This document shows positions 1-64,000 of a DNA stretch of 64,000 bases, piece after piece. Source of the stretch: a virus. The stretch spans positions 62,001 through 126,000 of IMG/VR virus record IMGVR_UViG_3300008952_000005. The stretch is one strand, 5' to 3'. The translations under genes were made by a program, and so were the position numbers. The notes beneath the pieces are model-generated. The model made no database searches. It saw only the letters and a program-made list of their open reading frames with translations, and was not told where the DNA came from. Every line of letters begins with the position of its first letter. Position 1 is the first letter of the stretch.

Positions 1-284
1 TATGGGATTGCTTTAACTTGGTCTTTGGGTTCGCCTTCCCATTCAAATCTGTAATCCTCATTTTCTGGTATCCAATTAACACTTGGTGTTTCATAGGCCT
101 CTTGTGGAAGTTTAGTCCAGATACTATCAAAGAGTTCTTGCTCGGACATCAACCCCATTTGGTTATACACTTTACCGTGCATTTCTTTGGACATCAACCG
201 AAGTTTCTCTTTATTGTATTCTATCTTACGTTGAAAGTCCCAGTACTCTTTTAAGTCGGCGTATGATTCTTTTGTGATGGACAT
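1..284 (-). CDS. hypothetical protein, C-terminus beyond the window
   Basis: An uninterrupted frame of at least 94 codons begins MSITKESYADLKEYWDFQ and runs off the left edge, so the C-terminus is missing. The visible part is charged and helical (KIEYNKEKLRLMSKEMHGK) with no membrane segment or signal peptide. A CATAAATA box lies 8 bases before the ATG, so it is probably a late gene like the adjacent baseplate genes. I do not recognise the family. A small virion or assembly protein is a guess from context only. Confidence 0.6.
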   Translation of the reverse strand, partial: MSITKESYADLKEYWDFQRKIEYNKEKLRLMSKEMHGKVYNQMGLMSEQELFDSIWTKLPQEAYETPSVNWIPENEDYRFEWEGEPKDQVKAIP

Positions 285-292
285 TATAGAGA

Positions 293-300
293 TATTTATG
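293..300 (-). promoter_or_regulatory. late-type promoter box CATAAATA
   Basis: CATAAATA on the minus strand differs from the T4 late consensus TATAAATA at the first base only. It lies 8 bases upstream of the ATG at 284. No Shine-Dalgarno fits between box and ATG, so the transcript may be nearly leaderless. Confidence 0.4.
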
Positions 301-455
301 CTGGCCGGTTTTTTTCTGGAAAAGGAAGTGTGTATATTGTTTGTGTCTGTTATTGCATTTATAGTTTAAATTTTTTAATTTTTTAAACAAATGCGTTTTC
401 TCTGGCCTCGTTTTTCAGATTCCGTTTTGGTTTATTTTTGAGTTGAATATATATG

Positions 456-1553
456 TTATTGACCTGGCATACTGCCTGGGTTTAAGTCAATTGTAGACCC
501 TTTGTGTACGACAGCGCCTGTGGTACTTGATGTCTTCGTGCCTTCAATGATTTCTGATTTATAGCCTTCTATGACAGAAGAGTAGTTGCCTTTTACTTTC
601 AAATTATAATCACCTCCACTATTGACATTGATGTTGCCTTCTACGGTGACCAAATTGATATTGCCTTTGTCCACTTGTATATTCACATTGGCATTGGGAC
701 CTATTTGTATATCGTAATTGTTATTGGCTTGTTGGCTTTTGTTAATAAAAATCTTGTGGCGACCATCTATAGTAATGTCACTTTTCCCGCCGATACTGTA
801 ACGACTGTCACCTGTTGTAATACTGTAAATATCTTTTTTGTTAAGGTAAGTAATGTTGCCTTCAGGATCAATTTCATAAGAGGTGCCTTTTCTATGCGCC
901 TGATAAATTCTTTCGGTGCCAACTGAATCGTCTATTTCAAAAATATGCCCTTGTTCACTTTCATAAACTTTGTTATGAGGATAAACAGCGTTATAGGTAA
1001 TTTCATTTTCATCCCAGGTGTCACCATCACTTGCAGGCATATCGGAATAATTGCTTGCCTTCGTTGCGTTAAAGTCTGCCGTCGGTACGCCTTTAGTCCG
1101 CAATTCTTTACGCAATGTTAAACTTTCGTGAGGAGTACTAGTACTGTTCACCGCCAGTCTATTGACATCACTCTCACCTATATGTTTAGGATAAATGTCA
1201 TTCGGGTCGGCAAAACCTTTTGTAGAGTCGCCTTTCGCAATGGGATTGCCTGGCATTGAACCAATTACACACGGCTCTTGACAACTTGCGCCATCTCTAA
1301 AATATCCAAAGACCCAACTGCCTTCAACCAAAAAGGTCGGCGAGTGTCCAAGACCGCTTATGCCTGGTGATGTAACAGGCAGTATGACTTGCGCCCAAGG
1401 TAAATCTTCTGTAGACAAAACTTCTTTATCATCTGTATGTATGCCAAGACAACGCACTCGCACTCGGCCAACCTGCATTGGGTCGTTTCTATCTTCAACG
1501 ACACCGTGAAAGTAAATGAAGTTCTGAAATCCTAAAATATTTGTCGTGGCCAT
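456..1553 (-). CDS. 5: baseplate hub/central spike protein, gp5-like without lysozyme domain
   Basis: 365 aa. Residues about 10-110 resemble the gp5 OB-fold domain (FHGVVEDRNDPMQVGRVRVR, then an aromatic/proline-rich stretch ending near residue 110), which docks on the gp27 hub. The C-terminal third is rich in short alternating beta repeats such as GNINVNSGGDYNLKVKGN, as expected for the trimeric beta-helix needle. No T4-type lysozyme domain is present between them, which is the usual state in marine T4-like phages. The neighbour across the repeat region is gp27-like, consistent with a hub/spike cluster. The start follows GGGAAA and gives a normal N-terminus. Confidence 0.85.
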   Translation of the reverse strand: MATTNILGFQNFIYFHGVVEDRNDPMQVGRVRVRCLGIHTDDKEVLSTEDLPWAQVILPVTSPGISGLGHSPTFLVEGSWVFGYFRDGASCQEPCVIGSMPGNPIAKGDSTKGFADPNDIYPKHIGESDVNRLAVNSTSTPHESLTLRKELRTKGVPTADFNATKASNYSDMPASDGDTWDENEITYNAVYPHNKVYESEQGHIFEIDDSVGTERIYQAHRKGTSYEIDPEGNITYLNKKDIYSITTGDSRYSIGGKSDITIDGRHKIFINKSQQANNNYDIQIGPNANVNIQVDKGNINLVTVEGNINVNSGGDYNLKVKGNYSSVIEGYKSEIIEGTKTSSTTGAVVHKGSTIDLNPGSMPGQ

Positions 1554-1584
1554 TTAGTTTTTTCCCATATTGTTTTTCTTTTAA

Positions 1585-1738
1585 TGCGTAGCACTTACGC
1601 AATATAATATTATTTAGTTATCCTTTACGCAACCTTTACGCAGGTTCGTGTGCATTCTGCGTAAACTATTTCCTTTACGCAGGCGAGTTTGCGTACCTTC
1701 CGAGTTCTTTACGCACTCTTTACGCACCTTTGCGTAAA
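1585..1738. repeat. cluster of ten TACGCA/TGCGTA repeats
   Basis: Ten copies of the hexamer TACGCA or its complement lie within 154 bases. Six are in one orientation (starting near 1596, 1626, 1637, 1676, 1710, 1721) and four in the other (1585, 1658, 1690, 1731). Most extend to the octamer TTTACGCA. Spacing is irregular, about 11 to 37 bases, so this is not a CRISPR array. It lies between the gp5 and gp27 genes in the largest poorly coding stretch of the left arm. Iteron-like protein binding or a recombination/packaging signal are possibilities. Confidence 0.85.
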
Positions 1739-1948
1739 AGGTATTATTGTACCTAATAGCCAATCCGAACACATCTTGGTTACCGTCGGATGGCTGTGTG
1801 GCTTCGGAGTACAGCCAAGTACGCTTAGGTATACCTGGCGACCTTGCTGTGGTCTGCTCAGTTGGTCTGCGTTATACACTATTCCGCTCACATTGTCAAT
1901 GGGTGAAGTTCGGAGTTGTTCTATATTTGTTCTAATATGCTGTGTCAT
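1709..1948 (-). CDS. doubtful small ORF ending inside the TACGCA repeats
   Basis: 79 codons starting MTQHIRTNIEQLRTSP, with its ATG overlapping the stop of the preceding small frame (ATGA). The overlap suggests translational coupling. However, the last ten codons are made of TACGCA repeat sequence and the base composition is clearly more GC-rich than neighbouring genes. It may be a decayed gene, a recent insertion, or not coding. No family recognised. The stretch 1740-2060 holds nothing else I can name. Confidence 0.3.
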   Translation of the reverse strand: MTQHIRTNIEQLRTSPIDNVSGIVYNADQLSRPQQGRQVYLSVLGCTPKPHSHPTVTKMCSDWLLGTIIPFTQRCVKSA

Positions 1949-2058
1949 AGTTCTGTCATATTCTCTACGTATGCCTGCTGTAGTGGTAGTCTTACACGTC
2001 TAGCGTTAGCAAACCCCAAAATTTTGCGAATCTCCGAGGGTCTTTCAGTTGTTCTCAT
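1945..2058 (-). CDS. small basic protein downstream of gp27-like gene
   Basis: 37 codons, MRTTERPSEIRKILGFANAR onwards. The ATG follows the stop of the gp27-like gene after only two bases (TAA-tt-ATG) and its own stop overlaps the next ATG. This spacing is typical of the tightly packed genes here and supports translation. The sequence is Arg-rich and contains a palindrome (CAAAATTTTG) in its DNA. Function unknown. Confidence 0.4.
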   Translation of the reverse strand: MRTTERPSEIRKILGFANARRVRLPLQQAYVENMTEL

Positions 2059-2060
2059 AA

Positions 2061-3575
2061 TTAAAAAGTTTTCATCCTATTGAGTAGTCTTCTATTCTTT
2101 GCTTTATCGGCTCTTACTTCCATATTTTTATCCAATTTATTAATATCATATGTACCCCAACCTTTTATTCCATCTGCCCAACTACCTTCCTCAGCAAGAT
2201 AATCAAATTTAGGTGTTTGTTTAACTGCATTGATAGTCATTTGATATTCACTCTTTTCGGAAGTATCAATATCGTGTTTTATAGAAGCAACCAAATATCG
2301 TCCAGACCATTGTGGATTTAACCTTCGTGGTTTTGAATCCCCTACTGGTCTATAAAATGGCATTTCAAATTCTATCACATCTCCTGCGTGGATTAAACTA
2401 TTGCCTGGCACTATCAATGACAGTAACCCTTGTTGCAATAATCCTCTTTGAGATATGGATTGTTGCGTTAAATTCTTATGACTATCCTTATCAATGGATA
2501 TACCATAGGTATTTGATGTACTACATTTAAGATGAACAACGGAATCATATTCTTCTGCAATGTATTTTTTATTACCATCAAACGTTGCTTTAGGTAATGG
2601 CATTGGTGTATTATAATGTGGACTACGTACATCTTTAGATTCAGTATTAAAATGGTCATACCAATCTTTAATATAATTAAATTTATTTGTCGTAATGGTT
2701 TTATAAAAGGGATCAAATTCTATTAACTTACTTGAATAAGCACCGTAACTTATATTGTCCAATATATTAACTGAATCATCTAATCGCCAATCTTCAACTT
2801 GGTGCATTCCTTTATGAATCTCTATCACACCAGTTCTTGGATTACGTATGTTTTTAATAGATGGACTGTACCACCATTTTGTTGGTCTAGCCGTAACTCC
2901 ATCTACTGCCAATAAAGATTCAATACTTCTATAATGGAATCCTTCTGGTGTTTCAAAGAATAGATAACCTGAATTATTATATTTTTTTGATTCACTTTTC
3001 TTTCCTAATAAATTAATTGCCTGTACAGGACTACAATTAGGTATCACCATTTTAGTCTTCGTCTTTGTTGGTTCAACAAACAACCTCTTTTTACTATTAA
3101 GAAAAAACTTACTTTTAACTATATCCTCAACTCCCAATTCAGGATTACCATTATAAACCTTTGTTACCTTTCTCATTGAATCATAATATGCTTCTTTTGA
3201 GCAAAAATGTATATCGTACATCAATACTTTATTTGCTGATTGGTCTTCTTTGACTGTTTCTATTTTGTAAATGTAGAATGGATCACCTGTAGGAGCAACG
3301 GCATTTACTCCGCTAACACCTGGGGTATTAAATCTTAAATGTAATCTTTCTAAACCTGTGATAGGTAATAATGTACGTATATCATTTGCGTCATAAAGTT
3401 GTATGACACCTTCCATAAATGGATTCTCAATGTTTTCAGTTAATGATATTGTAGCAATTATACCTCTAATATCTATTCTAAATGGTTGTTCACCATCAAC
3501 CAATCTGTAAGATAATATTTCTGCTTTGGTTAAAGTATAATCACCTGGACGTATTATTCTATTATCGTTTGCCAT
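2061..3575 (-). CDS. 27: baseplate hub subunit, gp27-like
   Basis: 504 aa, longer than T4 gp27 (391 aa). The N-terminal segment, with IRGIIATISLTENI and then EGVIQLYDANDIRT, lines up by eye with the gp27 tube-domain segment in which a short beta run is followed by a FYDSKNIHT-type turn. The protein is soluble, beta-rich and lacks signals. It is followed two bases later by a small ORF and preceded by gp53 with a four-base gap, all transcribed together. In the virion it would form the torus that joins the spike (gp5) to the tail tube. The identification is by short motif similarity and context, so gp27 is likely but not proven. Confidence 0.7.
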   Translation of the reverse strand: MANDNRIIRPGDYTLTKAEILSYRLVDGEQPFRIDIRGIIATISLTENIENPFMEGVIQLYDANDIRTLLPITGLERLHLRFNTPGVSGVNAVAPTGDPFYIYKIETVKEDQSANKVLMYDIHFCSKEAYYDSMRKVTKVYNGNPELGVEDIVKSKFFLNSKKRLFVEPTKTKTKMVIPNCSPVQAINLLGKKSESKKYNNSGYLFFETPEGFHYRSIESLLAVDGVTARPTKWWYSPSIKNIRNPRTGVIEIHKGMHQVEDWRLDDSVNILDNISYGAYSSKLIEFDPFYKTITTNKFNYIKDWYDHFNTESKDVRSPHYNTPMPLPKATFDGNKKYIAEEYDSVVHLKCSTSNTYGISIDKDSHKNLTQQSISQRGLLQQGLLSLIVPGNSLIHAGDVIEFEMPFYRPVGDSKPRRLNPQWSGRYLVASIKHDIDTSEKSEYQMTINAVKQTPKFDYLAEEGSWADGIKGWGTYDINKLDKNMEVRADKAKNRRLLNRMKTF

Positions 3576-3579
3576 ATCA

Positions 3580-4110
3580 TTATCTTATCAAACTTCTAAA
3601 TTCTTCAACAAAAGTTCCAACATATGTCGTATCTAATATTTTAATTAATCTTTTCTTATTCTGTATTCTCATTTCATATTCAAAATTAGTAACTGGACCT
3701 GCACCTGTGTCCGTTGAATTGCACTCTATCATATGGGAATAATCTTCAGGTCCATTACCTATTTGTCTACCACTTGATTGTACTTTTTCATAATGATGTA
3801 TTGCGCCTGGATCATCATATTTGTCATTAACAAATTCATTAAATGCAATACTAGAGAGTGGCCAATCGTAATAGATATTTGTAATATCATTTAACAATAA
3901 AATAATCCAATGATAATTTGAATTGCCATATACTTTATATGCTAAACTTTCAGGAGTTTCGCCATCTTTTACCTCATACTTATCTAACAATGGTACGTTA
4001 TCTTTTATTTTATTTTTTACTTTTATTCTTCTGAATATATCAGGCACAACCTTATAATTATTATTGCCTTTTATATCATAGACTAATTTTGGAAATTGAG
4101 CAAAATACAT
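3580..4110 (-). CDS. 53: baseplate wedge subunit gp53
   Basis: 176 aa. N-terminal MYFAQFPKLVYDI is the usual gp53 opening. A LysM-like core follows (GETPESLAYKVYGNSNYHWI, then LLLNDI and DWPLSS), the signature of the T4 gp53 family. This protein completes the baseplate wedge and lets wedges join around the hub. It ends four bases before the gp27-like gene and starts one base after the stop of gp48, so the three are co-transcribed. No oddities seen. Confidence 0.9.
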   Translation of the reverse strand: MYFAQFPKLVYDIKGNNNYKVVPDIFRRIKVKNKIKDNVPLLDKYEVKDGETPESLAYKVYGNSNYHWIILLLNDITNIYYDWPLSSIAFNEFVNDKYDDPGAIHHYEKVQSSGRQIGNGPEDYSHMIECNSTDTGAGPVTNFEYEMRIQNKKRLIKILDTTYVGTFVEEFRSLIR

Positions 4111-4111
4111 A

Positions 4112-5350
4112 TTAGTAACCTTTTTCCATTTTATCTTTAGTCATATATTCTAATTCTTTAAATGTTAAATTTATTTGATAACTTACTGGAGAATTATCTT
4201 CAAAGAATTTAGGATTGCCGTCTGGATTATAACTAACTTCACAATCTGATAATGCACATCTTGATATTTTATTTAATTTTTCATTTACTCCATCTTTACA
4301 TAGATAATGTATTTCAAATTCAGATGGTATTCTAAACATCCTACCATAGTAATCTTCATCTGTTATTGGGTGCATATGATATTTAAATAATTTAATTATA
4401 TTTTGTACTCTATGAGATTCATCCTGGGTTCTAGGCCAAAATTTAAAACTATATTGAAATTGTCTAAATTGTGGTCCTTCATAATACATTTCTGCTCGTG
4501 GGTTGATTGCCATACCAAATGCCTTTGATGTTAATTTAAATGCGTCACCACCCCCAAAACCTGCTAAAAGTTCACCTCCTTGTTTCTTAATAAATCCTGT
4601 AGCAGCACCGATACCACCTTTGATTGCTTCACCAAACATTTCTCCAACAGTACCCGCTTTTTTCACACCTTTAATTACTTCTGCTATATCACCTGCCAGT
4701 TCAGCGTCATCTGTTTCCCAAGTTGCCTTGTATGATACCTTAACATCTGGTGGCATATACAATGCAATCGCCGAAGTTACAATCTGACCATCTGGTACTT
4801 CCGTTAATACTGTATTATCTAAAGCAACTTGTTGTACAGCATACTTAACTTTGTTAGTACCTTTTCCTTGGGTATATTGTGTTCTTAAATTAGTTGACCT
4901 TGTACTTGTATATGTGCCAATACCTGTAGTTCCAAATTTGCTGGATAACGCTGGTGAACCTATTGGTTTATTTTCTTGAGCATTATATTTAATATCACCT
5001 TCGCCAGTATCACCTGTTACAAGACCTAATGATTTTGAATATGCTAAATCCATACTTGCTTCTTTATCACTAACCATTCTATTTGTTAATGTAAAAAATA
5101 GTATGTAGTGACCTAGTTCAGCACTACCAAGGTCTGCTGGGTATTGTATGTTTTCAAACCCTAAAGGGTCTGCTGTTATACGCTCTATTGGTGTAGGTGG
5201 TATTTCAAATGGTGAGGCATTTATTTGTAGTTGTTTAGGCATTCCAGAATTATTACCACTATTCTTGTTGAGATTGAGCATTCCGCCAAGAGCGGTGTTA
5301 GTAACAAAGTTTGCTACACCATTTCTTATGAATTCTGATATTTTTGTCAT
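4112..5350 (-). CDS. 48: baseplate tail-tube cap protein gp48
   Basis: 412 aa (T4 gp48 is 364 aa). The C-terminal half carries the tube-fold segment YYEGPQFRQFQYSFKFWPRT followed by HRVQNIIKLFKYHMHP and FRIPSEFEIHYL, typical of the gp48/gp54/tube family. The middle contains a Gly/Ala-rich insertion (about residues 225-275) that could be membrane-like or flexible. It forms the platform on which the tail tube starts, with gp54 encoded at 11857. A TATAAATA box lies 36 bases upstream of the ATG on this strand, so expression is probably late. Confidence 0.82.
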   Translation of the reverse strand: MTKISEFIRNGVANFVTNTALGGMLNLNKNSGNNSGMPKQLQINASPFEIPPTPIERITADPLGFENIQYPADLGSAELGHYILFFTLTNRMVSDKEASMDLAYSKSLGLVTGDTGEGDIKYNAQENKPIGSPALSSKFGTTGIGTYTSTRSTNLRTQYTQGKGTNKVKYAVQQVALDNTVLTEVPDGQIVTSAIALYMPPDVKVSYKATWETDDAELAGDIAEVIKGVKKAGTVGEMFGEAIKGGIGAATGFIKKQGGELLAGFGGGDAFKLTSKAFGMAINPRAEMYYEGPQFRQFQYSFKFWPRTQDESHRVQNIIKLFKYHMHPITDEDYYGRMFRIPSEFEIHYLCKDGVNEKLNKISRCALSDCEVSYNPDGNPKFFEDNSPVSYQINLTFKELEYMTKDKMEKGY

Positions 5351-5370
5351 TTGTATATTTAGGTCCTTGT

Positions 5371-5393
5371 TATAAATACTTCTAATATTTATA
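5371..5393. promoter_or_regulatory. divergent late promoters for gp4 (+) and gp48 (-)
   Basis: TATAAATA reads on the plus strand at 5371-5378 and on the minus strand at 5386-5393. Each lies about 30-40 bases from the start codon it faces. The boxes are arranged so that each transcript would begin beyond the other's box. This is the perfect T4-type late consensus on both strands. Confidence 0.7.
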
Positions 5394-5410
5394 TGATTTA
5401 TAGGTAATAT

Positions 5411-5845
5411 ATGAGAAAGAGTTACAAAGGAATTTACAGACCAACGTACCCTAGAAAGTATGTAGGCAACCCTAATATGATAGTGTATAGGTCACTATTA
5501 GAGCGTAGGTTTATGCACTATTGCGACCAAAATCCTGATGTTTTAGTTTGGGCAAGTGAAGAGTTACCTATCAGATACTATAATCCATTAGACAAGAAAT
5601 TTCATAGATACTTTCCAGACTTTATCATTAAAACAATAAAGAATAAAAAGTATATGATTGAAATTAAACCATCAAGACAAACTGTTAAACCTAAAAAACC
5701 TAAAATAAAGACAAAAGCATTTATGCGTGAGTCATTTAACTACATTAAAAATAAGGCAAAATGGCAAGCAGCCAGAGCATATTGTGTAAATAATAATATG
5801 GAGTTTAAGTTACTTACTGAAAAGAATTTAGGTCTTAAATACTAA
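5411..5845 (+). CDS. 4: head completion protein gp4 (nuclease fold)
   Basis: 144 aa, matching the size of T4 gp4. Sequence features are YRPTYPRKYVGNP, then SLLERRFMHYCDQNP, then FPDFIIKT and YMIEIKPSRQT, which together form a PD...ExK restriction-endonuclease-like core. The family closes the filled head before tail joining and may trim DNA. It is one of only two clear plus-strand genes and is convergent with the IscA-like gene, overlapping it by 11 bases. Its own TATAAATA box lies upstream. Confidence 0.88.
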   Translation: MRKSYKGIYRPTYPRKYVGNPNMIVYRSLLERRFMHYCDQNPDVLVWASEELPIRYYNPLDKKFHRYFPDFIIKTIKNKKYMIEIKPSRQTVKPKKPKIKTKAFMRESFNYIKNKAKWQAARAYCVNNNMEFKLLTEKNLGLKY

Positions 5846-6143
5846 ATGATGTGCCACAACCACAAGAGGATTTGGCTTTAGGGTTATTGAATACAAAATT
5901 AGAACCAAATAAATCGTTTTTATAATCTAATTGCATACCTAATAGATACATTTCATATACTTTATCTACTAATAATATACCATCAACAAGAATATCATCT
6001 GGTTTAGATTCATTTTCAAACGACCAATCATACCCAAACCCAGCACAACCACCACCCTTTACAGATAGTCTAACAAATACTTTTCTATTTGTATTGGTTA
6101 ATTCTGTTAATCTATTTTTTGCGTTTTCTAGTATTGTTATCAT
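5835..6143 (-). CDS. IscA/ErpA-type iron-sulfur cluster carrier (HesB family)
   Basis: 102 aa, the usual length for A-type Fe-S carriers. The three conserved cysteines are present: GGGCAGFGYD in the middle and CGCGTSF at the C-terminus. It would bind a [2Fe-2S] or [4Fe-4S] cluster and pass it to apo-proteins in the host cytoplasm. Genes of this type are common in marine T4-like phages; the client here is unknown. It starts one base before the stop of the 664-aa structural gene and its 3' end overlaps gp4. Confidence 0.9.
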   Translation of the reverse strand: MITILENAKNRLTELTNTNRKVFVRLSVKGGGCAGFGYDWSFENESKPDDILVDGILLVDKVYEMYLLGMQLDYKNDLFGSNFVFNNPKAKSSCGCGTSFSI

Positions 6144-8138
6144 TTAATAGGCACCAACCTGGCGCATAGATGGTGGTAGCAAAGAATTTGGTTTATTAAC
6201 ATCTGGTTGATGTCTACCTGTTCCAAAAATAGTACCTGTATAATTTACTACATTATTTTTCTTTGCATTACTTTGATTAACAATAGTAGAGGCATCAATA
6301 TTTTGTGGATAACTTCGGTTGTTCTCCATCAACTTCCACTTTCTACCTATTTTTTCAATTTGTACATTTAACGACTGATAATAAAGAGTTAAAAAATCTT
6401 CTAGTCCTAACAATTTAATTTGTTTCTCATAATCAAAGTCCTTACCAAGTCGCATACCTACATCACGGTCTAACTCTTTTTTCAATATCCTCATAGTATG
6501 CATTTCTTGTTCCATCGCTTGTAATTTTTCCCAATTCTCGGGACTCATAGTCGCCTTTAGACTATATGGAGCAGCTTCTCCTTCTTTTATACCGTGTTTA
6601 TATCCTAAATCACTTAAAAATTTCATTCTTTCTGCTTCCAAACCTGCCAAACCTGAAATTGATTCATATCTTGGCATAAAATTCATTTTCCTTAAAACTT
6701 CCATTTCATCCGATGAACCTTCTGTCTTCCCTTGTATAATATCATTTACATAGGATGCTGTCTTTTTCTGATTTTGCTGATTTTCTGTATGTATTTCCAT
6801 ACTCATTTTTTGGATTTGATTCTTATGAGCACTCAATAATTTTGAAAATTCAGCACTTTTTTCAGGACCAAATGCTTGTGATTGTATCAAATATTCCATA
6901 TCATTTAAAAAATCCATATGTTCGGAAGCTCTATGTTTATCTGATAGAACATCTTTCAATCCTTTATTTGATAAGTTAAGAAGATTATCAGCAATACCTT
7001 CTATAATCATTGCATTTCTAGGGTCTACTTCTTTTTTCTTTTTAATATTAGATACCATATCACCACTTGTTATATTCGCTTTTTGCATATCGGTTAAATC
7101 AATGCCTACGGTACCTGCTAATGATGGAAACATCCTAGCAAACCAATGTGATTTTTGTTCTTTTAATCTCTTCTCAAATTCATCTTGAGTCAACTTACCA
7201 AATTCATCTAAATCATCAAGTACAGATATTTTATACTCACCTATTTTACCAGCCAACCATTTTATTCCTACACCTAATGCGACACCAATTCCAACTGTTA
7301 ACACAACTGGCCAAGCGGCAAGCATACCACCTAATGTTGCAATTGCACCACCTTTCGCCCCAACCATTGTTAATATTGAACCTATACCAAATGTGGCAGC
7401 AACACCTGACAAAGAGGCAGCACCCCAATCAAAACCAGATACGTCTTTAAAATTTTTCTTACCAGTTAAATATTCTATTACACTAAACATACCTGTAGCA
7501 GCAACTGCTATCAACGCACCTGGTAAAGTTCTTGTCATCATAAATCCAAATATACTCATAGGTATATATTTACTAAATGCTTGTTCAGTCATTGAGCCTT
7601 CTTCTGCACCTATCTTTTTAACTATTGCGTCACCTATCATCTTGGCAACTATAGCATAGAACCCACCTCTTAATAATGTACCACCAAATTTAACTAAAAA
7701 TGCTTTGGCAGTTGTCATCCAACTACCAACACCAGTAATAAAGAGAGCAGATAAAAATGGATTTTTAGCAATCCATCCTAATAAACCTCCACCTTCGTTA
7801 TCACCTACTTCCCCAGCAGTTTCATCTATAGATTTACCAGTTCCACCTTTAAATTTAGCTTTTTTAAATTGGTCTTTTCTTTCTTCTCTTAATCTCCTAG
7901 CCTCATTTTCATCAAATTTTAATTGAGCAGCAAGCACTTCCCAAATTTCAGTTAGTTTCTCTACTGCTGTGGTCTGTAATTTTTTGATATTGTCTAGTAT
8001 GCCTGTGGCACCTTCTGATTGTGTATCAGTAGTTGCTTTAGCAGTTCCTCTCAACCCAATAAGAGTTGCGCCTACTTTAGATTGTATATTATTTGCTATT
8101 AACTCTACGTTATCAGCAACTACTACCGATTCTGCCAT
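6144..8138 (-). CDS. large tail protein, tape-measure candidate
   Basis: 664 aa. Residues 1-110 are helical and charged. Residues about 125-310 contain several hydrophobic Gly/Ala-rich segments (NPFLSALFITGVGSW, VAATGMFSVIEYLTG, AGKIGEYK nearby). The C-terminal half is long helical sequence with many Met, Lys and Glu. Such a mix of coiled coil and hydrophobic patches, a size close to T4 gp29 (590 aa) and a position beside tail genes suggest the tail tape-measure protein. Direct motif evidence is weak. Another virion protein, or a membrane-acting protein, is possible. Confidence 0.45.
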   Translation of the reverse strand: MAESVVVADNVELIANNIQSKVGATLIGLRGTAKATTDTQSEGATGILDNIKKLQTTAVEKLTEIWEVLAAQLKFDENEARRLREERKDQFKKAKFKGGTGKSIDETAGEVGDNEGGGLLGWIAKNPFLSALFITGVGSWMTTAKAFLVKFGGTLLRGGFYAIVAKMIGDAIVKKIGAEEGSMTEQAFSKYIPMSIFGFMMTRTLPGALIAVAATGMFSVIEYLTGKKNFKDVSGFDWGAASLSGVAATFGIGSILTMVGAKGGAIATLGGMLAAWPVVLTVGIGVALGVGIKWLAGKIGEYKISVLDDLDEFGKLTQDEFEKRLKEQKSHWFARMFPSLAGTVGIDLTDMQKANITSGDMVSNIKKKKEVDPRNAMIIEGIADNLLNLSNKGLKDVLSDKHRASEHMDFLNDMEYLIQSQAFGPEKSAEFSKLLSAHKNQIQKMSMEIHTENQQNQKKTASYVNDIIQGKTEGSSDEMEVLRKMNFMPRYESISGLAGLEAERMKFLSDLGYKHGIKEGEAAPYSLKATMSPENWEKLQAMEQEMHTMRILKKELDRDVGMRLGKDFDYEKQIKLLGLEDFLTLYYQSLNVQIEKIGRKWKLMENNRSYPQNIDASTIVNQSNAKKNNVVNYTGTIFGTGRHQPDVNKPNSLLPPSMRQVGAY

Positions 8139-8149
8139 TGATTATCCTA

Positions 8150-8290
8150 TTAGATACTATCCATTATTGCTTTAACAAAGTCAGCATTTGCTTTCTTTGT
8201 TTTATCACAAATAGTTCCTGCTGTATTAACAGTTTCATTACATAGTTCTTTTGAAACTTCAATACACCATCTTTTTATTGCGTTTATCAT
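8150..8290 (-). CDS. small hypothetical protein
   Basis: 46 codons, starting MINAIKRWCIEVSKELC. The ATG overlaps the preceding stop by one base (TAATG), which supports real translation. The sequence has three cysteines, no membrane segment, and is helical and mildly charged. Function unknown. Confidence 0.55.
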   Translation of the reverse strand: MINAIKRWCIEVSKELCNETVNTAGTICDKTKKANADFVKAIMDSI

Positions 8291-8778
8291 TATTCGTCCT
8301 TCTTATGTTTGCCTAGAATTTCTACAATTTCCCACGAACCATCATTATAATGATGTACTCTTGCGTCAACTAAATCACACATAAATGCTAAACTTTCTCC
8401 GTCTATCTTGTAAGTGATACCATTTATTTCTACACTATCTGTTTCTTCAGATTTGTTTCTCCACTTTTTCTCTACTTCTCTTTTAGTCTTTAAGCAATCG
8501 GACATACTATTTGCACCTTTATGGTCAATTAATGAACCATCTGCAAATACACATACTGCAAATACTACTTCTGGTTTATTGTGTTCGTGGTCAGCACCTT
8601 CTACTGGACAAATTTGGTGTCCATCATCTCCGCAACCTGTACAATCTGCATTGGCTCTTGTACTATGCAATACTACACCAAATACTATTGCAATTAAAAA
8701 TAAACCTGCTAAAATCTTTAATAACCATTTAGTATCACCGTTTCTAAATCCTATCATATCGTATAATTTTTTAAACAT
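8290..8778 (-). CDS. membrane-anchored periplasmic protein with DCLKxKRxxEK motif
   Basis: 162 aa from the ATG at 8778, chosen because AGGGAG stands seven bases upstream. A longer frame to 8829 would overlap the previous gene by 43 bases. One membrane segment (WLLKILAGLFLIAIVFGVVL, residues about 20-38) is followed by a Cys-rich periplasmic part (DCTGCGDDGHQIC). Near the middle is SDCLKTKREVEKKW, which resembles MDCLKDKRKIEK in the gene at 9832. The two related proteins flank the amino-acid-binding lipoprotein gene. Unrecognised family; a periplasmic partner of that protein is a possible role. Confidence 0.6.
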   Translation of the reverse strand: MFKKLYDMIGFRNGDTKWLLKILAGLFLIAIVFGVVLHSTRANADCTGCGDDGHQICPVEGADHEHNKPEVVFAVCVFADGSLIDHKGANSMSDCLKTKREVEKKWRNKSEETDSVEINGITYKIDGESLAFMCDLVDARVHHYNDGSWEIVEILGKHKKDE

Positions 8779-8786
8779 AGTTCTCC

Positions 8787-9821
8787 CTATCTTATTGGTG
8801 GTACGTACATTACGCCACCGTTTTTCCAAAGATTATTTAATCCTCGTTCTAATGCAAGTGGAGTATTAGGTCCTACATTTCTCTCAAATGATTCCCCATA
8901 GTTTCCTACTTGTTTGATAATATTATAACCAAATTTCATACCAAGTCCTAACATAGGACCGATATAACCTTCAACACCTAATATTCTTTTAACTTCTTTA
9001 TTCTTTGAAGTTAACATTAAATCTACATTGTACATTGTAATACCTGCCTCTTCAGCATTTATCATAATGAAATGTGTCCATCTTATTACATCTTCCCACT
9101 CTTGGTCGCCTTGTCTTACAAGTGGACCTAATGGTTCTTTAGATATAATTTCAGGTAATACTAACCATTTACTAGGGTCTTCTGCACCTGCTCTAGCACT
9201 TGCTAAACCAGAAGCGTCTGTTGTGAATACATCACAATCACCATTAAATAGTTTTGCCTTTGCGTCTTTATTACCTTCAACATATACTGGCACATATGCC
9301 ATATTTTGTTCTGCAAAGTAATCATTTAAATTTAATTCACTTGTAGTTTCTTTTGTAATACATACATACGCACCATCTAATTCTGTAGCGGTTTTAATAT
9401 CTAAATCAGTAGGTATCAAGAATCCTTGTCCATCATAATAGTTAACACCTGCAAATTCAAACATCAAGTTAACATCACGACTAATTGTCCACGTTGTATT
9501 TCTTGCAAGTACATCAATATTGCCAGACGCCAATGTTGGAAATCTTTGACTAGCATTTAATCCTACAAATTCTACTTTACTTGCGTCACCAAATATACCA
9601 GCGGCAACTGCCTTACAGAAATCTACATCTAAACCACTCCAGTTTCCTGCGTCATCTTGAGCAGAAAATCCTGGTAGACCTGCATTAACTCCACAAATAA
9701 CATAACCTCTTTCTTGTACGGTTTTTAAGAGACCGACTTCTTGTTCTATTTTAATACTCTTTGTTGTATTACAACCTACTAAAAATAGAGCAACTAATAA
9801 ACTCATTAATATTTTTTTCAT
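8787..9821 (-). CDS. amino-acid ABC transporter substrate-binding lipoprotein, AapJ-like
   Basis: 344 aa. Residues 1-17 are a lipoprotein signal with lipobox LVGC. The rest reads as a complete type-II periplasmic binding protein (SBP_bac_3): VICGVNAGLPGFSAQD near the start, GLDVDFCKAVAAGIFG, then FPTLASGNIDVLARNTTWT and ISRDV. These closely resemble AapJ/general L-amino-acid-binding proteins of alphaproteobacteria, including the Arg-Asp pair that contacts the substrate carboxylate and amine. No permease or ATPase gene is nearby, so it would have to feed a host transporter or act as a trap. Lipid anchoring is unusual for AapJ. It sits between two genes sharing a DCLK motif. Confidence 0.9.
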   Translation of the reverse strand: MKKILMSLLVALFLVGCNTTKSIKIEQEVGLLKTVQERGYVICGVNAGLPGFSAQDDAGNWSGLDVDFCKAVAAGIFGDASKVEFVGLNASQRFPTLASGNIDVLARNTTWTISRDVNLMFEFAGVNYYDGQGFLIPTDLDIKTATELDGAYVCITKETTSELNLNDYFAEQNMAYVPVYVEGNKDAKAKLFNGDCDVFTTDASGLASARAGAEDPSKWLVLPEIISKEPLGPLVRQGDQEWEDVIRWTHFIMINAEEAGITMYNVDLMLTSKNKEVKRILGVEGYIGPMLGLGMKFGYNIIKQVGNYGESFERNVGPNTPLALERGLNNLWKNGGVMYVPPIR

Positions 9822-9831
9822 ATCATCTATC

Positions 9832-10131
9832 CTATTGCGTTAATACTTTAGTCTTTTTTTCTTTTTTCTTTTCTGTTAAAGACTTCGCCGTGCCACCTAG
9901 TTTTAAACTACCAGATTGGTCAGGCATTTTGTTTTTTATACTGACAATGTTGCCATCTTTATCTATTTCTGCCATAGATGGTCCACAAATAACTCTACGA
10001 CCATCTTTCATTTTTTCTATTTTTCTTTTGTCTTTAAGACAATCCATCAGTCCATCATACTTAACAAATTCGCTTGAAGTATTGGTCACAATAAACATTG
10101 TGATGATGGTCACTAGTGTTGTTGCGTCCAT
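9832..10131 (-). CDS. small secreted or anchored protein with DCLKxKRxxEK motif
   Basis: 99 aa. The N-terminus is hydrophobic (TTLVTIITMFIVTNTSS), a likely signal or anchor. The motif MDCLKDKRKIEKMKDGRRVICG resembles the one in the protein encoded at 8290, and the C-terminus is Lys-rich. The gene starts three bases after the following coiled-coil gene ends, so it is part of the same transcript. Family unknown. Confidence 0.6.
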   Translation of the reverse strand: MDATTLVTIITMFIVTNTSSEFVKYDGLMDCLKDKRKIEKMKDGRRVICGPSMAEIDKDGNIVSIKNKMPDQSGSLKLGGTAKSLTEKKKEKKTKVLTQ

Positions 10132-10134
10132 ATC

Positions 10135-10587
10135 TTATCCTCCTGTATTTCCGTTTTTGACACTTCTTATTTTGTCCTTTAATTTCTCTACGTCTGCTAG
10201 AACCTTCTCCATATCTTTCTGCAACCTCTCAATGTTAACTGCATTGTTCATCATATTCTGTAAATCTTTTTGGATTTGTTCTACTTGTCCACTTAAAAAT
10301 TCAATCAACATAAATTGCTCGGAATCAGCAGGCGGTGAACCTAAATCACCTCTCGGCCACTTGATCCTAAATTCGTTGTTCTTCTCTATATCAGCAACTA
10401 GAGCTGTTTCTGCTTGTGTTAAATCTTTTTCTAATAATGTTGTATTAGTTTCCAATTTATTCAATCGCTCAATCACACCGAAATATGCCCACACGCCAAC
10501 GGCAACGGCACCGATTATAGCAATTAAGTTCTTCATAGGCATACTTACTGCCGTTTGGTCTGATATATCTAATCTATTTTTTGCCAT
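10135..10587 (-). CDS. membrane-anchored coiled-coil protein
   Basis: 150 aa. A single membrane segment at residues about 19-36 (NLIAIIGAVAVGVWAYFGV) is followed by a long coiled coil. The middle carries WPRGDLGSPPADSEQFMLIE. Similar-looking proteins occur in marine T4-like phages but I cannot assign a role. It may act in the membrane during lysis or superinfection control, given the adjacent two-membrane-segment protein. Confidence 0.6.
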   Translation of the reverse strand: MAKNRLDISDQTAVSMPMKNLIAIIGAVAVGVWAYFGVIERLNKLETNTTLLEKDLTQAETALVADIEKNNEFRIKWPRGDLGSPPADSEQFMLIEFLSGQVEQIQKDLQNMMNNAVNIERLQKDMEKVLADVEKLKDKIRSVKNGNTGG

Positions 10588-10589
10588 AA

Positions 10590-10910
10590 CTATTTCTTTT
10601 TAGGTAACTTCGCACCTGGTTTGCCAACATATAATCCAAAGAAGGCAGCACCAGCACCAACTATAGTTGATATGTACATTGCCTGTGAATTGGTTGGGTC
10701 TGGTAATTGCATAAACCAAGTTACTGATTTATAGAAGGCATAGATATATGCCAACATTACCATTCTAGGTATAACCCTAAATTTGTCTAATAGACCTGCT
10801 GTCTTATTATACCAAGTAGCAGCGTCTTCTCCTTCATCAGGAACAAGGTCGCTTTTCTTTAGTTCATACTCTTCAGTTGTCTTTTTTACTTTTATTAAAT
10901 CGTCTGCCAT
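10590..10910 (-). CDS. two-span membrane protein
   Basis: 106 aa. Two hydrophobic segments, about residues 47-67 (VIPRMVMLAYIYAFYKSVTW) and 77-97 (AMYISTIVGAGAAFFGLYVG), sit between a charged N-terminus and a PKKK tail. Size and topology would fit a holin, but sequence alone cannot say so. It is co-transcribed with the coiled-coil membrane protein at 10135. Confidence 0.6.
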   Translation of the reverse strand: MADDLIKVKKTTEEYELKKSDLVPDEGEDAATWYNKTAGLLDKFRVIPRMVMLAYIYAFYKSVTWFMQLPDPTNSQAMYISTIVGAGAAFFGLYVGKPGAKLPKKK

Positions 10911-10922
10911 ATAATTCCTCTA

Positions 10923-11120
10923 CTATTTACCTGCGTTTCTCAACGCCATCTTATCATTTTCTTGTTTTATATAGTTTGATAACAAATTCACATATATTTC
11001 CCTCTCCCAAGGCAGCATAAGTTCTAGTTCAGATAATGAATATTTATGATGTTGCATTAATGCAAAATTCACTTGATAGTAATTCTCTAAACTTTCGTGA
11101 GAGAGGGCAATACGAAAAAA
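10923..11120 (-). CDS. -1 frameshift extension of gp26 (tail-assembly chaperone-like)
   Basis: This frame has no good start of its own. It overlaps the 3' end of gp26 in the -1 frame and continues for 65 codons after the slippery site, reading ...RIALSHESLENYYQVNFALM and later LELMLPWEREIYVN. The motif Met-Pro-Trp-Glu near a short helical tail is typical of the second product of tail-assembly chaperone pairs (G/GT-like). The product would be gp26 truncated by nine residues and fused to this extension. Frame and slippery heptamer are read directly; the function is inferred. Confidence 0.7.
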   Translation of the reverse strand, partial: FFRIALSHESLENYYQVNFALMQHHKYSLSELELMLPWEREIYVNLLSNYIKQENDKMALRNAGK

Positions 11121-11824
11121 TCCGTTAACCCTTGCAAAGTCACTAAACTCTTGACCTTTGTCTTCGGGTTCTCTAATTCTATCTCTTGCTTTAATTTAGG
11201 CATAGTATCAAAAAAAGTATTAATCTTTTTGTATGTTTTTGCGTCTAAACTCTCTATAAACTTGTTTAATTCTTCCTTGGTATAATCTGCAGGTGAATGC
11301 ATTTTATCGCCTTCGTATATTTGATGTATTGAATTTGCTAACATATCAAATAATTGTGCTGTCTTCATACCTTTGACACTCAACTTTGGATCAACTGTAT
11401 TGATTGTAGGATAACTCATAATAATCCCAATCTTTTTCGTTTCATCAATCACAATCTTATTTGTATGACCATCATCAACGTGTACCTCAACTTTAGATAA
11501 ATCTATTTCTTTTTCAACATAAGTTTCTCTATCATCTGGACACAACAATTTAACTGTTGCTTTTTCTCCAACTGATTTTGCCCTTATTTGTAAAAAAATA
11601 TATTCTAAATCAAAGGTAGGCAATGTATCAACATCTATAAAACCAAATGTACAAGTATGTACTATTTGTTTCAATGCGTCAATCAAAGCCTTATTGTCTT
11701 CTGATTCCATCGCTTGCAACAAAATTTTCTCTTCTTTTACAAGAAAAGGTCTGTACTTAACTTTCACATTTTTAGATGGTAAAGTCAACTCAAATGTCGC
11801 TGTTTCTAATATCGGCAATGCCAT
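11087..11824 (-). CDS. 26: baseplate hub/tail assembly protein gp26
   Basis: 245 aa. The opening MALPILETATFELTLPS and the segment VKYRPFLVKEEKILLQAMES are characteristic of the T4-like gp26 baseplate protein family. The protein is soluble with no signal. In its last codons GAT-TTT-TTC forms a -1 slippery site leading into a downstream frame, so two products are expected: gp26 and a longer fused form. It is co-transcribed with gp54 upstream. Confidence 0.85.
   Translation of the reverse strand: MALPILETATFELTLPSKNVKVKYRPFLVKEEKILLQAMESEDNKALIDALKQIVHTCTFGFIDVDTLPTFDLEYIFLQIRAKSVGEKATVKLLCPDDRETYVEKEIDLSKVEVHVDDGHTNKIVIDETKKIGIIMSYPTINTVDPKLSVKGMKTAQLFDMLANSIHQIYEGDKMHSPADYTKEELNKFIESLDAKTYKKINTFFDTMPKLKQEIELENPKTKVKSLVTLQGLTDFFVLPSLTKV
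11114..11120 (-). promoter_or_regulatory. -1 programmed frameshift site T_TTT_TTC
   Basis: In the gp26 frame the codons are GAT TTT TTC, so the heptamer T_TTT_TTC fits the X_XXY_YYZ slippery rule. A slip of -1 enters a frame open for another 65 codons. The zero frame stops nine codons later. No strong downstream stem was evaluated. Confidence 0.65.
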
Positions 11825-11856
11825 AATTTACTCCTTTTTTATTATATTATATTATA

Positions 11857-12870
11857 TTAAAAGAACGGTGGAAAACTCTTTCCATATGGTGGAAATACTC
11901 TTCCTCCTGTTGCTCTTCCAATTGGTATATCTCTTCTAATTTTATTAGCTATATCTCTACCTGCACGTCTTAACTCTGGTGGTAATTTAGAAATCATACC
12001 CATAAGACCTTTCGTGCTATCAGTAGTAGTGTGTGGCATACCTGCTTCGGTCTTACCAATATTTGATTTACCCATTTGGTCTAATGTTAAATTTTCCCAA
12101 GTTCTAAATGCAAATGATATAGGCATTTCCATAGGTATCATATCGTCTGTTAATGCTTGATATTGTACCTCACCAATTGTTTCTGGATATACTTCGTGCA
12201 ATCTTATTGCATAGGTAATTCTTAAATTGTCTGACATTCCTGCCCTATTTTCAGGAGTTTCCTTATCTTCTTTATACATACCCAACTGATAAATGTCCAT
12301 AGAACCTATATAACTATCATAGTAAGTTAAATCGTGAGTTTTAGAATTAAACATTAAATTTTGCCACTCCTCAAAAAACGCCCTTTGTCTTAAATACTTA
12401 TCCCCCATAAATGTACACTCAATCTTTGAATTAAAATGATATGCTTGAGGCATTTGTCTACCAGGTCCATAAGTTACAACATTTTCTGATTTAATATCTC
12501 TTGATGGCAACGTTGCTTTAGAACAAAATAACTCCACATTTCTATTCATTTCATCCATATGATAATTACTGCCGTACTTACCAGTACTTCCTTGATAATC
12601 AGCAGTTTCAAGATGGTCAATATCTTTATCAATTTTTACTTTAAATTTTGGTGGAAAAAATCTAACTAAAAATCTATTTGCTCTAGCAATACCTTCACCC
12701 TTTGATATAGCAGACATAAATCTATTAATGGAACTTACGCTTCTATTTCCAGAAATAAATTTTTCTTTTAATCTTTTATCGCCTTCAACGTCATCTAATG
12801 ACTTATCTCTTGGAAGTCCTACTCGGATATCAAAATTACCGATACGTTTCCCTGCTCTAAATATTGCCAT
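11857..12870 (-). CDS. 54: tail tube initiator, gp54-like
   Basis: 337 aa, close to T4 gp54 (320 aa). Tube-fold signatures include ANRFLVRFFPPKFKVKI, FCSKATLPSRDI, then KIECTFMGDKYLRQRAFFEEW and ALTDDMIPMEMPISFAFRTW. These also occur in the tube protein gp19, but the extra N- and C-terminal regions and the length favour gp54. AGGAAA precedes the ATG. It would start tube polymerisation on top of gp48. Confidence 0.75.
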   Translation of the reverse strand: MAIFRAGKRIGNFDIRVGLPRDKSLDDVEGDKRLKEKFISGNRSVSSINRFMSAISKGEGIARANRFLVRFFPPKFKVKIDKDIDHLETADYQGSTGKYGSNYHMDEMNRNVELFCSKATLPSRDIKSENVVTYGPGRQMPQAYHFNSKIECTFMGDKYLRQRAFFEEWQNLMFNSKTHDLTYYDSYIGSMDIYQLGMYKEDKETPENRAGMSDNLRITYAIRLHEVYPETIGEVQYQALTDDMIPMEMPISFAFRTWENLTLDQMGKSNIGKTEAGMPHTTTDSTKGLMGMISKLPPELRRAGRDIANKIRRDIPIGRATGGRVFPPYGKSFPPFF

Positions 12871-12872
12871 TT

Positions 12873-13013
12873 CTATTTCCTATCCTTTGGGTGTCTGCCC
12901 ATATAATGTTCGGATGGTTCGTAGTTCCATCTATGTCCGTGGTGTCCTCTAACGTCAGCATACCACATCCTGATTTTAACTATCAAAACTCTCCATAATG
13001 TTCTCTTTGCCAT
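12873..13013 (-). CDS. small basic hypothetical protein
   Basis: 46 aa from the ATG at 13013, beginning MAKRTLWRVLIVKIRMWYAD. This start lies seven bases after the gp2-like stop. A longer frame to 13100 would overlap that gene. The protein is rich in Arg, His, Trp and Tyr (RGHHGHRWNYEPSEHYMGRH), an odd composition that could bind nucleic acid or metal. Function unknown. Confidence 0.5.
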   Translation of the reverse strand: MAKRTLWRVLIVKIRMWYADVRGHHGHRWNYEPSEHYMGRHPKDRK

Positions 13014-13020
13014 TTTACTA

Positions 13021-13575
13021 TCAGATTGCTCTCCTACTGTCTGCCCATACTCTACTTGCTGGTGCTTTGCGAAATTGCTGAATAGGCAGATAAACAGCAA
13101 TAGCCATTTCGTCTGCGTCTATTCTTAAAAAGTTTGACCTTACGTGTCGCCACAAATATTTCTTAATCGTTGGTTGTATCATAGGTATATTTTTAAGTGT
13201 AGAATATGTTGCCATTATTCTTGTTGTACTATCAAATTGTGTATTACTAGCATATTTTTGTATGTCTTGTAATAATCTAAATCTCATTATATATGGTAAA
13301 TAGTGAAAATTTAACCCTACAAACCCACCTTTAAATGTATCTACTGGTAAAACTAATGGGAATAAATCATAATATGGTAATTTATCTTTAGTTTTAGGGT
13401 CATAAAAATACATATTCAAACGTCCTGCACTAGGTCTTTGATTTAGTTTTCCACTTCTCATAAGAGCAGTACGAGTCGCCTTACGTGCTATACTTTGGAC
13501 AGCATTTCTATACCATTGTGCTGACTTTAGTACACCTTTTTGTCTATCTACTATGGGTCCAAATATATTTGCCAT
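13021..13575 (-). CDS. 2: DNA end protector, gp2-like
   Basis: 184 aa from the ATG at 13575 (MANIFGPIVDRQ). I chose this start because a perfect TATAAATA box lies between it and the more distal ATG at 13602. The core YFYDPKTKDKLPYYDLFPLV followed by GFVGLNFHYLPYIMRFRLL resembles proteins labelled DNA end protector gp2 in marine T4-like phages. That protein caps packaged DNA ends and helps head completion, in keeping with gp4 at 5411. The assignment rests on remembered motif similarity. Confidence 0.55.
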   Translation of the reverse strand: MANIFGPIVDRQKGVLKSAQWYRNAVQSIARKATRTALMRSGKLNQRPSAGRLNMYFYDPKTKDKLPYYDLFPLVLPVDTFKGGFVGLNFHYLPYIMRFRLLQDIQKYASNTQFDSTTRIMATYSTLKNIPMIQPTIKKYLWRHVRSNFLRIDADEMAIAVYLPIQQFRKAPASRVWADSRRAI

Positions 13576-13580
13576 ACTAC

Positions 13581-13588
13581 TATTTATA
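13581..13588 (-). promoter_or_regulatory. late promoter TATAAATA
   Basis: Perfect TATAAATA on the minus strand, five bases before the gp2-like start codon and directly after the terminator of the gp32 transcript. Transcription from it would begin at or just inside the start codon. Confidence 0.7.
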
Positions 13589-13594
13589 ATGAAA

Positions 13595-13620
13595 AAGGGC
13601 ACCTATTACTAGGTGCCCTT
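13595..13620 (-). terminator. intrinsic terminator after gp32
   Basis: AAGGGCACCTA and TAGGTGCCCTT form a perfect 11-bp stem with a four-base loop. On the minus strand the stem runs into TTTTTC. It lies 31 bases after the gp32 stop and insulates gp32 from the late gp2-like gene. It is the strongest hairpin noticed in the window. Confidence 0.88.
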
Positions 13621-13651
13621 GAAGTTTTAACGTTTTTTGAGAGAGAAAGGT

Positions 13652-14542
13652 TTACTCTTCGTCTGCCAATTTACTAAAATAAGACAACGTATCGTCTTCC
13701 TCACTAGCAGGTTTAGAGTTCACAACGTTAGTACTTTTCACCTTGCCATTGACCTGTTGTGGGAGGTCAACTGTTTCAACAGTTTCGGTGCTTCGTGTAC
13801 CCATAATTATCCTATTCAGTTTCTCTTTGAGTTCCTCATAAGATTTAAAATTACTAGGGTCCACAAATGGTTTCAAAGGATACTGTTTCGCCCATATCGC
13901 TTTTATAGCAGCGTCATCACTTGCTACTGGCGTAACACCTTCAAATTCAGATTTGTCGTAGTTCCAATAACCATCAACTTTTCTAATTTTTAGTTTAAAG
14001 TTTGCACCTTTCCAAAAATCAAATGGGTTGATTGCCTTTTCATCCGCAAATTGAGGTTGCATTGCTTCTGATATCTTATCAAATATCTTTTTACCAAATT
14101 TGTATAAGAAAACTTTGCCTTCATTTTCGGGATGTTTTGGATCACTAACAATATAGATGTTAGAATAGTATGATAATTTTCTTTTTCTCTTACGAGCAAT
14201 ATCCTTATCACTATCTACACCTGTATTCCATAATCTAGTATTATCTTCACTAACTGGATCTTTAGTATTTAAAGTTGTTAATGAATTTTCAATGTACCAA
14301 CCACCTTTGTCTTGAAATGCGTGTGACCATACTCTTTGCCAAGGCATTTCTTCGTTGTTAGACGCAGGTAAAAATCTAATAACAGCATAACCGTTACCAG
14401 TTTTATCTAACTCTGGTTTCCAAAGTCTATCGTCTTGATACTTGTTTTTGTTTGCTTGATCCTCGGGACCGAGGTTCTTTTCAAGTGCCTTTGTAATCTT
14501 ATCAAAGTTACTTGATGATGATTTTAATGTTTCAAAATCCAT
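13652..14542 (-). CDS. 32: single-stranded DNA-binding protein gp32
   Basis: 296 aa (T4 gp32 is 301 aa). N-terminal basic helix region, then the OB-fold core with YAVIRFLPASN, WQRVWSHAFQDKGGWYIENS and RKRKRKLSYYSNIYIV. The acidic C-terminal tail EEDDTLSYFSKLADEE is the usual interaction tail. The zinc ligands of T4 gp32 (three Cys) are absent, since the protein contains no cysteine. It coats ssDNA during replication and recruits gp59, encoded at 17235. Both early and late promoters lie upstream and a terminator downstream. Confidence 0.93.
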   Translation of the reverse strand: MDFETLKSSSSNFDKITKALEKNLGPEDQANKNKYQDDRLWKPELDKTGNGYAVIRFLPASNNEEMPWQRVWSHAFQDKGGWYIENSLTTLNTKDPVSEDNTRLWNTGVDSDKDIARKRKRKLSYYSNIYIVSDPKHPENEGKVFLYKFGKKIFDKISEAMQPQFADEKAINPFDFWKGANFKLKIRKVDGYWNYDKSEFEGVTPVASDDAAIKAIWAKQYPLKPFVDPSNFKSYEELKEKLNRIIMGTRSTETVETVDLPQQVNGKVKSTNVVNSKPASEEDDTLSYFSKLADEE

Positions 14543-14608
14543 ATGTATTCTCCTTTTGTATTAACATATTCGTTGTATTTGTGTAGGCTATATAATCGCC
14601 TTCATTAT

Positions 14609-14659
14609 TATTTATACACTCACTATGTCTAATATAACATAATTAGAGCATAGAGTCAA
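14609..14659 (-). promoter_or_regulatory. gp32 dual promoter (sigma70-type and late)
   Basis: TTGACT at 14654-14659 and TATATT at 14631-14636 are separated by 17 bases. A TATAAATA late box lies at 14609-14616, downstream of them. Both point toward gp32 with a leader of about 60-80 bases. The -35 overlaps the 3' end of the preceding gene. Early plus late expression of gp32 fits its role. Confidence 0.7.
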
Positions 14660-15530
14660 GTGTGGTATAATCTATGTACTTCAGGTTAGGTATGCCTTTC
14701 CACTCTTCAATAGGTCCATTGACCTTATCCCTGCCATCATTATATCTATTGACCTTATAAAAATGTATGTCTGGATACCATTGGAACATAGTTCTCCATT
14801 GATTGATCCAATTCAACCCTGGTGTTGGACTGTTATCTTTTGCTGTATAATGCTTACTACTCTTGTAGATATTATTAATCTTCTCATTATGACTATGTAA
14901 ATCGTGTCCTATTAGGTACACTTCACAAGGATTCTCTTTCTTAACTGCAACTAAACCAGCACTTGCCCCACACGCCCAACCGTGGTCTCTAGGTTCGCAT
15001 ATATCATCTAATGAGTGTGAATAGTCTGGTTCTTTTATCCAACTAACTTTAATTTGAGCTTGGTCAACTTTCCTTTTAAGTACTGCACCATCTGTCAATA
15101 CACTTACTACACCTTTTAAATTAGAACCGTGTAAAACATATTCTTTACTATCACCACGTCCATTGGTTATAACAGCACCTTGTTCTATTGCTTTATCTAA
15201 TTCTTCTTTAGGTAAACCATCTTGTATTATTGCGTCATATGTATGAGCAGGCACTTTAGTCCAATTTCTAAAATAACAAGGTATCTTTTGTGCCATACCT
15301 GCGTGATATATTTCGTGTATCATTCCGTGGTCTACACCAGTTAACACATCACATAAATTAGGGTGGTCTCTATAAATGGCATTGCAACCATATATCTTAC
15401 CAAATTCTTTATACTTTAATAAATCTATACCTATTCTACTCTCACCGTTACCGATACAGAATACTCTACTAGACCTTTTTTCTTCTTTAATTTCTTTTGC
15501 CAAGTCTTCAACGTCTTCAGATATTATCAT
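14643..15530 (-). CDS. Rossmann-type protein, possibly sugar/nucleotide related
   Basis: 295 aa. The N-terminus SSRVFCIGNGESRIGIDLLK resembles the nucleotide-binding loop of DUF115/MptE-like and surface-glycan-associated proteins; GCNAIYRDHPN and LTGVDHGMIHEI follow. Near residue 200 is CEVYLIGHDLHSHN. The fold looks like a glycosyltransferase relative but no catalytic DxD is evident. It is followed by three 2OG oxygenase genes in the same direction. Function uncertain. Confidence 0.55.
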   Translation of the reverse strand: MIISEDVEDLAKEIKEEKRSSRVFCIGNGESRIGIDLLKYKEFGKIYGCNAIYRDHPNLCDVLTGVDHGMIHEIYHAGMAQKIPCYFRNWTKVPAHTYDAIIQDGLPKEELDKAIEQGAVITNGRGDSKEYVLHGSNLKGVVSVLTDGAVLKRKVDQAQIKVSWIKEPDYSHSLDDICEPRDHGWACGASAGLVAVKKENPCEVYLIGHDLHSHNEKINNIYKSSKHYTAKDNSPTPGLNWINQWRTMFQWYPDIHFYKVNRYNDGRDKVNGPIEEWKGIPNLKYIDYTTLDSML

Positions 15531-16098
15531 TTGTAGTCTTTTCTATTTTAAAAAAGAAAGATAATGTTAATCTTTCTTTAAAGGTATAATCTAAACAAGG
15601 AGAGTGGTATCTACCACCGTGATATAAAACTAGTCTATTTGGAACAGCACTTATATAAATGTCTGGCACTCTCTCCATTTGATTATTAAAAAATGCCGTA
15701 CCACCATCATATGCCTGGTCAAAGTACATCATACCTGCTATTAAAGGTTCTTCTTTTTCACCTGCTGGATAGTCCCTATGTACAAGACCATATTTACCAA
15801 AGTTTTGTGGAGATTGTTTTATTTCACTCAATATAATCTTTCTAGCAACTGTCCTGAAATCAGTAATTTTAGTTTGTAGTATACCTTCTATTTTATTTGT
15901 GATGTAATCGTTCTCTTTATCATATTGATTTTCATAACAAGGATACGCCTGCAATCTATTACCATAATACCCACTTCCTGGTTGATGTTGTGCTTCATAG
16001 TTCAACCTATCTAAATCTGATTTAATATTAGTATACTTTTCTTTTGTGAAGAAATTATAATGAATTGATATTCCACCATTTAAAATATAATCAATCAT
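15517..16098 (-). CDS. 2OG-Fe(II) dioxygenase
   Basis: 193 aa. The iron-binding motif HxD...H is visible as VHRDYP near residue 127 and YHGGRYHSP near 165, with an arginine for 2-oxoglutarate in FKERLTLSFFF. The length and motif order fit the small prolyl-hydroxylase-like oxygenases common in marine phages. Substrate unknown; proteins, sugars or bases are all possible. Overlaps the next oxygenase gene by four bases. Confidence 0.75.
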   Translation of the reverse strand: MIDYILNGGISIHYNFFTKEKYTNIKSDLDRLNYEAQHQPGSGYYGNRLQAYPCYENQYDKENDYITNKIEGILQTKITDFRTVARKIILSEIKQSPQNFGKYGLVHRDYPAGEKEEPLIAGMMYFDQAYDGGTAFFNNQMERVPDIYISAVPNRLVLYHGGRYHSPCLDYTFKERLTLSFFFKIEKTTNDNI

Positions 16099-16637
16099 TT
16101 AAATATATTACCTTGCACATTTAAGTAATTAAAGTTTATATTAACTCTTCTTGTATCGTTTGTTGTGCTTGTACTAGTATGGTCAATACTTGGATCAAAT
16201 AGTATTGCTCTATTTGCAACACTATCAATTTTCTTATCTCCTATCCTTGTATATCCATTGCAAGTGTTCAAAGCAAACAGACACCCCACACAAGGAAAAG
16301 GATAATCTCGGTGCATACCGTGTTCAATAAGCTTACCTTGATTAGGAAATGAATTTACTTTTACTCTTAATAAAGTTTCCATCTTAATATTTGGATCTTT
16401 AAATTCTTGTAATTTACGTAAAACTGGATCCATTATTTCCCAAGATGTAGTAAATGTTGGTCTGTCATTGTCATATAACATATGCATATTAAAGAATTGA
16501 TAACCAATTTTTCCTCTATCAGATGTTCTTACTATTGTGTCATAATAAAACCAAGGAAAGTATTTACCCATTACCTTTTCTTCTAATACATCAAAATCTT
16601 CTTTATATAAAAAATTATCTATTACTATTGTTTTCAT
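16095..16637 (-). CDS. 2OG-Fe(II) dioxygenase paralogue A
   Basis: 180 aa. MHRDYP supplies His and Asp. The distal His and the Arg lie in DHTSTSTTNDTRRVNINFNY. It is clearly a duplicate of the next gene: both open with IVIDNFL, contain MLYDNDRPTFTTS and end in the NDTRRVNINFNY segment. The substrate is not evident. The pair may have split specificity. Confidence 0.78.
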   Translation of the reverse strand: MKTIVIDNFLYKEDFDVLEEKVMGKYFPWFYYDTIVRTSDRGKIGYQFFNMHMLYDNDRPTFTTSWEIMDPVLRKLQEFKDPNIKMETLLRVKVNSFPNQGKLIEHGMHRDYPFPCVGCLFALNTCNGYTRIGDKKIDSVANRAILFDPSIDHTSTSTTNDTRRVNINFNYLNVQGNIFK

Positions 16638-17177
16638 TTAAAAATAATTAAAGTTTATATTAACTCTTCTTGTATCGTTTGTTGTATTTGTACTGCAATG
16701 TGGAATGGTTGAATCAAATAATACTGCTCTATTTGCAACACTATCAACTTTAGTACCATCTTCAAACTTTGTATATCCATTGCAAGTATTTATACTAAAT
16801 ACACACGCCCTACGGTTTAAATTACCCTTACTCCCTAGCAACGGCCAATCTGTATGCATAGTGTGTTCCCTAAATATACCTTGATTAGGATATGAATTTG
16901 CTTTTACTCTTACTAAAGAAGTCATACGAATATTTGGATCTTCTAATTTCATTAATTTATCCAAGACTGGATCCATTAATTCAAAAGATGTAGTAAATGT
17001 TGGTCTGTCATTGTCATATAACATATGCGTTACATAAAATGTCATATCTTTCATATATTCTTCTTCTAGTATTATTTCATTATAATGAAACCAAGGAAAG
17101 TATCTACCCATTATCTTTATATGTAATTCATCAAAATCTTTTTTATCTAAAAAATTATCTATGACTATTGGTTGCAT
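16638..17177 (-). CDS. 2OG-Fe(II) dioxygenase paralogue B
   Basis: 179 aa from the ATG at 17177 (MQPIVIDNFLDKK). This start is chosen by alignment with paralogue A and by GGAGAT seven bases upstream. A longer frame begins at 17216. The motif is MHTDWP, with the distal histidine in IPHCSTNTTNDTRRVN. Tandem duplication with the previous gene is evident at the DNA level across the last 60 bases. Confidence 0.78.
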   Translation of the reverse strand: MQPIVIDNFLDKKDFDELHIKIMGRYFPWFHYNEIILEEEYMKDMTFYVTHMLYDNDRPTFTTSFELMDPVLDKLMKLEDPNIRMTSLVRVKANSYPNQGIFREHTMHTDWPLLGSKGNLNRRACVFSINTCNGYTKFEDGTKVDSVANRAVLFDSTIPHCSTNTTNDTRRVNINFNYF

Positions 17178-17234
17178 ATAATCTCCATTGCCTCTAGTAT
17201 CTCTTGTACAGTCCACGTACCATTTATTTTCTTA

Positions 17235-17858
17235 TTAAGATTTGAGTTCACTAGTTATAATCTCTTTCATTACTAATTTAGCTTTCGTCTTGTTAAATGA
17301 TATAAATGGTTTCATTTTCCGCAATTTTCTGGACATATCAGTCCACACAACTTTTTCCGTAACTTGTTTATCCCAGTCTTTAATAAAACCAAGGACTGAA
17401 TCAAGTATGATGGCGGTTGGGTATGAAACTTTCCGTTGAATAAGTAATCGTAGCATTCGTGGATGTTGCCCATTAACCACCCTAAAGCCATCATCAAAAG
17501 AAATGCCCCTCCTGCTAAAGTCATAAACAATACTATTAATACTGCTTCGTAAACTGTAGTCAAAAGACTCAAAATATTTTCTGTACTGAAGGTAGGTTTT
17601 GTGTCCATTGTCATTTAATAAATTCCCTATCCATTTCTTACTATCGTCAATAAAATTACTTACAAAGAAATCAAGCACTTCACTTGGACTATATCTTGTA
17701 GATAACTTATAGAAGAAGTATCTATCTTTTCTTTTAGTAAATGAATCCAATGTTGCATTTACCTTACCTGTATATTTATGATAGTCATAGGTGTCTGTTG
17801 TAAAATGCAACTTAACACCTAGATATATCTTATATACGTCAAATCCTCCATATGCCAT
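17235..17858 (-). CDS. 59: gp59 helicase loader
   Basis: 207 aa (T4 gp59 is 217 aa). GGFDVYKIYLGVKLHF, then KRKDRYFFYKLSTRYSP near residue 42, line up with the T4 gp59 N-terminal domain. The C-terminal domain has TAIILDSVLGFIKDWDKQ and the basic end KTKAKLVMKEI. It loads gp41 helicase on gp32-coated forks. The gp32-gp59-gp33 neighbourhood follows the T4 arrangement. Stops just before ThyX begins its own frame. Confidence 0.88.
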   Translation of the reverse strand: MAYGGFDVYKIYLGVKLHFTTDTYDYHKYTGKVNATLDSFTKRKDRYFFYKLSTRYSPSEVLDFFVSNFIDDSKKWIGNLLNDNGHKTYLQYRKYFESFDYSLRSSINSIVYDFSRRGISFDDGFRVVNGQHPRMLRLLIQRKVSYPTAIILDSVLGFIKDWDKQVTEKVVWTDMSRKLRKMKPFISFNKTKAKLVMKEIITSELKS

Positions 17859-17859
17859 A

Positions 17860-18474
17860 CTAATCTATCAAATACTTATAACAAATTGGGAAATGGTCTT
17901 TCATATGTCTTGATAACTGGTGAGTGACCATTCTCGTTTCTGCTTGAGCATTACTCTTACTCCTTAAATTACATACTCTACTAAATGCAAATACACTACC
18001 TGACCATATCCACTCGGTCATCATACATTGAGGTAGTACCATACGTGCCATTTCTGGTGCAATACCTTCCTCTAACATATCATTGTATGTTTCTGTAGCC
18101 ACATTTATTAAATGTGTAATATCATATTCTACTTCTTCATCACTTGAACCTTGTTTAATACTCTTCTCTGGTTTCTTTCTCCACATAAAAGGTATATAAA
18201 ACTCTGGTTTATCTGAAACATATCGTCTACTCACTTCGTTCCAACTTAAACCTACTTGATGTTTAACTAATTGTCTTGCAACAAAGATAGGTGCTTTAAT
18301 TCTAAATGATAGAAAGGCGTGTGCAAATGGTGACCAATGTCCGTGCAATGCCAAATACTTAATTAACTTGTCATCTTTTTCATCAAGTACATCTTTTCTT
18401 TTTGCAAAGGATACTCTAGCAGCATTGACTACTGATAGGTCACTACCTAACTTATCTATAAGTTCTATATCCAT
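17860..18474 (-). CDS. thyX: flavin-dependent thymidylate synthase ThyX
   Basis: 204 aa. The ThyX signature appears as KHQVGLSWNEVSRRYV (RHRxxSxNExSxRY family motif), preceded by FAHAFLSFRIKAPIFVARQL. The C-terminal part has ARMVLPQCMMTEWIWSGSVF and a trailing HMKDHFP. It converts dUMP to dTMP using FAD, NADPH and methylene-folate, boosting dTTP supply together with NrdAB at 46670-50762. It ends one base before the gp59 start region. Confidence 0.93.
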   Translation of the reverse strand: MDIELIDKLGSDLSVVNAARVSFAKRKDVLDEKDDKLIKYLALHGHWSPFAHAFLSFRIKAPIFVARQLVKHQVGLSWNEVSRRYVSDKPEFYIPFMWRKKPEKSIKQGSSDEEVEYDITHLINVATETYNDMLEEGIAPEMARMVLPQCMMTEWIWSGSVFAFSRVCNLRSKSNAQAETRMVTHQLSRHMKDHFPICYKYLID

Positions 18475-18662
18475 TAAAATAACTTCCCTAGTTTATATAC
18501 ACCCCATAATGCCATAAAGACAAATAATGCACTTAACATCCCACCTTCAAACAAAGCAACTAATGTAACTGTTGCCCACAATGCATAGAACACTAAAGAT
18601 TTCCAGTTCATAAAGAACCAAACTAATGCTAATCCAATTACTTTTAAATATTCTTTTATCAT
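18474..18662 (-). CDS. small two-span membrane protein
   Basis: 62 aa, almost entirely hydrophobic: VIGLALVWFFMNWKSLVFYA and VALFEGGMLSALFVFMALWG. It shares a one-base overlap with both neighbours (gp33 upstream, ThyX downstream). Function unknown. Confidence 0.55.
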   Translation of the reverse strand: MIKEYLKVIGLALVWFFMNWKSLVFYALWATVTLVALFEGGMLSALFVFMALWGVYKLGKLF

Positions 18663-18877
18663 TACGGTAATACTCCAGGTTTACCACCTTTTAATAAGTT
18701 TAACTGTTGTGATTGATGTTGTATTTTTTCTTTGAGTTGTTTTGTAATTAGACGTGCTGTAGTTTCAACTTCAATAGTATTTTCTTCACAATATTTAACA
18801 ATAGCATCCACATATAACATATCTTTATGCTTCTTTACTATGTCCTCTATGATTAAAGAAAATTCTTTTGAGTTCAT
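18662..18877 (-). CDS. 33: late-transcription co-activator gp33-like
   Basis: 71 aa. The segment EFSLIIEDIVKKHKDMLYVD, then AIVKYCEENTIEVE and ITKQLKEKI, resembles the short late-transcription co-activator proteins of marine T4-like phages. Such proteins bridge the host RNA polymerase beta flap and the sliding clamp so that TATAAATA promoters fire. A TTTACA-17-TATAGT promoter ends six bases before the ATG, predicting early, leaderless expression. The location beside gp59 and gp32 supports the call. Confidence 0.65.
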   Translation of the reverse strand: MNSKEFSLIIEDIVKKHKDMLYVDAIVKYCEENTIEVETTARLITKQLKEKIQHQSQQLNLLKGGKPGVLP

Positions 18878-18883
18878 TTTATT

Positions 18884-18912
18884 ACTATAACATATTTATT
18901 AGCAAATGTAAA
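18884..18912 (-). promoter_or_regulatory. sigma70-type promoter of gp33
   Basis: TTTACA (18907-18912) and TATAGT (18884-18889) with a 17-base spacer. Six bases separate the -10 box from the ATG, so the transcript would begin at the start codon. The box lies in the 3' end of the tmRNA gene. Confidence 0.6.
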
Positions 18913-19171
18913 GTGTGTAGTTTCTGTTGCCACGTACTACACAACGCCGTTTGCCTATTAACTAGGCAGCAAGAGCATAACTTTCGTTAGCTTTTATGTG
19001 TTTGTCCTTTAAAGTAGCAACCTACTATCTAACTCCAGTTAGTTTTGATTGTGAATCGATTCCATATCATCCCCCATAAGCACACTTGAAATCAATGTGT
19101 TTATGGTGGAGATGTTGGGAATTGAACCCAAGTGTTCTCCAACTATTATCTAACCTTCAACGTCAAATTCA
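18900..19171 (-). ncRNA. ssrA: circularly permuted tmRNA (two-piece type)
   Basis: Minus-strand order is acceptor piece, then coding piece. First come a T arm (TTGGGTTCAATTCCCAA at about 19115-19132) and the end ATCTCCACCA (CCA at 19104-19106). A 29-base intervening hairpin (19075-19103) follows, then GGGGATGATATGGAATCGA starting at 19074. The seven acceptor pairs GGGGAUG/CAUCUCC are complete and include G3-U70, the alanyl-tRNA synthetase identity pair, with discriminator A. The tag frame 18965-18991 reads ANESYALAA followed by a stop. Outer ends are approximate. This arrangement is known from alphaproteobacteria; its presence in a phage is the notable point. Confidence 0.93.
18962..18991 (-). 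other. tmRNA tag reading frame ANESYALAA-stop
   Basis: GCU AAC GAA AGU UAU GCU CUU GCU GCC UAG. The resume codon is GCU (Ala) and the C-terminal Leu-Ala-Ala is the ClpXP/ClpAP-type degradation end (E. coli tag is ANDENYALAA). It lies in the coding piece, about 80 bases from the mature 5' end. Confidence 0.9.
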
Positions 19172-19567
19172 TTATAAACTTATTCCTTGTTTGTTTGGCA
19201 TAAACTTTAAATCAAATGACTTGTATAACATACAAGATTCCATTCCATTCATTGTTGACATAACTACAAGTGATATTGTATATGTAGGGTCAACATAATA
19301 ACTTACTATAAAAACTGGTTCACCATCTGGTCTAGCACTATCTCTACCAACAGAAACATTAACCAAAGTCATTTCGTTCTTTTCTATATATGCAAGTACA
19401 CTTTCACTAGTTCCACATATAACAGGCATTTGTAACCAATATAATTGTCCTTGCAAATTATCTTGTGGCATTTCAGGCAATGGTGATGTTTCCTGCTCCG
19501 CCATAGCAAGTGTGCTCATAGTTATGAGTACTGCTCCAAATATTATTGATTTTAACCTTTTTAACAT
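19172..19567 (-). CDS. secreted hypothetical protein
   Basis: 131 aa. Residues 1-23 form a Sec signal (AVLITMSTLAMA) with a likely cut before EQE. The mature part contains VICGTSESVLAYIEKNEM and DGEPVFIVSYYVDP; two cysteines (residues ~51 and ~111) could pair. Similar proteins occur in marine T4-like phages, role unknown. It ends where the tmRNA acceptor piece begins. Confidence 0.6.
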   Translation of the reverse strand: MLKRLKSIIFGAVLITMSTLAMAEQETSPLPEMPQDNLQGQLYWLQMPVICGTSESVLAYIEKNEMTLVNVSVGRDSARPDGEPVFIVSYYVDPTYTISLVVMSTMNGMESCMLYKSFDLKFMPNKQGISL

Positions 19568-19602
19568 AAGTGACCTCTCGTGGATAATCTCTAGCCACTT
19601 TG

Positions 19603-20301
19603 TTAATGATTTTGCTTGATTTTATCTTTGTTTAGTTCTTCATAGTATTTATAAAAATACTGTATAGATTTTTCTAGTTTTGGCTCAAATATTTTTTTAT
19701 CTTTGACAAAAGAACGCATTGTGCCGTCTTCACCTGCCATTAGTATAACTAATTGTTCTATGCGTTTGCCAAATAGCTCTTCATACATAATTGCATAGGC
19801 AGTTGTTTGGACAAAATAGTTTTCTATCCAATCTTCTTTACGTTCCTTATTTGCTGTCTTGAAATCTATTACTGATAACTTACCATTGTACTCAGCAACA
19901 CAATCAACTTGACCTGCAATGGTCAATTTATGACTGTACATAATTTCTTCTAGTAAATGTATGTTATTAATTTGTGCTAAATATGGCAACATCAATCTAA
20001 ACATACCTAATGGCAACACATCACGAATACTTGGAGTTTCACCTCTTAAATATTGTTCAACAAGTGTATGAGTTGCTTTGCCTCTACGTGCCGCTCTACC
20101 CATTTCCCAATTGGCTGCTTCTTCACCAACTGCTTTTCTCCACTTATCTAATCCTTCTTTTTTCTGTACACCTAAAACTGTAGTGATAGATGGATAGTTC
20201 TTACCATCAATATCATAGAAACGGAAACCGTTTATACGTCTACCTTTTGTTTTTGGAAGTTTTGTCTTATCAATATTAATCCAAGTAAATTTATCTGCCA
20301 T
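19603..20301 (-). CDS. PD-(D/E)XK exonuclease (RecB-like)
   Basis: 232 aa. The motif IAGQVDCVAEYNGKLSVIDF followed by KTANK gives D...D-x-K of the RecB-type nuclease core. Upstream helices carry ARRGKATHTLVEQYL. It is likely a phage recombination or DNA-repair exonuclease. Its ATG overlaps the stop of the small gene upstream (TAATG). Confidence 0.75.
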   Translation of the reverse strand: MADKFTWINIDKTKLPKTKGRRINGFRFYDIDGKNYPSITTVLGVQKKEGLDKWRKAVGEEAANWEMGRAARRGKATHTLVEQYLRGETPSIRDVLPLGMFRLMLPYLAQINNIHLLEEIMYSHKLTIAGQVDCVAEYNGKLSVIDFKTANKERKEDWIENYFVQTTAYAIMYEELFGKRIEQLVILMAGEDGTMRSFVKDKKIFEPKLEKSIQYFYKYYEELNKDKIKQNH

Positions 20302-20453
20302 TATTTGTTCCTCAATTTCTTTCTTAATACACTAATTCGGTGTTTGATTCCATCTATTGTTGTGTACATCCATCCACAATCGTGTGGTTCAATTTGAGTT
20401 CTGAACCACTTGATTGTATCTTTTAATACTTCAATCTGTTTTTTTATACTCAT
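20301..20453 (-). CDS. small basic protein
   Basis: 50 aa, MSIKKQIEVLKDTIKWFRTQ onwards, helical and Lys/Arg-rich. The stop TAATG overlaps the nuclease ATG, so the two are translated together. A TTGACA-17-TATTAT promoter ends six bases upstream of the ATG, predicting a leaderless mRNA. Not in any family I can name. Confidence 0.6.
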   Translation of the reverse strand: MSIKKQIEVLKDTIKWFRTQIEPHDCGWMYTTIDGIKHRISVLRKKLRNK

Positions 20454-20459
20454 AATCAT

Positions 20460-20488
20460 ATAATAACATTATATTGCCAATTTGTCAA
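20460..20488 (-). promoter_or_regulatory. sigma70-type promoter, leaderless spacing
   Basis: TTGACA (20483-20488), 17 bases, TATTAT (20460-20465). The ATG lies six bases after the -10 box. Confidence 0.65.
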
Positions 20489-20572
20489 TGCTTATTACGT
20501 ACCCTTTTGAGCGTACATATCAATGATTTTATTACGTTCATTGACCCTATCATTATCAATAATTTTAACCTC

Positions 20573-21043
20573 TCAACTAGGGTCGTATGGCTCATATATC
20601 GTCTTACCATCACTATTTCTATATGCTCTTAATATCTGCTTTCTATTGTCTTCAGCATTCTTATATGAGCAATGGATCCAACCGCTATTCGGTTCATCCA
20701 CATTGTGGTACTCTAATATCAACTGGTCAAAATCTAAATTGTCAATGATGTATTTTGCTAGTTCAGCATTTGGTAACCCAAATATTTCAAAATCAGCGGC
20801 TTGCCCTTTGGCGTGCTGTGATTTTAAACTTGAACCTATCTTAACACATAACTCTGGTGAACGGTACCCACTTGATACTGATACTACTTTACCATAATGT
20901 GTTCTAATAGGTTGTAGTATATTCTCACACAATTCTTTTAAATTATCTTGGTGGTCTTCACTAGGATTATTACTAATGCCGTGTCTTTCAGCGGTTTGGC
21001 TTTTAACCATCTCCGATAATGAAAAGTTTTCTGTTAATCTCAT
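20573..21043 (-). CDS. M15-family peptidase endolysin
   Basis: 156 aa. SGYRSPELCVKIGSSLKSQH, then AKGQAADFEIFGL and GWIHCSY give the His...Asp...His zinc site of D-Ala-D-Ala carboxypeptidase/M15A endopeptidases. No signal peptide, so export would need a holin. Cleaves the peptide part of peptidoglycan at lysis. The frame continues 25 more sense codons after the TGA (20495-20572) before a TAA, reading EVKIIDNDRVN and on. This is noted separately. Confidence 0.88.
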   Translation of the reverse strand: MRLTENFSLSEMVKSQTAERHGISNNPSEDHQDNLKELCENILQPIRTHYGKVVSVSSGYRSPELCVKIGSSLKSQHAKGQAADFEIFGLPNAELAKYIIDNLDFDQLILEYHNVDEPNSGWIHCSYKNAEDNRKQILRAYRNSDGKTIYEPYDPS

Positions 21044-21046
21044 CTA

Positions 21047-21439
21047 TTATCCTCTTGTTAACTTTAATAGTTTCTCTATTTGACCTTTTATAATTGGACC
21101 CCTATTCGGCCAATGTATATAAGGTTCATCACTCTTTTGTAAATTATATAAAAACGGTAACACAATCTTTTCAATGTCTTTAAACCTTGCTTTAGTTTCT
21201 TCATCACTAATCTCTTTTGTTATCGTTTCTTTATCGTTCACTATTTGCATAATTTCGTTCATCATACTTTTAATAGTAGAAACATCTGACTTAACTTTAG
21301 ATAGTTCTATGTTTGTACCTTCTACTACTTTAGGATCAATGCTTGGTGTGTCTGATGGTTTAGATGATACTGGAGTAAAACCCCAATCGTTATCTAAATC
21401 AAATCCACGCATAAAATCAGGTATATCTTTGTCTGCCAT
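21047..21439 (-). CDS. hypothetical protein
   Basis: 130 aa, acidic N-terminus (DIPDFMRGFDLDNDWGFTP), a helical middle (SDVSTIKSMMNEIMQIV), and a C-terminus with YIHWPNRGPIIKGQIEKLL. Proteins with this tail occur in marine T4-like phages. Function unknown, possibly structural. Its ATG overlaps the stop of the next upstream gene. Confidence 0.6.
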   Translation of the reverse strand: MADKDIPDFMRGFDLDNDWGFTPVSSKPSDTPSIDPKVVEGTNIELSKVKSDVSTIKSMMNEIMQIVNDKETITKEISDEETKARFKDIEKIVLPFLYNLQKSDEPYIHWPNRGPIIKGQIEKLLKLTRG

Positions 21440-21762
21440 TAATCTGGTACTCCGTGTTCTTTTTTGTTTATTAGTCTATGTTTAGCTCTTATTTGTTCTG
21501 TTTTAATTTCTTTTATGCCTCTACGTCTATGGTGTTTTGCAAAATTACTATTTGGGTGTGCTTCTGCAATCTTGCTATAAACATCTTTGAATCCTTGGTC
21601 GGTCTTATGAGTTATCCCTTGAACACCAGATACTATATTTAGGGGAAATAAGACTTGTCTAACGTGTGGGTTCTTCTCTAACAGTTCTTCCATTTCTGCA
21701 ATCATCATAAAGTCTACCCATTGTTTACCTGTCTTCGTATTTTCAAACGTATATCTAGGCAT
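21439..21762 (-). CDS. FmdB-like small protein, basic C-terminus
   Basis: 107 aa from the ATG at 21762. The opening MPRYTFENTKTGKQWVDFMM looks like FmdB-type regulatory proteins, but the usual zinc cysteines are missing. The C-terminus is very basic (HHRRRGIKEI). This start is preferred over one at 21843 because the alternative extends through the adjacent small gene. Possibly DNA-binding, uncertain. Confidence 0.5.
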   Translation of the reverse strand: MPRYTFENTKTGKQWVDFMMIAEMEELLEKNPHVRQVLFPLNIVSGVQGITHKTDQGFKDVYSKIAEAHPNSNFAKHHRRRGIKEIKTEQIRAKHRLINKKEHGVPD

Positions 21763-21898
21763 TGAGATATCTCTTCTTGTACCATTTATAAAAAGGTTTG
21801 TCAGAAAAGTACTCAAATACTGCCGAGGCAGGTACTTGGTCACTTCTGATACAATCAGCGATATCTTGATATTCAGTTTTCTTAATTTTTAATTTCAT
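21755..21898 (-). CDS. small hypothetical protein
   Basis: 47 aa, MKLKIKKTEYQDIADCIRSD onwards, ending inside the FmdB-like gene start region with an eight-base overlap. Charged and aromatic-rich at the end (FYKWYKKRYLN). Function unknown. Confidence 0.5.
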   Translation of the reverse strand: MKLKIKKTEYQDIADCIRSDQVPASAVFEYFSDKPFYKWYKKRYLNA

Positions 21899-22076
21899 AT
21901 TTCTTTTTTAGTTTGTTATAGTCTGACTCACTACTTATTCCGAATTCATCATCTGCTGCCCCAAAATTATAATACTTCTTTATCATAGGAGCAATCGTAC
22001 CTTTTTGACGACCTCCTTTATTTCTATGTATACGTCTAGGAGTTCTATTACTAGACATATTTTTTTTAGATGTCAT
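21882..22076 (-). CDS. small basic protein
   Basis: 64 aa. The N-terminal half is strongly basic (SNRTPRRIHRNKGGRQKG), suggesting nucleic-acid contact. A second possible start is the Met at residue 7. It overlaps the next gene's 5' end by 17 bases. Function unknown. Confidence 0.5.
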   Translation of the reverse strand: MTSKKNMSSNRTPRRIHRNKGGRQKGTIAPMIKKYYNFGAADDEFGISSESDYNKLKKKYEIKN

Positions 22077-22260
22077 TTAGAGTTTCAATAATCTCTTTAT
22101 TATCTGCTATGACTTTTAATTCTTTAACAACTGTATCAACTGAATCCATATGCGTTGCAACACCAACTGGATTATTTAAAAATATATCCACGTTTGTCTT
22201 TGCTTTTGCAATATTACCTTCAGCGTGTTGTCTAATTGCGTCTACTATTTTTTGTTTCAT
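22066..22260 (-). CDS. small helical protein
   Basis: 64 aa, MKQKIVDAIRQHAEGNIAKA onwards, predicted all-helical, with no membrane or signal segment. Similar small proteins are frequent in marine T4-like phages. Function unknown. A GGTGA motif precedes the start. Confidence 0.5.
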   Translation of the reverse strand: MKQKIVDAIRQHAEGNIAKAKTNVDIFLNNPVGVATHMDSVDTVVKELKVIADNKEIIETLNDI

Positions 22261-22424
22261 TAATGATATGTCACCTTTTCTGTTTTATATTTACTTCTTA
22301 ACTTCTTCCACACTCCGTGCCAAAAGTTCTTTGACCAGTCTGTTACTGACCTGTCTAATGCTTTTTCTGCTTGTTTAATCATCCTATCAGCACATCTAGG
22401 GCAAGCGTATAAATGTGTATTCAT
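22260..22424 (-). CDS. small CxxC protein
   Basis: 54 aa from MNTHLYACPRCADRMIKQ. A single CPRC motif suggests a half zinc site. Starts at 22433 and 22460 are also possible. The start here is preferred because a TTGACA-17-TATTAT promoter would begin its transcript about here. Function unknown. Confidence 0.45.
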   Translation of the reverse strand: MNTHLYACPRCADRMIKQAEKALDRSVTDWSKNFWHGVWKKLRSKYKTEKVTYH

Positions 22425-22431
22425 AAGTACC

Positions 22432-22460
22432 ATAATATCACTTTTTTTCATTATTGTCAA
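22432..22460 (-). promoter_or_regulatory. sigma70-type promoter in the 3' end of a lipoprotein gene
   Basis: TTGACA (22455-22460), 17 bases, TATTAT (22432-22437), facing the CxxC gene. The expected transcription start is at or next to the ATG at 22424. Confidence 0.6.
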
Positions 22461-22746
22461 TGCTTGTATTAGTTGGTGGATGTATTTTTACATCTTTACA
22501 AATATACTCTATACCTTCTTTTAATGCTCTACTAACTTTACACTCATAACCAGTTATACGTGATAACACAAAATCGTTAGTTGTTGGTAAATCAGCTAAA
22601 CTTAATGTAAAATCTGCACCTGTCTTTATTACAGACATAACTTTATATTCAGAATATGTACCAGCACTTGTTGCTAAAAACGCTGGTGCTGTTGCTCCAC
22701 ACGCATTTAAAAGTAATAGTGATAATAGTATTGCTATCTTTTTCAT
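22438..22746 (-). CDS. lipoprotein, unknown
   Basis: 102 aa. Signal with lipobox LLNAC (residues 12-16), then a short mature region containing TYSEYKVMSVIKTGADFTLS and a Cys pair near residues 70 and 85. Overlaps the large membrane protein by four bases. Function unknown; one of many lipoproteins in this window. Confidence 0.65.
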   Translation of the reverse strand: MKKIAILLSLLLLNACGATAPAFLATSAGTYSEYKVMSVIKTGADFTLSLADLPTTNDFVLSRITGYECKVSRALKEGIEYICKDVKIHPPTNTSIDNNEKK

Positions 22747-23801
22747 TTCTTAACTCCCGATTCTAAATAAGGTTTTTCCTTTGGTTCATTCCATTCCATT
22801 ATCTGGTCTAGTTTGATTCTTATCTCATCTGGATCTAAACCTAATTTCATTAACTCTTCTGTACCCATACTCTTAAAAAAATCTTCATAATCTCTATTCT
22901 TTAAATCTCTCTTACCTAATTTACTAAAAAATGTTTTATAAAATCTTTGCTTATCTCGGAGACCTTGCGATATAGTTTTCGCTCTAGTCGCCTCCCTTTG
23001 CCAATTAATCTCTTTTTCTTTCTTCTTATTCTTCGCTTCATTTGCTAATTTTCTTTCCCTTATTGATATGTTAGCAGCAATCAATAACAATACTGCTAAT
23101 GGGTCAAATACAAATATTAATACAATAATAATCCATCTAACTGCCTCGTCAAAATGGTCTTTTGCGTCATCACCATATATCAGTTCTGCAACATATTTAA
23201 GTGGACCAACATCTGCTTCTATCTTTAGTTGGTCTAGTTCTATATTACCTTTCTTTAATGTCAATTGTGCAATCTTATCCATTGCAACTCTTATTTCATT
23301 ATTTAAAAAATCTCTTTCTTCTTTCTGCTTTTTTCTTTCTTTAAGACCTCTACTAACATATTCTTTATCTAGGTAAACCTCTAATGCTTTGTCTAATAGG
23401 TTTAAAGTTTTTTCTGCTCTATCTATAACAACGTTTTCTTGTAAAATCTGCCTATCTATTAATGCTATGTGTACTGTATTATCACTACTAGGTCTTACTT
23501 GGTCTAGGTGTGCCTTGGATAAGAACCCAAAAATACCCATACTAGTTACAAATACTAATACAATAACAGACGTTGTTAAATATGCTCTTATTGTATGTGG
23601 GAGATTTACATTTCTCCAATTATGATATAACCAACTGGCGGCAACTAACTTACCAACTTCTAATGAAGTACCCATAGCAATAATTGCTATCTTCGCACCT
23701 GCAAATAGAGTTGCCAGTCCTATAATACTATAAGCGGCAGCAATACCTGATATAGATATAGCACTAAAAAGTACTATGAATATAAAAAGTAAACTTCTCA
23801 T
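22743..23801 (-). CDS. membrane protein with periplasmic coiled coil
   Basis: 352 aa. Two N-terminal membrane segments (GIAAAYSIIGLATLFAG, IAIIAMGTSLEV) and another (TTSVIVLVFVTSMGIFGF) precede a coiled-coil domain (residues about 110-210). A further segment follows (WIIIVLIFVFDPLAVLLLIA), then a basic cytoplasmic tail. Such a protein could sit at the inner membrane through infection. No enzyme motif. Family unknown to me. Confidence 0.6.
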   Translation of the reverse strand: MRSLLFIFIVLFSAISISGIAAAYSIIGLATLFAGAKIAIIAMGTSLEVGKLVAASWLYHNWRNVNLPHTIRAYLTTSVIVLVFVTSMGIFGFLSKAHLDQVRPSSDNTVHIALIDRQILQENVVIDRAEKTLNLLDKALEVYLDKEYVSRGLKERKKQKEERDFLNNEIRVAMDKIAQLTLKKGNIELDQLKIEADVGPLKYVAELIYGDDAKDHFDEAVRWIIIVLIFVFDPLAVLLLIAANISIRERKLANEAKNKKKEKEINWQREATRAKTISQGLRDKQRFYKTFFSKLGKRDLKNRDYEDFFKSMGTEELMKLGLDPDEIRIKLDQIMEWNEPKEKPYLESGVKK

Positions 23802-23806
23802 TTAAA

Positions 23807-24487
23807 CTACTCCTTTAACACTTGAGCAATTTTTGTCATCATATTGATAACTCTTTTATCATAATTTTCAGTAGTTGAAAACTTATCTAACGTAGCAATC
23901 AACTGTACTGAATCTAACAGTTCACCTTTTTCTAATAGTTTTGCTCTTAATGCTCTAAACTCTTTGTATGCTGGGTGTTCATTTAATATTCTTATATATT
24001 CTTGAACACTATTACACTTCGTTTTAAAAACTCTTACTCGCCAAGGTGTGTCTTCACTCATACCAATAGGTAATAAACCTTTATCTTTATTCCAAGTCTT
24101 AATTCCAAATAAGTTATTTGCTTCTATACCAAATCTACTTGTACCCCAACCACTCTCTAAAGCGGCTTGTGCTGTCACCATTTGAATTGGTACTCTTTTA
24201 TCTGGTGGAGTTTTCCAATTTAAATAATCAACACACTTGTTTACTTCTATTATAAATTCTTTTTTATTTGTATATTCAAAACTAGGTTCGTGTAGTCCTA
24301 AATTTTCTGCCCAAATGGCGTGTTGTATTCTAGTTTCTTCCGTTGCTTTCTTAACTGCAATTGGATTTGGTGTAAATGTTCCCCAACCATATGCTAATGA
24401 AGATACAAAAACAACTACTAAAATTGCTTTAATCCACCAATATGTTTTTCTGAAAGCACCTGAATATTTTTTTAAGTTCAGTTTCAT
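23807..24487 (-). CDS. membrane-anchored glucosaminidase, Bax/FlgJ family
   Basis: 226 aa. A membrane segment (WIKAILVVVFVSSLAYGW) lies at residues about 17-35, so the enzyme is inserted with its catalytic domain outside. The core ALESGWGTSRFGIEANNLFG with IKTW after it is the N-acetylglucosaminidase (Bax/FlgJ) motif with Glu at the active site. It cuts the glycan strand of peptidoglycan, complementing the M15 peptidase at 20573. Possibly used in lysis or tail entry. It ends inside the next gene by one base. Confidence 0.82.
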   Translation of the reverse strand: MKLNLKKYSGAFRKTYWWIKAILVVVFVSSLAYGWGTFTPNPIAVKKATEETRIQHAIWAENLGLHEPSFEYTNKKEFIIEVNKCVDYLNWKTPPDKRVPIQMVTAQAALESGWGTSRFGIEANNLFGIKTWNKDKGLLPIGMSEDTPWRVRVFKTKCNSVQEYIRILNEHPAYKEFRALRAKLLEKGELLDSVQLIATLDKFSTTENYDKRVINMMTKIAQVLKE

Positions 24488-24768
24488 TAAAACCTCGCTA
24501 TCTGGTATTCATAACCACCAATTGATGGTGCATTTTTCTTTTGGACAAAACTTATCTTGTTCTGAAATTGTGCCATACGTTTAAATATCTTTTCTGCTTG
24601 TAGTTCAGTAAAGTTATCATATATGTCTTTTGACCAATCTCCAGTATAATAAGTCATAGAGAATTCACCGTTTTCATCATCTATAAACTGTTGTATTTTA
24701 TCTGGAACTTTTAATATTATTCTCTTTAAATAATAGTCTAGTTCCTTTGTCTTTCTCACTTCTGCCAT
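24487..24768 (-). CDS. hypothetical protein
   Basis: 93 aa, acidic and aromatic, with FSMTYYTGDWSKDIYDNFTE in the middle and VQKKNAPSIGGYEYQI near the end. No signal or membrane segment. A TATAAATA late box lies 16 bases upstream with an AAGGAT SD between, so it is likely late. Function unknown. Confidence 0.55.
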   Translation of the reverse strand: MAEVRKTKELDYYLKRIILKVPDKIQQFIDDENGEFSMTYYTGDWSKDIYDNFTELQAEKIFKRMAQFQNKISFVQKKNAPSIGGYEYQIARF

Positions 24769-24783
24769 AATATATCCTTTTTT

Positions 24784-24791
24784 TATTTATA
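24784..24791 (-). promoter_or_regulatory. late promoter TATAAATA
   Basis: Perfect TATAAATA on the minus strand, inside the last codons of the SprT-like gene, followed by AAGGAT and the ATG at 24768. Confidence 0.6.
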
Positions 24792-25209
24792 TATCTAATC
24801 CGACTGCTTTTAGTTTTGGTCTAAAACTAAAAAATGTATCGTTGTGATTTCCTGTATCACCTAAATTTACCATTTGATACAGATGGATCATTTCGTGTGC
24901 CAACGTATCAACAAATTCTTTTTTATTACTATAAAACTTTAACATTTCTAATACAAAGTTTCTAGTTCCTTTACCTATCTTATCATTTATTACAACTTGT
25001 CCTATGTAATTTCTTGGTCTATGTACCAACTCAATATCATTAAAGGGAGATAACTTATTATCAAACACGTGTTCATTAATAAGTTTAAAATACTTTTTGA
25101 TATCCTTATATGTAGTTTTATATTTTAACATCTTCACAGCAGAAAGTTCCTTCTTTAACTTTCTTTTGATTTTCTGCCTTTTTGTAACTGTTTTTGTTCT
25201 TTTAGCCAT
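24787..25209 (-). CDS. SprT-like metallopeptidase
   Basis: 140 aa. The motif LAHEMIHLYQMVNLGDTGNH contains HExxH plus a third His, typical of SprT-type zinc peptidases. The N-terminus is very basic (KRTKTVTKRQKIKRKLKKE), which may bind DNA. The family includes DNA-protein crosslink proteases. The phage role could be host or virion protein processing. Overlaps the preceding membrane-protein gene by 55 bases. Confidence 0.72.
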   Translation of the reverse strand: MAKRTKTVTKRQKIKRKLKKELSAVKMLKYKTTYKDIKKYFKLINEHVFDNKLSPFNDIELVHRPRNYIGQVVINDKIGKGTRNFVLEMLKFYSNKKEFVDTLAHEMIHLYQMVNLGDTGNHNDTFFSFRPKLKAVGLDI

Positions 25210-25346
25210 TCTCTTTTTCTTTTTCTATCCCCTAATTCTAAAATAACAAATAAAATCATACTCCCAAGAATTACTATTACTAATTCTCTAGGAATATATT
25301 GATATATCCAATGTAAAACGTTAACTATATTTTCAATTACACTCAT
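25155..25346 (-). CDS. small single-span membrane protein
   Basis: 63 aa from the second Met. One hydrophobic span (ELVIVILGSMILFVILELG) then a basic C-terminal tail. Overlaps the SprT gene 3' of it. Function unknown. Confidence 0.45.
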   Translation of the reverse strand: MSVIENIVNVLHWIYQYIPRELVIVILGSMILFVILELGDRKRKREWLKEQKQLQKGRKSKES

Positions 25347-25662
25347 AGTCACTATTCTTTAGAAGAGCACATTTAAACTCCTCATCATTTTTTTGTCTGA
25401 TTTCACTAGCAAGACTATCTAGTATATTTGGTAGGTGTTCTTGTATAACGCCACTAAACTCATTTATCATAGCGTATACTATCCTATGTAGTTCTGCCTC
25501 CATTAAAGCAGTAGTATCTACACCGTTGCCGTCAAGGTTTTCCTTGATAACGTGTGCTATAACTGCTTTATTATAATCATTTGCATTAGCAATATTGGAT
25601 AAACTAGTAAGTCCAAACCATATTACTAAATTCAATAGTATAATAAACATCACTTTTTTCAT
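25333..25662 (-). CDS. secreted helical protein
   Basis: 109 aa with a clear Sec signal ending ANAN-DYNK near residue 28. The mature part is helical (MEAELHRIVYAMINEFSGVI) and ends with two Cys (CALLKNSDYECN). A strong sigma70-type promoter lies 42 bases upstream, so it is probably early. Unknown function. Confidence 0.6.
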   Translation of the reverse strand: MKKVMFIILLNLVIWFGLTSLSNIANANDYNKAVIAHVIKENLDGNGVDTTALMEAELHRIVYAMINEFSGVIQEHLPNILDSLASEIRQKNDEEFKCALLKNSDYECN

Positions 25663-25703
25663 AATATATTCTCTCTTTCTATATTTATTGTTTATATGTA
25701 TCT

Positions 25704-25732
25704 ATTATACACAAAAACATATGGAAAGTCAA
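25704..25732 (-). promoter_or_regulatory. strong sigma70-type promoter
   Basis: TTGACT (25727-25732), 17 bases, perfect TATAAT (25704-25709). A leader of about 35 bases with AGAAAGAGAG precedes the ATG at 25662. One of the best consensus matches in the window. Confidence 0.78.
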
Positions 25733-25774
25733 GCACTTAAAATCAAGTAAAACCAAGTCTTTTTGACTATTGTT

Positions 25775-26299
25775 CTATTTTTGTTCTTCTTTTTGGTACA
25801 ATTCGTTCCATCTAAACGCTTCTTTTACTACAGAGTCGCTTAACCCTTTATATGCTCTATGTAATTCTTTATTCTTTACACTAAGCAATAATCTCGCTTC
25901 GTCCATATGTAATCCTTCTAACATTTGGATAAACAAAGTTTCTTTTTGAGTTCTTGTAGTTTTATTGTCTGCACCTCTAATAAAATGCCACAAACGTTTT
26001 GCTTCAGTTTTAAGTGTAGTATGTTCAGTACCTTTCGGTGCTGGATTTTCCATATAAGGAGGTGTACCGTCTGGTAACTCCCACTCAATACTAGGATCAA
26101 ATGATCCTTTTAAAAGCATCCTTAAAGATGGATGGTCATATTGTTTTAAGACCGCCAACTTTTTAGCTTTATCTTTTGCGTTATTTACTCTAGTTAAGAC
26201 TTCTGAAAATAGCAAGTCATCTGAACCAGCCGTAGCTGCCATTGCTTGCATTGAAGACTTACTTATTAATGATGGATGTTGTTTTGCTTCTTCTGCCAT
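25775..26299 (-). CDS. conserved marine T4-like phage protein (DUF6433-type)
   Basis: 174 aa from the second Met (MAEEAKQHPSLISKSSMQ). Contains VLKQYDHPSLRMLLKGSFDP, TPPYMENPAPKGTEHTTL and GLHMDEARLLLSVKNKEL, a pattern I associate with a conserved uncharacterised family in marine T4-like phages. Mostly helical, soluble. A TATAAATA box 35 bases upstream suggests late expression. Function unknown. Confidence 0.65.
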   Translation of the reverse strand: MAEEAKQHPSLISKSSMQAMAATAGSDDLLFSEVLTRVNNAKDKAKKLAVLKQYDHPSLRMLLKGSFDPSIEWELPDGTPPYMENPAPKGTEHTTLKTEAKRLWHFIRGADNKTTRTQKETLFIQMLEGLHMDEARLLLSVKNKELHRAYKGLSDSVVKEAFRWNELYQKEEQK

Positions 26300-26332
26300 T
26301 TTATACTCCAATTTCTAATATTAATCATATAT

Positions 26333-27217
26333 CTATTTATATAACTTATCTACTTGTTCCGCTGTCAATCTTCTCCCTATACTCCAAAATAGCGTCTTTT
26401 CTTTTGTAGTATCTATATTCTCTCTCATCCATTTATGTGCTTTACCTTCATATATATCGTCAATAAAGCCATTACCAACATCTTCCCATATGGGTTTTGA
26501 ATATGGATATGGTGTTTTGTACATTTCATAATCTTGAAACTTCTTAAAACCTGATTCAAGATTACTAAATTGATTTAAATACTCATTAATCTTTTTACTA
26601 CGGTCAACAAAGGTGACCCCTATAATTCTTTTTACCTTTTTCTTAAACTTCTCTATACCTTTTACTATACCTGCAAACTGTATACCACTACCAACTGAAA
26701 TTACTATATTATCTAACTTGTCAGGTATGTTTTTAACTTGATTAGCAACACTATCAAATATTGATTCAGGATTCGTAGCAGCACTATTACCAAACTTGAT
26801 TAACATATAACCTTTTTTAGATATTACTTTCTTTTTTAATCCACTATCTATTGCAACTGTATATCCGTGACCTGCAACGTTTTCAATATCAGCACCATAA
26901 TGTCTTGATAATCTTATCATATGGTGGGTGTCTATTGTTTTAGGTGTTGTACCACCTACACCTATGACGCATTTAAAACCAAAGTCTTTAGCAACTGCCG
27001 CTATGATAGGTGCTTGTGGACTATTAACAGATGAACCTGTAACTACTCCACCATTATATTTGTTTTTAATTTCATCTTTTAATTCTCTAAACAAACAAAT
27101 TGCCTGTCTTGTTTTTCCTCCATTAACATTATCTCTACCATAGGGAGCATAATAATCATCCCTTTTGTAATAAATGTTATTGTGAATTTCTACTGGAGTT
27201 AAATCAGTTGTTTTCAT
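26333..27217 (-). CDS. PLP-dependent enzyme, ACC deaminase/D-cysteine desulfhydrase family
   Basis: 294 aa. YYKRDDYYAPYGRDNVNGGK gives the PLP lysine at about residue 35 in the tryptophan-synthase-beta fold. VVTGSSVNSPQAPIIAAVAK contains the phosphate/carboxylate loop and later NIVISVGSGIQFAGIVKGI the phosphate cup. The family includes ACC deaminase and D-cysteine desulfhydrase; the reaction here cannot be fixed from sequence. It may supply carbon, nitrogen or sulfur from an amino acid. Overlaps the membrane protein gene by four bases. Confidence 0.75.
   Translation of the reverse strand: MKTTDLTPVEIHNNIYYKRDDYYAPYGRDNVNGGKTRQAICLFRELKDEIKNKYNGGVVTGSSVNSPQAPIIAAVAKDFGFKCVIGVGGTTPKTIDTHHMIRLSRHYGADIENVAGHGYTVAIDSGLKKKVISKKGYMLIKFGNSAATNPESIFDSVANQVKNIPDKLDNIVISVGSGIQFAGIVKGIEKFKKKVKRIIGVTFVDRSKKINEYLNQFSNLESGFKKFQDYEMYKTPYPYSKPIWEDVGNGFIDDIYEGKAHKWMRENIDTTKEKTLFWSIGRRLTAEQVDKLYK
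26334..26341 (-). promoter_or_regulatory. late promoter TATAAATA
   Basis: Perfect TATAAATA on the minus strand, embedded in the final codons of the PLP-enzyme gene. It faces the gene starting at 26299. Confidence 0.6.
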
Positions 27218-27513
27218 AGAGTTAATTTTAATGGTATCATACAGTTCTCACACTCTTCTGCTAAATGATAGTTTAATATACCCATTAAAAAAACTGCTAT
27301 TGCAACTGCATTTAAAAATATCAATGCTCTATCGTGCCACAACATACCAACAACAAACCAACCTGATACACCAACTAAATGTATGTACATATTTAAAGGA
27401 TAAACATCCATTGATGTTAATGCCATTGCCGATAGTATTATAAAGGAGCTAATCCATTTTATATACCAAGATAAATCGTGTAGAGGTGTTATTTTATTAA
27501 TTTCAAATTTCAT
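27214..27513 (-). CDS. multi-span membrane protein
   Basis: 99 aa, three to four hydrophobic segments (WISSFIILSAMALTSMDVYP, VGVSGWFVVGMLWHD, AIAVFLMGILNYHL), ending CENCMIPLKLTL. No family recognised. It is the first gene of the transcript from the promoter at 27542-27569. Confidence 0.55.
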   Translation of the reverse strand: MKFEINKITPLHDLSWYIKWISSFIILSAMALTSMDVYPLNMYIHLVGVSGWFVVGMLWHDRALIFLNAVAIAVFLMGILNYHLAEECENCMIPLKLTL

Positions 27514-27528
27514 AATTCCTTTTATTAA

Positions 27529-27569
27529 GACACAGGCGAATTTTATACATATATGGTCGCCTGTGTCAA
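27529..27569 (-). promoter_or_regulatory. promoter embedded in an 11-bp inverted repeat
   Basis: GACACAGGCGA (27529-27539) and TCGCCTGTGTC (27557-27567) are perfect inverted repeats around a 17-base loop. TTGACA (27564-27569) and TATAAA (27542-27547), spaced 16 bases, lie across and inside it. The structure could be an operator or an RNA hairpin before the ATG at 27513. Confidence 0.6.
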
Positions 27570-27597
27570 TCGTATTGGTTACGATTCAATTACGCAA

Positions 27598-27894
27598 TTA
27601 ATTATATGCGTATTCAGTACCGTACAGTTTAGTTATCCCAGCAGCTATAATAGCTTTTGTAGGAGTACCCAATCTATAAGATGTACCTGAAGATGATTTA
27701 TTAATATAAATCATATGACCTTTTGAACGTAGTTTATCAACCATCGCTCTTGGTGATTGTAGGTCAAATCTGTTTCTTAAAACTTTCCAAGAAACTGGCT
27801 CACCTTTCTCAAATAAGTTTACAACTTTTTGAGTTTTAGACAGTCTTTTTCTGCCTTTAGTTGCTGTTGCAACTTTACTTTTTGAAAAAAACAT
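27598..27894 (-). CDS. helix-turn-helix protein, probable transcription regulator
   Basis: 98 aa. After a basic N-terminus (KGRKRLSKTQKVVNLFEKG) comes a winged-helix-like stretch VSWKVLRNRFDLQSPRAMVD and KLRSKGHMIYINK, then SYRLGTPTKAIIAAGI. This resembles small wHTH proteins of marine T4-like phages that may repress or activate phage promoters. Its target is unknown; the inverted repeat at 27529 lies just downstream of its own stop. Confidence 0.62.
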   Translation of the reverse strand: MFFSKSKVATATKGRKRLSKTQKVVNLFEKGEPVSWKVLRNRFDLQSPRAMVDKLRSKGHMIYINKSSSGTSYRLGTPTKAIIAAGITKLYGTEYAYN

Positions 27895-27939
27895 AATGTT
27901 TCTTCCTCCTTTGTTTTGCTTTTTAAAGTCTGCATAGGA

Positions 27940-28101
27940 CTATTCCTCAACGGAATTCTTTAATTTCTCACACTTACTACTATCACCTAAACAATCAAAA
28001 AATTTACCCATTGCGTCTAGTTTAGGTGTATCTTTTAACCCTTTAGCACAACCCATAAAAGTAAGCATTATTAATATCATTAAACTATTTCTTATCATCA
28101 T
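27940..28101 (-). CDS. small lipoprotein
   Basis: 53 aa. MMIRNSLMILIMLTFMGCAK is a lipoprotein signal with lipobox FMGC. The mature peptide (DTPKLDAMGKFFDCLGD) has two cysteines likely to pair. Its start overlaps the stop of the upstream gene. Function unknown. Confidence 0.55.
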   Translation of the reverse strand: MMIRNSLMILIMLTFMGCAKGLKDTPKLDAMGKFFDCLGDSSKCEKLKNSVEE

Positions 28102-28600
28102 CACCGTTCAAATCCATATCAGACTCAAACATATCTGATCCATCTTGTAAATCATTTAACTCTTCTTTAAATTCTTTATTAAAAATATTTCTTTGTTTAT
28201 TTGGTTTTGCTTTCATAAAATCTGAATAATCTATCCTGGCAGCGGATGCTCTACCCATTTTATTAAATTTTATCATTACCATTTTATTTGACATTAATTG
28301 AGCAGCGTGTGCCATATCAAAATCTCTATAAATTAAACCTCTTATACAATCAATAACTAACGCAAGGTCTTTAGTAAATGTTTGTTTTGAAGTCTTTAAT
28401 CCCATATCATTAAATTTTCTTAATAAATCAAATCCAATTTCATCTACACTATGTTCAATAAAATCTCTAGTTTGTTGCTCTTTTAATCGTTTTGTAAATG
28501 GGGATTCTTGTGGTTTTGTAATTCTTTTTTTAATTCTGTTTTCAGGAAATAAAATTAATTTGCCTTTTTTATCTTTATCTTTAGTCACGGATAATCTCAC
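28085..28600 (-). CDS. hypothetical protein, conserved in marine T4-like phages
   Basis: 171 aa. Basic N-terminus, helical middle with RDFIEHSVDEIGFDLLRKF and KDLALVIDCIRGLIYRDFD, acidic C-terminus ending DDDKK. No catalytic motif seen. Family looks familiar from marine T4-like phages without a named role. Confidence 0.55.
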   Translation of the reverse strand: MRLSVTKDKDKKGKLILFPENRIKKRITKPQESPFTKRLKEQQTRDFIEHSVDEIGFDLLRKFNDMGLKTSKQTFTKDLALVIDCIRGLIYRDFDMAHAAQLMSNKMVMIKFNKMGRASAARIDYSDFMKAKPNKQRNIFNKEFKEELNDLQDGSDMFESDMDLNGDDDKK

Positions 28601-28874
28601 CTTTAAAATTCACTACACCTTTATTATTAAAATATTCTATAAGTTGATTATATCCACCGACTAGTTCTCCATCAATCTTGATTTGAGGCATTGCTCTTAC
28701 CTTCTTACCAATGTCCTTAATCATTTCGTCAACTGACTTAAATTCTTCTAATTTCTTTTCTGTAAAGATTAGACCAAGTCCCTTTAGAAGGGACTTTGCC
28801 TTCACACAGTATACACAATTTTGTTTTGAATATACTGTGATATCTTTAATTGCTAACTTCTTTATCATTGTCAT
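28581..28874 (-). CDS. glutaredoxin
   Basis: 97 aa. The CVYC active site follows ITVYSKQN. The cis-Pro segment is MPQIKIDGELVGGYNQL, with the GG substrate-binding turn. It would reduce ribonucleotide reductase (NrdAB at 46670-50762) or other disulfides using host glutathione. Overlaps upstream LPP20-like and downstream genes by 20-30 bases, so it is co-transcribed. Confidence 0.88.
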   Translation of the reverse strand: MTMIKKLAIKDITVYSKQNCVYCVKAKSLLKGLGLIFTEKKLEEFKSVDEMIKDIGKKVRAMPQIKIDGELVGGYNQLIEYFNNKGVVNFKGEIIRD

Positions 28875-29469
28875 CCTCTTTTTTCATAAGATTTTCAAAT
28901 GACTTGTTAGCGTGATACTTTAAGTTATAAGCGTCTGTAGCTTGTTCAATTGTATAGTTGAACATTTTATTATATTCACCTAATGGCAATCTCAAACCTA
29001 TCCAAGCTCTATAGTAACCGTTCTTTGTTAAGGTTACGTCTTGAGCAAAGATTTCATATCCTCTAACTGGTGTATCTTTAATAATATTGACCAATACAGA
29101 TTCTACTTCACTAACAACTGTCTTACTGTTTGATTTACCAATTTCAGTAATAAATTGTTTTGACTCTTTATTCATCTCCCCTTTGATAATGTCTGCTATT
29201 TCAGCTTTCGCTATCATTTTAGCTTTCTCAATTGCGAGATTTAAGTCTGGTGAAACGCTAGTACCAACTCCAAATATACATTGCTTTTCCTTCTCTTTAC
29301 CGAATCTTGCTATATCACAAGCTTCCTTTTCAGAAAAATCAGCCATATACCATTTTGGAACAGTATTAACTACTTTACCTTTTTCACTTTTGATTTTATA
29401 ATTAGCAGCACAATTAGTCAATAATAGACCTAGTACTGTAACTGATAAAATCTTAATGTATTTGTTCAT
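28846..29469 (-). CDS. LPP20-family lipoprotein
   Basis: 207 aa. Signal with lipobox LLTNC (residues 16-20). The mature part has VPKWYMADFSEKEACDIARF, CIFGVGTSVSPDLNLAIEKA and a beta-rich C-terminus (GYYRAWIGLRLPLGEYN), in line with LPP20-type lipoproteins. A strong promoter upstream (TTGACT-17-TATAAT) plus AAGGAG suggests high early expression. The role in phage biology is unknown. Confidence 0.65.
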   Translation of the reverse strand: MNKYIKILSVTVLGLLLTNCAANYKIKSEKGKVVNTVPKWYMADFSEKEACDIARFGKEKEKQCIFGVGTSVSPDLNLAIEKAKMIAKAEIADIIKGEMNKESKQFITEIGKSNSKTVVSEVESVLVNIIKDTPVRGYEIFAQDVTLTKNGYYRAWIGLRLPLGEYNKMFNYTIEQATDAYNLKYHANKSFENLMKKEDDNDKEVSN

Positions 29470-29612
29470 TAGTTTTTCACACTCCTTTGTACATTATATA
29501 ACAGTTCTTGCAATAAGTCAATGCTAGATTGAGCATAACCCAAAAATTCTGTAGCACTTACTCCATATACAATAACTAATAGGAGAGCAATTATGATTAT
29601 ATTTTTAATCAT
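29469..29612 (-). CDS. small signal-peptide protein
   Basis: 47 aa. N-terminal hydrophobic stretch (IKNIIIIALLLVIVYGVSA) ends in a possible signal-peptidase site, then a short helix. One-base overlap with each neighbour. The promoter of the LPP20-like gene lies inside it. Function unknown. Confidence 0.5.
   Translation of the reverse strand: MIKNIIIIALLLVIVYGVSATEFLGYAQSSIDLLQELLYNVQRSVKN
29493..29521 (-). promoter_or_regulatory. strong sigma70-type promoter
   Basis: TTGACT (29516-29521), 17 bases, TATAAT (29493-29498). AAGGAG lies between this and the ATG at 29469, with a leader of about 17 bases. Located inside a small upstream gene. Confidence 0.78.
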
Positions 29613-30112
29613 TATTTTACCTTCCATTCTCCGTACTCATCTAAACACACTTTTCCGTACGATTTAAAAGCGTGATTCTTACGACTATAATATCTGCAAT
29701 ACTCTGGTGTAGCAGTATTACGGTAGTAAAACTGGGCAAAAAGTTCCCAATAAGAAGGTGTATCTATACCACTACTTCCATCGGAACAATATAATTTCTC
29801 TTCTTTGGATATATTTCCATTTGACTCTTGTTTAATAATAACTTTTATATAACAAAATTGTTCAGTATCATTTTTAGTTACTGGTTTAACATTATCATAT
29901 AATATCTTTTGAGAACCATCTACAACTTTTGTACTACGTTGTATAGTTCCATCTGGATTATGCCACTCTATTTCCATTACTTCAGCAGTTTTTTCAAATT
30001 CTTTTTTATTTAAATCACAATCAACACACGCTTGAGCACCACTTACTGCATAAGCACACATTAATAATATTATTAATATTGTTGTTGCTAAAATTTTATC
30101 TATATTCCACAT
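29612..30112 (-). CDS. secreted Cys-rich protein
   Basis: 166 aa from the ATG at 30112, chosen for its TAATG overlap with the preceding stop. Signal segment ILATTILIILLMCAYAVSGA, then a mature region with seven or more Cys (CVDCDLN; CYIKVIIKQ; LYCSDG; YCRYYS). Possibly disulfide-stabilised in the periplasm. No family recognised. Confidence 0.6.
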   Translation of the reverse strand: MWNIDKILATTILIILLMCAYAVSGAQACVDCDLNKKEFEKTAEVMEIEWHNPDGTIQRSTKVVDGSQKILYDNVKPVTKNDTEQFCYIKVIIKQESNGNISKEEKLYCSDGSSGIDTPSYWELFAQFYYRNTATPEYCRYYSRKNHAFKSYGKVCLDEYGEWKVK

Positions 30113-30606
30113 TAATTTTGTACCAATCCTTCTGGTTTTTCTATCCATCTGCCATCTGGCAACTGACAAGCAGTTCCAAAAATAACTTCTCTATTAACTC
30201 TACCAATTCCAATCATTGGCCAACCTGATGTTATATCTACTGTATGGTCATAATTTTTACATATTATTGGTCCAATCATATATGACCTTGTTATGTGTAT
30301 AATTCCTCCATTGCCTGATTGTGAATTATACCAATTTGTATAAGATGAACCGTGTCCACTTGTATTTAAATGGTCTACAAAAACAGCATTATGTACATCT
30401 TTATCACTTTTATATAAAATTTCTGCACCAGCAAAAGCAGAACCAACAGCACACGTTGCTATCAAATAAGGATTATCTCCTATATACTGTAAGCATATTG
30501 TTGTTCCTGTTGTTGCACCTAACACGGCACCTGTATGTGACCTGTTAGCACAATTTGTTAGTAATATACTAACTAGTAAAATCCATATTATTCTTGCGTA
30601 TCTCAT
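30112..30606 (-). CDS. lipoprotein with glycine-zipper-like segment
   Basis: 164 aa from the ATG at 30606. Signal IIWILLVSILLTNCANRSHT has lipobox LLTNC, followed by GAVLGATTGTTICLQYIG and AVGSAFAGAEILY, which resemble glycine-zipper outer-membrane proteins. The end contains two extra Cys. An alternative start lies at 30630. Function unknown. Confidence 0.6.
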   Translation of the reverse strand: MRYARIIWILLVSILLTNCANRSHTGAVLGATTGTTICLQYIGDNPYLIATCAVGSAFAGAEILYKSDKDVHNAVFVDHLNTSGHGSSYTNWYNSQSGNGGIIHITRSYMIGPIICKNYDHTVDITSGWPMIGIGRVNREVIFGTACQLPDGRWIEKPEGLVQN

Positions 30607-30778
30607 CACATATTTTCTGACTATTAACACTCTTTACAATGTAATAATCTTCGTTATTATCAATTACATAATTATTAAAACCTTTTTGCTGCCAGAACGT
30701 TTGAGCTCTAGCAGTAATAGGTCTGAAATAATGTGTACCATCATTGGCACTTGTACAAACAAAATCTCCTGTACTCAT
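30569..30778 (-). CDS. small soluble protein
   Basis: 69 aa, MSTGDFVCTSANDGTHYFRP onwards, with WQQKGFNNYVIDNNEDYYIV in the middle. No signal. Its stop shares the start region of the next lipoprotein gene. Function unknown. Confidence 0.5.
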   Translation of the reverse strand: MSTGDFVCTSANDGTHYFRPITARAQTFWQQKGFNNYVIDNNEDYYIVKSVNSQKICDEIRKNNMDFTS

Positions 30779-30993
30779 TAATTACTCCAGTTAAACATTT
30801 TTTTAAATTTCGCAATAGTACTAGCAATTTGGTCTTTACCTTCTTGCCATTTAACTTTTTGGAAATCTACCGTAGATTGCTTCTCATTAGCAAACCACGT
30901 ATTTACTGCATTAATTTTATCTTCAACCATTGTACCTGCGTTAGCAGAAGTTGACAGCATAATTAATACTAGTATTGACATCAAAGTTTTCAT
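30778..30993 (-). CDS. small secreted protein
   Basis: 71 aa. Signal MKTLMSILVLIMLSTSANAG cut near residue 19, then a helical mature peptide (DFQKVKWQEGKDQIASTIAK). One-base overlap with the next gene. Function unknown. Confidence 0.6.
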   Translation of the reverse strand: MKTLMSILVLIMLSTSANAGTMVEDKINAVNTWFANEKQSTVDFQKVKWQEGKDQIASTIAKFKKMFNWSN

Positions 30994-31006
30994 AATATTC
31001 TCCTTA

Positions 31007-31315
31007 TTAATGTATACTCGCTTTTTTAAACGGTTCTATCTTATCTTTTGATTGATAAACCGTGTCCATTATTCCGTCATAATCTGCACTAGGCATTACT
31101 GACTTCATAATTTTTAATGTTTGACCCAAAATTGTCATATGTACCATAATAGGATCATTAACTTTTTCAGTTTCTAATCTCACCCATTCGTGAAAATCAT
31201 CACAAACAGTTTGTTGTGGGTCAAAAATTTCTTTAATTGTTGGTTTTGGCATATTATCTTTTATAGTTTCTATTCTTTCTTCTACTTCTATAATATGAAT
31301 CTTCTCCTCCGTCAT
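31007..31315 (-). CDS. hypothetical acidic protein
   Basis: 102 aa from the ATG at 31315, preceded by AAGGAG. A longer frame to 31360 overlaps the upstream gene more. Contains FDPQQTVCDDFHEWVRLETE and a helical C-terminus. Function unknown. Confidence 0.55.
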   Translation of the reverse strand: MTEEKIHIIEVEERIETIKDNMPKPTIKEIFDPQQTVCDDFHEWVRLETEKVNDPIMVHMTILGQTLKIMKSVMPSADYDGIMDTVYQSKDKIEPFKKASIH

Positions 31316-31631
31316 CTTCTCCTTCGGATTCAGAAGTTTCAAAAGCCATTTGTTCAGCATAAGTTCTGCCGAATACTCTTTTATAGAAATGGTCTCTTGG
31401 ATTTTCAGAAGAATAAGCAGTTATTAAACTGTCCCACTTAATATTTACATCATATAGTCCTGGGTCTTTCTCGTTCAGTTCTTTATGGTCTTTACAAAAC
31501 TGCAATCTATTTGTATGGATATCGTTCTCTTTTTCTTCGTCTGTTTTCTTGTCTGATAGTTCAATGTCTTTTTGTTTTGCAACATTAAACTCTTTGTAGA
31601 TGTTCTCTTTATTATATATTACACTACTCAT
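31254..31631 (-). CDS. hypothetical protein, acidic tail
   Basis: 125 aa from the ATG at 31631, selected because AAAGGAA precedes it and a sigma70-type promoter lies just upstream. Charged throughout, with WDSLITAYSSENPRDHFYKR and an acidic stretch (SESEGEDDGGEDS) followed by a basic end (RSRRKNRNYKR). Function unknown. Confidence 0.55.
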   Translation of the reverse strand: MSSVIYNKENIYKEFNVAKQKDIELSDKKTDEEKENDIHTNRLQFCKDHKELNEKDPGLYDVNIKWDSLITAYSSENPRDHFYKRVFGRTYAEQMAFETSESEGEDDGGEDSYYRSRRKNRNYKR

Positions 31632-31659
31632 AATGTATGTTCCTTTCTCAATTGTCTTA

Positions 31660-31688
31660 ATATTAACATAAATCGTTGCTAATGTCAA
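31660..31688 (-). promoter_or_regulatory. sigma70-type promoter
   Basis: TTGACA (31683-31688), 17 bases, TAATAT (31660-31665). A leader of about 20 bases with AAAGGAA precedes the ATG at 31631. Confidence 0.65.
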
Positions 31689-31792
31689 TCCTTAAATTAT
31701 GCTCTATTTTACTCGTTTTCCTGCATTTCCGAACCCCTAGCAAGGGCGCTGGTGAGCTTTTCCAACTACTTTGATAGTCTGCTATAGCGGGA
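31689..31792 (-). other. noncoding GC-rich stretch, possibly structured RNA
   Basis: About 100 bases between a small membrane protein and the promoter at 31660, richer in G and C than its neighbours. It holds short hairpin-like pieces (CCCTTGCTAGGG; ACTATCAAAGTAGT). No gene and no recognisable RNA family. It may be a 3' element of the upstream transcript. Confidence 0.25.
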
Positions 31793-31963
31793 TTATTCAT
31801 TTTTTTCATCATTTATCTTATCTATTTTATTCATTAGTCTTTTAGTTCTACCCAATAATCTATCAATTAACGTACTCATTTCATTTGATAAAATTATCAT
31901 ATAAACTAAACCTGCCATTGAAAAAATAAACAGGATTAACAATATCATTCCGTTTCCGTCCAT
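31793..31963 (-). CDS. small single-span membrane protein
   Basis: 56 aa, with a hydrophobic span (GMILLILFIFSMAGLVYMIIL) and a charged C-terminus (LIDRLLGRTKRLMNKIDK). It starts two bases before the stop of the next upstream gene. Function unknown. Confidence 0.5.
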   Translation of the reverse strand: MDGNGMILLILFIFSMAGLVYMIILSNEMSTLIDRLLGRTKRLMNKIDKINDEKNE

Positions 31964-31964
31964 A

Positions 31965-32375
31965 TTATTTTCCTTTACTCATTTCATTTTCTAGTTCTAA
32001 CATAGTGTCTATATCAGACTCTTCTTTAGTTCCATAAAGTTCTTTTTCTTCAACTTCTTTTAGTTGATTTAAGCTATCTTTAGCGGTATCTAAATCATTA
32101 TCATCAATATTATCAATTATTGAATTAATAGTATCAACTTTATTTGTCATACCATTAATGTATAGTTCGTTTTCATTTAATAATGTCATATATTTTTTAC
32201 CTCCTATTCTTTTTGTCAAATCATATTTTAATATATGCTGTCTTACTTTCTCTCTTCTTTCTGTATCACTTAAATACTCAACTGGTTTCCAATCTTTACC
32301 GTAAATGGTTATATTCATATCATCTACATCATAATAGAATATCAGTTTATCGTATATAATTTTATTACTTACCAT
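31965..32375 (-). CDS. hypothetical acidic protein
   Basis: 136 aa from the ATG at 32375, which overlaps the stop of the small membrane-protein gene (ATGGTAA). Contains YGKDWKPVEYLSDTERREKV, then a long acidic helical C-terminal part. A longer frame starts at 32432. Function unknown. Confidence 0.5.
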   Translation of the reverse strand: MVSNKIIYDKLIFYYDVDDMNITIYGKDWKPVEYLSDTERREKVRQHILKYDLTKRIGGKKYMTLLNENELYINGMTNKVDTINSIIDNIDDNDLDTAKDSLNQLKEVEEKELYGTKEESDIDTMLELENEMSKGK

Positions 32376-32476
32376 ATATTTGCTGTTAAAATTAAAATAA
32401 TCATTGTTGGCACAACTATTGTCATTGGCCAAAAATCTAATAATTCTAATATAAGTTTTTTTGTTTTCTTTTTCAT
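32369..32476 (-). CDS. very small membrane protein
   Basis: 35 codons: MKKKTKKLILELLDFWPM then a hydrophobic end. Its ATG overlaps the preceding stop (ATGA) and its stop overlaps the next ATG, which supports translation. Function unknown. Confidence 0.4.
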   Translation of the reverse strand: MKKKTKKLILELLDFWPMTIVVPTMIILILTANIW

Positions 32477-32799
32477 TTTGTAACTGATAATTCTTTTATT
32501 GTTTGTTGTATTTCTTCCATATTAGGTTCCATTAAAGTGGATCCGTTTTCTTCACTATTGATTAATAAAACAATATAGTGTATTGCTTTATATAAATCTA
32601 ATTTGTTTCTACCGTTTTTTTTACCGTATCTCATAAGGTATTTTATTGCATTTGATAAACTGAAATCTTTGTCTATATCTAAATGTCTTAATATGTCTTG
32701 TACTTGGAAACCTTCTTTAGTAGTTGAATAATGTTTAGAATAAGTTGTCTTAATATATTCTAATACTTCATTTAATATTTTATCTTCTTTATATTTCAT
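32473..32799 (-). CDS. DUF3310-like protein (nucleotide-kinase-like name)
   Basis: 108 aa. The segment LSNAIKYLMRYGKKNGRNKL and LYKAIHYIVLLI matches the DUF3310 pattern (NAIKYLxRYG...A...L). The family is common in phages and often labelled nucleotide kinase without proof. It probably acts in nucleotide or DNA metabolism. Overlaps both neighbours by a few bases. Confidence 0.62.
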   Translation of the reverse strand: MKYKEDKILNEVLEYIKTTYSKHYSTTKEGFQVQDILRHLDIDKDFSLSNAIKYLMRYGKKNGRNKLDLYKAIHYIVLLINSEENGSTLMEPNMEEIQQTIKELSVTK

Positions 32800-32963
32800 T
32801 AGTCCGTATCTCCGTTATTTAAATCTCTTAATGATTTTTGAACACTTGTTAATTCTTCTTTTGGTTTATTAGATTTACTTCCGTAATATAAAGCAACAGC
32901 AAATCCAATTACTGTTAAAATAATTCCGATAAACATAAGTCCAAATCCGTGTGCTAAATCCAT
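32799..32963 (-). CDS. small single-span membrane protein
   Basis: 54 aa: MDLAHGFGLMFIGIILTVIG and more hydrophobic residues, then a polar tail (SVQKSLRDLNNGDTD). Overlaps adjacent genes by one base on both sides (TAATG). Function unknown. Confidence 0.5.
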   Translation of the reverse strand: MDLAHGFGLMFIGIILTVIGFAVALYYGSKSNKPKEELTSVQKSLRDLNNGDTD

Positions 32964-33412
32964 TATTTACTCTCTACTAGTTTATAACTGTTATTAGGGT
33001 TTAATGCTTCGTGTAAATCATCAAGTGGTGATTCTTCTTTATCAACAACTTTACCGTCTGCTGTGACTATATCATTTTCTAAAGCGTATGTGTCTAACTC
33101 AACATCACCGTTTTCTATAGCATTTTCTAAACCGTCATAGTCATCATAAACAACTTTTGCAACATATTCAGTTTTATCTGAATCTGTATAGTTGGCGTCT
33201 GTCATATAGGTTTCAACACCGTTTTTTTCTTCTGCTATATCTTTAGTAATTTTACTATAATCAATTCCGCAATCACTTAATTTAGTGTCTGCTTCTTCTT
33301 GATTTTTAGCAAGACAATCTTGTTCTATGCATAAAGTATAATAAGTTTTCTTTCTGTATAGGTTTTTACCGATATCGTCTTTTCCGATATATTGGTCTGT
33401 TATATTACTCAT
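32963..33412 (-). CDS. acidic hypothetical protein
   Basis: 149 aa with very high Asp/Glu content (VVYDDYDGLENAIENGDVEL). Contains YYTLCIEQDCLAKNQEEAD near the N-terminus. Such acidic early proteins can be DNA mimics, but no evidence beyond charge is available. Overlaps the following gene by four bases. Confidence 0.5.
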   Translation of the reverse strand: MSNITDQYIGKDDIGKNLYRKKTYYTLCIEQDCLAKNQEEADTKLSDCGIDYSKITKDIAEEKNGVETYMTDANYTDSDKTEYVAKVVYDDYDGLENAIENGDVELDTYALENDIVTADGKVVDKEESPLDDLHEALNPNNSYKLVESK

Positions 33413-33648
33413 ATTGTACCGTCCTCTCTCATTTTTTGTACTTCGTTTTGTCTTTCAGCAATAACAAGGTCAATCCACTCTTCTGCGTCATCTGAAGAAT
33501 CAATTCCTTCCATTGCAATGTTATAATTTGTTTCAGTAAGTTTTTTTAAAGCAACGTCTTTAGTCATTTCACCTTCTAATAACTTGCTTTCAATCTTACT
33601 TAAAAATTCAGTTGCTTGGTCCCAAGCGAGATTTTTAGTTGCACTCAT
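33409..33648 (-). CDS. small acidic protein
   Basis: 79 aa, MSATKNLAWDQATEFLSKIE onwards, helical, with DSSDDAEEWIDLVIAERQNE. No family recognised. One-base overlap with the first gene of this early operon. Confidence 0.5.
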   Translation of the reverse strand: MSATKNLAWDQATEFLSKIESKLLEGEMTKDVALKKLTETNYNIAMEGIDSSDDAEEWIDLVIAERQNEVQKMREDGTI

Positions 33649-34103
33649 TAGTTTAGTCCTTTCATTTGTTCTACTTTTCTTTTATTAGGGTTTAATTTAT
33701 ATGTTAATTCTTTATTAAAATCTTTTCTGAAAGATTGTCTGTCATAAGATTGACCGTAATCATTAAACATATTCATATCATCTTTAGCAGTATCACCGAA
33801 TACTTGTTCGTATGTTTTATAATATTCATCTTGGTCTATCAATTCAACTTTAGTTACGTTTTGAAAGTTAACAGCAGGTTCTTTATAATTCCAATCACAA
33901 AATTTAAGAATTTTCATCTTCATAGATTTTGTATTGAATTTGTCTTTGAATTTATATGGAACGTTTCTATAGATAGTTTCATATGCATAAAAGAATTCTT
34001 GGTCATCTGGATCAATATATTCTCTTAAATAAACTACATTAAAAGTATAGTCAACGTCATTTAATTTTACTTGTTTTGATTTATTCATAGTGTTTGTTTT
34101 CAT
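33648..34103 (-). CDS. first gene of an early operon, unknown
   Basis: 151 aa. Contains LKFCDWNYKEPAVNFQNVTK and DQDEYYKTYEQVFGD. Its TTGACA-17-TATAGT promoter ends 11 bases before the ATG, so the leader is only about four bases. An internal Met at 34088 is possible. Function unknown. Confidence 0.55.
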   Translation of the reverse strand: MKTNTMNKSKQVKLNDVDYTFNVVYLREYIDPDDQEFFYAYETIYRNVPYKFKDKFNTKSMKMKILKFCDWNYKEPAVNFQNVTKVELIDQDEYYKTYEQVFGDTAKDDMNMFNDYGQSYDRQSFRKDFNKELTYKLNPNKRKVEQMKGLN

Positions 34104-34114
34104 AGTATGTGTAT

Positions 34115-34143
34115 ACTATATCACCGATAATCGGGATTGTCAA
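34115..34143 (-). promoter_or_regulatory. early promoter with palindrome in the spacer
   Basis: TTGACA (34138-34143), 17 bases, TATAGT (34115-34120). The spacer contains CCGATTATCGG, a near-perfect palindrome positioned as an operator would be. Confidence 0.65.
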
Positions 34144-34199
34144 GTACTAATTTACGTTGATTTTACTGGGTTTTTAGAGATATTTGTTCTTGTTTTGTT

Positions 34200-34877
34200 C
34201 TAATTCCACAATTCCTTGACCCATTTTTCGTCTGAATCGTGTGGTAAAGGTCTACCGTGAAATACTGCAACTTTAGCTTTTTCTTTCTTTTCAAACTTCC
34301 ACTCACTTTTATGAAATCTAGGGTTTTGTCTACTATGCCATTTATAAGAATATGTCCATTCGTCTGGCATAACTTTTAGGTATTGACTACCTTTAACTAA
34401 TCTGGACATTGCGTTTTGGTCGCCTTGCAATTTCATTAAATCAGTTTTATCTTCTAAAAACTTATTCCATACTAATTTAGTTGCAACTTCATTATTGAAT
34501 TTCATTATACTTGAATTATACTCTTCCGTTTTTATATTGAAATCGTTTATTACACCAAATGTCATATCATCACCAAATGTCGCTAACTCATTAATGTTAT
34601 CTAAAATCACTACATCTAAATCCATATATAAACAAGGTCCAACCAAGTTTGCTTCTTCACTAAACAGTTGCATTTTATTCCACCAACCATCATAATCGTG
34701 AAATCTAAACTTTCTAAACTGTATGTCGCCTTTTAATATCTTTTGAGGTTTTACGTGGTCTGAAAAACATATAAACCTATGGGGTATGGTTAAATGTCTT
34801 TCTACCATATTGTATAGCACTTGTACATAATCTAATGAATACTTTGTTCCATAATATACACAGCAAAAATTCATCAT
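34200..34877 (-). CDS. glycosyltransferase-like protein (DxD)
   Basis: 225 aa. CLYMDLDVVILDNINELATF carries the DxD-type motif. RHLTIPHRFICFSDH and VAVFHGRPLPHDSDEKW resemble GT8-like and related capsule enzymes. First gene of the surface-sugar cluster in the direction of transcription's end. Overlaps the next gene by four bases. Confidence 0.62.
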   Translation of the reverse strand: MMNFCCVYYGTKYSLDYVQVLYNMVERHLTIPHRFICFSDHVKPQKILKGDIQFRKFRFHDYDGWWNKMQLFSEEANLVGPCLYMDLDVVILDNINELATFGDDMTFGVINDFNIKTEEYNSSIMKFNNEVATKLVWNKFLEDKTDLMKLQGDQNAMSRLVKGSQYLKVMPDEWTYSYKWHSRQNPRFHKSEWKFEKKEKAKVAVFHGRPLPHDSDEKWVKELWN

Positions 34878-35695
34878 ACGTTTTGTTCTCGTAATGTTCT
34901 ATAAGCAGTTCCATCTGTAATTTCAGATATTGTAAATTGATTTTCTGCAATCATCTTTAACCATTCTGTTATAGTCTTTCGTCCTGGTCTCATTGGTTTG
35001 TTTATAAACTTTATATCTTTTGATGAAACAAATGACGCTATATTTCGTTGATGGCATATTACAGGTACTTGATTTAATATTGAATCAATAGCAGATAAAC
35101 TCATATTGGTTACCAAACAATGAGCATTTTTTAAGTCTTCTTTAATATCTGTATTCCAAAACTCATTACCAGGTCTAGGTTTATTTCTAAATCTAACTGG
35201 TTTATCTGTATGTTCTGCTATCTGTTTTGTTGCTTGTTCAACCCATTGTGATTGGCTCATACCATTGATTTGGTAAGTTACCGTTTCAGAAGAAGGTGCT
35301 ACTAGTATATGAGTTGTTTCTCCAGTATTCCACCCTTTAAACTGTACGTCAATCCCTTGATGCTCTAGTTTCTGTAATCTTGAACCAGGTCCAACTTTGC
35401 ACCTAATCGTGTGTATATTACCTTTACATATTCTAAAATATGTCTTATCGTAATCGTGTATTTTAGGTTCTGGATATCTTGTAATTTGTTGTGTTAAATA
35501 ACCAACATCTACGTACCACCATTCCTCACCACTCTCCATACATTTACGTATTTCTTTTCTATTCTGTCCAGCTAAACCCCAAAAAAAGTGAACAGGTTTA
35601 TCTGTATCAGTCCAACCTTTTTCTATGGCAGGAAATAACTGTTTACTTAAACATTTATCCCAAGGTATATTATGCGTTATTATCATAAGTTTCAA
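34874..35695 (-). CDS. polysaccharide glycosyltransferase-like protein (GT-B-like)
   Basis: 273 aa. C-terminal half: CLVTNMSLSAIDSILNQVPV, then ENQFTISEITDGTAYRTL. The closely similar ending ANQFTMTEIKNGTAWR is found in the protein encoded at 36722, so the two are paralogues. They look like capsule/Kdo-type transferases that need a nucleotide sugar. Acceptor unknown. Confidence 0.55.
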   Translation of the reverse strand: MKLMIITHNIPWDKCLSKQLFPAIEKGWTDTDKPVHFFWGLAGQNRKEIRKCMESGEEWWYVDVGYLTQQITRYPEPKIHDYDKTYFRICKGNIHTIRCKVGPGSRLQKLEHQGIDVQFKGWNTGETTHILVAPSSETVTYQINGMSQSQWVEQATKQIAEHTDKPVRFRNKPRPGNEFWNTDIKEDLKNAHCLVTNMSLSAIDSILNQVPVICHQRNIASFVSSKDIKFINKPMRPGRKTITEWLKMIAENQFTISEITDGTAYRTLREQNV

Positions 35696-36725
35696 ATACT
35701 GTATTCAATGGTTGGTTACATCTAACAAAACTTGCACATTTAGGAATATCTTTTAATCGTCTTGCACCAATATATGTACAACTTGAACGGACACCTCCTA
35801 ATATATCTTCTATCGTTTCTTTAACAGGTCCTCTATCTGGTAATATAACTGCTCGTCCTTCATTACCTCTATAACCATCTTTTCGTTTTCCGTGTACTTC
35901 TCTTGCTCTATCAGAAGACATCCCATAAAACTCTCTTTGTCCATCTTTTAATTCTACTTCACTTTCATTATGTCCTGCTAGCATTCCACCTAACATCACA
36001 AAATGAGCACCACCACCAAATGCTTTCGCAATATCTCCTGGCATATTACAACCACCATCTGCAACTATATGACCACCAACACCATTAGCAGCGTCAGCAC
36101 ACTCTACTACTGCACTAAATTGAGGTACCCCTACACCTGCCATTGTTCTTGTTGTACATACACTACCTGGTCCAATACCTACTTTAACTACGTCTGCACC
36201 TTGTATAATTAGTTCTTCGGTCATTTCAGCAGTTACTACATTACCTGCAATTATAGTTTTGTCTGGATACTCTTCTCTAACTGCACCAACAAAATCTGAA
36301 AAATTTGTATGGTAACCATTTGCAACATCTACTGTAATAAACTTAACATCTGGAAAACTCTTTAATACTTCTTGCATTGTAGTATAATCTTCAGCATTAT
36401 CATCCCATAATTTACCTGTACCTGTACATACTGATAGATACTTTAATTTAATACCTTCACCTACTGCTTTTCTCCATTGTTCTATCGTTGTTGTCTTTGT
36501 AATCGTGGTTAACATCTTATACTCTTGTATAACTTTCGCCATACTAAATGTTCCCACTCCATCCATATTACTTGCTATTATTGGACAACACTCATATGTT
36601 TCACCAGAATTTCTAAATGTAAATGACCTAGTCATTTCTACATCACGTCTTGATGATAATGTTGACCGTTTAGGTTTCAACAATACGTCTTTATAATCTA
36701 ATTTTACTTCGTTATCTAATCTCAT
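35670..36725 (-). CDS. guaC: GMP reductase (IMPDH/GMPR family)
   Basis: 351 aa from the ATG at 36725, which overlaps the previous stop (ATGA). The sequence runs LDYKDVLLKPKRSTLSSRRD, then CPIIASNMDGVGTFSMAK, and GIGPGSVCTTRTMAGVGVPQ, the catalytic Cys loop. A later VADGGCNMPGDIAKAF segment follows. No CBS domain is present, and the length fits GMP reductase (about 345 aa) better than IMP dehydrogenase. It would turn GMP into IMP with NADPH. It lies inside a surface-sugar cluster that also holds Gmd, whose substrate is a GDP-sugar. Confidence 0.82.
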   Translation of the reverse strand: MRLDNEVKLDYKDVLLKPKRSTLSSRRDVEMTRSFTFRNSGETYECCPIIASNMDGVGTFSMAKVIQEYKMLTTITKTTTIEQWRKAVGEGIKLKYLSVCTGTGKLWDDNAEDYTTMQEVLKSFPDVKFITVDVANGYHTNFSDFVGAVREEYPDKTIIAGNVVTAEMTEELIIQGADVVKVGIGPGSVCTTRTMAGVGVPQFSAVVECADAANGVGGHIVADGGCNMPGDIAKAFGGGAHFVMLGGMLAGHNESEVELKDGQREFYGMSSDRAREVHGKRKDGYRGNEGRAVILPDRGPVKETIEDILGGVRSSCTYIGARRLKDIPKCASFVRCNQPLNTVFETYDNNA

Positions 36726-37474
36726 TGTACTTTTCTCCAAGCTGTTCCATTTTTTATTTCTGTCATAGTAAATTGATTTGCTAATAAACTATGTATCCAT
36801 TTTAATCTAGCAGGTTTTATAGGTTGTTCTATTTTACTAAAATCGGTTAACCCCATTGGTACTCCCATATTCATTTTATCACAAAATACAGGTACCCCAT
36901 TTAAAACAGCGTCAACTACAACTGCTGAATTATGAGATACTATAGCATATGCACTTTGTACTTCTTCTCTTAAAGGTTTACTACTTTTTTTATCTCTTAC
37001 TTTAATAGGTCTATCTGTATATTGTTTTAAAGTCTTTATAGTATCATCAACCCAACTACCTATATTATGATATGCTATTTGAAAATGAGAAGGTGCTATA
37101 ATTAAGATATAATTGCCATCACTTTTCCAAGGTTGTAATTTTATATACTGTTTATACTTTTTAATTCTTTCATTATCTTCATCTGTTAGTTCTTGTATAG
37201 TTTGTATATGATAATGATTTTTTGTTAATCTATATATTCTCTCACCAGTTACCTTTGATGGAGAGTGTCTATTACCATATAAGTAAGCGTGGTCAAAATA
37301 ATAAAACTCTTTACTTTGTTTTAAAAGTTCGCCTGTGCCTCTTAATATTCCAAAACAAGTAATAGGTTTATCTATATCAACATCTTTAACATTATGTAAT
37401 GTTCCTCCTGCACTTGAAACAAAATGTCTTACAATATCATCTGTTGCTGGTCTAGTTAATAATCCTTGTATCAT
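36722..37474 (-). CDS. polysaccharide glycosyltransferase-like protein (paralogue)
   Basis: 250 aa. Paralogue of the protein at 34874 by its C-terminal segment (ANQFTMTEIKNGTAWR) and by AIVSHNSAVVVDAVLNGVPV, a phosphate-loop-like stretch. Probably acts on a nucleotide sugar. Overlaps neighbours by about four bases on each side. Confidence 0.55.
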   Translation of the reverse strand: MIQGLLTRPATDDIVRHFVSSAGGTLHNVKDVDIDKPITCFGILRGTGELLKQSKEFYYFDHAYLYGNRHSPSKVTGERIYRLTKNHYHIQTIQELTDEDNERIKKYKQYIKLQPWKSDGNYILIIAPSHFQIAYHNIGSWVDDTIKTLKQYTDRPIKVRDKKSSKPLREEVQSAYAIVSHNSAVVVDAVLNGVPVFCDKMNMGVPMGLTDFSKIEQPIKPARLKWIHSLLANQFTMTEIKNGTAWRKVQ

Positions 37475-38148
37475 TTAACCATATTTGTTTCAGTTGTTTC
37501 TTCCTTTAATTTTAACCATTCTTCTGCATAATCACAATTTAAATAATCTACAAACCAAGGTCCTCCTTCTGTAAAATGGACGTTCTTAACATCATCTTTC
37601 TTTTGATATTCTCCACTTAACCAATTCCACTCTAAAGGTAATTCTCCTATCAAACTATCATTTTCTAACCATTTAAATTGGTGTAGTTGTAATCCTGTTG
37701 CACTATTCACATAATCTGGTGTTAACGCTGTACACTTATCACAATTCATCAACATAAAACTTGACCAGTTTTTCTTTTCATATTTTGTTTGTGGTTGACC
37801 TAAAAACTTCTTTGTCTTTCTTGGTACATAATCGTGCTTACACACTTGTACAGCATAACGTTCATCCCTTAATCTCCATAACTCAGCAATATCTGTTAAC
37901 ATTAACTGGTCACAATCCATAAACAATGCCCACCCCTTATAATTCATAAGGTGAGGTACTATAAATCTACTAAAACTAAATTCAGTTGATTCTATATTAC
38001 TACGTTCTCTAGTAAAATTATCTTTTATATTTTTTAAATATATTGGTGTAATAGATACAGGTCTGGTACTATGTTTTAATATACTATATGCAAGTACATT
38101 AAAAGCAACCTTCTCTTTACTATCATACCCAATAAAAATATTAATCAT
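37471..38148 (-). CDS. glycosyltransferase (GT8-like, DxD)
   Basis: 225 aa. WALFMDCDQLMLTDIAELWR contains the metal-binding DxD. The start MINIFIGYDSKEKVAFNVLA and the end NVHFTEGGPWFVDY are typical of a GT-A family resembling glycogenin/LgtC-like enzymes. Substrate unknown. Confidence 0.65.
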   Translation of the reverse strand: MINIFIGYDSKEKVAFNVLAYSILKHSTRPVSITPIYLKNIKDNFTRERSNIESTEFSFSRFIVPHLMNYKGWALFMDCDQLMLTDIAELWRLRDERYAVQVCKHDYVPRKTKKFLGQPQTKYEKKNWSSFMLMNCDKCTALTPDYVNSATGLQLHQFKWLENDSLIGELPLEWNWLSGEYQKKDDVKNVHFTEGGPWFVDYLNCDYAEEWLKLKEETTETNMVK

Positions 38149-38150
38149 TA

Positions 38151-38372
38151 CTATTTCGTTTTTATAGGTATTCTTATATTTTTACGCAACGCTCTTACTA
38201 ACTCACCTAACTTATCAATAATCGCTATCGCATTCTCATCCGTAATATAATGTGTTTGCTCTTTAAGTTCATCATATTCTCTTAAAGGAATCGTAACAGT
38301 TCTATTAAGTTGAGTTTCGTTTTCATATGTCAAGTTATGAGCATTGTCTTGTTCATCTACGCCGTTTGTCAT
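38151..38372 (-). CDS. small hypothetical protein
   Basis: 73 aa from the second Met. Acidic N-terminus, then TVTIPLREYDELKEQTHYIT and a basic end (LRKNIRIPIKTK). Reminiscent of small regulatory proteins but not assigned. It overlaps the 3' end of the upstream gene by four bases. Confidence 0.45.
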   Translation of the reverse strand: MTNGVDEQDNAHNLTYENETQLNRTVTIPLREYDELKEQTHYITDENAIAIIDKLGELVRALRKNIRIPIKTK

Positions 38373-39124
38373 CTGTTTCTTCTCCATTCTGGACTATTTG
38401 GTTGGTATTTTCTTTTACCTTTTCTATGGTCTATATATGGATTAATAAACGTATCTCTTGCCATTATATGTCCATTTCCACCATCCCCTAGTGGTTTTTC
38501 ACTATACCTGGGATCGTTTTTAAACATTTGCCTAGTACCGTCCAATGTATGGCAATCTGTCCAAAAATTCTTTCCTAATTTCTTTATTGAATATACTTTA
38601 TCTGTTACATACCAATTTTTATATGCTTGAAAAAAATCATTGGCTACAAGACTTGAATTATTAAATGCAACAAAACCTGTTTCTGTATATTGATTTGGTC
38701 TATTATAAAATGATAAAAATGTTAACATTGGTAAACATTGCTGCCACCAAAGACGTGGTATTGTGTCCATAAACTTACAATCACTATCTACATAAAATAT
38801 TTTATCTGACCAAGCTCTTGCTGCCGATTGAGCAAATACTTTATAACTAAATCTTATCGCTTGTTCATAAAAATTATTTGCTACTCTATGTTTATTTCTT
38901 TTAATAAAATCTTTTAAATCTGGTTCAAAATCAAATATATTTTCATACTTTACTTTGTCTACTTTAGGATATAAACTTGGACTATCTTCAACAAAAACAA
39001 GCATATGTGGTTTTTGATTTGTTGCCTTGTATGAGTCAATTAATTGATGAGCATAATCATCATATAATCTTTTATTAAATGTTGTAACAAATAAGGAACT
39101 GTTATTGCCTAAAGGAATGCTCAT
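38369..39124 (-). CDS. glycosyltransferase-like protein
   Basis: 251 aa from the ATG at 39124 (MSIPLGNNSS), which overlaps the gmd stop. SDKIFYVDSDCKFMDTIPRL has a DxD. Further segments are WTDCHTLDGTRQMFK and GDGGNGHIMARDTF. A longer start at 39151 would overlap gmd by 28 bases. Acceptor unknown. Confidence 0.6.
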   Translation of the reverse strand: MSIPLGNNSSLFVTTFNKRLYDDYAHQLIDSYKATNQKPHMLVFVEDSPSLYPKVDKVKYENIFDFEPDLKDFIKRNKHRVANNFYEQAIRFSYKVFAQSAARAWSDKIFYVDSDCKFMDTIPRLWWQQCLPMLTFLSFYNRPNQYTETGFVAFNNSSLVANDFFQAYKNWYVTDKVYSIKKLGKNFWTDCHTLDGTRQMFKNDPRYSEKPLGDGGNGHIMARDTFINPYIDHRKGKRKYQPNSPEWRRNR

Positions 39125-40173
39125 TATATACAATTCTCTGGAGCATCCCAAAGTCTTGGTACTCCTGATTGATGGTCACTACAAAATCTACCAACATCTG
39201 CGTCAACCATTTCTTTCATTAAACTCTCTACATTATGTTTATGTTCCCAACCTAATACTTCTCTTGCCTTACTAGCATCCCCTTGTAATACATCTACCTC
39301 AGCAGGTCTTAAATGTTTCTTATCAGTAGTAATAATTAATTGATTGCCGTCTGTAAAACATTTACCATCTTTCCAATAATGTTTTATATCTTTATAATCT
39401 AATGCCATATCTGCAAATTCCTTTACTGTATGAATTTCACCAGTTGCTAATATATAGTCATCTGGTTTATCGTGTTGTAGCATTTGCCACATACCTCTAA
39501 CAAAATCCTCAGCGTGTCCCCAATCTCTTTTTGCATTTAAATTTCCTAAAACAATTGGTCTTCCTTCTTGCAACCAATGTGCTAAACCTTTTGATATTTT
39601 TCTAGTTACAAAGTCCTCACCTCTATGTGGACTTTCGTGATTAAATAATAAACCACAACAAGCAAACATATCATACGCCTCTCTATAATTAATTGTTATG
39701 TGATGAGCATATAGTTTTGCAACACCATATGGTGACCTCGGCCAAAATTTCGTTGTTTCTTTTTGTGGGGTTTCAAATACTTTTCCATACATTTCACTTG
39801 TACTTGCTTGATAAAATTTTATTTTAGGATTAACTTGTCTTATACTTTCTAGTATTCTCAAAGGACCCATTGCGTCTATTAAAGTAGCAAGTTCTGGTTG
39901 TTTAAATGATAACCATACAAATGATTGAGCAGCTAAATTATAAACTTCATCTGGTTGAGTTTCTTCTATTGCTCTTCTTATATTTGCCTGGTCTATTACG
40001 TCAAGTTCAACAAACTCTATTTGGTCTGTAATACCCATTTCATCTAGTCGCCAATGTTTTGGTGATGTACTTCGTCTTTGTCCACCAAATACTTTATAAC
40101 CTTTTTCTAATAACAATTTAGCAAGATAGGCGCCGTCTTGTCCAGTTATTCCTGTTATTAATGCTCTTTTCAT
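39124..40173 (-). CDS. gmd: GDP-mannose 4,6-dehydratase
   Basis: 349 aa. The Rossmann start ALITGITGQDGAYLAKLLLE is followed by QASTSEMYGKVFETPQKE and the YxxxK triad in SPYGVAKLYAHH. This set is diagnostic of Gmd, which converts GDP-D-mannose to GDP-4-keto-6-deoxy-D-mannose. The next gene upstream encodes a sugar 3-dehydratase that could use that product. Overlaps the downstream transferase gene. Confidence 0.93.
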   Translation of the reverse strand: MKRALITGITGQDGAYLAKLLLEKGYKVFGGQRRSTSPKHWRLDEMGITDQIEFVELDVIDQANIRRAIEETQPDEVYNLAAQSFVWLSFKQPELATLIDAMGPLRILESIRQVNPKIKFYQASTSEMYGKVFETPQKETTKFWPRSPYGVAKLYAHHITINYREAYDMFACCGLLFNHESPHRGEDFVTRKISKGLAHWLQEGRPIVLGNLNAKRDWGHAEDFVRGMWQMLQHDKPDDYILATGEIHTVKEFADMALDYKDIKHYWKDGKCFTDGNQLIITTDKKHLRPAEVDVLQGDASKAREVLGWEHKHNVESLMKEMVDADVGRFCSDHQSGVPRLWDAPENCI

Positions 40174-40185
40174 TTTACTCCTTAA

Positions 40186-41388
40186 TTAATCCACAATAGG
40201 ATCGTGTGTTAATGTTTCCATTTGTTCTAATCTAGTTACTGGTTTATTAATCAAATCATAAACCATATCAATATTTTCTTTTAAATCTCTTATATCATTT
40301 CCTATAAACAAACCATTTTCGTGTATGTAATCTGCATTTGGACAACTATTATTATAATAATCAAGATAATCTATTACAGGATTGTTCATAAAATTACCTG
40401 CAACAATAGGTCTACACTCTACTTCTGCTTCAGTAAGTCTATTAACAATTACATCACGCCAACCATATAATTCTTTTTGTAATACCATTGAGAAACCAAA
40501 CCAACTTGATTCTCCTATTTCTTTCTGTAATAAAATATTTGGATTATCTTTAAATTTATGTTGAAAATATTTTGCATTACGAATTCTTTGTGTTCTCATT
40601 TCAGATTCTTTTTTAAGTTGTACACTACCAATTGCACCACTCATTTCTAATGGTCTAACACTATATCCTGGAGTTACAAACGTAAAACTATCTTTAAACT
40701 TATCACCTGTCTTTTTATAAATCTTATTGTCATCTGGTAAATCTCGGCACCAACCGTGTGCTCTTAATGACCTTAAATAATCTGCGTCATCTTTATCTCT
40801 ACAAGCAATCATTCCACCTTCCATTGTTTGTAAATGGTGTGAAAAGAAAAATGAAAAACTACCCATTTGACCAAACGTTCCACAAAACTCATAATTATAT
40901 GTCTTCGCACCTAAACTCTCACAATTGTCCTCTAATAATATAAGGTTACGTTCTCTTGCAATATGATATAATGAATAGTGGTCACAAGAGTTACCTAAAA
41001 GATTAACTGCAAATATAGCACAAGTATCCTCATTAATTGCTTCTCTAACTTTATTAGGGTCTATATTTAAAGTTTCTCTATCTACATCTACAAAATTTAA
41101 TTTAAAACCGTATTGTTGTAATGGAAAGAAAGTTGTTGACCAAGATACAGCAGGCACAATTATATTACCACCTCTTTTATATTTTAATTTTAATAATGCA
41201 ATCATTAATAGATTGGCAGTTGAACCACTATTAACCATAACTGCGTCTGTACATCTAAAATATTTGGCAAACTCTTGCTCAAACTTCTTGACGTGTGGAC
41301 CCATTGTATATCGCCCACTTTTTATGACTTCCTGTATTGCGTATAATTCTTTATGATCCCAAGTATCACAAGCTAATGGATATTTCAT
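40186..41388 (-). CDS. PLP-dependent nucleotide-sugar 3-dehydratase (ColD/RfbH-type, His variant)
   Basis: 400 aa, DegT/DnrJ/EryC1/StrS fold. The place where aminotransferases have the PLP-binding lysine reads SFFFSHHLQTMEGGM, with histidine instead. This is the hallmark of the 3-dehydratases ColD and RfbH, not an aminotransferase. Substrate is probably GDP-4-keto-6-deoxymannose made by the adjacent Gmd, giving a 3,6-dideoxy sugar. No obvious reductase follows, so the last step would use a host enzyme. LLEDNCESLGAK is the usual Asp region. Confidence 0.75.
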   Translation of the reverse strand: MKYPLACDTWDHKELYAIQEVIKSGRYTMGPHVKKFEQEFAKYFRCTDAVMVNSGSTANLLMIALLKLKYKRGGNIIVPAVSWSTTFFPLQQYGFKLNFVDVDRETLNIDPNKVREAINEDTCAIFAVNLLGNSCDHYSLYHIARERNLILLEDNCESLGAKTYNYEFCGTFGQMGSFSFFFSHHLQTMEGGMIACRDKDDADYLRSLRAHGWCRDLPDDNKIYKKTGDKFKDSFTFVTPGYSVRPLEMSGAIGSVQLKKESEMRTQRIRNAKYFQHKFKDNPNILLQKEIGESSWFGFSMVLQKELYGWRDVIVNRLTEAEVECRPIVAGNFMNNPVIDYLDYYNNSCPNADYIHENGLFIGNDIRDLKENIDMVYDLINKPVTRLEQMETLTHDPIVD

Positions 41389-41396
41389 AATTTTCC

Positions 41397-43223
41397 TTAT
41401 ATATTCATCTTAAAAACCTTGTACCAAATCGCAAATGCCATTATAGTAAATAGTTCTTTTTGTGAGCGTTGACCAATATTAGGTAATATTTTCTTTTCTC
41501 CAGCTTTATTTAAACCTTTTGACCAACTTTCTCTTTTATTACACATATATTTATCATCTATTTCGGACTGGTTATATTCAAATATTTCTTGCATTTCTTT
41601 ATTTGATAGTACAGTTCTAATATAATCTTTTAATATGTTATTATCATCAGCTCGTTTGCTAAGTCTACCTACAATAAATTCATCTGTAGGAAATCTCCAA
41701 CCAGTTTTCTCTCTCTCTAATATTTTTAATGGTAATCTTTTATAATATGCTGTCTTTAATAGTGGTTTATTATAATATGCCCAATTATCTTCCATAAAAT
41801 TCTTGTTGATTTTATGTTCACTAGGGATACTTCGTATATAATCTCTAAAAGTTTTATTCATAAAAGGAAATCTTCCTTCTAAACTAAATCTCATACCTAA
41901 CTTATCATTTCTCATTAAAAAATCTTCTGATAATGTATTTAAACACTCAATGAACATAAAATCATTTCTTTCATCACCTTGCAAACCACCTTTTGGAAAC
42001 CAACTATCAAGATACTCTAATTGTTCTTCGTGTGTTGCCCATAGTTCTTTATTTTTTAATTCTCTATGATTAGCACATAATGCTTTTAACTTCGTTGCCC
42101 AATCTGGTTGTCTATGATGTTTATAACCACATAACAATTCATCTCCACCATCACCACTTAAAGTTACCGTTATACCTTGTTTCTTTATATATTCATTAAC
42201 TCCAAAATATACAGGTAAACTTTTACTTTGTCTAGGTTCTTCTAATGCTAACGCTGTATTTTCCCAATTATCTGTAAAATATTGTTGATTAATATATAGT
42301 TCTCTATGTTCACCACCATATGTTGCTGACATTTCTTTTGCCAATATACAATCTTCGTTAGACCTTGATTTCCAATCATAAGTTTCAAATTTTGAACTAA
42401 ATGTTTTTGGTTTTGTTTGCCACAATTTTGACATTTCATAACAAATAGCCGTACTATCAATACCACCACTTAAAAACAATCCAATTTCTCTACGACCCAT
42501 TAAGGTTTCTTTTACTGCCTGGTGTAATCTATTTCTAACTTCTTCTTTAATTTTACCTACATTTTTAACATTTCTTAACCCTATTTGTCTATTATTAATA
42601 TTAGTAGAAATTTTAGCACTAGTTACTACGTTCATCTTAACAACTTCACCTGGTACTAATTTTTTAATACCTTTAAACAATGTCAAATAACCAGAATTAT
42701 ATCCTTGTTTATAATACTGTTTGAATGCCTCTTTATCTACTTTTCTTTCAAATCCTAATGTTAATAAACTTTTAATCTCGGATGAAAAAGCAAACTTACC
42801 ATTTATATAACCATAATAAAGAGGTTTAGTTCCATTACTATCTCTGGCAATAATTAATTCTTTTGTCTTCTTATTATAGCAAGCAAATGCAAACATTCCA
42901 TCTAATTTTTCTATAAATGATATGCCATATCTTTCTAAACCTAACATTAAAACTTCCGTATCTGTATTAGTTTTAAGTTTAAATTCTTTACCTAGTTCTT
43001 TGTAATTGTATATCTCACCATTATATACTAACACCCTATCGTTATGAATCCAAGGTTGTTTTGAGTTTTCTGTAGTGTCTATGATTGATAATAAATTATG
43101 ACCTAAAGTAATATCTTCATCTTGCCAATGTCCATTACCATCAGGTCCTCTATGATGTGCTTCGCACAACATTTCTTTTATCAAACTAGTTGATGACCAT
43201 AATATTCCGTGTATCGCACACAT
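41397..43223 (-). CDS. asnB: glutamine-hydrolysing asparagine synthase
   Basis: 608 aa. The protein begins MCAIHGILWSS, so Cys2 is the glutaminase nucleophile. FLSGGIDSTAICYEMSKL is the ATP-pyrophosphatase motif. Further matches are DREGxxP-type NGTKPLYYGY and GRFPFMNKTFRDYI. It may make asparagine, or transfer the amide to a sugar or protein, as AsnB-like genes in surface-sugar clusters often do. Ends three bases from the neighbour. Confidence 0.9.
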   Translation of the reverse strand: MCAIHGILWSSTSLIKEMLCEAHHRGPDGNGHWQDEDITLGHNLLSIIDTTENSKQPWIHNDRVLVYNGEIYNYKELGKEFKLKTNTDTEVLMLGLERYGISFIEKLDGMFAFACYNKKTKELIIARDSNGTKPLYYGYINGKFAFSSEIKSLLTLGFERKVDKEAFKQYYKQGYNSGYLTLFKGIKKLVPGEVVKMNVVTSAKISTNINNRQIGLRNVKNVGKIKEEVRNRLHQAVKETLMGRREIGLFLSGGIDSTAICYEMSKLWQTKPKTFSSKFETYDWKSRSNEDCILAKEMSATYGGEHRELYINQQYFTDNWENTALALEEPRQSKSLPVYFGVNEYIKKQGITVTLSGDGGDELLCGYKHHRQPDWATKLKALCANHRELKNKELWATHEEQLEYLDSWFPKGGLQGDERNDFMFIECLNTLSEDFLMRNDKLGMRFSLEGRFPFMNKTFRDYIRSIPSEHKINKNFMEDNWAYYNKPLLKTAYYKRLPLKILEREKTGWRFPTDEFIVGRLSKRADDNNILKDYIRTVLSNKEMQEIFEYNQSEIDDKYMCNKRESWSKGLNKAGEKKILPNIGQRSQKELFTIMAFAIWYKVFKMNI

Positions 43224-43225
43224 AA

Positions 43226-44281
43226 TTATCTTTGTAATAACTCCTTTATATAAGGTATAATCAAGTGTGAATTAAATTCTGTCATAGAAAATTCTGTATG
43301 AGATACCATTTTATACCAATTTAAAACTTCTAGTGGAGTAGCATAATATATCTTCTCTATCCTATCAATACTAGTATTGTTTAATTCAATTCCAAAATTC
43401 CATTTTGAAGTAATACAAGGTATTCCTAAATTAATAAGTTCAAAAATACTTGTACTTTCTCCTAACACACCACAATAAACTCTATCTACAATAGTTCGTA
43501 ATTTGGTCTCTCTTGGTAAAACTTCAACATCTTTCACCAAATCTTTAACTACAATTTTACTTAATGGGTGTGGTTTAACTATAATTTTTCTATTTGTTGC
43601 TAGTCTAACTCTTTCAACACTAGTTTTAATAAATTCTGGTACAGAAACAGAAGATGTAGGGTCATATTCTAAACCAGGCATAATTAAAACTGCACCATCT
43701 TTATTATTTTTCCATTGATGTGGTTCTATATTCTGCAACTTTATATTATTTTTCTTTTCAGTTCTTTCAATCATAGTATGTAATCTTGATGGTTTTGAAT
43801 TATCAACTTTACACCATTTAGTTCTTCCATATGTCCAATGACCTAACCCCATACGATAATATCTTGGACCTGTATTTTTATACCAAGAATCTATGTAATT
43901 ACATTTTATTCTTGATAATGTAGCACTTTCAGTTACAATAACTTTTTTATTATACATCTTTGCTAGTTCTTGAACAAAGACATTTATAAATTCCATTCTT
44001 GCACTTCTAACTCCTGTGCTTGGTCTTCCGTGGGCTAGTTTACTATCTTCAGCATAAATTTTATCTGGTTTCCATTGTCTTGCTGGATTTGTACTACCCC
44101 AAGTACCATCAACTAGATAAGCGTCAGCATTTTTTATCCAATATAAATCTTCTAAAGATATTGGTTTATCTTTTACTTCAGAAACTCTATGTACTGACAT
44201 ATCAGATTGTGGATTAGAATTAATAACTCCACATATTGCTGCCAATGCATTACCTGATCCAAAAGCTACTATCTTTTTCAT
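43226..44281 (-). CDS. glycosyltransferase-like protein (GT-B-like)
   Basis: 351 aa. N-terminal MKKIVAFGSGNALAAICGVI resembles a nucleotide-binding start. The C-terminal stretch RVYCGVLGESTSIFELINLG and MVSHTEFSMTEFNSHLI resembles the other GT-B-like paralogues here. Substrate unknown. Confidence 0.5.
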   Translation of the reverse strand: MKKIVAFGSGNALAAICGVINSNPQSDMSVHRVSEVKDKPISLEDLYWIKNADAYLVDGTWGSTNPARQWKPDKIYAEDSKLAHGRPSTGVRSARMEFINVFVQELAKMYNKKVIVTESATLSRIKCNYIDSWYKNTGPRYYRMGLGHWTYGRTKWCKVDNSKPSRLHTMIERTEKKNNIKLQNIEPHQWKNNKDGAVLIMPGLEYDPTSSVSVPEFIKTSVERVRLATNRKIIVKPHPLSKIVVKDLVKDVEVLPRETKLRTIVDRVYCGVLGESTSIFELINLGIPCITSKWNFGIELNNTSIDRIEKIYYATPLEVLNWYKMVSHTEFSMTEFNSHLIIPYIKELLQR

Positions 44282-44287
44282 TAATCT

Positions 44288-44605
44288 TTATTCATTTTTC
44301 ACATTATAAAACGTATATTTAACTGTTAATTCTTCCCACGCTTTTATAGGTCGTTCAGTATATAAAAAATACTTATTATAATTTTCAACATCTTTAAGTC
44401 CTAATTCACCTCTCACCTTTATACAGTTTGGTTTATCACTATGATTAATATGACCACCTAAAGGTGTTCTTATAAGTTCATCATTAACAACAATATGACA
44501 TAAACCTAACTTTACATCTTTCTCAATAAACTTTGTTGTAAATAATCCTTGACCTTCTATAGAAGATTTTTTAATTATTAATCCGTCTGGTAATGGTTTA
44601 TACAT
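44288..44605 (-). CDS. SET-domain protein (lysine methyltransferase-like)
   Basis: 105 aa. SSIEGQGLFTTKFIEKDVKL is the SET-I start, INHSDKPNC the AdoMet/substrate segment and EELTVKYTFY the end motif. It is short, without pre- or post-SET parts, as in known viral and phage SET proteins. It could methylate a host or virion protein. The gene starts in the last codons of the 2OG gene. Confidence 0.72.
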   Translation of the reverse strand: MYKPLPDGLIIKKSSIEGQGLFTTKFIEKDVKLGLCHIVVNDELIRTPLGGHINHSDKPNCIKVRGELGLKDVENYNKYFLYTERPIKAWEELTVKYTFYNVKNE

Positions 44606-45254
44606 TTGTATCTCCTAGATGTAAATAAGACATCATAACATATTTTGGTCCACTAATTGGTTTTAATCCAGCGTGTGGATGAGTCCAAAAAGGTGGAAAC
44701 ATTAACAATCTTCCTGCTCTTGGTGCAATCTTTATTTCTTGTTTTATTAAATGTGTTTCACCGCCTTCTTCAACATCATTAAGATATAAAATAAAAACTA
44801 AAAATCTTTTTGATGAAGGACCTTTAGAACGGAGTACATCAACGTGGATTTTAAATTCATCTTTATCATTAGGTAAATACTTTTTTATTCTTATATTTTC
44901 TCTATCAATTACTGGTGGAAAATCTCCTTTATCACGTATATTCAAATTTTTCTTAAATCTATCTGTATATAATTCCATCATTTGTATAAATTTGGTTTTA
45001 GTTTCTATCCAAAAATTTGGATTAGAAGATGTATCTAAATCAATTTCAGTAAATTCTTTATTACCAGTTTTAAATGCTTCTACTTGGGATTTATCCTTAT
45101 GAGATATCTGTTCAAACTGTTTAATAAACAAGTTACACTCGTCAACTGGCATTGCCCAATTATACACCATCATATTATTCCTAGCAAATTCATCCATTGT
45201 TTCCTTTGGCAAATCTTTTAATCTAGTTTTTATTCCTAATGCTTTATTGTCCAT
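44598..45254 (-). CDS. 2OG-Fe(II) dioxygenase, prolyl-hydroxylase-like
   Basis: 218 aa. IHVDVL supplies HxD and HPHAGLKPISGPKYVMMSYL gives the distal His and Lys. RFLVFILYLNDVEEGGET is the usual jelly-roll strand. Resembles prolyl 4-hydroxylase-like phage enzymes. Substrate unknown; perhaps a protein in the same cluster. Confidence 0.8.
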   Translation of the reverse strand: MDNKALGIKTRLKDLPKETMDEFARNNMMVYNWAMPVDECNLFIKQFEQISHKDKSQVEAFKTGNKEFTEIDLDTSSNPNFWIETKTKFIQMMELYTDRFKKNLNIRDKGDFPPVIDRENIRIKKYLPNDKDEFKIHVDVLRSKGPSSKRFLVFILYLNDVEEGGETHLIKQEIKIAPRAGRLLMFPPFWTHPHAGLKPISGPKYVMMSYLHLGDTNV

Positions 45255-45654
45255 AACTACTCGGTGCCATAAATGTTCGTCTAACTATTGCTGCTTGTTC
45301 ATCTTTAGTTTTAACATAATATCCTTCAATATGTGTGTATCCATTTTCTTTTGCCCAATACACTCTCTTGTTGCCTGTATGTACTGCAATACCAGGTATA
45401 GGAATTCCTGAATATGCGTCCTTCGGCCATCTTTTTTCTACTAACCAATAATACTTCATATTAGTATATATGATTGGATACATCATACCTATCCTATCTA
45501 TACTTTTCTTAAATTTAGGATATCTTTTCATCATCCAATCATTATCAGCAGTTAACATTAAATCTTTTAATGGTACTTCTACTACTCTTGGAGTTACACC
45601 TACTAAAGGTTCATCTTTACAAGTAACTCTTTTTTTTGCTTTTAATAATTTCAT
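45244..45654 (-). CDS. ParB/Srx-fold-like protein
   Basis: 136 aa. VPLKDLMLTADNDWMMKRYP and VHTGNKRVYWAKENGYTHIE resemble the ParB-like nuclease fold (nucleotide-binding turn GNKR...A). Similar proteins in phage sugar clusters are unassigned. May process nucleotides or DNA. Confidence 0.5.
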   Translation of the reverse strand: MKLLKAKKRVTCKDEPLVGVTPRVVEVPLKDLMLTADNDWMMKRYPKFKKSIDRIGMMYPIIYTNMKYYWLVEKRWPKDAYSGIPIPGIAVHTGNKRVYWAKENGYTHIEGYYVKTKDEQAAIVRRTFMAPSSYGQ

Positions 45655-45968
45655 ACTTGTAATTCAAAAACATCAAATTCAATGCCTTCTAACTCTTTTG
45701 GTTTACCTTTAGGATAAGTCGGCCAAAGTTGGAATTCTTCTCCAGTTGTATCACTTTTACAACCTGCAACTAACCAATCCCATTTAAATTCTCCGTCTAT
45801 AACAAACTCGTTCATCACTTCATATCTTCCATCTGGTTTTTGTAAAAGTAATTCTTTTTTACATTCTTCCATATTTTTATACCAACCTTCCATTTGGAAA
45901 GTTTGTTGTGTTTCTATTGGACTATGACCAATTAGATATGCTAATATTAATATTTTAAAGTCGCCCAT
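45651..45968 (-). CDS. hypothetical protein
   Basis: 105 aa with a short hydrophobic N-terminus (FKILILAYLIGHSPIE) and a mature-like part with ECKKELLLQKPDGRYEVMNE and WDWLVAGCKS. Two cysteines. Possibly secreted, weak signal. Unknown function. Confidence 0.45.
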   Translation of the reverse strand: MGDFKILILAYLIGHSPIETQQTFQMEGWYKNMEECKKELLLQKPDGRYEVMNEFVIDGEFKWDWLVAGCKSDTTGEEFQLWPTYPKGKPKELEGIEFDVFELQV

Positions 45969-46497
45969 AATTTGCCTTTGCTATATACCAACTATCAACT
46001 ATATCTGATACTGGATTACCTGCCTTTGCTGTGTCTAATAACTTCTTTAAATCTGTTTTTGTATCTTTACAAAATTGTTCGTACATCATTTCTTTATCTG
46101 CATTACCTTTACCTGTAGCAAATTTCTTAACAACACTTGGTACAATAACATTATATTTCCATTTTTGTTCTAATAATCTATATTTAAGTATACCACAATT
46201 TTCCGCTATTTGAAATAGTGCTTGACCTTTAGAACCATAAGAATAGTTTTCTATTGCTATTGTAATCCCACCAGGTTGATATAAACGTAAAACTTTTAAA
46301 ACCCAATCAGAAATTTGAGTAAATCTTTGTATAGGGTCTGTCCACGGTTGATGTTCAGAACCAGTTATATTTCCAAATATACCTAAATGTTTTTTCTTAT
46401 TAGTAAGAAAATAGAAACGGCTATGTTCAAACGTAAAGTCTTCTGTTACACATATAGCAGGACTTGTTAAACTATAATCAATCCCAACGTGTTTCAT
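45955..46497 (-). CDS. RuvC-like RNase H-fold nuclease
   Basis: 180 aa from the ATG at 46497 (MKHVGIDYSLTSP), chosen for the clean RuvC-like strand 1. Acidic residues lie in GIDYSLTSP, IAIENYSYGSKGQALFQIAE and PVSDIVDSWYIAKA, the pattern of a Holliday-junction resolvase. Role likely in recombination or packaging. The frame could extend to 46536. Confidence 0.7.
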   Translation of the reverse strand: MKHVGIDYSLTSPAICVTEDFTFEHSRFYFLTNKKKHLGIFGNITGSEHQPWTDPIQRFTQISDWVLKVLRLYQPGGITIAIENYSYGSKGQALFQIAENCGILKYRLLEQKWKYNVIVPSVVKKFATGKGNADKEMMYEQFCKDTKTDLKKLLDTAKAGNPVSDIVDSWYIAKANYGRL

Positions 46498-46660
46498 CTT
46501 CTTCTCCAATCTCATCTTCTTCATCATCCAATTCATAACTACAAAATGGACACGACATAGGTTTCATATCTGTTTCTTCATCATTATAATTAATTGTAAA
46601 TTCAGTCTTACAGTTGCCACAAGTGGTCTTAAATTTCTTTGTTAACTCATTTAACTCCAT
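46478..46660 (-). CDS. small zinc-ribbon protein
   Basis: 60 aa. CGNCKTEFTINYNDEE and CPFCSYELDDEEDE form a four-Cys ribbon with an acidic tail. Probable DNA/RNA or protein partner. Overlaps the RuvC-like gene by 20 bases. Confidence 0.6.
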   Translation of the reverse strand: MELNELTKKFKTTCGNCKTEFTINYNDEETDMKPMSCPFCSYELDDEEDEIGEEDETRWD

Positions 46661-46669
46661 AATAAACTT

Positions 46670-47773
46670 TTACAATTTAAATTTCTTGAATTGATCCTTC
46701 TGTACGTCTTGTTTAATTCCACCTATAACATAACTTTCAATTTCGGTCTCCTGTGGTGCATTTTGTAATGACCTACTATTTAACCAATGGTCAACCCAAG
46801 GTAATGGATTTGTTTTCTGGTCGTATCTTGGTTCTAATCCTATTGCTCTCATACGTCTATTTGCCATATACTCTACAAATTGATGTAATAGTTTTTCTGA
46901 TAATCCTATCATAGAACCTTTTGAGAACAAATAAGTTGCCCAACGCTTCTCTTGTCCAACTGCATTTTCATACATTGTATAAACTTCTTTTTCTGTATCT
47001 CTCATTACCTTATTCATAATTTTATCATTTTCATTATCACGATAGTTATTAAGTATTCTTTGTGTTATTGATAAATGCAAAGTTTCATCCCTTGCAATTA
47101 AAGAAAGTATTTTAGCAGAACCTTCTAACAACTTTAATTCTCCAAATGCAAACGAACAAGCAAAAGAAACATAAAATCTTAATCCTTCTAATATATTAAC
47201 AGTCATCAATGTTAAATATAATTTCTTTTTCAACTCATACATATCAACACTATCTGGTTGTAATTGCCATTTATAACCTAAATTAATCATATCATCATAT
47301 CTACTTGTTATACTCATTGCCCTTTTCTCAATTTTCTCATCTGTAATTATAGTATCAAAAACTTCACTAGGATTTGAATATAAGTTCTTTATAATGTATG
47401 TATATGAGTGTGAGTGTATGTTTTCAAAGAAGTCCCAAGCAATAATACAACTCTCTAATTCAGGTATAGATACAAATGGTAAAAATGCCAAACAAGGACC
47501 ACGTCCTTGCACACTATCCATCATTGTTTGATATTTTAAATTAGATGTAAATATAAATTTACTTGGTTCATTTAATTCTTTAAAATCTGATATATCTTTT
47601 TGTAAAGATACTTCTTCTGGTCTCCAAAAATAACCTAATTGTTGTTGAAACAGTTTATTAAAGATAGGATATTTCATTTCATCATATCTTTGCACCTGTA
47701 AATCTTTACCAAAAAACATAGGTTGTTTGGTATAATCTAACTTCTTATCTATATTAAATACACTTTTAGTCAT
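46670..47773 (-). CDS. nrdB: ribonucleotide reductase beta subunit, class Ia
   Basis: 367 aa. The di-iron and tyrosyl-radical region is FENIHSHSYTYIIKNLY, comparable with the Glu-x2-His-x3-Tyr segment of NrdB. The second helix is LSLIARDETLHLSITQRI. It supplies the radical for NrdA (48447) to reduce ribonucleotides. The C-terminal end (DQFKKFKL) is the NrdA docking tail type. A hypothetical gene lies between the two subunits. Confidence 0.94.
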   Translation of the reverse strand: MTKSVFNIDKKLDYTKQPMFFGKDLQVQRYDEMKYPIFNKLFQQQLGYFWRPEEVSLQKDISDFKELNEPSKFIFTSNLKYQTMMDSVQGRGPCLAFLPFVSIPELESCIIAWDFFENIHSHSYTYIIKNLYSNPSEVFDTIITDEKIEKRAMSITSRYDDMINLGYKWQLQPDSVDMYELKKKLYLTLMTVNILEGLRFYVSFACSFAFGELKLLEGSAKILSLIARDETLHLSITQRILNNYRDNENDKIMNKVMRDTEKEVYTMYENAVGQEKRWATYLFSKGSMIGLSEKLLHQFVEYMANRRMRAIGLEPRYDQKTNPLPWVDHWLNSRSLQNAPQETEIESYVIGGIKQDVQKDQFKKFKL

Positions 47774-48437
47774 TTATCGGTTCTAATTGGTTTTGCATTC
47801 TTTCTGATTCTGTTAATTCATAATGGTGGTCATCACTATCACCTGCTGTCCATTTATTCATATTATCTACACTATACTCTCTAGTAGATACTTTATAATC
47901 TGGTCTTTTTGGTTTACTAGGTGTTAATGATTTATCATAAAACAAAACTCTATTATTAGGTTGAGCAGCAAAATGCCCATTATCTAACTTTAGTATATTA
48001 AATGATTTATGTTGAGAAGGAGTTTCACTATACCCTACATTATTTTCTTTATTCGTTGCACAACAACTATCTATACTAAACATATAGTTTCCTTCATATA
48101 ATTTCTTACTTGGTGATAAAAACGTACATCTATTACCACTTACCAATTGTTTCTGTATAATAGTAATATCATAATCAAAACAATCCCATAACTGTAATTC
48201 TGGTAATGCTATATCTTCTTTTGTTTTTTTCCATACAAAAGCATTTATAGGTAACTTATCATATAGTGCTCCTGTTTCATACAAATAAGTTTCAAAGTAT
48301 AATGCTCTGCCTTGAATACTTTTAACAGTACACCAAATACCTGGTTCAAACTCTCCAAAACCTTTTTCTAAATCATAAAGGTATTGTTTTTTAACTAGTA
48401 CTTCCGTATGTGGTACATTTGCACATAAAAATGCCAT
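47766..48437 (-). CDS. hypothetical protein between nrdA and nrdB
   Basis: 223 aa. Contains AFLCANVPHTEVLVKKQYLY, then GRALYFETYLYETGALYDKL and SRGNRCTF-like GNRCTFLSPSKKLYEGNY. It overlaps nrdB by eight bases. Homologues at this position occur in marine T4-like phages. Function unknown, possibly linked to nucleotide metabolism. Confidence 0.6.
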   Translation of the reverse strand: MAFLCANVPHTEVLVKKQYLYDLEKGFGEFEPGIWCTVKSIQGRALYFETYLYETGALYDKLPINAFVWKKTKEDIALPELQLWDCFDYDITIIQKQLVSGNRCTFLSPSKKLYEGNYMFSIDSCCATNKENNVGYSETPSQHKSFNILKLDNGHFAAQPNNRVLFYDKSLTPSKPKRPDYKVSTREYSVDNMNKWTAGDSDDHHYELTESERMQNQLEPIND

Positions 48438-48446
48438 AAAGTTCCT

Positions 48447-50762
48447 TTAAATTACGCAGGTTTCACATTCTTCTTCGTCTTTTTTCTCCATTATAGTTTT
48501 TGTTTCTGGCACATCATCTTTCCAACCAATAGGGTGTACAGGTTCCTCTATATCTCTTTTACTATCATATGTATTCTGATAATAGGAAGTCTTCCATCCT
48601 AATTTATAAGTTGTTAATAAATCTTCCGCCATTATTGATAAAGGTATTTCTCCTTCTTCATAATTTTCAGGATTATACGACCAGTTTCCACTAATTGATT
48701 GGTCAAAATATTTCTGCATTACTGCTACTATGTTTATATATCCTTCGTTAGATTTCATATCCCATAACAATGTATAATTATTTTTCAATTTTTTATAATC
48801 AGGTACAACTTGTTTTAGAGTACCTTTTTTACTTTTCTTAACTGAAATATAGTCCCTAGGTGGTTCAATGCCGTTTGTGGCATTACAAACCACGCTAGAG
48901 CTTTCAGAAGGCATTTGAGCTGTGAGTGTGCTATGTCTTAACCCAAATTCCTTAATATCTTTCCTCAAGTCTTCCCATTTATAAGATAGTTTCCTAGATA
49001 CAATCTCATCAACTTCTTTTTTATAGGTGTCTATTGGTAAGATACCATCTGAATACTTTGTTTTAGAAAAGGATTCACATTTGCCCTTTTCTTTTGCTAA
49101 TTCATTACTTGCTTTTAATAGATAATATTGGAATGCTTCTGATAACTTGTCTACTTCTTTCCAAGCAGTTTTAGTTTCATAACCAAGTCCTAATGTTGCT
49201 AAGTAATGAGCAAGACCAATATATCCAATTCCTAAACTTCTTCTATTTCTTGTAGAAATTTCTGCCGCTCTAACTGGATATCCTTGATGGTCTATAACTT
49301 CATCTAATGACCTTACTGCTAAATCGCATAAGGATTCTAATTCATCTAAATCTTTTAAAAGTCCTACATTAATTGCTGATAAAATACATAATGCAATTTC
49401 TCCTTTACCATCTATATGACTTATTGGGTCTGTAGGTAAAGTAATCTCTTGACATAAATTAGACATATAAATTTTATCTTTAAAAGAGGAGTGAGTATTA
49501 CAATGGTCTATATTCATAATGTAAATACGACCTGTTTCTGCTCTTTCTTTTAAAATTGACATAAACAAGTCCTGTGCTTTTACTTTAGTTTTCCATACAC
49601 TTGTTTTTCTTTCTGCCGTTGTATATAGTTCATCAAATTCTTTTGTTCCCCACGCTTCATAAAGTTCTGGTACTTCGTGTGGTGAAAATAAAGTTATATC
49701 TTCATCATTAATAAATCTTTCGTAAAATAATTTTGATAACTGTATAGAGTAGTCTAATTTTCTTACTCTATTATCTTCACTACCTTTATTATTTTTTAAT
49801 ACAATAATATCTTCTATTTCTTTGTGCCAAATAGGAAAGTGAACGGTTGCCGAACCTCCTCGTACCCCATTTTGAGTACAACACTTAACAGTTGCTTCAA
49901 ATTTTTTAAGAAAAGGAATAACGCCAGTATGTTGTACTTCGCCACCTCTAATACGTGAGTTGATTCCTCTAATTCTTCCTGCATTGATACCAATACCTGC
50001 TCTTTGGGCAACATACTTGCCAATAGCCATATCACTGGAAAAAATACTAGGCAAAGTATCATCAACATCCACCAAGACACAACTCGCATACTGCCTAATA
50101 GGAGTTCGTACACCAGCCATAACAGGTGTTGGAATATTGATTTTAAAACGTGAAATAGCGTCATAATATTTTTTAACATAACTCATCCTTTTGTTTTTTG
50201 GATATTGTGAAAATAATGTAGCAGATATCATCATATACATAAATTGTGGTGTTTCAAAAATTTGTCCTGTACTTCTATCTTGCACTAGGTACTTATCAAT
50301 GACTTGACGTAAACCTGCATATGTAAAAGTATAATCTCTTTCGTGATTTAACCAATTTTCCATTCTATCAAAATCTTTTTTGTCATACCAAGTTAAAATT
50401 TCTTTATCATAGACGCCTTTGTCTATACCATTTTGTACGTGTTGAAAAATATGTGGATGATCCCACATTTTATGAAATAATTGTTTTCTTAAACTATAGA
50501 GTAATAGTCTAGCGGCAACATATTGATAATTTGGATTTTCTAAAGTGATTAAATCGTTTGCTGATTTAATTAAGATTTGTTGAATTTCGTTTGTTGATAT
50601 GCCATCATAAAATTGTAGACCACTATTCATTTCTACAGAAGAAGCAGAAACTTGCGTTATATCTTCACACGCATATTCTACCATTTGATGTATCTTCTCA
50701 ATGTTTAGAGATTCCTTACCTCTACCATTTCGTTTCACCACACTAATATTTTCATTCACCAT
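48447..50762 (-). CDS. nrdA: ribonucleotide reductase alpha subunit, class Ia
   Basis: 771 aa. NVVRRNGRG-type start is NISVVKRNGRGKESLNIEKI, an ATP-cone-like segment. The catalytic core has YASCVLVDVDDTLPSIFSSD, GINAGRIRGINSRIRGGEVQ, CTQNGVRGGSATVHFP and LTAQMPSESSSVVCNATNGI. The C-terminal CETCVI is the redox-active Cys pair, which glutaredoxin at 28581 could reduce. Works with NrdB. The gene ends nine bases before the hypothetical neighbour begins. Confidence 0.95.
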   Translation of the reverse strand: MVNENISVVKRNGRGKESLNIEKIHQMVEYACEDITQVSASSVEMNSGLQFYDGISTNEIQQILIKSANDLITLENPNYQYVAARLLLYSLRKQLFHKMWDHPHIFQHVQNGIDKGVYDKEILTWYDKKDFDRMENWLNHERDYTFTYAGLRQVIDKYLVQDRSTGQIFETPQFMYMMISATLFSQYPKNKRMSYVKKYYDAISRFKINIPTPVMAGVRTPIRQYASCVLVDVDDTLPSIFSSDMAIGKYVAQRAGIGINAGRIRGINSRIRGGEVQHTGVIPFLKKFEATVKCCTQNGVRGGSATVHFPIWHKEIEDIIVLKNNKGSEDNRVRKLDYSIQLSKLFYERFINDEDITLFSPHEVPELYEAWGTKEFDELYTTAERKTSVWKTKVKAQDLFMSILKERAETGRIYIMNIDHCNTHSSFKDKIYMSNLCQEITLPTDPISHIDGKGEIALCILSAINVGLLKDLDELESLCDLAVRSLDEVIDHQGYPVRAAEISTRNRRSLGIGYIGLAHYLATLGLGYETKTAWKEVDKLSEAFQYYLLKASNELAKEKGKCESFSKTKYSDGILPIDTYKKEVDEIVSRKLSYKWEDLRKDIKEFGLRHSTLTAQMPSESSSVVCNATNGIEPPRDYISVKKSKKGTLKQVVPDYKKLKNNYTLLWDMKSNEGYINIVAVMQKYFDQSISGNWSYNPENYEEGEIPLSIMAEDLLTTYKLGWKTSYYQNTYDSKRDIEEPVHPIGWKDDVPETKTIMEKKDEEECETCVI

Positions 50763-50778
50763 TTTTATTTACACACTC

Positions 50779-51774
50779 CTAACATTTCTTATAATAGTTT
50801 AATTTAGTTAACGCTTCTAATTTACTAAAGGTATTATTACTTATGATATCTCTTAACTCGCTTATTTTCATTCCATTCATTATCATTTCATTTACATCTT
50901 TAAGTTGCACGTCATTTGGCCAAACTACTACGTTATAATTTTTTTCAATTACAGCGTACATCCTTTTTATGATTTCTTTATTACGAGGTTCGTTGTCAAA
51001 TATATATGTAACTTGGTCACTTGACACTCTTAATGTTAAGTCAGCACCACCTGCTGCTAAACAATTATCTAAAAACAAACTATCAAGTGGACCTTCAACT
51101 ATGTAAATATGTTTTTGAAAATTTACACGTTCAAGTCCATATACTTTTTGTTTTGTTTCATCAAGTTTAATTGTAATGTATTTTGGTTGTTCTTTTCCAA
51201 ATGCTCTGCCTTGGAATGCAAACAACGTACCAGTTACGTCAAAGAAAGGAATTATTAATCTAGGGTGTTCATAACGTTCTTTAAAAGTTCCTGGTTTCAC
51301 TTTATTGGCAAAATTGTGAAATTTGTCAACAAAATAAATTATTTCATAATATTGTGGAGGAATCAATCTCTTCTTTACGTACTCCTTTACAGGATGTCCG
51401 TCTTTTAACGTACTTACTTTAATACAAGAATCTAATAAATTTGTTTCTTTAAATTTTGTTGGTTTAAAGTCAAATTTCGGCTGGGGCGTGGATGGTGCCG
51501 ATCCCTTGTATCTCTCTAATAAGTATTCTCCGTATTTTTTTGGATCCAAGAATTTAATGAAATTTGCTAAATTCTGACCCATACCACAATTGTGGCATTT
51601 GAAGAACATATCATTTTTTACTCTATAAAGATATGCCCTTGCTTTTGTTTTACTCTTCTGCGAGTCTCCACAATGTGGACACCTAAAATTGAAAAGATAA
51701 TCTGTCTTCTTTTTAAACTGGCTTAATGCTGAAGAAATAGCATTAATATACTTTAAATCTATATAACTTGACAT
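50779..51774 (-). CDS. 61: DNA primase gp61
   Basis: 331 aa (T4 gp61 is 342 aa). Zinc ribbon FRCPHCGDSQKSKTKARAYL and FKCHNCGMGQNLANF at the N-terminus. The Toprim part has HIYIVEGPLDSLFLDNCLAA and QVTYIFDNEPRNKEII. It makes RNA primers for lagging-strand synthesis with the helicase gp41. A TTGACT-17-TATATT promoter ends 13 bases upstream of the ATG, with no SD evident. Confidence 0.9.
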   Translation of the reverse strand: MSSYIDLKYINAISSALSQFKKKTDYLFNFRCPHCGDSQKSKTKARAYLYRVKNDMFFKCHNCGMGQNLANFIKFLDPKKYGEYLLERYKGSAPSTPQPKFDFKPTKFKETNLLDSCIKVSTLKDGHPVKEYVKKRLIPPQYYEIIYFVDKFHNFANKVKPGTFKERYEHPRLIIPFFDVTGTLFAFQGRAFGKEQPKYITIKLDETKQKVYGLERVNFQKHIYIVEGPLDSLFLDNCLAAGGADLTLRVSSDQVTYIFDNEPRNKEIIKRMYAVIEKNYNVVVWPNDVQLKDVNEMIMNGMKISELRDIISNNTFSKLEALTKLNYYKKC

Positions 51775-51787
51775 AACACTATCTCAT

Positions 51788-51816
51788 AATATACACCATA
51801 TCACAAAAAAAGTCAA
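51788..51816 (-). promoter_or_regulatory. sigma70-type promoter of the primase gene
   Basis: TTGACT (51811-51816), 17 bases, TATATT (51788-51793). The transcript would begin about six bases before the ATG at 51774. Confidence 0.72.
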
Positions 51817-51840
51817 GTCTGTACACGAAAACCTGGTGAC

Positions 51841-51871
51841 AAAAAAATACCCAGGCTATTTTCCTCGGGTA
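51841..51871 (-). terminator. intrinsic terminator of the curli-like operon
   Basis: On the minus strand, TACCC and AGG pair with CCT and GGGTA around a seven-base loop (one bulged G), followed by seven T. It follows the gene at 51890 and separates the curli-like operon from the primase promoter. Confidence 0.75.
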
Positions 51872-51889
51872 AAAGGTAAGAGTTTTTTA

Positions 51890-52318
51890 CTAGCTCAGCA
51901 TATTCAAAATTTGCTCAAAATTACCTGCTACTATCCATCCTATTACTATAGCAGCACCTAATATAATCCATCTATATTTTTCTAATACACCAACTCTAAC
52001 ACCAATAGCATTATAAACTGTTTTAATCTCTAGTAATAAACGTCTTTCAGTTTGTTCTATTTCTCTAGTTAAATCTCTACGTATATTGTCTATTTCACCT
52101 GCACGTTCTTTTAACTTCTCAAATATAACTTCATCAATTTGTTCTTGTCTATTGATTTTTTCTGAATGGACTGCCAACATAGACTTAATAGATGTTGATA
52201 CATCTGTTAATTTGTCTATTGCTGTGTCTAAACGGTTGTGAATTCTATCAAATTCTTCAACGTCTTTTTTGAGTTTAGCAATATCTACTTTTGTTTTAAT
52301 TCCGTTATTTTCGTCCAT
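51890..52318 (-). CDS. coiled-coil protein with C-terminal membrane anchor
   Basis: 142 aa. A long coiled coil (about residues 15-110) ends in a membrane segment WIILGAAIVIGWIVAGNF. The arrangement of an N-terminal coiled coil outside and a tail anchor resembles small marine-phage proteins of unknown role. Last gene before the terminator, so it belongs to the curli-like transcript. Confidence 0.6.
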   Translation of the reverse strand: MDENNGIKTKVDIAKLKKDVEEFDRIHNRLDTAIDKLTDVSTSIKSMLAVHSEKINRQEQIDEVIFEKLKERAGEIDNIRRDLTREIEQTERRLLLEIKTVYNAIGVRVGVLEKYRWIILGAAIVIGWIVAGNFEQILNMLS

Positions 52319-52410
52319 TAGAAATCTCTATCTATCCACTTGTAAATACTCCAATTCATATAGAGTAATAGACCCATTATTAACCAAAAATTAATTGTTC
52401 CCCAATCCAT
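52318..52410 (-). CDS. very small hydrophobic protein
   Basis: 30 codons: MDWGTINFWLIMGLLLYMNW and more. Stop and start overlap with both neighbours (TAATG). Hydrophobic and Trp-rich; may be a membrane peptide. Function unknown. Confidence 0.4.
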   Translation of the reverse strand: MDWGTINFWLIMGLLLYMNWSIYKWIDRDF

Positions 52411-52541
52411 TATACGTTTCTCCATTGTGTTGGCAACCACCATTCGGTGTACCAATGTCTAAATTGTGCTGGGTGTCTACCTATGATAAAGATATACCAG
52501 AAACCCTTTATTAATTCTTTTATTGCTGTTAACCTACTCAT
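52410..52541 (-). CDS. small Trp-rich protein
   Basis: 43 aa, MSRLTAIKELIKGFWYIFII followed by a Trp/Arg-rich part (WYTEWWLPTQWRNV). One-base overlaps on both sides. Function unknown. Confidence 0.45.
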   Translation of the reverse strand: MSRLTAIKELIKGFWYIFIIGRHPAQFRHWYTEWWLPTQWRNV

Positions 52542-54688
52542 TAATCCGTTTGTATTATAGTAATATTATTTTGTGTAGAGGAACTCCCTACGTCCACGTG
52601 TTGAGCTTCTGAATCTTGTAAAATCTGTATATCTGCTTCTTTACTTGTTTCAGTTTTTACATACGCTCTATGGCTATCATTATATCTATTTATGATTGTG
52701 TAGTCACCAGACGTTGAAGCAGTTGCGTTAAAGTCGTTATCTAACGTTGATACTCTTCCTGTAGAAGTAGTACTTGTTGACACACCACCGCTTGTTGTAG
52801 TTAAGGTTTGAGTTACATCTCCAGTAGAATAATTTAATGTTTCACCACTAGCAGTTACTTGCGTTTCTGAACCACTATTGTCTACCCATTCAGTACCACA
52901 ACTAGAGTTGGCATTGTCCCAATAGTATCCATAATTTAAACACTCTTCTTTATCATAACTTGCTAATAATAATTCTAATTCTGCGTCTATATCATAGTCA
53001 TCTTCGTAACCATATTCATCTTCCCAATTGGTCTCATCTGATTCATTATTGTAATCGTAACCTGTATACCACCAATCATATACTGCGTCCCAATATGTAT
53101 TCCAATCTGACCATTCCCAATCTGTTATGTACGTATTCTTTAAATCTTTCATCTTCCAAGGTTTAGGTTGATTTTCACACATTTTATAATTAGGATAACT
53201 TCCACACCAACCATATAATTTACCCCATATCTTTTTAGATTCTTTAGTCCAACTATCATTGGTTACTTTTAAAGTCCAGTCATCTTTGTACCACGAATTT
53301 AACCAATCAACATAGTCTTGGTTACACCAGTAGTCATCATAGCCATTGTACTCACAATAATTTTGTATAGTTAATGTTGGTGGACCGCCTGCCGCTTTGT
53401 ATTCTGCATTGTTATAATAGTCATCATCTAAAGCAAAATCTTCCCAAGTATATCCTTCAACTACATCTGCTTCTGTTTCATCTTTTGTATCTTCAACTAC
53501 GTTAACCTCTTCTTCTTCAACTGCCCAAGAAGTTAAACCATAATCTTCTAATAATTCATTATACTCATCATAGTATGCGTCCCAATCAACTGCGTCCCAA
53601 TCTACATCATCCCAATTAATAGTATCCCAAGTACAATCTGAACAACCAATGGCGTCAAAGTATGCTTGATCCATTTCTGCATACATTTTCTTTGCGTCAT
53701 CCCAATCCATAGTTTGTTCACCTTCGGCATCCCAAACTGAAATCTGATTATCTTCATCTATATAACCCCAATCTTTTAAATCTTCTTCCCAGGAATCATA
53801 ATAAGATGTATCAACTTCTTCTACTTCAACTAATGCTGTTTCTTCTGCTGACTTTGTTTCAACTATTGCGTCTGTTTCACCAACAGATAAATCTGTAGCG
53901 ACAATTGTATTACTATCTTCTACTACACTTGCTTCTTCATTAATTAATGCCTCTTCCATTGCCTGTGCTTCAGATTCTTCTTTAGACATTTCAGTTTTCA
54001 TATCTACATCACCAAAATGTTTTTGAGATTCATCTTTTATTTCTTCTTCAAATTCATTTAACTCAATAATATCTGACTTATTAGTTTCTATTTTTGGAGG
54101 TGTTGGTGCTAAATCATTTGATAAAACGGTTACTGAATTGTAAGCGTTAGTTATTGTTTGAGAACCTGCGTCATTGGATACAGTTACTTGTCCTACTACA
54201 CCAGAACTATCTGGCAACAAAGTAATAGTTGCTTCACCTGTAGATGTTACCGTTCCTGAAAAAGCAGTACCTTGTACTGTAATTGTGGCATTACCAGCAT
54301 TGATATTAACTTCACCACCTAAATTAGATATAGAACCTGATTCATATGTAAATGTACCAACATTAACCGATATGTTCATTGCAATTTCTATTGGTACAAC
54401 AGAAGTATCAAAAGCAAATTCATCAATAGTTAATTCTGTATTTGGTCCCATTGTAAATTTAGTTTTATCAACATATGATAAAATCATACCACCATCTTCT
54501 CCAGTTTGGAGAAAGTCATTCATCTGCAACTCATAACCCATTGAGGTATTTTGAGTTGAACCATCTCTTTCGTTCCAAGTCGTACCCATTTGACCTATGA
54601 CTTCGCCAACTTTTGGACCTGTTATTTGTGAGAAAACACTAGTACAAAAAAGTACCAGAAAAGATATTAAAAATAAAAACTTCTTCAT
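52541..54688 (-). CDS. secreted FecR-domain protein with Trp/Asp/Tyr-rich region
   Basis: 715 aa. A Sec signal (LISFLVLFCTSVFS) is followed by a FecR-type domain (about residues 25-190) with GEVIGQMGTTWNERDG, MNDFLQTGEDGGMILSYVDK and FTMGPNTELTIDEF. Residues about 290-600 are extraordinarily rich in Trp, Asp and Tyr (WDAVDWDAYYDEYNELLEDY). The C-terminus is Ser/Thr-rich. FecR proteins often sit next to CHASE2-adenylate cyclases, and one is encoded at 57877. This could be a large surface or fibre-associated component of the curli-like system. Unusual composition. Confidence 0.7.
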   Translation of the reverse strand: MKKFLFLISFLVLFCTSVFSQITGPKVGEVIGQMGTTWNERDGSTQNTSMGYELQMNDFLQTGEDGGMILSYVDKTKFTMGPNTELTIDEFAFDTSVVPIEIAMNISVNVGTFTYESGSISNLGGEVNINAGNATITVQGTAFSGTVTSTGEATITLLPDSSGVVGQVTVSNDAGSQTITNAYNSVTVLSNDLAPTPPKIETNKSDIIELNEFEEEIKDESQKHFGDVDMKTEMSKEESEAQAMEEALINEEASVVEDSNTIVATDLSVGETDAIVETKSAEETALVEVEEVDTSYYDSWEEDLKDWGYIDEDNQISVWDAEGEQTMDWDDAKKMYAEMDQAYFDAIGCSDCTWDTINWDDVDWDAVDWDAYYDEYNELLEDYGLTSWAVEEEEVNVVEDTKDETEADVVEGYTWEDFALDDDYYNNAEYKAAGGPPTLTIQNYCEYNGYDDYWCNQDYVDWLNSWYKDDWTLKVTNDSWTKESKKIWGKLYGWCGSYPNYKMCENQPKPWKMKDLKNTYITDWEWSDWNTYWDAVYDWWYTGYDYNNESDETNWEDEYGYEDDYDIDAELELLLASYDKEECLNYGYYWDNANSSCGTEWVDNSGSETQVTASGETLNYSTGDVTQTLTTTSGGVSTSTTSTGRVSTLDNDFNATASTSGDYTIINRYNDSHRAYVKTETSKEADIQILQDSEAQHVDVGSSSTQNNITIIQTD

Positions 54689-55056
54689 TTCTTAAACACC
54701 TCATCTAAATCATTATAAAACGATTCTTTATCTGCATACCCTATTATTCTTACCAATTCTTTTCTACCATTCCATACAATAAATGTTGGTGTTCCTCTAA
54801 TAGGTTTAATTCTTCCTTCAGCATATGCCTCTTTAAACCATTTAGGTTGATTATATAAATTAATAATAACTAAAGGTAAATCTTCATACTCATAGTCAAC
54901 TCCTACCTCTTGTAAAAAGTTTTGACATATACCACACATAGGATTGTGTGCCATTAATAATTCATTTGCTTTCGCTGATGATATGCCTAATACTAATAAT
55001 ACAGTAACACAAATTATTATTGCCCATTTTTCCCAAGGGTTGTGAAATAGTTTCAT
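54685..55056 (-). CDS. periplasmic thioredoxin-like protein
   Basis: 123 aa. N-terminal anchor or signal IICVTVLLVLGISSAKA, then the active site MCGICQNF, and the cis-Pro loop GTPTFIVWNGRKEL. It would work on disulfides in the periplasm, perhaps for the curlin-like or FecR proteins, both of which contain cysteines. Overlaps the FecR gene by four bases. Confidence 0.8.
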   Translation of the reverse strand: MKLFHNPWEKWAIIICVTVLLVLGISSAKANELLMAHNPMCGICQNFLQEVGVDYEYEDLPLVIINLYNQPKWFKEAYAEGRIKPIRGTPTFIVWNGRKELVRIIGYADKESFYNDLDEVFKK

Positions 55057-55184
55057 TTAAATTTCTTCTTCTTTTCTTTTCTTTTCCATTTTTCTGGATA
55101 GTAATTGTGGATTAGTGTACAGATTATGCCACCCGATAAACATATTGTACCAAATATTAAAAAGAAAGCAAAAAAACCTTTCAT
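55053..55184 (-). CDS. small membrane protein with basic tail
   Basis: 43 aa. A hydrophobic start (GFFAFFLIFGTICLSGGI) and a Lys-rich end (KWKRKEKKKKFK). Its ATG follows the curlin stop immediately (TAAATG) and its own stop overlaps the thioredoxin ATG. Function unknown, but strictly within the curli-like operon. Confidence 0.5.
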   Translation of the reverse strand: MKGFFAFFLIFGTICLSGGIICTLIHNYYPEKWKRKEKKKKFK

Positions 55185-56276
55185 TTAACACCCATTAGAT
55201 ACTGTTGCTGTTACGTCTGCTGTTTGATTGTTTCTGTTATAAGAATAAGTACAAGTATATGATCCAGTTTGAGCAAAGTTTAATGTGTAATCGTAAATTG
55301 AATCACCTGTTATAGTAACCTTACCAGTATTACCACCACCTGTTTGAGCAAAATTTATTACTGTATCATCTGTATAAAGGAAAATTCTAGCAGTATTATT
55401 ACCGCCTGCCATATGTAATCTAATTGTATTACTATCGCCATTTATTATCGTTCTTAACCAATTGTTATCGCCAGATATTATAGCTGAGTCTCCATATGGG
55501 TCTGTATCAGCACTAGTATAACTAGAGTGAATATCTAAAAGATTTGAACTGCCTATAAAATCGTGTAGTTGATAGTTACCTGTACCATATGATGAAGTGT
55601 GTATTACATTTGAATTTCCTACTATGTAAATATCTGCACTTGCACCTTCACTACCTGAACTGTCTGCAAAATAACCGTGTGAAGAAGTTAGTGGACCAAT
55701 TGCTTTGTTAGAGTTTGTATTAAATCCTACTGAATCAGTTGTACTATACCACTCTACAGTATTACTATCACCGTTCATAAGAACATATAAGAAGTGATTA
55801 TCACCTCTATTCTGAACCCAAAATGTATTTGAGTCACCAACAATATCTAAATCAACATTGAAATTTGCTGAATCATCTGTCCAAGTATCATAGTCTACTA
55901 CATTTGAATTACCTGTAATAGTATGACCTAAATAATGACCTGTAGCATCCGTATCATCTATACCTAATCTTAATTTATTAGAATTACCAGTTGCTGTATA
56001 TAATAAAGTCATATCCTCACCATAAAAGTGTTGGTGACCAGAATAATCTGATACATTATTATTACCTATCTGATTTATAATGATTGTAATGTTCTCTCCA
56101 TTGACTTTAAATGGATATGTTGTTGAATAACCAACAGTATTACCTGTTCCATCTTGTTTTATAAAGATAGAACCATCGCTGTCTTGATTGTCTTGTTGAA
56201 TCCAAACTGAATTACCTGCTAGGCAATTACTCGTTAATGCTATTAGAGTCAACAGAATCATTATCATTTTTTTCAT
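55185..56276 (-). CDS. curlin-like repeat protein
   Basis: 363 aa. Signal MILLTLIALTSNCLAG, then about ten imperfect repeats of 25-35 residues ending in GNSN, GDSN, GNNN or GDNN (e.g. TITGNSNVVDYDT, MNGDSNTVEWYST). These match the curlin pattern in which strand-turn units stack as an amyloid. C-terminal part FAQTGSYTCTYSYN carries Cys that may pair. With CsgG and CsgF encoded just upstream, it is the probable secreted fibre subunit (CsgA/CsgB-like). Confidence 0.78.
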   Translation of the reverse strand: MKKMIMILLTLIALTSNCLAGNSVWIQQDNQDSDGSIFIKQDGTGNTVGYSTTYPFKVNGENITIIINQIGNNNVSDYSGHQHFYGEDMTLLYTATGNSNKLRLGIDDTDATGHYLGHTITGNSNVVDYDTWTDDSANFNVDLDIVGDSNTFWVQNRGDNHFLYVLMNGDSNTVEWYSTTDSVGFNTNSNKAIGPLTSSHGYFADSSGSEGASADIYIVGNSNVIHTSSYGTGNYQLHDFIGSSNLLDIHSSYTSADTDPYGDSAIISGDNNWLRTIINGDSNTIRLHMAGGNNTARIFLYTDDTVINFAQTGGGNTGKVTITGDSIYDYTLNFAQTGSYTCTYSYNRNNQTADVTATVSNGC

Positions 56277-57357
56277 CTACTTCCTCCCAGGCTTTCTCGT
56301 CTTCTATTTTTTCTTTTATCTTGTTTTTGTTTTCTTCTTTTTGAATTTCTTTTGTTTTAAGTGCTTCTAAATGTGCTAAATGTGCTTGATATTCGTCCCA
56401 AGTTTTAAACTTTGTTTTATTGGCTTTGTTATAATTTTTTACTTCAAGTTTTTGTGCTTTCTTTAATTCTTTTTTAGCTTTCTTTTCTTTCTTAAAATCT
56501 TCGTATGTTTTCTCTGGTTTTGCTTCGCCAATATCAACTGTTATTTCATCTGCTACTACTTTTAAATCTTCTGTTGGTACTATTTCCACTAGTTCAAATT
56601 CCCATAGTCCTTTTTCTGCACCTTCATTAATTAATTCTACTACACCTTTTTCTATTGCTTTTCTTACTGCATAAGTTACAGGTTCATTTCTTGCCACACC
56701 TGCTTCAATCTCTACTAACATTGTATCAGTATCTAAATATTTAAATATATCGCTGCCAGTTTCACCTGATATTATAGTCTTCTCAACAGTAAGTGATACC
56801 ACTACTTCACCTGTTTGTACATTAACAAGTCTTAATATAATTGTAACTACATCTTGTCGCCATTGTTTATGTGCTTGTATACCTAAAATTCTTGCACCAA
56901 AACCACCTGTCTTTACATCACTATCATAACCTACTATACCACCTGTTATATATGCACCTGCAAATAACAATGGTGGTAATGGTTCTGCACCTTCTCCATT
57001 AACTTGTTGTCTTGTAGAACGGATTAATTTTCTTTCTTGTAATAAACTTGGCAAACTTGCTCGTTCTACTATTCTAAACCATTTGCCATCACCTGCGTCT
57101 TGTAATGCTTTAATTAATAACTGATATGATCCTTGAGTTACTGCTGTACTCATAGACGCAAAGTTACCACCAGGTTTCTTTTGTCCTGTCATATCTAAAA
57201 AATCATATACTGCAATGATAATAGGATCGCCTTTAGGTAATTTCACTTCCGTTAATTCTTTATACAGAACAGGTTGAGACCTAACATCAAAGTCAGGTTT
57301 ACCAGCACAACTAACTAACAATAATGTTAGTAATAATATAACTATACTTCTAAACAT
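56227..57357 (-). CDS. csgG: CsgG curli secretion channel lipoprotein
   Basis: 376 aa from the ATG at 57357, which overlaps the csgF stop (TAATG). Lipobox LLVSC at residues about 12-16. The CsgG fold is readable as IIAVYDFLDMTGQKKPGGNF, then WFRIVERASLPSLLQERKLI, GGIVGYDSDVKTGGFGARIL, and DVVTIILRLVNVQTGEVVVS. CsgG forms a nine-fold outer-membrane pore for curlin export. A 100-residue Lys/Glu-rich extension follows residue 270, longer than E. coli CsgG (277 aa). Overlaps the curlin gene by 50 bases. Confidence 0.9.
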   Translation of the reverse strand: MFRSIVILLLTLLLVSCAGKPDFDVRSQPVLYKELTEVKLPKGDPIIIAVYDFLDMTGQKKPGGNFASMSTAVTQGSYQLLIKALQDAGDGKWFRIVERASLPSLLQERKLIRSTRQQVNGEGAEPLPPLLFAGAYITGGIVGYDSDVKTGGFGARILGIQAHKQWRQDVVTIILRLVNVQTGEVVVSLTVEKTIISGETGSDIFKYLDTDTMLVEIEAGVARNEPVTYAVRKAIEKGVVELINEGAEKGLWEFELVEIVPTEDLKVVADEITVDIGEAKPEKTYEDFKKEKKAKKELKKAQKLEVKNYNKANKTKFKTWDEYQAHLAHLEALKTKEIQKEENKNKIKEKIEDEKAWEEVDEKNDNDSVDSNSINE

Positions 57358-57821
57358 TATGAGTTGTCTTCTTTCGGCATTGTAAATGTTGTTACAGTTC
57401 CGTCGGTCTCCGTGACAGTTACGCTTACAGTATCGTTTGCTCCTGTAGTTGTTGTTGCCCAAGTTACTACTTCACCACCAACTGGTGATGTAAATGTACC
57501 AGAGTCTTGTTGTAGACCATCTGTACCAAAAACATTATCTGTAAGTTGTTTAGCAAGTGCTGTATAAAATCTTGATTCAACATTTGCTTTAAATTTTGCT
57601 ATTGCTGTTGCCTTGGCGTCTGCTATTACTTTATCTGCCGCCGCTTTATTCGCTGCCTTTATAGCATCCTTCCTAGTCTTCTCAATATTCTCTATCGTTA
57701 GATAATGTGAAGATTTACCTTGACCTGAAAATGATGGACTATGAAATTTAAAACTTAATTCACTTGCATAGGCACTAGGAACTAACAATAATACTGTTAA
57801 AATAATGGTTATTAATCGCAT
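57357..57821 (-). CDS. csgF: CsgF-like curli assembly factor
   Basis: 154 aa. Signal ending near AYA-SEL, then ELSFKFHSPSFSGQGKSSHY, which matches the CsgF N-terminal pattern that plugs CsgG. A helical middle with FKANVESRFYTALAKQL and a beta-rich end with VTETDGTVTTFTMPK follow, as in CsgF. First gene of the operon; TATAAATA lies about 25 bases upstream. It guides subunits at the cell surface. Confidence 0.8.
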   Translation of the reverse strand: MRLITIILTVLLLVPSAYASELSFKFHSPSFSGQGKSSHYLTIENIEKTRKDAIKAANKAAADKVIADAKATAIAKFKANVESRFYTALAKQLTDNVFGTDGLQQDSGTFTSPVGGEVVTWATTTTGANDTVSVTVTETDGTVTTFTMPKEDNS

Positions 57822-57844
57822 TTTCCTTCTCTCTTTGATGTATA

Positions 57845-57870
57845 TATTTATAAGATATCTGTACTAAATA
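57845..57870. promoter_or_regulatory. divergent promoter region of csgF and the cyclase
   Basis: TATAAATA on the minus strand at 57845-57852 faces csgF, a late-type box. On the plus strand ACTAAATA ends at 57870, six bases before the cyclase ATG, a weaker late-like box. The two genes share only 55 bases, so joint control is likely. Confidence 0.5.
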
Positions 57871-57876
57871 GTACGT

Positions 57877-59532
57877 ATGATTAAAATATTGACGAAAACG
57901 TGGGCAGTATATTTGACGTTGATTATATTACTTGGAATATATATATCAAATCCTATCTTGCTACAAACAGCAAAACTAAACACCTTTGATTTTTACCAAA
58001 CCTTTGGTAAGAATTATGAATCCAAAAGTTTAGTACTAGTAGACATATCAGACAAAGCATTAAAAAAGAATGGGCAATGGCCGTGGAAAAGAGATTTACT
58101 TGGTCGTGTCATAATCAATGCGTATAAAAATGGTGCCGCTCTTGTAGTTTTACAAGTAGTCTTCCCACATAAAGATAGATTAGGTGGTGATGAAATGTTT
58201 TTGAAAATGATACAAAAATATCCAGTCATACTTACTGAAACGGATGATGTAAAAAATCTACAAAGTATCTCACGTAAAGCATTAGCAATAGGTAACGTAA
58301 GTGTGCCAGTTGATATAGATGGCACTATAAGAAAACTACCTCTTGATAAATCCATACCTGATGTTATCTTAAAAGTTATCAATGCAAAAACTTTAGCAGA
58401 AGATACTATCTGGATTGATTTCAGACATCATATTCCTAGAATAGATTTTACTGATAAAGATTGGTCGTCTGTAAAAGGTAAAATAGTTTTCATAGGTACA
58501 ACATTCCAAGGTTCAACATTTGTTACTACTCCTAATGGATTAAAAAACACACACGAAATTATGGCAATCAGTACAGAAACTTTATTGTCAGGTAATTTTA
58601 TTAGTAGACCTTATTGGTTACCATATAGTGAATTTGCTTTTATACTATTAGGTGCTCTATTTTTTCTCATAGTTATACCTAGATGTGGTGTAATGTGGTC
58701 TGCGATATGGTTTGGTGGATACTTATTTGATTTAACACTTGCAAGTTCTTATCTATGGACGCAACACTTAATCATAACTGATTGGTTCAGTCCACTTGTA
58801 ATAGGGTCTGTAATATGGGGTCAGTTAACATACAATAACTATTCAAAAGAAAATAAATTAAGACTACAAATTAAGAAACAATTTGAACACTATCTATCTC
58901 CAGATATGGTTAAAAAACTACAAAAGAATCCATCACTATTAAAACTAGGTGGTGAAAGAAAAAAAATGACGTTTTTGTTTTCAGACATACGTGGCTTTAC
59001 TCCTATATCGGAATCTATGAAAGGTAATCCAGAAAAACTTACCAAGTATGTTAATAAGTTCTTGACTGTAATGACTGATATAATATTAAAAAATGGTGGA
59101 ACTATTGATAAGTATATGGGTGATTGTATAATGGCATTTTGGAACGCACCCCTAGACAATCCAAATCATCAAAGATTAGCAGTATTATCTGCATCCCAAA
59201 TGAAAAAAACAGTTGAAGAAATGAATAAGAGTAGAGAGTTTGACCCACCTTTAAAGATTGGTATAGGTATCAATACTGGTGAGTGTCTTGTAGGTAATAT
59301 GGGGTCTGAACAACGTTTTGATTATTCTGTTATTGGTGACGCTGTTAATTTGGCAAGTAGATTGGAAGGTAAAAGTAAAGATTTTGATACTACAATAGTA
59401 ATATCTCAACATACTGCTGAAGGTATTGACTTTGTTCCATTGGCAAGACCAGATGGATTTAAATTCTATAAACTAGGTATCTCTACTGTAAAAGGTAAAA
59501 AAGAAAAGGTTAATTGTTTTTCTATTAAATAA
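57877..59532 (+). CDS. CHASE2-domain class III adenylate cyclase
   Basis: 551 aa. One N-terminal membrane segment, a periplasmic CHASE2-like sensor domain (about residues 35-240, with LVDISDKALKKNGQWPWKRD), three membrane segments (about 245-335), then a class III cyclase. Catalytic residues are readable: D370 in FLFSDIRGFTP and D416 in KYMGDCIMAF bind metal, K412 selects adenine, N491 and R495 in IGDAVNLASRLEG stabilise the transition state. It should make cAMP inside the host in response to a periplasmic signal. The only long plus-strand gene besides gp4. It diverges from the csgF operon whose FecR protein is a frequent partner of such cyclases. Confidence 0.9.
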   Translation: MIKILTKTWAVYLTLIILLGIYISNPILLQTAKLNTFDFYQTFGKNYESKSLVLVDISDKALKKNGQWPWKRDLLGRVIINAYKNGAALVVLQVVFPHKDRLGGDEMFLKMIQKYPVILTETDDVKNLQSISRKALAIGNVSVPVDIDGTIRKLPLDKSIPDVILKVINAKTLAEDTIWIDFRHHIPRIDFTDKDWSSVKGKIVFIGTTFQGSTFVTTPNGLKNTHEIMAISTETLLSGNFISRPYWLPYSEFAFILLGALFFLIVIPRCGVMWSAIWFGGYLFDLTLASSYLWTQHLIITDWFSPLVIGSVIWGQLTYNNYSKENKLRLQIKKQFEHYLSPDMVKKLQKNPSLLKLGGERKKMTFLFSDIRGFTPISESMKGNPEKLTKYVNKFLTVMTDIILKNGGTIDKYMGDCIMAFWNAPLDNPNHQRLAVLSASQMKKTVEEMNKSREFDPPLKIGIGINTGECLVGNMGSEQRFDYSVIGDAVNLASRLEGKSKDFDTTIVISQHTAEGIDFVPLARPDGFKFYKLGISTVKGKKEKVNCFSIK

Positions 59533-59614
59533 ATGCTATTATTAAATAGCAACTTAACCCTATAACTATTCCCAATACTGCAACAACACCTGCTAAGGTA
59601 TATATTGTCTTCAT
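59525..59614 (-). CDS. very small membrane protein
   Basis: 29 codons, MKTIYTLAGVVAVLGIVIGL onwards, a single hydrophobic span. Its start overlaps the stop of the preceding gene (ATGA) and its end overlaps the cyclase end on the opposite strand by eight bases. Function unknown. Confidence 0.4.
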   Translation of the reverse strand: MKTIYTLAGVVAVLGIVIGLSCYLIIAFI

Positions 59615-59775
59615 TTTTTGTCTGTTAACTTATTAATAAGTTCAAACGCTACTTTAACTTTCTCTTCCAACACTTTAATTCTATAGTGTGATTGTGCTAA
59701 AGTAACTATCAATAACACAAATGCTACTAGCATTGGCCAAAGTCTACTCAACATTAATACTGCTTCACTATCCAT
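59611..59775 (-). CDS. small membrane protein
   Basis: 54 aa, hydrophobic span (WPMLVAFVLLIVTLAQS) and a helical charged tail. Linked to neighbours by TAATG and ATGA overlaps. Function unknown. Confidence 0.45.
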   Translation of the reverse strand: MDSEAVLMLSRLWPMLVAFVLLIVTLAQSHYRIKVLEEKVKVAFELINKLTDKK

Positions 59776-59960
59776 TACTGTACTATTTCATCTCCTGTTT
59801 TAACATTGGGTCTTGGTTTCTCACAAACTGAACAATCACATTTACTACAAATAATCGTTACCGTTTTTTGATTTCGTAATCCATCTGGACTAGAAGTAGT
59901 ATACTCCATTAACTTTTCAGGACAATGAGCTTCCCTACCACAATTCTTACACTTTTCCAT
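59775..59960 (-). CDS. small Cys-rich protein, possible zinc binding
   Basis: 61 aa. CKNCGREAHCP and CSKCDCSVCEKP contain seven Cys that could hold two metal sites. Function unknown. Confidence 0.5.
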   Translation of the reverse strand: MEKCKNCGREAHCPEKLMEYTTSSPDGLRNQKTVTIICSKCDCSVCEKPRPNVKTGDEIVQ

Positions 59961-60136
59961 TACTTTTGTCTGTTAATTGTTTTCTTAACTAAATCAACAG
60001 TACTTTTACTAATATCTTTAGTCTTTGTTAATAAATTTCCACCAAGGTTTATTATTTTTGTTCTAGGTGTTATCTTTTCTTGTACAATCTTTTTTGTTTT
60101 TGGATCATACTTTTGCTGTAAAAATTCCATTACCAT
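59960..60136 (-). CDS. small basic protein
   Basis: 58 aa, MVMEFLQQKYDPKTKKIVQE onwards, rich in Lys and Thr, without signal. One-base overlaps at both ends support translation. Function unknown. Confidence 0.45.
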   Translation of the reverse strand: MVMEFLQQKYDPKTKKIVQEKITPRTKIINLGGNLLTKTKDISKSTVDLVKKTINRQK

Positions 60137-60507
60137 TATTCCTTCTCCTTTTCTTTTTTCTTATCATCTGGTTCATAATATTCTTTATACTGGTCAAGTA
60201 AATCATTAGTGTGTTTCAAGTGTGCTCTTATTTGAGCAAAGTTTTTTGCAATTAATTGAAAGTCCTTATCACTCAATCCAAATAGTACTGGATCAAGTCC
60301 TTCTGCTTCCATCTTTTGGAATACTTCTTCTGCATTGTCAGAAGTAATTATAATCCACCTCAACTTTTCAAGTTCAGGCATAGTTGGTTTAACTAAATCT
60401 AATTTCTGTCTAGGTTCTTCTAACTTAAATATTTTAAGTTGTTTCTCACCGATTGAGCAACCAGTAAGTATTAGAACAGCAATGATACTAATTATTATAC
60501 GGTACAT
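60136..60507 (-). CDS. lipoprotein, o-spanin candidate
   Basis: 123 aa. Signal with lipobox LTGCS (residues about 14-18), then a helical mature part. The gene overlaps the next membrane coiled-coil gene by 20 bases, an arrangement like Rz/Rz1 spanin pairs. It is longer than typical o-spanins, so this is tentative. Confidence 0.45.
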   Translation of the reverse strand: MYRIIISIIAVLILTGCSIGEKQLKIFKLEEPRQKLDLVKPTMPELEKLRWIIITSDNAEEVFQKMEAEGLDPVLFGLSDKDFQLIAKNFAQIRAHLKHTNDLLDQYKEYYEPDDKKKEKEKE

Positions 60508-60964
60508 ATGATGGATTTGCTATGGATGGGCACTCCCTATTAATTTCTGATTTTTTGGTTGCGTTCTTCTCTTGTTCGGTAAGTGGTGAACCACCTGCTA
60601 TCTCTACACAACGAATAGCTTTATCACTTGCACCGTTAATAATTCTTTGTATTGTTTCTGTTTTTTCTATGGCGAGTTTACCAAAGTCACGACCTTTTTT
60701 ATTAAATCTTTTATCTAAATCATCTAAATCTTTTTTAAGAGCTGAAACAAGTTCGTTCATCTTGTTGTTTGCTTTTAAAATTTCTTTAAAGTCTTCTTGT
60801 TGCTTAGCAATGAGTTCCTTTTGAGAACTCACTGCTTCTTCCAATTTGATTTGATTCGCTTTTAAAATGGCATTATCGGATCGTAACTTCATTACATACA
60901 TACCTGCACCTGCAAGTCCTGTAATCATCACAACTACCATCGCCATTTTTAAATAACCAAACAT
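60488..60964 (-). CDS. i-spanin-like membrane coiled-coil protein
   Basis: 158 aa. N-terminal membrane segment MAMVVVMITGLAGAGMYVM, then a long coiled coil, then GKLAIEKTETIQRIINGASD and CVEIAGGSPLTEQEK. This layout fits the inner-membrane spanin that joins with an outer-membrane lipoprotein to fuse the membranes at lysis. The next gene encodes a lipoprotein. Confidence 0.58.
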   Translation of the reverse strand: MFGYLKMAMVVVMITGLAGAGMYVMKLRSDNAILKANQIKLEEAVSSQKELIAKQQEDFKEILKANNKMNELVSALKKDLDDLDKRFNKKGRDFGKLAIEKTETIQRIINGASDKAIRCVEIAGGSPLTEQEKNATKKSEINRECPSIANPSYVPYNN

Positions 60965-60970
60965 AACTTT

Positions 60971-61129
60971 CTAGTCTTTCTTTAGAACTGCCCAAGCTCC
61001 GTAAGCAATTGCCGCCCAAGCAGCAATTTTAGCAACTGGACTGAAAAACAAAACTACAACGCCTAATCCTATTAATACTCCACCGTGTAATGATGTTAGT
61101 TCTTTTAGTCTTCCTGTTATAAAACCCAT
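60971..61129 (-). CDS. small two-span membrane protein, holin candidate
   Basis: 52 aa. Two hydrophobic segments (HGGVLIGLGVVVLFFSPV and AAWAAIAYGAWAVL) separated by a short loop and a charged N-terminus. Location next to the spanin-like genes makes a pinholin-like role possible, unproven. Confidence 0.45.
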   Translation of the reverse strand: MGFITGRLKELTSLHGGVLIGLGVVVLFFSPVAKIAAWAAIAYGAWAVLKKD

Positions 61130-61144
61130 ATTGGTTCTCCTTTT

Positions 61145-61726
61145 TTATTTTATCTTGGCACCAACTTTTCGGTGCTTATTCCAAGCCAAAAAACCACCTA
61201 GTCTTAAAGAATAATATGCTAGATAGTTCATAAGATAGAATCCATTTACTCCGATATTAATATCTCTAAAGATTTCATCTGCTCTTTTTTGAGATATAAC
61301 ACCAAGGGTATCTGTCTTATTTATTTTTAATAATGTCTGATACTTATAAGCATAATCGTGTACCAAACCACCCATTAAAAGTACACCTACTGGTGATAAA
61401 AATGTATGCAAGAATTTTGGAATACTTGCACCGTCAAATTTAAATCCAGCTGGTATCGTATATTTTATATCGTTTAATTCGTATTCAAAATCTTCTGCGA
61501 TTTCCCAATTTCTTGTAGTGAGTATCCACAAAAGAATTCCTTTAAAAAAACCTTTGCCTTTTGTTCTTATTGGCAACGCTCTCATAACTGGCATTTTTTT
61601 ATATGTAAAGTTATGACATTTAGGTTTCTTCTTATCAAATAAATTGATAATTAGTCCTGCTATAATAACTAAAATTACTATAGACCACATCCAAAACTTC
61701 ATTGCTAAACTTATTATTAGTTCCAT
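61145..61726 (-). CDS. DUF1353-family membrane protein
   Basis: 193 aa. N-terminal membrane segment (WSIVILVIIAGLIINLF), then the DUF1353 pattern FKFDGASIPKFLHTFLSPVG and LVHDYAYKY. Widespread in phages near lysis or tail genes, function unknown. Ends one base before the next gene. Confidence 0.72.
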   Translation of the reverse strand: MELIISLAMKFWMWSIVILVIIAGLIINLFDKKKPKCHNFTYKKMPVMRALPIRTKGKGFFKGILLWILTTRNWEIAEDFEYELNDIKYTIPAGFKFDGASIPKFLHTFLSPVGVLLMGGLVHDYAYKYQTLLKINKTDTLGVISQKRADEIFRDINIGVNGFYLMNYLAYYSLRLGGFLAWNKHRKVGAKIK

Positions 61727-62020
61727 TTATTTCTTCCTTGTTCTCATACTAGATGTTGGTTGAGCACCTCTTACGTGAACCATACCACCCATAGTATTTT
61801 CTTTCTTTTTATTTCTTGGTTCTACTTTTGGATCAGCAGACAAAAAAGGTCTTTGATTTACTGCTGTTGTATAAGCAGCGTGTAATCCAACACCTCTAAC
61901 ATTTTTTCCACCTGCTTTCTTTTTAGGTGGTGTATCACCTAAACTTGCTATAGGTTGTACATTTGAATAGTTTCCTATTCTAACACCTGTTGTACCTATA
62001 AACTCTTTAAAACTTTTCAT
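61727..62020 (-). CDS. small basic protein with MKSFKEFI N-terminus
   Basis: 97 aa. The N-terminus MKSFKEFIGTT resembles the capsid-targeting sequence MKTYQEFI of T4 internal head proteins. The remainder is basic and disordered (PPKKKAGGKN; PRNKKKENT). It could be packaged with DNA and processed by the prohead protease. Function inferred only. Confidence 0.5.
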   Translation of the reverse strand: MKSFKEFIGTTGVRIGNYSNVQPIASLGDTPPKKKAGGKNVRGVGLHAAYTTAVNQRPFLSADPKVEPRNKKKENTMGGMVHVRGAQPTSSMRTRKK

Positions 62021-62343
62021 ACTCTTGCTTTTTCTTTAATAGTCTTTTTTCTTTTAGGTGTTTCAATTTTAATTTCTTCTTTCACAACTCCACTTATTTC
62101 ATCAATCTTATTTTCAAGTTTATTTAACACTTTATAAACACCTTTCAATACAACATTGTTATTGTCTTCACTCTCTTGTACTTTTCTTTTTAAAGTACCC
62201 ATAACTCTTTTCTTACCAGTTGGATTCATATCTACACCACCGTGTGCTACTGCATTTGCTGGTGCGTCTTCTTTTTTTTCTTTATCATCAATCTTATTGA
62301 TGAGTTCGTCCATCATATCTTTATAATGTTTTGGCATACTCAT
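62017..62343 (-). CDS. coiled-coil hypothetical protein
   Basis: 108 aa. Charged, with DMMDELINKIDDKEKKEDAP and a central VLNKLENKIDEISGVVKEEI coiled segment. The C-terminus is Lys-rich. Overlaps the next gene by four bases. Function unknown. Confidence 0.5.
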   Translation of the reverse strand: MSMPKHYKDMMDELINKIDDKEKKEDAPANAVAHGGVDMNPTGKKRVMGTLKRKVQESEDNNNVVLKGVYKVLNKLENKIDEISGVVKEEIKIETPKRKKTIKEKARV

Positions 62344-62800
62344 ACTCCGATACTAGTTTATTATTTTGTTCATATATACCTACACCTAGACAAGTCATTA
62401 CTGGTTCATCTTCTATGTCTGGTATATCTCTTACTTCATTTAACATAGTTTCATACTGGTTAGTTTCTTTTAAATATGAAACAACACCTGCTTCTATTGC
62501 GTCTTTGTGTGCCATTAACTGTTTATCTTCTCTCAATATCATTGCCATAGCACCAAAAAAAGTACCAAACTTACTACCTAATCCAACTTTACCAAATAAT
62601 CTTTTCATATTAAAAACAAATCTATGTAAATATGTATATGCTTTTTTATCTTTACTATCTCTCAATGTCTTATTAGGTCTTAATACTTTACCTTTCTTAT
62701 CAATAATACCTCGTTTAAAAGCTTCTTGCTTTTCCCAAGATGTTACCAATAGTTTAACTACTCGGTAAGTTATTAACATATCTATTGCTCTACTTGCCAT
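62321..62800 (-). CDS. hypothetical protein
   Basis: 159 aa. Helical with YRVVKLLVTSWEKQEAFKRG and FGKVGLGSKFGTFFGAMAMI, a moderately hydrophobic patch. Overlaps both neighbours slightly. Possibly structural. Unrecognised. Confidence 0.55.
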   Translation of the reverse strand: MASRAIDMLITYRVVKLLVTSWEKQEAFKRGIIDKKGKVLRPNKTLRDSKDKKAYTYLHRFVFNMKRLFGKVGLGSKFGTFFGAMAMILREDKQLMAHKDAIEAGVVSYLKETNQYETMLNEVRDIPDIEDEPVMTCLGVGIYEQNNKLVSEYEYAKTL

Positions 62801-63162
62801 TACAGTTCCTTTAACATTTGTTTTATCTTTTCATCTTCATCTACATCACCTAGTTCGTGTTCATAAAGTAATTTAAGATAGTTCAATACTGTTTTTAATA
62901 CTGACCAATATTCTCTATCTATTTTAAATAATAATAAAGTTATCGCTACATCTGCACTAAAAACATTTTGTAATACTACAATGTGATTAATAATTAATCT
63001 TATTTTAACGTCACCTGTAGTTTTATACTTACGAAATAACCTTTTAAGATATTTAAATCGTTTTATATCTTCCAAAAATTCTACATTATCTTCCAATGTA
63101 GGATTGCTATAATTTTGCTGAGCAAATAGCAACCAATTATCTTTGGTTATTTCCTCAAACAT
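62800..63162 (-). CDS. hypothetical helical protein
   Basis: 120 aa. Helical (FEEITKDNWLLFAQQNYSNP; DIKRFKYLKRLFRKYK) and acidic at the C-terminus. One-base overlap with the upstream gene. No family recognised; neighbours suggest an assembly or virion role. Confidence 0.55.
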   Translation of the reverse strand: MFEEITKDNWLLFAQQNYSNPTLEDNVEFLEDIKRFKYLKRLFRKYKTTGDVKIRLIINHIVVLQNVFSADVAITLLLFKIDREYWSVLKTVLNYLKLLYEHELGDVDEDEKIKQMLKEL

Positions 63163-63167
63163 CTGAC

Positions 63168-63593
63168 CTACACCAATTTAGCGTAGACCTTTGATGTTCC
63201 GTTTTTCAAAGTTTCATAATTAACTTCTAAATTTAGACCGCCAGATTTTTTGTGTGATATACCATCATCATTAATATCAGAACCGTCTGTATCTTTTCCA
63301 AACCTTCCACCAAATTGACTAACTTTCGCACTAACTTTTCCAGATGTTCCTTCCATATTAACTGGTGATACTGTTAAACCAATTCGGTTTAGTTTTTCTC
63401 TCAAACTATCTACCGCTTGTTGTGGTTTAAGGTATTCCATATCTCCTATAGAACCTACAAAAGCATTAACTCTATTTAATACTTCTGGATCGGAAACGTT
63501 ATGTACGCCTAAATTACCATCTTCAACTGCATTAGATGTTGCTGTTCCAACCATCTTGCCGTCTTCTGTTATGTGTTGTTTAAACGTTTTCAT
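63168..63593 (-). CDS. hypothetical virion-type protein with CTS-like N-terminus
   Basis: 141 aa. It begins MKTFKQHITEDGKMVG. Compare T4 internal proteins that begin MKTYQEFIAE; ITE followed by Asp resembles a prohead protease site. The rest is Gly-rich and beta-like (GGRFGKDTDGSDINDDGI). Possibly an internal head protein or small structural protein. Confidence 0.5.
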   Translation of the reverse strand: MKTFKQHITEDGKMVGTATSNAVEDGNLGVHNVSDPEVLNRVNAFVGSIGDMEYLKPQQAVDSLREKLNRIGLTVSPVNMEGTSGKVSAKVSQFGGRFGKDTDGSDINDDGISHKKSGGLNLEVNYETLKNGTSKVYAKLV

Positions 63594-63708
63594 CTTTTTC
63601 TTTTCCCTTTTCTTTTGCTGTGTCCTCTTTAGGACAATCAGCTATTACTTCTTCCTCAAAATCGTCCAAGTCTTTATCTTCATTAAAAATCTTAAACTTT
63701 TTTAACAT
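63580..63708 (-). CDS. small acidic protein
   Basis: 42 aa, MLKKFKIFNEDKDLDDFEEE onwards, a charged helix with a Lys/Glu-rich end. It overlaps both neighbours by 14-17 bases. Function unknown. Confidence 0.4.
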   Translation of the reverse strand: MLKKFKIFNEDKDLDDFEEEVIADCPKEDTAKEKGKEKDENV

Positions 63709-63904
63709 CTTCTGTTTTAACTGGAATATCTCCAGTCATTCCTATTAACTTATTAACTTGTTGAATAGCGCCATTGATTGCATTTAAATTTGCTTTCATC
63801 TGACCTAAATCCACTTCAACTTGTTTTATATTTTTTGCCAACTTATCAAAATCTACTTGTAATCCTTGTGCTTCTGATTTAAGTTGCTCTATACTTATAG
63901 TCAT
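63692..63904 (-). CDS. small coiled-coil protein
   Basis: 70 aa, entirely heptad-like (QVEVDLGQMKANLNAINGAI). No signal. Similar small coiled coils occur beside structural genes in marine T4-like phages. Function unknown. Confidence 0.5.
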   Translation of the reverse strand: MTISIEQLKSEAQGLQVDFDKLAKNIKQVEVDLGQMKANLNAINGAIQQVNKLIGMTGDIPVKTEDVKKV

Positions 63905-63926
63905 AATTATCTCCTTATATTATATA

Positions 63927-64000
63927 TTATGCAACTGCGTATCCGTTACCTGCAATTACGTTCCAATTTGAATTTTTAAATAACAAAGTAACTGTTTCAC
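63927..64000 (-). CDS. C-terminus of a virion-type protein, start beyond the window
   Basis: Only the last 24 codons are visible: ETVTLLFKNSNWNVIAGNGY then three residues and a stop. The pattern WNVIAGNGYA is one I associate with ends of phage structural proteins in marine T4-like phages. The N-terminus lies outside the window, so no call on identity. Confidence 0.5.
   Translation of the reverse strand, partial: ETVTLLFKNSNWNVIAGNGYAVA

Follow-up and report, generated by a model that had tools for sequence, protein, structure and literature searches.

The tmRNA gene and its phage neighbourhood

The DNA analysed here, referred to throughout as the window, is a 64 kb stretch out of a 177,460-base IMG/VR virus record. 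On its minus strand, at about 18912-19171, lies a permuted (two-piece) tmRNA gene, ssrA, of alphaproteobacterial type, whose tag reads ANESYALAA and whose mature ends are predicted only. Two independent tmRNA finders are concordant on this gene. ARAGORN reported one permuted tmRNA with the same tag (span 18871-19197), and a scan of the minus strand of 18912-19171 with all Rfam families returned RF04321 (permuted tmRNA) at 99.3 bits, where the family cut-off is 47 (E 4e-18), matched over the full length of the model (1-213), together with RF01849 (alpha_tmRNA) at 76.9 bits against a cut-off of 50 (E 3.9e-19). The sole further match in 18700-19500, with Rfam at E up to 1, fell far under its own cut-off. 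The folding energy of the gene has a z-score of -3.6. A sequence-only reading of this DNA had proposed a circularly permuted tmRNA of alphaproteobacterial layout; ARAGORN and the two covariance models confirm that layout, and that reading was also right about the minus-strand positions, the order of the parts, the spacer of 29 bases, the tag and the G3-U70 pair.

The gene was also said to be phage-encoded, which the T4-like gp33, gp59, tail and baseplate genes of the 177-kb record bear out. Proteins of the window match phage tail, baseplate tube cap, ThyX, helicase loader, endonuclease, endolysin and a gp33-type late-transcription regulator. The tmRNA is flanked on the same strand by conserved neighbours. 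Upstream are a PD-(D/E)XK-type exonuclease (19603-20301; phrog_298, E 1.8e-66; 70% identical to that of phage Mosig) and a small ORF of 131 aa (19172-19567), separate from the tmRNA and ending just before it, which has no Pfam or PHROG match and a start that resembles a signal peptide. The next gene downstream encodes a gp33-like late-transcription coactivator of 71 aa (18662-18877; phrog_254, E 8.9e-19), followed by the flavin-dependent thymidylate synthase ThyX (17860-18474; phrog_85, E 2.3e-69; 70% identical to Mosig). By its sequence the phage is a T4-like member of the pelagimyophage/Melnitz group, with Mosig and HTVC008M, both SAR11 phages, among its relatives. We infer a SAR11 host from these phage relatives and the tag only. 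A search of the 177-kb record turned up no tRNA, though the record may not be complete.

Elsewhere in the window, a 551-aa protein (57877-59532, plus strand) combines a CHASE2 sensor (residues 15-262) with a class III adenylate/guanylate cyclase domain (362-550), making it a phage-encoded cyclic-nucleotide signalling protein; relatives with 29-33% identity occur in HTVC008M and Melnitz, where they are annotated as cyclases. Metabolic genes are also carried on the minus strand, namely an IMP dehydrogenase/GMP reductase-type protein (35670-36740), a nucleotide-sugar epimerase (39124-40173) and a glutamine-dependent asparagine synthetase (41397-43223).

Along the minus strand the 3' tRNA half with its CCA precedes the 5' acceptor strand. 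The gene opens with the 5' strands of long P2-type helices connecting the two pieces (19136-19170), beginning with the conserved GAATTTGACGTTGAAGG, followed by the T stem-loop TTGGG-TTCAATT-CCCAA (19115-19131), the acceptor 3' strand CATCTCC (19114-19108) and the discriminator A73 with an encoded CCA (19107-19104, CCA at 19106-19104). A short intervening sequence of 29 nt with a hairpin, presumably cut out, occupies 19103-19075. The acceptor 5' strand GGGGATG then runs from G1 at 19074 to 19068 and pairs perfectly with its partner (7/7 pairs counted), including the G3-U70 pair of alanine identity, as the sequence-only reading had it. A hairpin, AGTAG-GTTG-CTACT (19013-19026), sits at the site of the pre-tag pseudoknot and is a variant seen in the window's sub-clade. 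The tag frame (18991-18962) reads GCT AAC GAA AGT TAT GCT CTT GCT GCC TAG, with both the hydrophobic end and the stop in place. Last comes a 3' H-type pseudoknot (18914-18947), in which stem 1 pairs GCGT (18947-18944) with ACGT (18935-18932) and stem 2 pairs TGTGTAGT (18943-18936) with ACTACACA (18921-18914).

Covariation and retention among related phages

The structure was evaluated in an alignment of 21 relatives, all non-redundant and drawn from this phage group, in which 53 base pairs of the window's structure were counted. Pairing was preserved in 83.7% of cells compared with 71.3% in shuffles, and dropped to about 39-45% when the partner was slid by 1-3 columns. Changes on both sides were seen in 32 of the 53 named pairs, a figure equalled in 0 of 500 shuffles, and the covariation score was 0.309 against 0.107; no observed value was reached by any shuffle. 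P2-type helices 1-3 were paired in 98.1, 98.8 and 82.0% of cells, with double changes at 12 of their 14 pairs, and one P2 position in the window itself is a G-A mismatch. The T stem (helix 4) was paired in 100% of cells with double changes in 4 of 5 pairs, and the acceptor stem (helix 5) in 98%, its U-G pair being kept in 21/21 relatives.

The terminal pseudoknot of RF01849 carries an AACAGAA loop, and here too a pseudoknot is found, with compensatory changes among relatives. Stem 1 occurs there in four versions (GCGT/ACGT, GCCT/AGGT, GGGT/ACCT and GAGT/ACTT), and despite these a row-by-row search found both stems preserved in nearly all relatives; two rows, L145 and L151, gave another best pairing in this simple search. 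An alternative GTTG/CAAC pairing was dropped, as it is GCGT/ACGT that covaries. Just upstream of the tag, only a hairpin and no clear pseudoknot is evident in the window's own sub-clade, whereas relatives have pseudoknot-type pairing, judged by eye, of the form UGAUA/UAUCA or UGACA/UGUUA. The expectation that P2 and pseudoknot pairing around the tag would be conserved is upheld for the P2-type helices and the 3' pseudoknot, which covary. In the window the spacer hairpin has 6 pairs and is weak, 3.8% of shuffles folding equally well; it recurs in most phage relatives.

To follow the gene through related phages, IMG/VR loci were collected via the exonuclease and ThyX and then scanned for tmRNA. 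Fifty-three loci had an exonuclease at least 82% identical, and one of them stops short of the slot, leaving 52 that are informative. In 52/52 a tmRNA with a tag ending in ALAA lies between the exonuclease/small-ORF pair and gp33; the loci are metagenomic contigs, some of them near-copies, so that the 52 are not independent cases and form 15 clusters at <93% identity. ARAGORN found 50 of these genes, and the other two (L127 and L167) were seen by blastn and reading, so that their apparent loss was rejected as an ARAGORN miss. The same holds for L241 and L263, where the gene was found by Rfam. The tags across the 52-locus group are ANESYALAA, ANESLALAA, ANEQFALAA, GEGNFALAA and DNASYALAA. In a sister clade (L176-L202), where exonuclease identity is 73-77%, the slot is mostly devoid of tmRNA, L198 being an exception, and the small ORF and gp33 lie close together in the loci examined. 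ThyX beside gp33 is also missing from the sister-clade loci examined.

Phage tmRNAs with different tags have much of their remaining sequence in common, and by eye the 3' pseudoknot versions are shuffled among them, near-identical versions being joined to differing 5' halves and tags (L126, L158, L162 and L169 as against the window, L134 and L157). Since different tags stand on a common remainder and pseudoknot versions are shuffled, this pattern, as read by eye, points to recombination of modules within the gene, which would make it a mosaic.

The tag, the SAR11 host and likely function

The sequence-only reading credited the phage with its own tag. We therefore compared the tag with those of SAR11 tmRNAs, of which 44 were read. 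ANESYALAA was the commonest (18), followed by ANDKFALAA (13, and one more with extra stops), ANESYAIAA (5) and ANEQFALAA (3). The phage tag is identical to this SAR11 host tag and, given how common it is there, is not phage-specific. The corresponding DNA pattern was present in 13/60 SAR11-family genomes; across a sample of 115 genomes of the class, the sole genome to have it was the SAR11 query, and none outside SAR11 did. A permuted tmRNA was found in 50 of the 60 sampled SAR11-family genomes, many of them incomplete, and SmpB in 10/10 SAR11 genomes checked. SmpB was not found in the phage record, possibly incomplete, by the same search that was positive in control genomes. The host is predicted to provide this partner for the phage tmRNA.

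Taken together, the locus holds an intact permuted two-piece ssrA, resident in a T4-like marine phage lineage and likely to supply extra tmRNA dosage to a host that presumably has its own. By far the most likely function would be rescue of stalled ribosomes during infection, with host SmpB. In such a scheme host tRNA-processing enzymes would cut the precursor before and after the 29-nt spacer, leaving two pieces that remain paired, and host alanyl-tRNA synthetase would charge the RNA via G3-U70. Host SmpB could then deliver the RNA where ribosomes have stalled on broken mRNA, and the nascent chain would receive a SAR11-type tag ending in ALAA and pass to host proteases. The likely gain would be that ribosomes are recycled and fragments cleared as the DNA and mRNA of the host are broken down, a benefit arising from raised dosage rather than from replacement of a missing host RNA. 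Counting against a dosage benefit, SAR11 cells already own ssrA, and most of the sister clade manages without a tmRNA at the slot.

Three other roles have less support than extra dosage, namely selective tagging of host proteins, action as a decoy, and replacement of an RNA that the host has lost. Buchholz et al. 2022 (PMC9004378) proposed for Melnitz that the phage tmRNA serves salvage, directing host proteins to degradation through the tag and freeing their amino acids for reuse. Host proteases should accept an ALAA-ending tag that matches the host's own, but tmRNA acts on stalled ribosomes whichever message they carry, and nothing in the sequence confers selectivity for host proteins. Early expression would also be needed, and no strong promoter-like site was seen right before the gene, although such a scan is weak evidence; we regard salvage as improbable here. 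Considerably less probable still is that the phage RNA is a decoy that sequesters host SmpB and inhibits trans-translation in the host, in the manner reported for a molecule with the tRNA domain only, like that of mycobacteriophage DS6A. A short phage-type form does inhibit host tmRNA (PMC4131195; PMC11915505); unlike DS6A, however, the window's gene has a tag frame, a stop codon and a distal pseudoknot, all conserved across relatives.

Replacement of a tmRNA lost by the host had been among the roles first suggested. SAR11 genomes are streamlined, yet we found no support for such a loss, and the permuted tmRNA and SmpB counts given above make it exceedingly improbable. Hardly any chance, likewise, attaches to an unused host gene recently picked up, for example by imprecise excision, a route by which phages carry ssrA fragments (PMC9004378). 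In the tree the SAR11 genes group as a single clade (98/99), apart from the phage genes, which lie beside it on a provisional joint branch (83/87) with Melnitz loosely placed; identity between the window's gene and that of the host is about 62%. Compensatory changes in the structure and retention in every informative locus tell against such a passenger, as do flanks made up of T4-like core genes, with no integrase among the neighbours examined. For the permuted tmRNAs of SAR11-type myophages as a group, covariation and near-complete retention indicate maintained working RNAs, not relics. With rescue by extra tmRNA dosage as the preferred reading, the locus offers a testable case of a phage that would keep a ribosome-rescue tag compatible with host proteolysis.

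Comparison with known tmRNAs

The sequence-only reading held that a permuted tmRNA in a phage is rarely if ever described. This does not stand, as 53 two-piece tmRNAs have been counted among public phage genomes (PMC9004378) and Mosig carries an annotated one in the corresponding position. For this phage group a permuted tmRNA is already on record, and ours is one more example. Buchholz et al. 2022 described two-piece tmRNAs, with proposed functions, in Melnitz and related pelagimyophages, including 17/47 Melnitz-like contigs (PMC9004378), and 79 phage tmRNA sequences have been listed (PMC11915505). The permuted motif occurs in at least 119 stretches of IMG/VR, not all of them necessarily phage. 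Other phage tmRNAs occur in mycobacteriophages such as Bxz1 and Wildcat and in Bacillus phage G (PMC4131195). Their likeness to the window's gene is that of a tmRNA borne by a phage. To our knowledge, the tmRNAs of Bxz1, Wildcat and phage G are not of the permuted alphaproteobacterial type.

The SsrA of Pelagibacter phage Mosig EXVC030M (MT647606; Mosig_00148) is a permuted tmRNA 67% identical to ours in the same slot (exonuclease, small ORF, tmRNA, gp33, ThyX, gp59). It differs in its tag, GEDNFALAA rather than ANESYALAA, and in its spacer, which measures about 43 nt and folds into a long perfect hairpin, compared with 28-29 nt and a weak hairpin on the window side. In Pelagibacter phage HTVC008M (KC465899), ARAGORN detects a permuted tmRNA between the same neighbours with the tag ANFNEYALAA in place of ANESYALAA; this gene (4031-4372 of our extracted locus, L280) is absent from the KC465899 feature list for that stretch. 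Methylophilales phage Melnitz (MZ577097) has a permuted SsrA of alphaproteobacterial type upstream of gp33, differing in its tag, ANDNYVPVDYALAA, and its 142-nt spacer. Between tmRNA and gp33 Melnitz also has a glutamine riboswitch (RF01739, 52.8 bits), which the Rfam search did not find in 18700-19500 of the window. We rejected the idea that this riboswitch is really the 3' end of the tmRNA misread, as RF01739 matches separately downstream (5606-5654 of the Melnitz locus, L279). Given its position after the tmRNA and before gp33, the riboswitch more likely controls gp33 than the tmRNA.

The chromosomal ssrA of SAR11 (Pelagibacteraceae) is likewise permuted, with the tag ANESYALAA and the same 3' pseudoknot plan, and in the closest case its tag bases equal the window's at 28/30. 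It differs in overall sequence, at the 62% identity noted above, and in a spacer of 10-13 nt without a hairpin, compared with 29 nt with one. ANESYALAA and ANEQFALAA are common to phages and SAR11, with similar codons; GEGNFALAA and DNASYALAA are phage-lineage tags absent from the hosts sampled. It is possible, though on balance doubtful, that phage tmRNAs are under selection for the tag of the current host clade, the tag and upstream segment being exchanged as a module. Were this so, the tag would serve as a readable marker of host clade or protease use. As judged from these sequences, a host-identical tag inside an otherwise divergent RNA is the single fresh point of the case, and it indicates that the tag can equal the host's although the rest of the RNA has diverged.
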